A stretch of 20,181 nt of DNA from a virus. Below the pieces are notes generated by a model. That model saw nothing but the letters and a program-made list of their open reading frames with translations, made no database searches and was not told the origin of the DNA. Within the stretch, counting starts at the first letter, position 1. The number at the start of each line of letters is the position of its first letter. The stretch spans positions 1 through 20,181 of the IMG/VR virus record IMGVR_UViG_3300044911_002268. The stretch is one strand, 5' to 3'. Of this stretch, positions 1-20,181 are shown piece after piece. A program made the position numbers and the translations under genes.

Positions 1-1517
1 GCAGCAATGACAGGATAACTTTGATAATCCAACAAGGCATCCAAAGCACGCACTGCAAGTATACATGGCAACTTGAAATCTTCTGGGCTCTTTATTTTAC
101 CCCAGTTGATAGCCGCCAGTGTACAAAGACTGATTTCGCCTTCGGGGTCATGAATATGCTTCAGTGGTTTTGTTGGCAGGTCAATTTCACAACACAAATT
201 GCTTTGACGGATTGGAGCCAGTGATGGAATGAATGCCCCATGCTCATTTGCATGATCAACGTTCATCAAATAGATTCTTCCAGTGTCTTTGCGCTCTTGA
301 ACAAATGCCGAGAACAAGTCAATAGCAGCAAGTGTCTTTTTTCTAACCTTCGTGGACTTTTCGTATTTTTCATACAACTCACGAAACAAGTCTACATTTG
401 TGAAAAAAGCATCATACAGGTCTGGAACATCGGCTGGGCTGAACAAAGTAATATGTCCACCACTGAGCAAACGCTCATACATCACTTTGTTGAATTGTAC
501 ACCATAGTCCAAATGGCGGACTCGGTTGTCTTCAGTTCCTTTGTTATTTTTGAGAACTAAAAGGTCTTCTACTTCATAGTGCCAGATTGGGTAGTAGAGC
601 GTTGCAGCCCCACCACGGACGCCACCTTGTGAACAACTTTTGACAGCAGATTGAAAATACTTGATAAAAGGAATGATACCAGTATGACTAGCGTCGCCAT
701 TACGAATAGCGGACCCAAGAGCCCTAATACGCCCAGCACCAATGCCAATGCCAGCCTTTTGCGAGACGTACTTGACGATTGACGAAGCAGTCGCATTTAT
801 GCTGTCCAGCGAATCATCTGTTTCAATAAGAACGCATGACGAAAATTGGCGCTGTGGAGAGCGTACACCTGCCATAATGGGAGTAGGCAAACTGATATAA
901 AAACCACTGATTGCATCATAGAGTTTTCTCACCCAATCAATTCTTGATCTTTCTTTACCCCAACGAGGATATTTAGAAAACAAAGTCATCGCAATAAGCA
1001 TATATGCCACTTGCGGTGTTTCATAAATTTCACCAGTGACTCGATTTTTAATCAAATACTTACCACGGAATTGTTCCATGGCGGCATAGGTCAAATCATT
1101 GTCACGTGTATGATCAATATAAGAATTCAGTTCATCAAATTCTTCTTTTGTATATAGTTCAAGAATTTCTTTATCATAATATCCAAGGTCAGCAATACGC
1201 TTCACATGGGTATACAAATCATCTGGATCAAACTTTCCATAAACTTCTTTACGCAATTGATAGTTAATTAAACGTCCAGCAACGTACTGATAGTTTGGGG
1301 TTTCTTCAGAAATTAAGTCAGCCGCTGCTTTGATTAAAGTTTCTTGAATGTCTTCAGTTTTCATGTTGTTGTAAAACTGAATTTGTGTTTTGATTTCTAA
1401 ATCAGAAACAGAAACACCAGACAAACCATCGCAAGCGTAAGAGGCAACACGGTGAAACTTGTTTATGTCGAGGAGTTCTTTGGCGCCATCTCTTTTCGTT
1501 ACATGTACTGGTGTCAT
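1..1517 (-). CDS. nrdA: Ribonucleoside-diphosphate reductase large subunit (class Ia), 3' end outside window
   Basis: Reading from ATG at 1517, 505 codons are open to the left edge, so the C-terminus is missing (E. coli NrdA is about 761 aa). The protein reduces ribonucleoside diphosphates to dNDPs together with NrdB, feeding phage DNA synthesis. The N-terminal ~90 residues resemble an ATP-cone (starts MTPVHVTKRDGAKELLDINK). The catalytic barrel carries C228 in FSSCVLIE, the conserved GGVRGGAATLYYP, LLVLKNN and NRVRHLDYGVQ segments, N440/C442/E444 in SNLCCEI (radical cysteine and partners) and C465 in EISLCTLAAIN. These match E. coli C225, N437, C439, E441 and C462 with a constant +3 offset. 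The distal tyrosines and C-terminal redox cysteines lie beyond the window. The start is supported by AGAGGAG about 7 nt upstream and by an ATGA overlap with the preceding small gene. It is the last visible gene of the primase-thyX-nrdA block. Confidence 0.97.
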   Translation of the reverse strand, partial: MTPVHVTKRDGAKELLDINKFHRVASYACDGLSGVSVSDLEIKTQIQFYNNMKTEDIQETLIKAAADLISEETPNYQYVAGRLINYQLRKEVYGKFDPDDLYTHVKRIADLGYYDKEILELYTKEEFDELNSYIDHTRDNDLTYAAMEQFRGKYLIKNRVTGEIYETPQVAYMLIAMTLFSKYPRWGKERSRIDWVRKLYDAISGFYISLPTPIMAGVRSPQRQFSSCVLIETDDSLDSINATASSIVKYVSQKAGIGIGAGRIRALGSAIRNGDASHTGIIPFIKYFQSAVKSCSQGGVRGGAATLYYPIWHYEVEDLLVLKNNKGTEDNRVRHLDYGVQFNKVMYERLLSGGHITLFSPADVPDLYDAFFTNVDLFRELYEKYEKSTKVRKKTLAAIDLFSAFVQERKDTGRIYLMNVDHANEHGAFIPSLAPIRQSNLCCEIDLPTKPLKHIHDPEGEISLCTLAAINWGKIKSPEDFKLPCILAVRALDALLDYQSYPVIA

Positions 1518-1684
1518 TCTTGGCTCCTCTTTAACGTAAATGTGTTATTGTCTGGAGATGAAACCCACTCAAGTTCAGTGGTCTCATTCCAGCCTAGTTC
1601 TTTCAAAATCTCTTCGGGGATGTCTATATATAATTCCCCATCTCTATTTTCTTTAACTGTTGTCGTCCATTGCTTCTGCGACAT
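1514..1684 (-). CDS. Small AbrB/SpoVT-like swapped-hairpin protein (56 aa)
   Basis: A 56-aa protein beginning MSQKQWTTTVKENRDGELYI. The central stretch, with DIPEEILKELGW followed by a TELEWV strand, fits the SpoVT/AbrB swapped-hairpin pattern (beta, Pro-Glu-x-x helix, Gly, beta) found in MazE-type antitoxins and transition-state regulators. Similar short proteins are, from memory, common in marine T4-like phages. The ATG at 1684 is chosen over more upstream codons because AAGGAG lies about 7 nt before it. It begins inside the last 32 nt of thyX and ends in an ATGA overlap with nrdA, so it is translationally coupled to both. No toxin partner is visible. A DNA-binding or autoregulatory role over the nucleotide-synthesis genes is possible but inferred only from position. 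Confidence 0.75.
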   Translation of the reverse strand: MSQKQWTTTVKENRDGELYIDIPEEILKELGWNETTELEWVSSPDNNTFTLKRSQE

Positions 1685-2309
1685 CTGGAAACTCCTTCTT
1701 GATAATTTCCCAAGCCATTTGTGCAATTTGCGAATGCTCCAGTTGAGTTCCGTTCCCCATTCTCAACTGGCAATAATGAACCCAGGAGCGTAAAGTTCCA
1801 GACATGTACAAAGTCGTCTCAGTCAAACCCTCTGGCAGTACTGCCCTTGCTTGCTCTTTTGCGATATTGTTTTCAAGAGCCCACTCATATGCAGCCAATG
1901 CTTCTTCAATTACATATTCTTGGTGCGCTTCCCACTCACGCTGAAGTTCGAAATCATGAACAACCAAACTGTTTTGTCGGTTTTTCAAATCCTGTAAACG
2001 AGCCTCACGTTTGGTGAAATTTTCGGAAACCGCATAACGTTGGCTAAACTCTTGAAACGAAAATGAACGGTGGCGGATGATTTGACGAGAAATATCTCTT
2101 GTTGTTTTGATCTCCATCACAACATGAACCATCTCAAGCGGAGACCAGTGGTCGTTTTTAATCAGGTACTTGACAAGTTTCCCAGCAGTTGAGGCATTGT
2201 TTTGATTTGCTGGGTTTGAAACTCTTGCTGCATATGCCACCAATTCATTTGCAGTTTCGCAACCGCAGTTTACTGGTTTGGTTATACCGATTAAACGAAC
2301 TGAACTCAT
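1653..2309 (-). CDS. thyX: Flavin-dependent thymidylate synthase ThyX
   Basis: A 218-aa protein, normal for ThyX (about 210-250 aa). It converts dUMP to dTMP using methylene-tetrahydrofolate, with FAD and NADPH as reductants. The ThyX signature RHR-x7-S is present as R79-H80-R81 ... S89-Q-R91. HWSPLEM (53-59) matches the usual HxSPFEH-type segment, and a conserved LR near the C-terminus (R183, in YCQLRMGNGTQ) corresponds to the dUMP-binding arginine. The start has GGAGAT about 7 nt upstream and overlaps the previous gene by ATGA. T4 itself uses the unrelated folate-dependent thymidylate synthase (td); ThyX is frequent in marine relatives. Neighbours nrdA and primase place it in a DNA precursor and replication operon. 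Confidence 0.96.
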   Translation of the reverse strand: MSSVRLIGITKPVNCGCETANELVAYAARVSNPANQNNASTAGKLVKYLIKNDHWSPLEMVHVVMEIKTTRDISRQIIRHRSFSFQEFSQRYAVSENFTKREARLQDLKNRQNSLVVHDFELQREWEAHQEYVIEEALAAYEWALENNIAKEQARAVLPEGLTETTLYMSGTLRSWVHYCQLRMGNGTQLEHSQIAQMAWEIIKKEFPDVAEAMDDNS

Positions 2310-2506
2310 TTTACATCTCCGATCAATATGTTAATTTTCTTCATTATTTGTTTCTGAGTTTTACAATCAGAAAACAATTGCCTGGCAACTTGAACTTTAT
2401 TTACTGAAATTTCATAGTCACCCCTTTGTATCAAAACTTCTACGCATTGACGCATAGCCATTGAAGTTCCTGTTTCATCAATGGAGTTTGACCAAAGGGT
2501 TGCCAT
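2306..2506 (-). CDS. Small conserved-position protein of unknown function (66 aa)
   Basis: Not recognised. A 66-aa mostly alpha-helical protein starting MATLWSNSIDETG and ending KKINILIGDVK. It has two cysteines and no signal peptide or membrane segment. A TTG codon directly upstream (2509) could extend it by one residue, but ATG at 2506 is preferred because it forms a TGATG stop/start overlap with the upstream gene and has GGGGA about 6 nt before it. Its own stop overlaps the thyX start (ATGA). Tight coupling on both sides supports a real gene in the replication block; the function is unknown. Confidence 0.72.
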   Translation of the reverse strand: MATLWSNSIDETGTSMAMRQCVEVLIQRGDYEISVNKVQVARQLFSDCKTQKQIMKKINILIGDVK

Positions 2507-2706
2507 CAAATTCCCCAGTTCTTCAAACCGTAATATTCAGACACCTTCTTCAATGCCATGTAATATTTCAAACTATCTGAAGAACCTCTTCTAAATTGTT
2601 TTTGGCTCATCATTGAAATTTCATTACCCAGCCTTCTAATATCTCTACTGATAATTTCTTCAAAATAATCATCTTCAGAAAATGCCGAGTTGATTTTCTT
2701 TTTCAT
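2506..2706 (-). CDS. Small charged protein of unknown function (66 aa)
   Basis: Not recognised. It is highly charged and helical (MKKKINSAFSEDDYFEEI... with an RDIRRLGNEI segment and C-terminal YYGLKNWGI). The ATG at 2706 is preferred over the in-frame ATG at 2721: it makes a TAATG overlap with the primase stop and is preceded by GGAG with about 9 nt spacing, whereas the 2721 codon has no ribosome binding site. It lies between primase and another small gene in a fully overlapping chain. A role as a replication accessory protein would be a guess from context only. Confidence 0.72.
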   Translation of the reverse strand: MKKKINSAFSEDDYFEEIISRDIRRLGNEISMMSQKQFRRGSSDSLKYYMALKKVSEYYGLKNWGI

Positions 2707-3731
2707 TAACAACGTCTCCATACAGTCAAAAACAGTTTAGCCTCAATACCTTCCTTTGTATTCTCATCAATAATATTTTTGACCTGCTCAGGAGTTCTAC
2801 CTGCAAGCACCATGTCATTAATATCTTTTTCTTGAATCGCTGAATCCCAAATACAGACCTTGTAGCCAGCCTCAATGCACTTGGCTATCTTTTTGACAGT
2901 TTCTATATTTCTGGGTTCGTTATCGTAGACGATTACTATACGCTCTTTTGATAATGAAGTCAACTGTATTTCAGTTAAAATATCACCGCCAGCAGTAGCA
3001 ATAGCATTAGGAAGAAAAGTAGAATCAATTGGTCCTTCAGTGACATATATGGTTTTGCTCTCGTCTATAGTGTCCAACCCGAAAATTCTCGGTTTACTAT
3101 CATCAAGCATGATAGTGATATAGCGGAGATTGCCCGCATGAGGATTGAACGACCTGCCTTGGAATCCGAACAAATTCTTATCCTTATCCAAAAATGGTAT
3201 AACAAGTCGCGGCTCTTCTGGCGCTTTTTCATTCAACTTATCGGGGATCATTGAATTGACCCACTGTTTGAACTTGGGAGCGTAGAACAGTTTATAATGA
3301 ACTGATGGGGGTATCTTTCTGTTATCTATATATTTCTTGACAGGGTGGTCATATGCCAACTGAGAAACTTTTTTTAATTCACCAAGTGGGGTATCCTTAA
3401 TGAATTTCGGTTTCTCCATTTTCTTGATGAATACTTCGAGTTCGGATTTCTCCTGCTTCGTTTCACTCATCTTTTCCTTGACAAACTCATAGTATAGACT
3501 TTCATCAAGTGTCTTAATCAAGAATGGCAAACCCATTGAGGCGCCACAATTGTGACAATGAAACCTCAGTGTGTTTTTCTTTACGTAAATGTAACCGCGA
3601 GTTTTGGATTTGTTGTTTTGAGAGTCGCCGCAGATTGGACAGCGAAATCGGTAGGTGTTATTGTTTACTCGGGTAAACTTCTCAAGTCTCGGTGATATGA
3701 AACCGACATACTTGTGTTCAAGCCATAACAT
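2706..3731 (-). CDS. 61: T4 gp61-type DNA primase
   Basis: A 341-aa protein, close to T4 gp61 (342 aa). It synthesises RNA primers for lagging-strand replication together with the replicative helicase (gp41 type). An N-terminal zinc ribbon is formed by C31-x2-C34 (FRCPICGDS) and C59-x2-C62 (FHCHNCG). A central RNA-polymerase-like region contains FGFQGR (188-193). The Toprim fold shows E232 in YVTEGPIDS, D270 in VIVYDNE and the DINDMV segment (303-308), which are the expected metal ligands. The first codon is ATG at 3731 with AAGGA about 6 nt upstream. A sigma70-like -10 box and a 10-bp inverted repeat covering the ribosome binding site precede it (see separate entries). It is the first gene of the unit that also carries thyX and nrdA. 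Confidence 0.93.
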   Translation of the reverse strand: MLWLEHKYVGFISPRLEKFTRVNNNTYRFRCPICGDSQNNKSKTRGYIYVKKNTLRFHCHNCGASMGLPFLIKTLDESLYYEFVKEKMSETKQEKSELEVFIKKMEKPKFIKDTPLGELKKVSQLAYDHPVKKYIDNRKIPPSVHYKLFYAPKFKQWVNSMIPDKLNEKAPEEPRLVIPFLDKDKNLFGFQGRSFNPHAGNLRYITIMLDDSKPRIFGLDTIDESKTIYVTEGPIDSTFLPNAIATAGGDILTEIQLTSLSKERIVIVYDNEPRNIETVKKIAKCIEAGYKVCIWDSAIQEKDINDMVLAGRTPEQVKNIIDENTKEGIEAKLFLTVWRRC

Positions 3732-3733
3732 AG

Positions 3734-3784
3734 TATTTCCTTGTATCAGGTCAACAGTAACATTATACCCCTACCAAGGAAATA
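3734..3784 (-). promoter_or_regulatory. 10-bp inverted repeat sequestering the primase ribosome binding site in read-through RNA
   Basis: In the minus-strand RNA, TATTTCCTTG (3784-3775) is exactly complementary to CAAGGAAATA (3743-3734), with 31 nt between them. The downstream arm contains the primase Shine-Dalgarno AAGGA. The upstream arm lies before the TATAAT box, so only transcripts entering from the upstream gene contain both arms. The pairing is directly seen; the regulatory role is inferred by analogy with RBS-masking hairpins in T4 genes such as e, soc and 49. The stem is AU-rich with a long loop, so stability may be modest. Confidence 0.45.
3762..3767 (-). promoter_or_regulatory. Sigma70-like -10 box (TATAAT) of early/middle-type promoter
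   Basis: On the minus strand the 62-bp gap before primase contains a perfect TATAAT, giving a predicted start near 3755 and a leader of about 24 nt with AAGGA. The -35 region at 17 bp spacing (TTTCTT) matches TTGACA poorly, so host polymerase alone may need an activator, as at T4 middle promoters. No T4-type late box is present here, unlike the structural units of this window. Confidence 0.5.
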
Positions 3785-3793
3785 AAGAAAGTG

Positions 3794-4135
3794 TTATTTT
3801 AGTTCAATGGAAAAAAGTTTTGATATAACCCAACCAACTACAGCAGCCGCACCAACTACAAACCAGCGCCAAGTGTTCAATTCATCTATTTTCTTTTGCT
3901 GGGCTTGATGTTGATTTTGGGCTTCTTCCCGCATTGCTTTTATTTCTTGAAGTAAATCAACACGGAGCCCATCCATCATGGCTTGAATTTCTCTTTTGTC
4001 CTCGATAGTTCTGCTATCAAGTTTTTCAAGAGTGTTGTCAAATTTTTCGTAAATGACACTGAAAAAACTGACCTTTTCTCGCATTGCTGCGACTTCAGTT
4101 TCAATTTTACTTAATCTTGTTTCGAAGTCCATCAT
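3794..4135 (-). CDS. Coiled-coil protein with C-terminal membrane anchor (113 aa)
   Basis: The N-terminal ~85 residues are a predicted coiled coil (MMDFETRLSKIETEVAAMRE, then long Glu/Lys/Gln-rich helices with LEKLDSR and QQKKIDELNTW). One hydrophobic segment follows near 91-108 (FVVGAAAVVGWVISKLF). The layout resembles the XhlA/haemolysin-type small phage membrane proteins and similar tail-anchored proteins near phage lysis genes, but no specific family is claimed. The first ATG (4135) forms an ATGA overlap with the upstream 75-aa membrane protein; the second ATG (4132) is equally usable. It follows a run of small membrane proteins and lipoproteins, which fits a role at the host inner membrane, for example lysis timing. 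Confidence 0.75.
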   Translation of the reverse strand: MMDFETRLSKIETEVAAMREKVSFFSVIYEKFDNTLEKLDSRTIEDKREIQAMMDGLRVDLLQEIKAMREEAQNQHQAQQKKIDELNTWRWFVVGAAAVVGWVISKLFSIELK

Positions 4136-4359
4136 TTTCTTGCAAATTTCTCCGCGCCAGATATGCCAACCCCAGCAATAACAATATAGGTTATTGCATC
4201 AAACATAAATGCATCAACCTTATACCCAAAGAAAAGGTTGGAAAGGAATGCGGTAACTAAAAGCAGGAGACAAATAAAAGTCACCCACCTCTTTGAAGAT
4301 GGGTGACCATCGCAGTCCTGCATTATTTCACAAAAATACTTTTTTGCTCTTTCTAACAT
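4132..4359 (-). CDS. Two-TM small membrane protein, holin candidate (75 aa)
   Basis: A 75-aa protein with a charged, cytoplasmic-looking N-terminus (MLERAKKYFCEIMQDCDGHP, then SSKRW) and two hydrophobic segments near 25-43 (WVTFICLLLLVTAFLSNLFFG) and 53-68 (AITYIVIAGVGISG). It ends in the charged EKFARK. Size and topology suit a class II holin, and it lies in the same direction as the spanin pair, but no endolysin is in the window and the 133-aa neighbour has a similar topology. AAGGAG precedes the ATG by about 7 nt. The start codon sits in the 3' arm of an 8-bp hairpin (separate entry). Function is inferred. Confidence 0.75.
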   Translation of the reverse strand: MLERAKKYFCEIMQDCDGHPSSKRWVTFICLLLLVTAFLSNLFFGYKVDAFMFDAITYIVIAGVGISGAEKFARK

Positions 4360-4390
4360 GATCGACTCCTTTTATTCAAGCAGATCATGT
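4356..4390 (-). promoter_or_regulatory. Hairpin containing start codon, with Shine-Dalgarno in loop
   Basis: In the minus-strand RNA, ACATGATC (4390-4383) pairs perfectly with GATCATGT (4363-4356) around a 19-nt loop. The 3' arm contains the ATG at 4359, and the loop holds AAGGAG. The structure could limit initiation on the 75-aa membrane protein gene. The complementarity is seen; the effect is inferred. Confidence 0.35.
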
Positions 4391-4404
4391 CAAAATGAGT
4401 TTAC

Positions 4405-4806
4405 TTATTTTTGTTGGTTTGGATCCGTTGAAAATGGATCTTGCGCATTTGCTGGAGCAGGTGCAGTTTCAGGGGCAGCGGCTGGGGCTGGCTCTGATGG
4501 TACTTCTGGAAGTGGTTCCGTTGGTACGTAAACTGTATCTGGTTCAGCTGGTTTTTCTTCTGGCTTTTTATCATCCTTGCCCAGCATAATGCCAGAAAGA
4601 ATACCAGTCAAAAACGTTGCGATTGGAGTGATCAACTCGAAAAATTTAGCATCGTTTGGCGACTGCTCCATTGGCTGTGTTACAAAAATCAGTGAGTAGA
4701 GAACTACAAACACGATTCCAGTAAGTGTAAATGCCAATGAAAGTCCAACAATGAACTTTAATCGAGACATCAACTCATTATCTGTATACCTTGGTCCATT
4801 TAACAT
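4405..4806 (-). CDS. Two-TM membrane protein with proline-rich tail (133 aa)
   Basis: Hydrophobic segments lie near 17-43 (KFIVGLSLAFTLTGIVFVVL and onward) and 58-77 (ELITPIATFLTGILSGIMLG). They are followed by a charged stretch (KDDKKPEEK) and a long Pro/Ala/Glu-rich, probably disordered tail of about 50 residues (with PTEPLPEVPSEPAPAAAP). It is not recognised beyond this. The ATG at 4806 makes a TAATG overlap with the stop of the upstream lipoprotein gene. The position among spanins, lipoproteins and other small membrane proteins makes an envelope-located role (holin or antiholin, or superinfection exclusion) plausible but unproven. The simple codon composition of the tail also creates a plus-strand shadow reading frame, which is not considered real. 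Confidence 0.78.
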   Translation of the reverse strand: MLNGPRYTDNELMSRLKFIVGLSLAFTLTGIVFVVLYSLIFVTQPMEQSPNDAKFFELITPIATFLTGILSGIMLGKDDKKPEEKPAEPDTVYVPTEPLPEVPSEPAPAAAPETAPAPANAQDPFSTDPNQQK

Positions 4807-5075
4807 TATTCAGCTCCTGTTTCACTTGGTGGGCAAGTTTGTTCTGCAACTGGAGCAGGTGTTTCTTCAACTTGGGCTGGTGCTGAAGATTCTTTCGCAG
4901 CCTCCCATGCCTTTTGACCTACTAAATTTTCAGAACACTCACCTGTGGCCAAACATGCTGGCTTTTTGCACTCTTCATTATTCCAATTACTAGGATCCTG
5001 ACAAGGATAACGGTAATTGGCTTCGCACCCAGTGAGGGCGCTGACAAACAATAATGAAAGTAGTGCCGCCCTCAT
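4806..5075 (-). CDS. Small lipoprotein with Cys-rich head and Pro/Glu tail (89 aa)
   Basis: A short hydrophobic signal (MRAALLSLLFVSA) ends in the lipobox LTG-C17, so signal peptidase II processing and lipid attachment are expected. The mature part has several cysteines (C25, C36, C40, C47 region: YPCQDPSN, EECKKPACLATGECSE) followed by an Ala/Pro/Glu-rich tail (APAQVEETPAPVAEQTCPPS). It overlaps the upstream EF-hand-like membrane protein by ATGA and the downstream 2-TM protein by TAATG. It is separate from the spanin lipoprotein at 5631-5822, so the window encodes two lipoproteins. Possible roles are a superinfection-exclusion lipoprotein or a lysis accessory; neither is demonstrated. Confidence 0.82.
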   Translation of the reverse strand: MRAALLSLLFVSALTGCEANYRYPCQDPSNWNNEECKKPACLATGECSENLVGQKAWEAAKESSAPAQVEETPAPVAEQTCPPSETGAE

Positions 5076-5335
5076 TTCGCCTTTTTGGTGCGTGGTTTAC
5101 GAGCAGCAACTTTCTTTACTGTCTTTTCGCCAGCAGCCTTTACGTCTGCAAGATTTACTTTACCGTCTTTATTGACATCAAGTGAACTCTTGACTGTGTT
5201 TACAACTTCAGTTGCTGATGACTTCACATCACCAAGATCAACCTTTCCATCTTCGTTGTGGTCTGGCTTGAAAACCAATTTCCAAAAAACCCAACCTACA
5301 ACTGCAACAACTAACAATACAATTAAAGTTTCCAT
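5072..5335 (-). CDS. Membrane-anchored protein with two EF-hand/dockerin-like Ca2+ loops (87 aa)
   Basis: An N-terminal membrane segment (residues 4-21, LIVLLVVAVVGWVFWKLV) is followed by two 12-residue loops of the EF-hand/dockerin type: D25-H-N27-E-D29-G-K-V-D33-L-G-D36 and D53-V-N55-K-D57-G-K-V-N61-L-A-D64. All Ca2+-coordinating positions (1, 3, 5, 9, 12) carry acidic or Asn residues. The tail is strongly basic (RKPRTKKAK). The ATG at 5335 is preferred to the one at 5341 because AGGAG lies about 8 nt before it and only 2 nt before the other. The stop overlaps the lipoprotein start (ATGA). It may sense or bind Ca2+ at the envelope, or pair with another surface protein; that is inference. 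Confidence 0.8.
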   Translation of the reverse strand: METLIVLLVVAVVGWVFWKLVFKPDHNEDGKVDLGDVKSSATEVVNTVKSSLDVNKDGKVNLADVKAAGEKTVKKVAARKPRTKKAK

Positions 5336-5349
5336 TATCATATCTCCTA

Positions 5350-5601
5350 TTATTTTCTCAAACTTGACGAAACCAATCTGCGTGCCGTTGACGTAGCCAA
5401 TGGCTGGTCGCTAGCACTCAACATACTTAACGCAGCAATCAACATTAAAATGCCACGAACATCACCTTTGTCTGATGTTTTGTATCTATTTAGCGAGTTA
5501 GCGATCATGGACAACAGAGAAAGTCTGGTAGCGTCCATGCCACCAGACTTCTCATTATCGTCTTTTTCGTTTTCTTCTGTAAATGTAGAAAACTTTTTCA
5601 T
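5350..5601 (-). CDS. Hypothetical 83-aa protein
   Basis: Not recognised. The N-terminus is MKKFSTFTEENEKDDNEKSG, an FxxFxEE-type leader seen in several other proteins of this window. A helical second half follows (SLLSMIANSLNRY, then the hydrophobic GILMLIAALSMLSA near 50-63, then Ser/Arg-rich). A single weak membrane segment is possible. AAGGGAAGAG precedes the ATG, and an AATAAATA late promoter-like box at 5625-5632 would give a leader of about 18 nt, so this is probably the first gene of a late subunit that continues into the dockerin-like and lipoprotein genes. Confidence 0.7.
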   Translation of the reverse strand: MKKFSTFTEENEKDDNEKSGGMDATRLSLLSMIANSLNRYKTSDKGDVRGILMLIAALSMLSASDQPLATSTARRLVSSSLRK

Positions 5602-5624
5602 CGCTCTTCCCTTTATTTTCTTTG

Positions 5625-5632
5625 TATTTATT
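5625..5632 (-). promoter_or_regulatory. T4-type late promoter box AATAAATA
   Basis: One mismatch from the T4 late consensus TATAAATA on the minus strand. It overlaps the o-spanin stop codon and lies 24 nt before the ATG at 5601, with a ribosome binding site in the predicted leader. In T4, such boxes are read by the gp55 late sigma factor with sliding-clamp coactivation. Confidence 0.5.
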
Positions 5633-5822
5633 ATTGCGGAACCGCAGGTGTTTCTGGTGTCACCGCTCCTGGAGCCACTGGCGGTACAAGCGTCTTCAGT
5701 GTCTTTGGCGGTTTCATCAACTCTCCAGGAGGGGCTGGCATTTCAATCTTTGGTACCAGACGTGTCAATGGGTTTCCACATCCAACCAAGAGTAAAAAAG
5801 AAAGTGCTACAAGATATTTCAT
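5631..5822 (-). CDS. Rz1-type outer-membrane spanin lipoprotein (o-spanin), 63 aa
   Basis: A 63-aa lipoprotein: signal MKYLVALSFLLLVG, lipobox LVG-C15, and a mature part of about 49 residues with 13 prolines (MPAPPGEL, LVPPVAPGAV, ETPAVPQ). This matches the short, Pro-rich design of lambda Rz1. The start is taken at 5822 rather than further upstream because it gives the lipobox and an ATGA overlap with the i-spanin stop. The lipid-anchored protein would meet the periplasmic end of the i-spanin and fuse inner and outer membranes in the last step of lysis. Assignment rests on architecture and pairing, not on sequence identity, which is usually low among spanins. Confidence 0.85.
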   Translation of the reverse strand: MKYLVALSFLLLVGCGNPLTRLVPKIEMPAPPGELMKPPKTLKTLVPPVAPGAVTPETPAVPQ

Positions 5823-6373
5823 TGTGCTGCCTCCTTCTTCTTCCATGGCATGTCTGGAAGTTTAATATCCAAACCACGGTCGGCATTTTGTTTGTCAACG
5901 GACGCCTTTGTTTCAAGAATCCATGACTGTAATGAAACTAACTGTTGAGCATTTTGCAAACAGAGGGAGTAGTTTGACAACACAGTGCCCAGTGCTTGAT
6001 TGTCTTTTACAGAAGAGTCAGTATCATCAGTTGTCTTTTCTGGATTTAATTCTTCACCCATAACGCTGGCATCATGCAAGTAAACCCAACCATTGGTCAG
6101 GTTAAATTTGCCAGGGACTTGTTTGTCAGCAGCATCGCGGTAAATTGTTTCCTTCTGAGTGACAACTTTGATTTTGTCAACGTACTCAGTAACCACTCGT
6201 TCTTTAATATTGTTTTGTTCTTTTTCAAGTTCAATCTTCAACTGCTCTGCTTCATTTGCAGCCTGTTGAACCATGACTTCTCCAGCATCAGTGCCTTTTT
6301 TGTAGCCAGCACCGAATGCCCCGCCAACAATAAAAACAACTGCGATAATTTTATATGGTAATGGTATCAACAT
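5819..6373 (-). CDS. Rz-type inner-membrane spanin (i-spanin), 184 aa
   Basis: One N-terminal membrane anchor (residues ~8-24, KIIAVVFIVGGAFGAGYKKG) is followed by a long, charged, coiled-coil periplasmic domain (QAANEAEQLKIELEKEQNNI, VTEYVDKIKV) and a second helical region near the C-terminus. This is the type II, N-in, coiled-coil layout of Rz-type i-spanins. The length, 184 aa, is near lambda Rz (153 aa) and somewhat longer. The ATG at 6373 has GAGG 6 nt upstream. The gene ends in an ATGA overlap with a Pro-rich lipoprotein, the classic Rz/Rz1 arrangement in its just-overlapping form. It implies a Gram-negative host with an outer membrane. Confidence 0.82.
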   Translation of the reverse strand: MLIPLPYKIIAVVFIVGGAFGAGYKKGTDAGEVMVQQAANEAEQLKIELEKEQNNIKERVVTEYVDKIKVVTQKETIYRDAADKQVPGKFNLTNGWVYLHDASVMGEELNPEKTTDDTDSSVKDNQALGTVLSNYSLCLQNAQQLVSLQSWILETKASVDKQNADRGLDIKLPDMPWKKKEAAQ

Positions 6374-6381
6374 AAGTCACC

Positions 6382-6804
6382 TCATTCACACCATGATTTC
6401 TTTTTGTCTCCGAAATATGCTCGGGCATGACCATTCTTAATCAACAGTTCAGAAAGTCTCTGACCGTCAACAATTAGATCACCAAGCACGCGACCGCCAA
6501 ACTTGTCATGCTCTTTTAATTCAATCTGAATCTTTTTAGCATTTGCGACAAGGTTCTTGGTAAACGCACTGGCTTTTTCTGCAGCCGCTGCTTCAGAAGG
6601 ACATTCTGCACGTGCACCCTTTTCTGGGGTGTCAACGCCCAATACGCGCAAACTCAACTGTGGCTTGAGTGGTGCTGGCATAAATGGGGCTTCAAATACC
6701 ACAGTATCACCATCATTGACTTTCAGTACCTTGAAGTCATATGGATTGGCTAGGGTGGCAGATGAGAACGCAATAGCAAAAAATGTAATAATCTTTTTCA
6801 TCAT
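6382..6804 (-). CDS. Secreted staphylococcal nuclease-like (SNase) endonuclease, 140 aa
   Basis: An N-terminal signal peptide (MMKKIITFFAIAFSSATLA, likely cleavage after A19) precedes an SNase OB-fold. Catalytic and metal residues are all visible: D31/D33 in NDGDT, R53 in LRVLGVDTPE, D58 and E61 in the same motif, and R105 in KFGGR. They correspond to S. aureus D21, R35, D40, E43 and R87. C68 and C139 could form a disulfide, which fits export. The family hydrolyses DNA and RNA in a Ca2+-dependent way. The first ATG (6804) has AAGG about 9 nt upstream and overlaps the upstream small gene by ATGA. It is followed by the spanin genes, so it is likely expressed late and acts in the periplasm or outside the cell, or during lysis. 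Confidence 0.92.
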   Translation of the reverse strand: MMKKIITFFAIAFSSATLANPYDFKVLKVNDGDTVVFEAPFMPAPLKPQLSLRVLGVDTPEKGARAECPSEAAAAEKASAFTKNLVANAKKIQIELKEHDKFGGRVLGDLIVDGQRLSELLIKNGHARAYFGDKKKSWCE

Positions 6805-6977
6805 GTTGGTAACCTTCGTTTTAACATAGTAATCAAGATATTTTGTTTTTGATTACCACGTTTATATTTTTCATGGGCTTTGGCTGAAACTGGAGGATCA
6901 CCTTGCGTCCCTGCGATGTTGCCCCCACCAGATGTGTTTACAGGAGCGTCTTCACGAAAATTCTTAAATGTTTTCAT
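6801..6977 (-). CDS. Small Gly-rich/basic phage protein (58 aa)
   Basis: A 58-aa protein below the usual length cut-off. It starts MKTFKNFREDAPVNTSGGGN, contains IAGTQGDPPVS and ends basic (YKRGNQKQN, MLKRRLPT). Its reality is supported by AAGGA 7 nt before the ATG, a TAATG overlap with the preceding stop and an ATGA overlap with the nuclease start. Short peptides with an FKxFxEDAP-type N-terminus and a GGGNIAG-type segment are, from memory, frequent in marine T4-like phages without an assigned role. The N-terminal leader resembles those of other proteins here. Confidence 0.75.
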   Translation of the reverse strand: MKTFKNFREDAPVNTSGGGNIAGTQGDPPVSAKAHEKYKRGNQKQNILITMLKRRLPT

Positions 6978-7369
6978 TAGATTTTCCTTAATATCTCAAC
7001 AATTTTTTCGTCAGACTTTATATCACTACTACGTATTGTTTTATTTTCTATACCAATTCCATGTATCACTTCGGGCATTTGATTGAGGAGAATAAGAAAT
7101 GGCTTCAAATATCCGTAATGACCTTCCAATTTAAAAAATAATAACTTCGTAGTTGCTACGCCAAACATATTGTATAGAACGATTAAATGATTCAAAATTA
7201 ATCGTTCCTTCAAATCACCTGACTCTTCATAACGATTGAACAACCGTTTCAAATATTTAAAACGATTCAAGTCATCGTAAAATTCAAGTGTGTCATAGTA
7301 CTGCGGGTTATCATAATGTTTCGCAGCATATAACAAAAAATTTGTGTCATCAACTTTATCAAAATTCAT
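6977..7369 (-). CDS. Conserved T4-like phage protein of unknown function (130 aa)
   Basis: An all-helical protein rich in Tyr, Phe and Leu (MNFDKVDDTNFLLYAAKHYD, FKYLKRLFNRY, then a hydrophobic LILNHLIVLYNMFGVATTKLLFFKL). From memory, proteins with this N-terminus (MNFDKxxDxNFLLYAAKHYDNPQ) recur in many marine T4-like genomes; the role is not known to me. The hydrophobic core is broken by charges and is more likely a soluble helical bundle than a membrane segment. It is joined by TAATG overlaps at both ends, to the 79-aa virion-like protein upstream and to the 58-aa gene downstream. Confidence 0.82.
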   Translation of the reverse strand: MNFDKVDDTNFLLYAAKHYDNPQYYDTLEFYDDLNRFKYLKRLFNRYEESGDLKERLILNHLIVLYNMFGVATTKLLFFKLEGHYGYLKPFLILLNQMPEVIHGIGIENKTIRSSDIKSDEKIVEILRKI

Positions 7370-7608
7370 TATGAGAGTCTGACTTTAACGTCTCCTGCCG
7401 CAGTATAGTAAAGTTGTCCTACAACTACTCCACCAGTATTTGCGGCGGCATCATTAGCATATGGTCCCTGAGCAACGGCACCACGCAACGTGGTCAGTGT
7501 AACTTTCTTTGTTGCGTTGGCGGAAACATCTGATACAAGTAACAGGTCTCCACCAGCCAAAGAGGTCAGTGCCGTGAACTCAGTAAACTTTTTTGCGCGA
7601 TCTGACAT
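7369..7608 (-). CDS. Small virion-associated-like protein (79 aa)
   Basis: The protein begins MSDRAKKFTEFTALTSLAGG, continues LLLVSDVSANATKKVTLTTL and ends in a GPYANDAAA segment and a VGQLYYTAAGDVKVRL beta segment. The pattern of a T-A-L/D-L-L-x-V-x-D-V-S-x-N-x-T-K-K-V domain followed by VGQLYY is typical of N-terminal connector domains of phage fibre or neck proteins, which suggests a virion component. AGGTG lies 6 nt before the ATG, within a short CACCTA-x-TAGGTG palindrome. It follows the 216-aa virion protein after a 10-nt gap. Confidence 0.75.
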   Translation of the reverse strand: MSDRAKKFTEFTALTSLAGGDLLLVSDVSANATKKVTLTTLRGAVAQGPYANDAAANTGGVVVGQLYYTAAGDVKVRLS

Positions 7609-7618
7609 TCAACACCTA

Positions 7619-8269
7619 TTAGGTGGTTACTGTAAGAGTTGCGCTGGTTGTTGTAACGTTTGCTGCGCCAGCTGTTGATACCAACGCACGAACCAATGTT
7701 CCGTCTGCGATAGTATTTGCGGCAACAGTCAATGTAGCAGTTGTCTGACCGCTGAAACCTGCAACCGCTGCTGTTGTAGCAAATGTTGCTGTGTTTCCTG
7801 GGCTTGTTGTGTATTGCCACAAGTAACCCAATGTTGCGCCAGATGGTGCTGAAGCGGCAACAACTGTGAACGTTGCTGTTTCGTTTGCAGTTGAATTGGC
7901 TGAGTCGTTTGCTGGTTCTGTTGTAATTGACAACTTGTAATCTGGGAAACGAACATCTTCGGCGTCGCCTGTGATTGTGTTCATTGCCACCAAAACTTCG
8001 TTGTGAACTCGACCTGCACGACCACCAGAACCGACAGTGCGAAGCACCCAGCCTGAGTGTGCAGCCTTTGTATTTGCACCAGCGCGTGCAGCAACTGCTT
8101 CGCCTTCAGCAACACCGAACTGACCGATTGTTGCTCCTGATACAAATGCGCCTGCTGTTGTGTTACCAAACAAATTTGTTTGGTTGCCAGTGTTTGCTGT
8201 AAGATTCAGCTGAGACACGCCCCAAAGGACTGAGTTTGCAGCGTCGTCTGTATTTCCCCATTGTGCCAT
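7619..8269 (-). CDS. Virion structural protein with C-terminal Ig-like domain (216 aa)
   Basis: The N-terminal ~105 residues (MAQWGNTDDAANSVLWGVSQ, then Gly/Ala-rich beta sequence with GWVLRTVGSGGRAGRVHNE) resemble small virion proteins of marine T4-like phages. From about residue 107 a beta-sandwich Ig-like domain follows (LSITTEPAN, ATFTVVAASAPSGATLGYLW, QTTATLTVAANTI, ATLTVTT), of the kind displayed on phage capsids and tails, where it is thought to help carbohydrate or surface binding. AGGAG lies upstream of the ATG, and an AATAAATA late box about 31 nt upstream drives it. Thr/Ala/Asn bias is strong, as expected for a surface beta domain. Confidence 0.85.
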   Translation of the reverse strand: MAQWGNTDDAANSVLWGVSQLNLTANTGNQTNLFGNTTAGAFVSGATIGQFGVAEGEAVAARAGANTKAAHSGWVLRTVGSGGRAGRVHNEVLVAMNTITGDAEDVRFPDYKLSITTEPANDSANSTANETATFTVVAASAPSGATLGYLWQYTTSPGNTATFATTAAVAGFSGQTTATLTVAANTIADGTLVRALVSTAGAANVTTTSATLTVTT

Positions 8270-8299
8270 TTCTTATTCTCCTAGAAAGGTTGTATCCTT

Positions 8300-8307
8300 T
8301 ATTTATT
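8300..8307 (-). promoter_or_regulatory. T4-type late promoter box AATAAATA
   Basis: On the minus strand in the 43-bp gap between the 117-aa gene and the Ig-domain virion gene. The predicted start is near 8294, leaving a leader of about 25 nt that contains AGGAGA. One mismatch from TATAAATA. Confidence 0.55.
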
Positions 8308-8312
8308 TAATG

Positions 8313-8666
8313 TTATTCGTCACTGTTCAGCATATCTTCCATATAACGGGAAGATGGTTTTTTCTTTTTAATTTTTTCTTTCACTACGCTCGTTGAAATT
8401 TCTTCCAGCGGCAAAGAGTCTTGAATTGTTGGTCCGATAATTTTTCTCATATTGTTAAAGGAGGTAGTTGACACTTTTGGCGGAGATTCAATATTCGAGT
8501 TACCACGTTTAACTGGCGACTGAATATTTTGCGACTCTGGTGGTGTTGGTTCTACTAATCCTCTAATGTCTTTGTAAGATTGTGTGGCGACTGGTGGGGT
8601 TGGTTTTTCAACCCCAACAACCTTTATCACCTCACCATTGACAAAGTTGAGAGCCTTGAGTCCCAT
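8313..8666 (-). CDS. Pro/Ser-rich protein with internal duplication (117 aa)
   Basis: Not recognised. A short folded-looking N-terminus (MGLKALNFVNGEVIKVVGVE) is followed by a Pro/Ser/Thr-rich, probably disordered middle and a basic, charged tail (VVKEKIKKKKPSSRYMEDML). Two diverged copies of one segment occur: residues 24-41 (PPVATQSYKDIRGLVEPT) and 62-80 (PPKVSTTSFNNMRKIIGPT). The ATG overlaps the stop of the 956-aa protein as TAATG and has TGAGG 5 nt upstream. It shares a predicted late transcript with the repeat protein and Dps-like gene, so a virion or head-associated role is possible. Confidence 0.72.
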   Translation of the reverse strand: MGLKALNFVNGEVIKVVGVEKPTPPVATQSYKDIRGLVEPTPPESQNIQSPVKRGNSNIESPPKVSTTSFNNMRKIIGPTIQDSLPLEEISTSVVKEKIKKKKPSSRYMEDMLNSDE

Positions 8667-11536
8667 TAGACCTCACTCATGAAACTCTTATGAGACTTGG
8701 CAATTTTCTTTTGAAATGCACGTTTTTCAAGCGGCTTCATTGCCATGTATTTACCAAGAACCTTTTTGGCATGTCCTGGTTCAACTGGGTGCTTTTGACC
8801 ATCCTTGAATGTTACATGGAATGGTTTTTCAGAGTCAGAAGCCTTCTTGACCTGCATCATAATGTGTTGATCTGGTTCATCTGCAACAGCCGCATAGAAT
8901 TTGGCACGTGCAACTGGATCCTTTGGTGGACGACCACGACGACCTTCTTCGACCTGCTGCACTTGTTCTTCAACATCTTTGCCTGCTGCCACTTTTGGCT
9001 TACCAAGTGTTCCTGTAAGTTTTTGGAAAGCCAATAGTCTCCCAGCCTTTCTTTTTTCGTATTTTGGGTGACCCTCTTCTGGATGTTTGTCAAATGCCTT
9101 TTTACGGTAAGCATCAAGTGTTTTTGAAGAAACTTCATCAACCTGCTCAACTTCTTCTTTGGCAAGTTTGTTTGCAGCCTTTTCAATACCAATTTGGCGC
9201 TTCTTCATTTTGTTGAGCGGCTCTGCCATTTTCTCTTTATTTGGAATTGCAGCACCTGTTTCCATACCATGAATACCGCGACTCAATGCAGCCTTTTTAA
9301 TATAACTGGCATAAGTCAATTTTTTCAGTTCATCCATTTGTTCAAGTTCTTCTTTTTTCATTTTTTCTAATTCCTTTGCTCTACGTTCTGATGCTGGCAT
9401 TTCTTGATCTTGTTTCTTCTGAAGTTCAGAAGCACGCTTATCTGATGCAGGGACTTGACCTTCTGCACCAATGTCCTTTAATCTTTGTGCGAGTGCTGGT
9501 CTTTCTTTTGCTAACTGTGCAACTGATTTCGTTGTATCAGTGTGAGCCTTGGCGCCCATTGAAGCGAGGGACATCGCGCCAACGGCAAGTGCTTTTGCAA
9601 CTTTACCTTCATCCAATACATCATCAGTGTGCTCTACGCTGTCGCCCATATAACGACCTTGACCGTAACCGTATGGGTTAGGATTTGGCTCATATGGTTT
9701 CTTTGGCTTTTTCTTATCAAGTTGTTTTCTTGCCCATCTTTGTGCTTTTTGAGTATTGGCAAGTTTTCTTATTGGGTTTTCATCGCCTTGTTTTTCTGCC
9801 TTTCTAGCAGCCATTACTGCACCAATCTTTACAGGTCTCTTTTCTTGACTGACCTTTAGATATTTTTCGTAGTCGACTTCGTCAATCTGCTCGACATCTT
9901 CGTTTGTCTTAGCGGCTTGCTTTTTTGCATATTCTGCACGAGCCTGAGCAAGAACTTTTTCGCCACGCTTACGGCTGGCATCGCTTGCTGCTTTTTCTCT
10001 GTCAAATGCGCGTTGCAATTTGACGGCTGCACTCATGCGCTTTGAGCCTTCATCAACCTGCTCGACTTCTTCTTTTGCAAGTTTATCTACGGCTTTCATT
10101 ATACCCTTATTTCTTTTGGAATATCTTTTACCGTGGAATTCCATATTCCCGACATCTTTAGTAGTTGCTGCAGTCATTAATGAAACTGCCTTTTGATCTG
10201 CAGCCGCCTTGATGTAATTGCCAAGTTTTTTCTTAGAAATTTCATCAATCTGCTCGACTTCTTCGTTTTTCATCTTACGATTTTTTAGTTCATCTTTAAT
10301 GTGCTTAATCATAGGATGGTCACCACCGCCAGAATATCCCATGTTATATTTGTGTAGATACTTTAGATGAGCAGTTGGTGCAATTTTAATGCGCTTCATC
10401 TTAGTTTCGTGGTCGGCGTCTGATTCTAGCATATCGCCGAGCTTCTCAGCTCCGTGGCTCTCATCCACCTGCTCGACTTCTTCAAATTGAGTTTTGTTGT
10501 AGGTTTTGGCAAATTTCAAAAAATCTTTTTTGACGTACTCGCTATCATTTTCTCTTCCAGCAAGGTGGCGACCATGAGTCGAATCAAGGTAGTGTTTAGC
10601 CATTGGAGAAGTTGTGCCAGTCAATGAACGGACACGTGAGTGCATTTGGGCGTACTTTTTATCAGCAACTTCTGATTCGTGTTCGCCGTGATAGCCGCGA
10701 CCTTCATTTCCAGTTTTTACTGCCTCGTCAATTTCGACTTCTTCTTTCTTCATAGCAGCCAGTGTTCCAGCCTGTGGCGCTTTCTTCAGTTGAGCCTTTG
10801 ATTGAACATCAACTTTCTTTTGAACTTCTTTTTGGCGGGCAGCACGCATTGCTGATGTGATAGCAGCACGACGTTTCTTCAAATAACCATCTGTTGAATT
10901 AACTTTCCCATCATTATTGACATCTTTATCTTCTTTGCCAACTGGATCAAGTTTCTCTGTTACTGTCGCCATTTCTGTTTCCTCTGGATTGAATTCGTCA
11001 TCGATGATTTTTACTTTACGTTCTGCTTTTGCTGCACGTGTGATAAATTGTTTTGTGTTATCAACATCAAAATCACGTGGCTCCTGTGAATACTCTGTTG
11101 GTTTGCTTGTAAATGGATTGCCTTCTGTTCCAGCATGTTTGGTCAGTTTTTCAATATGTGGAGTAAGGTAATTTATTTGACCTTCTAAACCAAGTTTTGT
11201 GGCCAAGTATTGTATTTTGGACAAATGATCTTGGGCGTTTTCGATATCAGTATCGCTGACTTGTTTTTTAACCATTGCACCTTTCACTAACGAAAATAAT
11301 TTATCATGGTGAATAGCCAATTGTTCAGCATCAATTGCATTTGAATTTTTTGGAATACCCTGTGAAAATAACTTTTGGGCTTCTGGAGAAATTTCAAAAT
11401 GCTTTGACTTGTACGTGCCAACAGTGACCTGATCATTTGGATCATGCTCCATTGTTTCGCGATCTTTTGATACTGATATTGCTCCCGTTTTACCTTCGAG
11501 CATATCTTTAATTTTGTTTTCTAAACTTCTATACAT
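8666..11536 (-). CDS. Large Lys/Glu-rich repeat protein, probable virion-associated (956 aa)
   Basis: A 956-aa, highly charged, mostly helical protein starting MYRSLENKIKDMLEGKTGAI. It contains about eight copies of an acidic motif of the form EEVEQ(V/I)DE (see repeat entry). Two of these are followed by a longer module with an SKKxLxxYIKKA-like helix and a KRxxGIxKAxxKLAK helix. Residues 205-216 (DVNNDGKVNSTD) form an EF-hand/dockerin-like loop, followed by a Lys/Arg-rich helix. Near the C-terminus an AT-hook-like GRRGRPPKDP appears, compatible with DNA contact. ATG 11536 is chosen: it makes a TAATG overlap with the Dps-like gene and has GAGAAAG upstream, while the upstream TTG at 11569 lies inside that gene. 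Similar repeat modules are, from memory, widespread in marine T4-like phages; an internal head or scaffold role is inference. Confidence 0.85.
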   Translation of the reverse strand: MYRSLENKIKDMLEGKTGAISVSKDRETMEHDPNDQVTVGTYKSKHFEISPEAQKLFSQGIPKNSNAIDAEQLAIHHDKLFSLVKGAMVKKQVSDTDIENAQDHLSKIQYLATKLGLEGQINYLTPHIEKLTKHAGTEGNPFTSKPTEYSQEPRDFDVDNTKQFITRAAKAERKVKIIDDEFNPEETEMATVTEKLDPVGKEDKDVNNDGKVNSTDGYLKKRRAAITSAMRAARQKEVQKKVDVQSKAQLKKAPQAGTLAAMKKEEVEIDEAVKTGNEGRGYHGEHESEVADKKYAQMHSRVRSLTGTTSPMAKHYLDSTHGRHLAGRENDSEYVKKDFLKFAKTYNKTQFEEVEQVDESHGAEKLGDMLESDADHETKMKRIKIAPTAHLKYLHKYNMGYSGGGDHPMIKHIKDELKNRKMKNEEVEQIDEISKKKLGNYIKAAADQKAVSLMTAATTKDVGNMEFHGKRYSKRNKGIMKAVDKLAKEEVEQVDEGSKRMSAAVKLQRAFDREKAASDASRKRGEKVLAQARAEYAKKQAAKTNEDVEQIDEVDYEKYLKVSQEKRPVKIGAVMAARKAEKQGDENPIRKLANTQKAQRWARKQLDKKKPKKPYEPNPNPYGYGQGRYMGDSVEHTDDVLDEGKVAKALAVGAMSLASMGAKAHTDTTKSVAQLAKERPALAQRLKDIGAEGQVPASDKRASELQKKQDQEMPASERRAKELEKMKKEELEQMDELKKLTYASYIKKAALSRGIHGMETGAAIPNKEKMAEPLNKMKKRQIGIEKAANKLAKEEVEQVDEVSSKTLDAYRKKAFDKHPEEGHPKYEKRKAGRLLAFQKLTGTLGKPKVAAGKDVEEQVQQVEEGRRGRPPKDPVARAKFYAAVADEPDQHIMMQVKKASDSEKPFHVTFKDGQKHPVEPGHAKKVLGKYMAMKPLEKRAFQKKIAKSHKSFMSEV
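8940..10750 (-). repeat. Dispersed coding repeats, EEVEQ(V/I)DE motif and linked helices
   Basis: Motif copies within the 956-aa protein lie near 10725-10750 (EEVEIDE), 10459-10485 (EEVEQVDE), 10240-10265 (EEVEQIDE), 10048-10075 (EEVEQVDE), 9876-9902 (EDVEQIDE), 9328-9355 (EELEQMDE), 9136-9162 (EEVEQVDE) and 8938-8975 (EEQVQQVEE, degenerate). A weaker ninth copy lies near 9615-9630 (VLDEGK). Two spans, about 10265 to 10050 and 9355 to 9137, carry a full unit of some 70 residues ending in KLAK immediately before the next motif. Codons differ between copies, so the repeats are old or under protein-level selection. Confidence 0.8.
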
Positions 11537-11976
11537 TACTTTCTCGCTACTGTTGAACGAAGCATCCAAGAGTGTTTTTCATGTTTGTCTAAACGATCTT
11601 CAAGAAAATTTACAATACCATTTTTACCAATACCATCAGCAAGGTCTCTGGCAACTTTTAAATTGGCCAGTATAATTTGGTTATCACCAAGCAACCGACT
11701 AACCATGTCTGCGGCTACTGGAATTGTACTCTCGTCTTTGATTGTTGTAAGTTCCAAATAACGAGAAAAAGATCCTGGGGCATAAGCATCAAGAGTTCTG
11801 ATATGTTCAGCAATGCTATCAATGGCATCATCAACTTCTTCATAAAGGTCTCCGAAAAATTTATGATACTCATAAAAATCAGAGCCTTCGACATTCCAAT
11901 GATAATATTGAGCCTTGAGGCGAAATGCAAAAGCATCTGCCAAAACTTTTTTCATTGCTTCAATCAATTGTTCCAT
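11536..11976 (-). CDS. dps: Dps-like ferritin-family protein (146 aa)
   Basis: A four-helix-bundle Dps-like protein. The ferroxidase ligands of Dps are present with exact family spacing: H26 (in YYHWNVEG), H38, D53 and E57, equivalent to E. coli H51, H63, D78 and E82; W27 matches E. coli W52. DAYAPGSFSRYLELT is the usual Dps GYAPGT-x-xEYL segment, and the C-terminus EDRLDKHEKHSWMLRS matches the last helix. Dps forms dodecamers that oxidise and store iron with H2O2 and may coat DNA. This copy, at 146 aa, lacks the Lys-rich N-terminal tail that E. coli Dps (167 aa) uses for DNA binding. GAGAG precedes the ATG. It sits between a DUF5754-like gene and the 956-aa repeat protein in a predicted late unit, so it may be made late or packaged. 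Confidence 0.92.
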   Translation of the reverse strand: MEQLIEAMKKVLADAFAFRLKAQYYHWNVEGSDFYEYHKFFGDLYEEVDDAIDSIAEHIRTLDAYAPGSFSRYLELTTIKDESTIPVAADMVSRLLGDNQIILANLKVARDLADGIGKNGIVNFLEDRLDKHEKHSWMLRSTVARK

Positions 11977-11977
11977 T

Positions 11978-12262
11978 TTAACTCTCTACCTTTGCACCTG
12001 CACGCCACTGACGGCAACTCCAATATCTAGGTGTTGTTCTATCAGTTGCTGTTGCGCACTTATGACGAGCGCGGAATGAGGCGCGACGTTTTGGATCATC
12101 ACGTTTGATTTCCATATTTGGGTCGCCAAAACGAACAGTTTTTACATTACCCGTAGATTTGTCACGAACCTTGACCATAAACTTTCTAGGACCGCCAGGA
12201 GTACGCTGGATTTTACCCAGTGTTTCTTCGCCCAAATTTAAAAATTCTTTCAACTTGATCAT
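11978..12262 (-). CDS. Small basic DUF5754-like protein (94 aa)
   Basis: After an N-terminal leader (MIKLKEFLNLGEETLGKIQR) residues ~28-90 form a conserved basic module: KFMVKVRD, VKTVRFGDPNMEIKRDDPKR, RASFRARHKC, TPRYWSCRQW. This matches the pattern I know for DUF5754 (FGDPNMxIKRDDPxRRxSFRARHxC...YWSCxxW), found in many tailed phages, with C69 and C83 as the conserved pair. The function is unknown. Family naming is from memory and was not searched. The ATG overlaps the stop of the 718-aa protein (ATGA); the stop is 1 nt from the Dps-like start. Confidence 0.8.
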   Translation of the reverse strand: MIKLKEFLNLGEETLGKIQRTPGGPRKFMVKVRDKSTGNVKTVRFGDPNMEIKRDDPKRRASFRARHKCATATDRTTPRYWSCRQWRAGAKVES

Positions 12263-14415
12263 TTGTCAACTTCCTGTTTATTGTTCATGAGGAAGTCATG
12301 AACTGAGTTGATGTAATCAGCAGCCTTTGTAATCTTGGATTGAACCCAGCCATCAAGTTGTTTATCACTTGACATTTTAGAGACCAACGATTGAGCCTTC
12401 TTAATCATAGACATTAACTCGCTCTTGGCCATTGCGCCTTCATCATCAACACCTTCCCCAATAAAATTATTGAAACGATGCTTGATTACTGATTCCATTT
12501 GCAGCAATGAACTCAACTCTTCAACGCCAGGATAGTTTACAAACCCAGCCTTGATTTCGATTCCAGCATCAGCGGCAGTGATTGTTTGACCGATGCCAGC
12601 AACCTTATCAAGCATGAATGATTCGTTCATTGTGAACTTGATTTCTTCTTTCACCAGCATTCCATCTTTGCCAACCTTGTAGCCATCTGGAATTGGTTTG
12701 CACATTTTATCTTCAAAGCAGTAGTACTGACCAGCAGCACACTCTGTTGATTTTTCTTCAGATACAGACTTCCAACCGCCACCTTTTGATTTGTACCATT
12801 TTGCAGCCCAACCATTAGCATAGGCTGATGGATAAACATCAAACTTGCTCTTTGCTAATGTTTTTGCTCTTGACCAAAGTTCTGGATTGGTTGGAACATT
12901 CTTTTCTTCAAGGTGTTCTGTTTCTTCAGTTTTTACGAAAACTGGTTTGTTACCCTTGCCCTGACGATCTGCTACAGGGTCTTCCCTTCTTTTTCTTTTA
13001 GTAGCCTTTGCTCTATCTTTTTTGTCCATTGCTCTTGCTTGGGCGAGTGGGAGGCACTTTGGTTTACCCTCCCCCTCTTCACGTGCGCAATCCCCTTTGA
13101 TCTCGCCTTTGGTGTCCATGCGGACCCATTTTTGGTCGAACCATTTACGCAAATCTTCATTTACATCGTTTTCTGAAATTTGCTTTGCTGCCCAAAGGTC
13201 GTCAATTGGGTTTGGGTATGGACGACCTGCTTCCTTCGCGCGAGCGCGAGCGCGGGAAATTTGTAATGGCGAAAGTCCTTCCTCTACCTTTTCGGATTCT
13301 TTTTCTTTCTTAAGACGTTCATTTTCTTTTTTCTTTGTATCAACGTCTTTCCAGTAGCCTTCAAACATCTCATTTGTCTTTTGGCATGGAGTGTCTTTCT
13401 TATATTTCTTCACTAACTTGTCAGTGCCCATATCACCAGCACCACCAACTTCATGAAGATCTTTATCTAATTCGTATGCCTTACCCTCGGCAATATATGA
13501 ATTGACACGATCAAATGCAAACTGTTGCTGGGTGCCACGTGTTCCATCCCAAGCAGCAACGCCACGCTTGAATACTTCTTCCAAAATTGCGAAATCAATA
13601 CCACTTTTTTCAGCCTTGCTCAACAATGCTTCATAGATTGGATTTATAGGAGCAACATCATCAAGCATCTCAAACAGGCGATTTTTAAATGGGTGTTCAT
13701 TGTCCAGTTCATTGATCATCTCTTCGATAATATTGACCAATGTTTCTGGGGTATATTCTTCAGCCATTTGCTGAATGGATGTTTGGTCTTGTTTGTTCAA
13801 CAATTCACTGAACAAATTTTGAAACTGTGAATTTAAATCTTCATGCATAGGATGATTTGTAGCAGTGTTCAATGACACTGGTTCTTTTTCTGAATGCATG
13901 CTCTTCATTTGAGAGCCTTTATAGAATGAACTCAGGCGTTCAAATTCTTTACGGCGAATTTTAGGAAGCAGACGAGCAGCAAGACGTTTAATCAGAGCAG
14001 CCTTACCCTCTAACTTCTTATCAACTTGAATCTTTTGGGAAACGCTCAGTTCGGCGTATGGTTTACCCTTGATTCCCGAAAAACGACGCTTCAAAATCTC
14101 ACGTGCAGCACGTTCGGCACGGACTTGTAATTTCTGTTTTGTTGCTGAGCGTTTTTGGGCAATTGCGCGAGCGCGTTCTAATTTTGGCTCGAGGCGCTTC
14201 ATGATACGAGCACGCTTTTGTCTTTGCATGATCGTTAGGGCTCTTTTGCCCTCTTTAATGGATTGAGGGGTTAGGTCTACAGCACCCTCTCGTTGTATGT
14301 TCGCATTACCAACTTTTTGCTGAGGATTTACATCAATTTGATCTAACGGTTTGCCAGTTTTGGATCTGCCAGTAGATTTACCAACGCTGGTTTTCTTTTC
14401 TTCTTTATGGTTCAT
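12259..14415 (-). CDS. Mosaic basic multi-domain phage protein with DUF5824/DUF5872-like segments (718 aa)
   Basis: Segments in order. Residues ~50-150 form a very basic helical domain (IMQRQKRARIMKRLEPKLER, RAEKAAREIL-type and RLLPKIRRKEFERL). Around 285-320 a DUF5824-like segment appears (KRGVAAWDGTRGTQQQFAFD, RVNSYI). Around 395-415 is an RARARAKEAGRPYPNPIDD motif. Around 424-477 is a DUF5872-like segment (KWVRMDTKGEIKGDCAREEG, KCLPLAQARAMDKKDRAKAT). Around 520-550 is KFDVYPSAYANGWAAKWYK. Around 555-590 is a Cys-rich piece (TECAAGQYYCFEDKMCKPIP). The C-terminus is helical. All these modules recur separately in environmental phages; function is unknown and family names are recalled, not searched. 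ATG 14415 with AAGGGA is preferred over GTG 14472, which would leave a leader of only about 4 nt from the late promoter. Confidence 0.82.
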   Translation of the reverse strand: MNHKEEKKTSVGKSTGRSKTGKPLDQIDVNPQQKVGNANIQREGAVDLTPQSIKEGKRALTIMQRQKRARIMKRLEPKLERARAIAQKRSATKQKLQVRAERAAREILKRRFSGIKGKPYAELSVSQKIQVDKKLEGKAALIKRLAARLLPKIRRKEFERLSSFYKGSQMKSMHSEKEPVSLNTATNHPMHEDLNSQFQNLFSELLNKQDQTSIQQMAEEYTPETLVNIIEEMINELDNEHPFKNRLFEMLDDVAPINPIYEALLSKAEKSGIDFAILEEVFKRGVAAWDGTRGTQQQFAFDRVNSYIAEGKAYELDKDLHEVGGAGDMGTDKLVKKYKKDTPCQKTNEMFEGYWKDVDTKKKENERLKKEKESEKVEEGLSPLQISRARARAKEAGRPYPNPIDDLWAAKQISENDVNEDLRKWFDQKWVRMDTKGEIKGDCAREEGEGKPKCLPLAQARAMDKKDRAKATKRKRREDPVADRQGKGNKPVFVKTEETEHLEEKNVPTNPELWSRAKTLAKSKFDVYPSAYANGWAAKWYKSKGGGWKSVSEEKSTECAAGQYYCFEDKMCKPIPDGYKVGKDGMLVKEEIKFTMNESFMLDKVAGIGQTITAADAGIEIKAGFVNYPGVEELSSLLQMESVIKHRFNNFIGEGVDDEGAMAKSELMSMIKKAQSLVSKMSSDKQLDGWVQSKITKAADYINSVHDFLMNNKQEVDK

Positions 14416-14481
14416 CAGAGTTTCCCTTGGGCTTATCTGGTACAACGAGTGGGTCTGCCGTAGCCTAACCACCTCTGTTTT

Positions 14482-14489
14482 TATTTATA
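14482..14489 (-). promoter_or_regulatory. T4-type late promoter box TATAAATA
   Basis: A perfect TATAAATA on the minus strand in the 81-bp gap 14416-14496. Transcription is expected to start near 14476, giving a leader of about 60 nt with AAGGGA before the ATG at 14415. It should drive the 718-aa, DUF5754-like, Dps-like, 956-aa and 117-aa genes. Confidence 0.65.
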
Positions 14490-14496
14490 AAAAATG

Positions 14497-15801
14497 TTAT
14501 CTGCTAATTTCTTCCCAATCCATAGATGCTAACACATCGACACCGTTTGAAGCACCAGCCGCTATAACAGAAAGAGATTCTGGTACTGACGTTAAACCAT
14601 TTCTCGTTAACTGGAATTTGAAAAGTGCTTCTCTCAAAATGTCAAGTGATTGTGCGGCTTGGTTAGTTACACCAATGTATCCACTAGCAAGTATGGTGTA
14701 TCCACTAATAGCAGTGCCAGCCAAATCATATTCTACTGCTGAGTCTGCTGATGCTGCGTTCCAACTTGCTCCTGTTATAGTGCCACCCCTTACAATTCGC
14801 CACTCAACTCTAGTGTTGTTGCCGATAGCCAACAAAGAAACTGCAGTCATAATGACTATAGCATCCAATTTAGTAGATCTCAGTCTAATAGAAACAACGG
14901 GGACAAAAGTTCCTGCAGTTGGCATATCTTTTGGTGTGGTCAATGGTGTGCCAACTGCGAGTTGTGCTCCTCTTAATTCATAACCACCCTCACTTATAAC
15001 AGAACTACAAATTTGTTTCATCGTACTACTAGAAGAAGTAGCAGAAGTATTTTTCATCTCTAAACGCAAAGGCAATGATGCAGTTGTTATGTAAGTTGAT
15101 GGCAAAACGTTAGCATGATGAAAAACATGGCATTGAATAAAGACACCATCAATAACAAATCCGCATCTTACTGAACCAACCCCAAGCCATTCAATATCTA
15201 TGAAAAAAATCTGTGCCTTTGAAATGTCTAGTGTTTTTCTAGAAGGACCATTGCCAAGTAAATTGTCACAATTCCAATTAGATTGCAAAACTCTGGTTTC
15301 TGACGGAATGCCAGTTACCAAAGATCTTTCAACTAGGTACAAGTTCGTTCCGTCTAACTCTAGGTAAATACCATTGTTTTGACCGAAGTAACCAGCACGT
15401 TGTCTCAAATTTGGTTTGGCTGAAGCAAAAACAAATGTGTTTAAAGTTTGCAGGGATTTGCCAGGTTGGTAAGAGAAAACTTTGTTTGTTTCTCTAACGA
15501 TTTCTGCATTTGCAGTAGTGTCTAAATTTAAATTTACCAAACCTTCATTGGGAGAAAATGCATAGGTTGCTGTGGCTGTGTTTGAAGTTTCCCATAACCC
15601 ATTGTCTTTGTATCGATGCGAAGAATCAAACAATGTCAATGGTGTAGAAACTCTTGCTCTACCAAACGCATCAACTGCTTGACCAGTAGGGTTTGACCCA
15701 TTGATTGGATTGCCGTAGATATCGGCAAGCATCATCATCTCATAGAGATGAACATTGTGTGGTTGTTTGAACTCGTAACTATCCGTGCGCCACTGTGCCA
15801 T
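14497..15801 (-). CDS. Virion structural protein (434 aa)
   Basis: The N-terminus is MAQWRTDSYEFKQPHNVHLY, followed by ADIYGNPINGSNPTGQAVDA and FGRARVSTPLTLFDSSHRYK. The middle has FSYQPGKSLQTLNTFVFAS and LRQRAGYFGQNNGIYLELDG. This pattern (AVDAFGRARVSxPxTLFDSxHRY... YQPGKSLxxxNTF) is one I associate with a structural protein found in many marine T4-like phages. The whole chain is beta-rich with Thr/Ser/Asn bias, as in fibres or capsid decorations. No catalytic motif is seen. The ATG makes a TAATG overlap with the upstream 571-aa gene and has GGGAG 8 nt upstream. Precise location in the particle is unknown. Confidence 0.85.
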   Translation of the reverse strand: MAQWRTDSYEFKQPHNVHLYEMMMLADIYGNPINGSNPTGQAVDAFGRARVSTPLTLFDSSHRYKDNGLWETSNTATATYAFSPNEGLVNLNLDTTANAEIVRETNKVFSYQPGKSLQTLNTFVFASAKPNLRQRAGYFGQNNGIYLELDGTNLYLVERSLVTGIPSETRVLQSNWNCDNLLGNGPSRKTLDISKAQIFFIDIEWLGVGSVRCGFVIDGVFIQCHVFHHANVLPSTYITTASLPLRLEMKNTSATSSSSTMKQICSSVISEGGYELRGAQLAVGTPLTTPKDMPTAGTFVPVVSIRLRSTKLDAIVIMTAVSLLAIGNNTRVEWRIVRGGTITGASWNAASADSAVEYDLAGTAISGYTILASGYIGVTNQAAQSLDILREALFKFQLTRNGLTSVPESLSVIAAGASNGVDVLASMDWEEISR

Positions 15802-17516
15802 TATTTCGCTCCCATTCCGCTTCTTACATCATTGTACAATTCTTCTTTGTGGGCGTCCGTCATCGTTGGAGGAGCCATTTTGAAAAATGCCTTCTTGTTT
15901 CCAGCGGCTGCATGTTTTCTCATCGCAGTGCCAGATGCTGCACTGAGCCCACCGCCACCTTCCTGTCTTTCTTCGCCAACTGGCTTGACTGTAATCTTTT
16001 TGAAATTATAGTAACCATGGGCTGCTTCTTTACCGTTGTAGTCCTTTAATAATTGTTGAAATGCTCCAACACGATCTGAACCAACATGGACTGTTAAGTT
16101 CTCAACTCCCCTCTTATGCAAATCAGCCGCATGGTGAAGGATGGTTGGTTTTGCTTTATCAGCCACTACAATGTTAGCCTTTGGAAATGCTCTCTTTGCG
16201 TGTTTTAACTTTTGCTGAGGTGTCAGTGGATTTTTCTTTGCGTCTTGGGTTGCAGTCAAAACGATTGTATGTCCAGCACCCTCTTTTTCAGCATCTTGTG
16301 TGACTTGGTTGAACACCTCGGCATGACCCGCATGAATTGGGTTGACTCGCCCCAGTGTCAAGTGATGACTCTTACTCTGTTTTGCAGCCTTCATCAATGC
16401 GCCTTTCGCTCTGTTTGCGGCTGTAAACTTCTTAATGTTCACGACTTTCAATCCACGAGCCACAAATCCCTCGCCTTCAGACTCTTGCGTGCCAATTTGA
16501 TGACTGTATCCGCCATGCGCTGTTTTAGCCAAACCAGATGCAAGGGCATTTGTAGCCTCTTGTACATGATGATGAATTTGTAAACTTTTATCAAATGCCT
16601 TCTTGTTTTTCTCAACATGGGCAAGTGCTGAATCTCTTTCAGCAGCCTTTTGTAACTTTGACTTTTCAGTTTTCACTGAGTCAATACGCTTTTGATGATA
16701 TTTTTCTAGGAATTTCTTATATCCATCAACACTCATTTCTTCGCCACTATCAATCAATGAGTTGGTGTATTGACGAAGGGTGGTTTCATGTCCAACCAAA
16801 TGATCCCAAGAGTGACCTGCCATTAGGTCAGCGGCTTGTTTTGTATGCTGACGTACAACAGCCCTGTCTTCAGGATTCAGAGCCTGTTGTTCGGCTCCTA
16901 CAGATGTTGACATCATATGTACATCTGGGTGACTTTTGAACTCTGAAAAGTTACTGATTGGAGTAGCCTTACGTTGCGGACCTTTCAATTCGCTATGAAT
17001 TGCCAAACTGAGTTTTGATTTCTTCAGTTTCTTTCCTTCCGCAGAATTAACAGGAACTGAGTATGTAATCGTGTTAGGGGTGTGACGGATTTTACCACCA
17101 GTGGTGACTCTTTGCTCTGGTGTGCTGAGGAATCCACCCTGCCATTCACCAGCCCTCTTTGGTAATACTTTACCAATGTGACGAAGCAAATGTTTCATTG
17201 GTTCTGCAAGGTATGGCTTATGACCATGTTGACGATCAATGTCATCTTCAGAGTAGTTGTATTGTGCCCCTGCACCTTTATACTTTACGCCAACTTTACC
17301 ATCAGCCCTGCGAACTGCTTGGAATGACATTTTGTCATCAATTTTTCTCGAAACTCGAAACTGTCCTGTTGCGACACCACGAAGGGTGTTGAGAGCATGA
17401 ATTGCAGGCTTTTGCCCATCAAATACTCTATGTGAAGGATGTTCAATATGAAGTATACCACCTTCATGCTTGACTTCTTCGGAGAGAAATTTTATAATCT
17501 TATCGAGATTGAACAT
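15801..17516 (-). CDS. Two-domain protein: ligase-like domain fused to HxGH nucleotidyltransferase (571 aa)
   Basis: Residues ~20-375 match a phage family I recall as DUF6267 and carry motifs arranged like those of covalent nucleotidyltransferases (ligase fold): RKIDDKMSF (K58-I-D-D61, where ligases have KxDG), GEWQGGFL (123-130), LAIHSEL (171-177), EGEGFVARG (347-355) and LKVVNIKKF (356-364). Residues ~383-535 are a cytidylyltransferase-like Rossmann domain: LTLGRVNP with H395-A-G-H398 (HxGH), GSDR (479-482) and SGTAMR (528-533, ISxTxxR-like). Such domains transfer NMP onto small substrates, as in NMN or phosphopantetheine adenylyltransferases; the substrate here is unknown. The ATG has AGGA 7 nt upstream, 18 nt from a late promoter start. 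It is coupled to the downstream virion gene (TAATG). The ligase-fold reading is inference. Confidence 0.82.
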   Translation of the reverse strand: MFNLDKIIKFLSEEVKHEGGILHIEHPSHRVFDGQKPAIHALNTLRGVATGQFRVSRKIDDKMSFQAVRRADGKVGVKYKGAGAQYNYSEDDIDRQHGHKPYLAEPMKHLLRHIGKVLPKRAGEWQGGFLSTPEQRVTTGGKIRHTPNTITYSVPVNSAEGKKLKKSKLSLAIHSELKGPQRKATPISNFSEFKSHPDVHMMSTSVGAEQQALNPEDRAVVRQHTKQAADLMAGHSWDHLVGHETTLRQYTNSLIDSGEEMSVDGYKKFLEKYHQKRIDSVKTEKSKLQKAAERDSALAHVEKNKKAFDKSLQIHHHVQEATNALASGLAKTAHGGYSHQIGTQESEGEGFVARGLKVVNIKKFTAANRAKGALMKAAKQSKSHHLTLGRVNPIHAGHAEVFNQVTQDAEKEGAGHTIVLTATQDAKKNPLTPQQKLKHAKRAFPKANIVVADKAKPTILHHAADLHKRGVENLTVHVGSDRVGAFQQLLKDYNGKEAAHGYYNFKKITVKPVGEERQEGGGGLSAASGTAMRKHAAAGNKKAFFKMAPPTMTDAHKEELYNDVRSGMGAK

Positions 17517-17535
17517 TGGCGAATCCTATACTTGT

Positions 17536-17555
17536 GTTGTATTTATAAATACAAC
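17536..17555. promoter_or_regulatory. Palindromic bidirectional T4-type late promoter
   Basis: GTTGTATTTATAAATACAAC is a perfect 20-bp palindrome in the 52-bp gap between divergent genes. It contains TATAAATA on the plus strand (17544-17551) and on the minus strand (17547-17540), overlapping by 4 bp. Predicted starts near 17557 (+) and 17534 (-) would give leaders of about 12 and 18 nt, each holding a good ribosome binding site (AAAAGGTGA and AGGATT). Box identity and symmetry are seen; bidirectional firing is inferred. Confidence 0.7.
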
Positions 17556-17568
17556 GAAAAGGTGACAA

Positions 17569-18921
17569 ATGGCTAGAGGTTTAACACATCCAACTGCTCA
17601 CATTGGCAAACCGCTGATTGATCTTGATACAAAACAAGAGTATGTTTACGAGGGGTTTCAGTTCTTTCAAGACTTAAAAAAACTCCCAAGCAGTTACTCA
17701 ATTTTCAAAGAAATAAACAAGTCATCAACTGTTAAGTCTGCTGCACTTTTCAAATTCAACAAGTCAAATAAAAAGTTTGGTATTCTTTACTATGCTCGCT
17801 CTGTAACTTCATCTACAAAAATAAATGCTGGCACCTTCAACATGCAGTATGCAGGTCGCAAAGGTGCAACTGAAAATTTGGGCATCACTTCAGACACGTT
17901 GATCAAAGGTGGCAGAATTCAAAAAAGAATGCTAAATGGTCTTGATGTAAATTGTGCAGTGTTTTCTAACAAAGCAGAGTTGGGCAACTCGATTTTAAAA
18001 GGTTTGAAAGGTAATAACAAAGTCAATGCGGCGGTGTATGACACCGTTCAAGACTACTTGAATAGTGACCTTACCCAATTTGGTTGGAAAAAAGGTATAC
18101 AAGAAAGTGATGTCAATGAACTTGGCAAATATCTTGGTGAGTTGGTCATTGGCGTTTGTGTTCTGGGTAAAAAGTTCAGCCCAGTTTTCAGTGAGAACAT
18201 TTTTGCTGGAAAACAAATCAAAGAGTTTATTGTCCCAGACGACCCATCATTTTCTGGGGTTGACTCAGCCTTTGTATTAAATGATGGATCATTGATTCCA
18301 ATTTCATCCAAACTTGGTGCTGGTGCAAAAGCCTCCGTGTTCACTAACCTTTTACCAAAAGTGATGACAAGTAAAAAAGGAATTGGCGACTGCGTCATCA
18401 AACAAATTGCTGACAGTGCTAAAAAGATCGGTATCACTGTCGAAGATTTAAATGCAAAACGTGGCGCAAAAGATATCGTATATGAGTATGGCGTCCGTAA
18501 AATACTGAAACTTTCACAACTTGAAGTTCCAGACCCATATCAAGTTTTCAGGGATATAAAACAAAACCCAAACAAGTTGTCCAAGCCAGCCAAGGCAGTT
18601 GTTGATGCTATTAAGAAACATCCAGACATCGAAGAAAATGTGAAAGCAAAATTGCCCTATTCAGTGACATCAGCCTTTTCAAGAGAAATAGCAAGACGCT
18701 TGAACAATGATGAGACCAGTAAAAAAATCATCACTGAAATTCTAGCGGGAAAAAACTTTTACCAAGCCAACCTTGACGTAAACAAATGGAAAAAAGGAGA
18801 AGTCTTTTTCAAACTTCTCCTTTCTGGCGATGCCAATGTGGGGTTCATTGGATCAAAAGCGGCAATTGATGACCTTGAAGCAAAACAAGGTTTGGTCAAC
18901 TATGAATTAAAGTATAGTTAG
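17569..18921 (+). CDS. Unknown 450-aa protein, possible nuclease-like core; only plus-strand gene
   Basis: Not assigned to a named family. Starts MARGLTHPTAHIGKPLIDLD with AAGGTGA 5 nt before the ATG, just downstream of the palindromic late promoter. It has no signal peptide or membrane segments, is Lys-rich and of mixed alpha/beta character. A KYLGELVIGV helix near 185-195 is followed by G-V-D232-S-A-F-V-L-N-D-G-S-L-I-P-I-S-S-K248 and LGAGAKAS. The D-x15-K arrangement with an upstream Glu helix resembles a PD-(D/E)xK nuclease core in which (D/E)xK reads SxK, and an IS(S/L)KxGxxA tail is seen in some phage restriction-like proteins. This is a weak structural hint only. The 3' end overlaps the convergent gene by 15 nt. 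Confidence 0.85.
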   Translation: MARGLTHPTAHIGKPLIDLDTKQEYVYEGFQFFQDLKKLPSSYSIFKEINKSSTVKSAALFKFNKSNKKFGILYYARSVTSSTKINAGTFNMQYAGRKGATENLGITSDTLIKGGRIQKRMLNGLDVNCAVFSNKAELGNSILKGLKGNNKVNAAVYDTVQDYLNSDLTQFGWKKGIQESDVNELGKYLGELVIGVCVLGKKFSPVFSENIFAGKQIKEFIVPDDPSFSGVDSAFVLNDGSLIPISSKLGAGAKASVFTNLLPKVMTSKKGIGDCVIKQIADSAKKIGITVEDLNAKRGAKDIVYEYGVRKILKLSQLEVPDPYQVFRDIKQNPNKLSKPAKAVVDAIKKHPDIEENVKAKLPYSVTSAFSREIARRLNNDETSKKIITEILAGKNFYQANLDVNKWKKGEVFFKLLLSGDANVGFIGSKAAIDDLEAKQGLVNYELKYS

Positions 18922-19452
18922 CCAAGGTGGTGGACTGCGTTTAGTCCACTTGTGTAAGTGTGTTTTGCCTTGATTGTAGTAGTTACGATAATTCAAAATT
19001 GGATCATCTGATACAATATACTTCTTGTCCATTGCTGGGGGTGGGTTGGTGAAGTCCCACTCCTTCAGATTCATTGGCGGTGACTGTAAAGCATAAGCAA
19101 GACCATCTTGATCTATCTTATGTTTTTTGCCATAACGGTAAGTATACTCACCCATCAAGCCATATAAGTGATCAACAAGCCAACTGTAGTTTTCTACCGA
19201 ACTGCGGCACCAAACTGCTGATGGGTGGTTGATATGGGTTGCGGAATAAAATGTGACATCGCGATGATCATCCAGTCGCCAACGACGAGCCTTTCTACCT
19301 GTTGCGGTACTACCCTGATATTCGGTGCCATCTATAATTCTATGAGCAGTGCACAACAACTGTGCTGACTCTAGGATCATCTTGACTACATGACGATCAA
19401 CCATCCACTCCGCTGCTTGGCGTGGATCGTTAGAGAGATAAAAAATATTCAT
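18907..19452 (-). CDS. Conserved T4-like phage protein of unknown function (181 aa)
   Basis: It begins MNIFYLSNDPRQAAEWMVDR, then HVVKMILESAQLLCTAHRII, a basic GRKARRWRLDDHRD loop, THINHPSAVWCRSSVENYSW and EYTYRYGKKHK. From memory, this arrangement (MNIFYLDxDPxxAAxxxxDxHVVKMIxE...NHPSAVWxRxSxxNYxW) is common in T4-like phages and annotated as hypothetical. Many conserved His, Trp, Arg and Asp residues suggest an enzyme or nucleic-acid-binding protein rather than a structural one; I cannot name the reaction. The ATG forms ATGA with a 37-aa membrane peptide gene, and the 3' end overlaps the plus-strand gene tail to tail. Confidence 0.85.
   Translation of the reverse strand: MNIFYLSNDPRQAAEWMVDRHVVKMILESAQLLCTAHRIIDGTEYQGSTATGRKARRWRLDDHRDVTFYSATHINHPSAVWCRSSVENYSWLVDHLYGLMGEYTYRYGKKHKIDQDGLAYALQSPPMNLKEWDFTNPPPAMDKKYIVSDDPILNYRNYYNQGKTHLHKWTKRSPPPWLTIL
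18929..18950 (+). terminator. Weak terminator-like hairpin after plus-strand gene
   Basis: GTGGACT (18930-18936) pairs with AGTCCAC (18943-18949) around a 6-nt loop, 8 nt after the stop of the 450-aa gene; one G-U pair extends it. The following plus-strand sequence (TTGTGTAAGTGTGTTTT) is only partly T-rich. The hairpin lies within the 3' coding end of the convergent minus-strand gene. Confidence 0.3.
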
Positions 19453-19562
19453 TTAGTTTTAATATGCAACCAAGCAAAAAATTCACAAAGGAATTTTACC
19501 AGAAAAATAATTCCGATAAAAAGCAACCCAGTGATAAAAAGACCAAGTAATAGGTTAAGCAT
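19449..19562 (-). CDS. Single-span membrane micropeptide (37 aa)
   Basis: A 37-aa peptide: MLNLLLGLFITGLLFIGIIF, then LVKFLCEFFAWLHIKTK. One strongly hydrophobic helix (about residues 3-22) is followed by an amphipathic, weakly basic tail. It fills the whole gap between the flanking genes, with TAATG at its start (stop of the 162-aa gene) and ATGA at its end (start of the 181-aa gene), which argues for a real coupled gene. A GGGA lies close to the start but is not ideal. No homologue is recognised. Possible roles include a small lysis or inhibition peptide, but nothing specific is shown. Confidence 0.6.
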   Translation of the reverse strand: MLNLLLGLFITGLLFIGIIFLVKFLCEFFAWLHIKTK

Positions 19563-20050
19563 TAGTCCCAAAGATTTTCGTAATATTTTCCAAACAAGCG
19601 GAAGCCATTTTTCTTTCGCTCCCAATATGCCTTGGCTTTGACTTCATCATATATGCCTTTGTCAGTCGTGACCATTTCTTTCCAGTCTTGACCTTCAACG
19701 TCTACCCATTTATATTTGGGCTTCTTAATCCAGAAATTTGGATCGCGGTCTTTTGCATGCTCGCCAAAAGTCCAAATCATTTCTTTCAGGATCCAGTCCC
19801 AACGCTTGAAGTGGAATTCATCTACATCCCAATCGTTTTCTTTTGGCTTTGCGGCAGTTGAACGAAGATGCTCAGGAACGTCTTCATCGTCAGTGCATGG
19901 GGCGCCATGTTGAGTTTTCTTCAATTGCTTGAGCATTGGAAGAATTATATCAGCAAGGGTGTGATCCATTGACCACGTGTCCCATGGGTCAATGCGAATA
20001 GATTTCTTTTGTTCGCCCTTCTTTGGATAATTACCAATTGAGATTTTCAT
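19562..20050 (-). CDS. Conserved T4-like phage protein of unknown function (162 aa)
   Basis: It begins MKISIGNYPKKGEQKKSIRI, then DPWDTWSMDHTLADIILPML and QHGAPCTDDEDVPEHLR; the second half is Trp-rich and acidic (FHFKRWDWILKEMIWTF, HAKDRDPNFW, YWERKKNGFRLFGKYYENL). From memory, the IDPWDTWSMDHTLAxIxxPMLKQLK...DDEDVP...HFKRWDWxxxEMI pattern is widely conserved in T4-like myoviruses as a protein of unknown function. No signal peptide or membrane segment is present. It overlaps the upstream partial gene by ATGA and the downstream micropeptide gene by TAATG. Confidence 0.87.
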   Translation of the reverse strand: MKISIGNYPKKGEQKKSIRIDPWDTWSMDHTLADIILPMLKQLKKTQHGAPCTDDEDVPEHLRSTAAKPKENDWDVDEFHFKRWDWILKEMIWTFGEHAKDRDPNFWIKKPKYKWVDVEGQDWKEMVTTDKGIYDEVKAKAYWERKKNGFRLFGKYYENLWD

Positions 20051-20181
20051 TTGTTTTCGTTTTCTGGCGTTGCCGCTACATCAAAGTCAAATGAACGTCG
20101 TTCAGGAGTTTCATAGTACCCCTGACTCCATAACTTTTGCGCCCTTGCTCTGGCGTCAGTAAAGTCATTGAACACACCATC
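20047..20181 (-). CDS. C-terminal part of a small phage protein, 5' end outside window
   Basis: An open minus-strand frame enters from the right edge and ends at TGA 20047-20049, giving 44 residues: DGVFNDFTDARARAQKLWSQ, then GYYETPERRSFDFDVAATPE and NENK. The stop overlaps the start of the 162-aa gene as ATGA, which supports the frame. The V-F-x-D-F-T-x-A-R-A-x-A-x-x-L-W-x-x-G-Y-Y-E-x-P segment recalls small conserved T4-like proteins, but no function is known and the start is not visible. Confidence 0.7.
   Translation of the reverse strand, partial: DGVFNDFTDARARAQKLWSQGYYETPERRSFDFDVAATPENENK

Follow-up and report, generated by a model that had tools for sequence, protein, structure and literature searches.

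A phage gene joins a predicted ligase-like DUF6267 domain to an NMNAT-like adenylyltransferase domain

The stretch of DNA analysed here (the window; 20,181 nucleotides) is a 20-kb viral record in which a single open reading frame of 571 residues runs on the minus strand from position 17516 to position 15801 (Table 1); a plus-strand reading of the same interval is ruled out by its many stops. The same fused frame is unbroken in six further contigs with 80–100% identity (L002–L007), so the fusion is not an assembly error. The order of genes in the window, DUF6267 and its nucleotidyltransferase (NTase) followed by virion proteins, primase, thyX and nrdA (thyX and nrdA recognized by eye from the translations), is similar to that of T4-like cyanophages. 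As the original prediction had it, the gene lies beside virion genes: the next gene overlaps its stop codon and encodes a virion structural protein, and the two probably form one transcription unit. The phage of origin is aquatic and T4-like; a search among isolate phages found no near DNA match to the window.

All of the motifs that had been quoted for the protein are present, namely KIDD (residues 58–61), GEWQGGFL (123–130), EGEGFVARG (347–355) and LKVVNIKKF (356–364) in the first half and HAGH (395–398), GSDR (479–482) and SGTAMR (528–533) in the second. They are not chance resemblances, since key residues in them are invariant in 108 relatives of the N-terminal part and 68 relatives of the second domain.

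Late expression of the gene, also proposed earlier, is predicted from the ATAAATA element ahead of its start codon, which resembles the published late promoter cores of T4 (TATAAATA) and S-PM2 (NATAAATA) (PMC2984593). Each of the five ATAAATA sites that the window contains stands just ahead of a gene start. The element is also enriched in relatives, occurring within 100 nt upstream of 25 of 48 genes with a KxDD motif I and 44 of 156 with KxDG, against about 3% of random positions.

Table 1. Features of the fused gene and its surroundings, with the evidence for each
Feature	Position	Strand	Basis
DUF6267 ligase-like + HxGH adenylyltransferase fused ORF, 571 aa (stop included)	15801..17516	-	Frame unbroken in L002–L007
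Virion structural protein, downstream, overlapping the stop of the fused ORF	14497..15801	-	phrog_1645, E 1e-140
T4-type late promoter element, ATAAATA core, 30 nt upstream of start codon	17540..17546	-	Sequence; palindrome shared with divergent gene
Late promoter element of divergent gene 17569-18921	17545..17551	+	Sequence
Predicted ligase-like domain, residues 20-379, Pfam DUF6267	16380..17459	-	PF19782 E 2.3e-37; AF2; fold matches
Motif I KIDD, predicted adenylylated lysine K58	17334..17345	-	K58, D60 invariant (108 relatives); on catalytic Lys of four families
K80, probable motif Ia basic residue	17277..17279	-	Invariant; aligned with ligase motif Ia region
Motif III QGGF, acid of other clades (QGD) replaced by G128	17130..17141	-	Sequences of relatives; profile alignment
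PNTITY 147-152, probable motif IIIa	17061..17078	-	P147, N148 invariant; spacing suggestive
All-helical insert, residues 208-332, between motifs IIIa and IV	16521..16895	-	DSSP of model
Motif IV EGFV (E349)	16461..16472	-	E349-G350 invariant
Motif V KVVNI (K357); most relatives KLVDR	16434..16448	-	K357 invariant
HxGH adenylyltransferase-like domain, residues 383-571	15804..16370	-	PF01467 above cut-off; AF2; fold matches
HAGH nucleotide-binding motif 395-398	16323..16334	-	H398 invariant in 68 relatives
SGTAMR 528-533, ISxTxxR-type motif	15918..15935	-	S528 invariant, R533 nearly so (68 relatives)

Residues 23–368 match the Pfam family DUF6267 (PF19782) with 129.7 bits against a curated cut-off of 27, and by sequence the protein is a clear member of this known, uncharacterized and widespread family (cyanophage T4-GC 71; phrog_455), with which it also shares synteny with the NTase (T4-GC 190). 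PHROGs gives no function for this half, and a literature search found no paper that names DUF6267, a family without a described function. Sequenced phages with the family amount to 465 records, nearly exclusively cyanophages; few of the sequenced T4-like phages that infect ocean cyanobacteria lack it, and it recurs in many hundreds of viral contigs from the environment. Most commonly, relatives carry DUF6267 and the NTase as separate genes that overlap by a few bases. Of 307 loci, which come from partly redundant contigs and are not independent counts, 63 have a fused NTase, 133 have one no more than 50 bases away and 57 have one at up to 1.5 kb. These 253 loci belong to the 269 in which 1.5 kb of sequence remains; in the other 16 the NTase is absent over that distance. 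A second fusion is found in the S-PM2 group, where S-PM2d138 of S-PM2 (591 aa) has the same two domains as the window protein but a canonical KWDG/QGD signature. Because this group sits in a clade distant from that of the window, fusion happened at least twice independently, which argues that the two activities work together.

We next consider the C-terminal domain, in which residues 387–472 match CTP_transf_like (PF01467) above its cut-off and for which PHROGs gives the label 'cytidyltransferase'. Its AlphaFold2 model (pLDDT 93.7) has fold matches to nicotinate and nicotinamide mononucleotide adenylyltransferases (NaMN/NMN adenylyltransferases, NadD), CoaD phosphopantetheine adenylyltransferases, FAD synthetases and TmcAL, with E values down to 7e-5. 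The domain shares fold, HxGH and an ISxTxxR-type motif with these enzymes, and HxGH, the ISxTxxR-type motif and the Rossmann fold together are the features of the HxGH adenylyltransferase superfamily. Invariant among 68 relatives are, in domain numbering, H16 (H398 of the protein), P48, G97, D99, R100, G132 and S146. On the strength of the model, the C-terminal domain is an ADENYLYLTRANSFERASE, Rossmann-type and of the NMNAT/CoaD kind. A second activity transferring AMP or CMP had been proposed for this part of the protein; the nucleotidyl-transfer domain and AMP transfer are consistent with these matches, whereas neither CMP transfer nor the 'cytidyltransferase' label finds backing in the fold ranking, as no cytidylyltransferase is among the 50 best fold matches. 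Sequence profiles lean towards NMNAT, with the NadR model matched by 43 and NadD-type models by 50 of the 68 NTase members. The window domain differs from the characterized NMNAT/NadD, CoaD, FAD synthetase and TmcAL enzymes in being fused to a ligase-like domain and in falling under every NCBIfam equivalog cut-off; against the NMNAT models its E values are 0.0028–0.05, well short of the cut-offs.

For the N-terminal part, the original prediction had proposed a ligase fold. An AlphaFold2 model of residues 1–382, built from 108 relatives (pLDDT 93, pTM 0.88), was compared with the PDB using Foldseek, and 41 of the 50 best matches were DNA or RNA ligases or capping enzymes, among them DNA ligases I and IV, archaeal ligases, the Naegleria and T4 RNA ligases, TbREL1, LigA and a capping enzyme. 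The model thus shows strong enrichment for one superfamily through matches that are each weak: the top hit, a DNA ligase IV complex, has an E value of 0.047 and a probability of 0.80, none reaches E 0.001, and TM-scores are low (0.2–0.25), which may be due in part to the 125-residue helical insert. In BFVD, below DUF6267 proteins and their NTase partners, the first match with another name is an RNA ligase (E 6e-3), followed by more RNA and DNA ligases.

Profile alignments point the same way. HHalign comparisons of the DUF6267 family profile or its core with sets of RNA ligases, ATP-dependent DNA ligases, LigA and LigD gave weak scores (p 0.015–0.09); as a yardstick, LigA and LigD, known members of one superfamily, align with p 0.28–0.34 using the same sets. 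In the best alignment for each of the four families K58 falls on the catalytic lysine, in agreement with its earlier assignment to motif I, and the QGD/QGG site falls on motif III in two of the four. Block-shuffled control profiles reached the observed score in 2, 0, 0 and 0 of 40 cases for the four sets. A shallower profile of nine isolate sequences gave a mixed register, with motif I aligned for just one of the four families, and narrow profiles of T4 Rnl2 and gp30 alone gave no link, more diverse ligase sets being required. Pfam ligase models matched none of the 108 DUF6267 members, including the RNA ligase profiles PF09414 and PF09511 (0 of 108 each) and the LigA profile PF01653; sequence searches of the PDB returned only clitocypin-like noise with the single protein and noise with the 108-row profile. 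An unrelated fold whose ligase-like motifs are coincidental would fit this lack of any single significant fold or sequence match in the PDB, but it would leave 41 of 50 top matches in one superfamily, motifs in the expected order and the match of K58 with the catalytic lysine in all four families to accident, and we regard it as highly improbable. From motif order, predicted fold and alignment, which agree with one another, we conclude that the N-terminal domain very probably belongs to the covalent nucleotidyltransferase (ligase/capping) superfamily.

Across 108 diverse relatives, K58, D60, K80, Q126-G127, P147-N148, H174, E349-G350, K357, F364 and N368 are invariant. E349-G350-V352 matches the EGxV of motif IV, and along the window protein motif I, through its lysine and aspartate, is followed in order by probable motifs Ia and IIIa and by motifs IV and V. 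Short cyanophage versions (270–324 aa) lack much of the helical insert and keep the motifs, as would be expected of an enzyme core.

Two catalytic-site residues distinguish the window clade from DUF6267 at large. In motif I the lysine and aspartate are invariant and the following glycine, present as KxDG in all other clades, is an aspartate (KxDD); in motif III the acidic residue found as QGD or QAD in all other clades is absent (QGG). Among 240 unique sequences, 177 combine KxDG with QGD and 59 combine KxDD with QGG, none has a mixed form, and four are fragments without motif I. The domain had been described as degenerate; the KxDD reading stands, and the description oversimplifies, as the change from glycine to aspartate is tied to the reverse change in motif III and the remaining active-site residues do not vary, with K58, D60, K80, E349 and K357 unchanged in both sets. 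In a tree with KWDG/QGD outgroups (L241–L243), the KxDD/QGG proteins form one clade with support of 100 on a long branch. The swap therefore arose once, and the perfect correlation between the two motifs is not repeated independent evidence. Roles are described for the equivalent motif residues of the RNA ligase RLIG1, which are K73, R89, E174, E240 and K253. Its motif III glutamate is part of a network gripping the ribose 2′-OH, to which the aspartate of motif I, the glutamate of motif IV and the lysine of motif V also contribute, and may bind Mg2+ with them (PMC11494293). In the window clade, the acid may have left motif III for the residue that follows KxD (D61). If so, the swap would be a neat example in nature of a ligase active site in which a catalytic acid has changed place.

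The same two altered residues and the long branch leading to the clade are what one would expect of a pseudo-ligase, in which the KxDD/QGG domain would still have the fold and bind a nucleotide or the ends of nucleic acids, acting as a scaffold or sensor for the NTase, but would transfer no AMP. The five invariant residues and the complementary nature of the two changes are unlike random decay, however, and make such a loss of activity unlikely. Active self-adenylylation in the window clade seems to us a reasonably good prospect.

Our preferred reading, to which we give a probability of roughly 0.6, is that the protein is a late, RNA-ligase-like self-adenylylating enzyme paired with an NAD-type adenylyltransferase, and thus a two-part adenylyl-transfer protein of predicted activity and substrate. 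K58 would attack ATP (or NAD+) to form lysyl-AMP, with the nucleotide held by K80, E349 and K357 and with D61, beside motif I, taking over the ribose or metal contact of the usual motif III acid. The AMP would then be passed to a 5′-phosphate, so that a polynucleotide end is sealed or adenylylated. A polynucleotide is, by a slight preference, the acceptor; RNA would be its most likely form, since an OB fold is missing and there is an extra helical region, as in RNA ligases, although we hold the choice of RNA over DNA only tentatively. The attached NMNAT-like domain would most likely use ATP and a mononucleotide to build a dinucleotide, for example NAD+, a link to NAD suggested by its NMNAT-like similarity.

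This RNA-ligase reading draws on fold, domain make-up and the absence of other ligases. Like the ATP-grasp-type RNA ligases Rnl1, Rnl2 and RLIG1, the window domain has the motif order I-Ia-III-IIIa-IV-V, no OB domain and an extra helical region, and its spacing of about 20 between motifs III and IIIa appears to be that of RLIG1. It differs from them in having no HMM match to them, in the motif I/III swap and in the position of the helical region, which lies between motifs IIIa and IV rather than C-terminally. ATP- and NAD+-dependent DNA ligases (DNA ligase IV, archaeal ligases and LigA) supply the top single PDB fold matches, but the window protein matches none of their Pfam models and has no OB-fold domain (motif VI): after motif V, DSSP of the model gives only one helix before the NTase.

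We also surveyed ligases in 13 complete T4-like genomes that carry DUF6267: Melnitz-3, ACG-2014h, S-PM2, S-SZBM1, HTVC008M, the freshwater phage S-CRM01, P-SSM2, P-HM2, P-TIM40, S-CAM9, S-IOM18, Syn19 and S-RIM12. Twelve had no match to the ATP DNA ligase model PF01068, the sole match being in S-CRM01, and none of the 13 matched the Rnl2-type model PF09414; in the first six, which were also searched with NAD-ligase and Rnl1 models, these were absent. Neither PF01068 nor PF09414 matched in S-CAM7, where DUF6267 is in two pieces, or in the closest relative, L007, a contig of 151.7 kb. T4 has gp30, rnlA and rnlB and lacks DUF6267; in the soil phage DLP_6 a DNA ligase occurs together with DUF6267. 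According to a review, cyanomyoviruses are without g30 homologues, so that either distant homologues exist or the host ligase stands in, the latter being favoured (PMC2984593). DUF6267 is a concrete candidate for such a distant homologue, and if it is a ligase-superfamily enzyme this published puzzle becomes directly testable.

Taken further, DUF6267 could serve marine T4-like phages as their DNA ligase for replication, in place of T4 gp30 or the host enzyme, a role suited to genomes without other ligases and to the uvsX-gp41 genes that adjoin the cyanophage copies. Without the OB domain that DNA ligases use to grip DNA, with a late promoter on the gene, with a DNA ligase alongside DUF6267 in S-CRM01 and DLP_6, and given the published preference for the host ligase, we consider this role quite improbable; the missing OB domain and late promoter fit RNA or end repair better than Okazaki joining. 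More speculative still is a self-recycling NAD+-dependent polynucleotide ligase, in which DUF6267 would be the missing marine T4-like ligase, with a relocated acid in the window clade, made late with virion proteins, and its NMNAT-like partner would remake NAD+ from released NMN; we rate this as a long shot.

Virion proteomes provide a further view of the partner. Published work places the NTase, or an NMNAT-like protein, in the virions of S-CREM2, S-SZBM1 and S-SCSM1 (PMC10665884, PMC9146016, PMC9602691). For the separate DUF6267 proteins, packaging in virions finds no support, which counts against our preferred reading, as the S-SZBM1 and S-CREM2 virion tables list the NTase and not DUF6267, and the S-SZBM1 DUF6267 protein (gp135), neighbour of the NTase, was not in the virion table found. 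S-SZBM1_139, which had been considered as DUF6267, is instead encoded by the gene that lies downstream of the NTase.

Finally, the pair may have no nucleic-acid chemistry and instead adenylylate a protein or small cofactor, or form an NAD-salvage or anti-NADase module of NMNAT joined in some relatives by a kinase. The NMNAT-like partner would suit such a role, phage NAD salvage is a recognized counter-defence (PMC9503650), and many members of the same clade have an NTase protein that runs on into a P-loop kinase domain of Zeta_toxin/AAA_33 type. This kinase, however, is not the NadR-type riboside kinase that we had considered: it matches Zeta_toxin/AAA_33, UMP-CMP kinase and, weakly, a polynucleotide-kinase PHROG, and the closest folds to the N-terminal domain are polynucleotide ligases, all of which leaves a purely cofactor- or protein-directed role rather doubtful. 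If DUF6267 is a ligase-superfamily enzyme, its linkage to the NTase gives the phage 'cytidyltransferase', nearly always found beside DUF6267, a context.

DUF6267 varies in both size and integrity among the relatives. Compact proteins of 270–324 residues occur in the T4-like cyanophages P-SSM2, S-IOM18, Syn19 and S-RIM12 (sequences L417, L421, L422 and L423); these lack most of the helical insert, and three of the four carry QAD as motif III. The DUF6267 gene is separated from that for the NTase in P-SSM2 and S-CAM7. In another contig with a relative, L047, the DUF6267 gene (4944–6134) is split into two open reading frames of 175 and 214 amino acids, probably by a frameshift. The family may also extend to jumbo phages: an unannotated 446-residue protein of Pseudomonas phage PA5oct (L313; BFVD A0A4Y5JUK8) matched the DUF6267 model by fold (probability 1.00, E = 1e-3) and the phage also encodes the NTase, with no Pfam match to DUF6267 found in its genome.

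The five ATAAATA late promoter cores in the window probably mark late transcription units, because each lies just upstream of a gene start, at a distance of no more than about 40 nucleotides. The repeats of the 967-residue protein might be head-protease cleavage sites in a packaged internal protein. These repeats and the similarity to phrog_4359 are shared with gp137 of S-SZBM1, which has been detected in virions. The DUF5824-like module of the 737-residue protein recurs in the C-terminal tails of relatives' NTase proteins, and the gene for a Dps/ferritin-like protein sits among the late genes. For the divergent 450-residue gene, a search of isolate phages returned a single homologue, from Caulobacter phage Cr30 (39% identity).

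Coordinates of window features and of late promoter cores
Feature	Position	Strand	Details
967-aa protein	8666–11569	−	phrog_4359 similarity; five EEVEQ[VIM]DE-type repeats
Dps/ferritin-like protein	11536–11976	−	PF00210, E = 6e-23
737-aa protein	12259–14472	−	DUF5824-like segment
Divergent 450-aa gene	17569–18921	+	
ATAAATA	5625, 8300, 14482, 17540	−	
ATAAATA	17545	+
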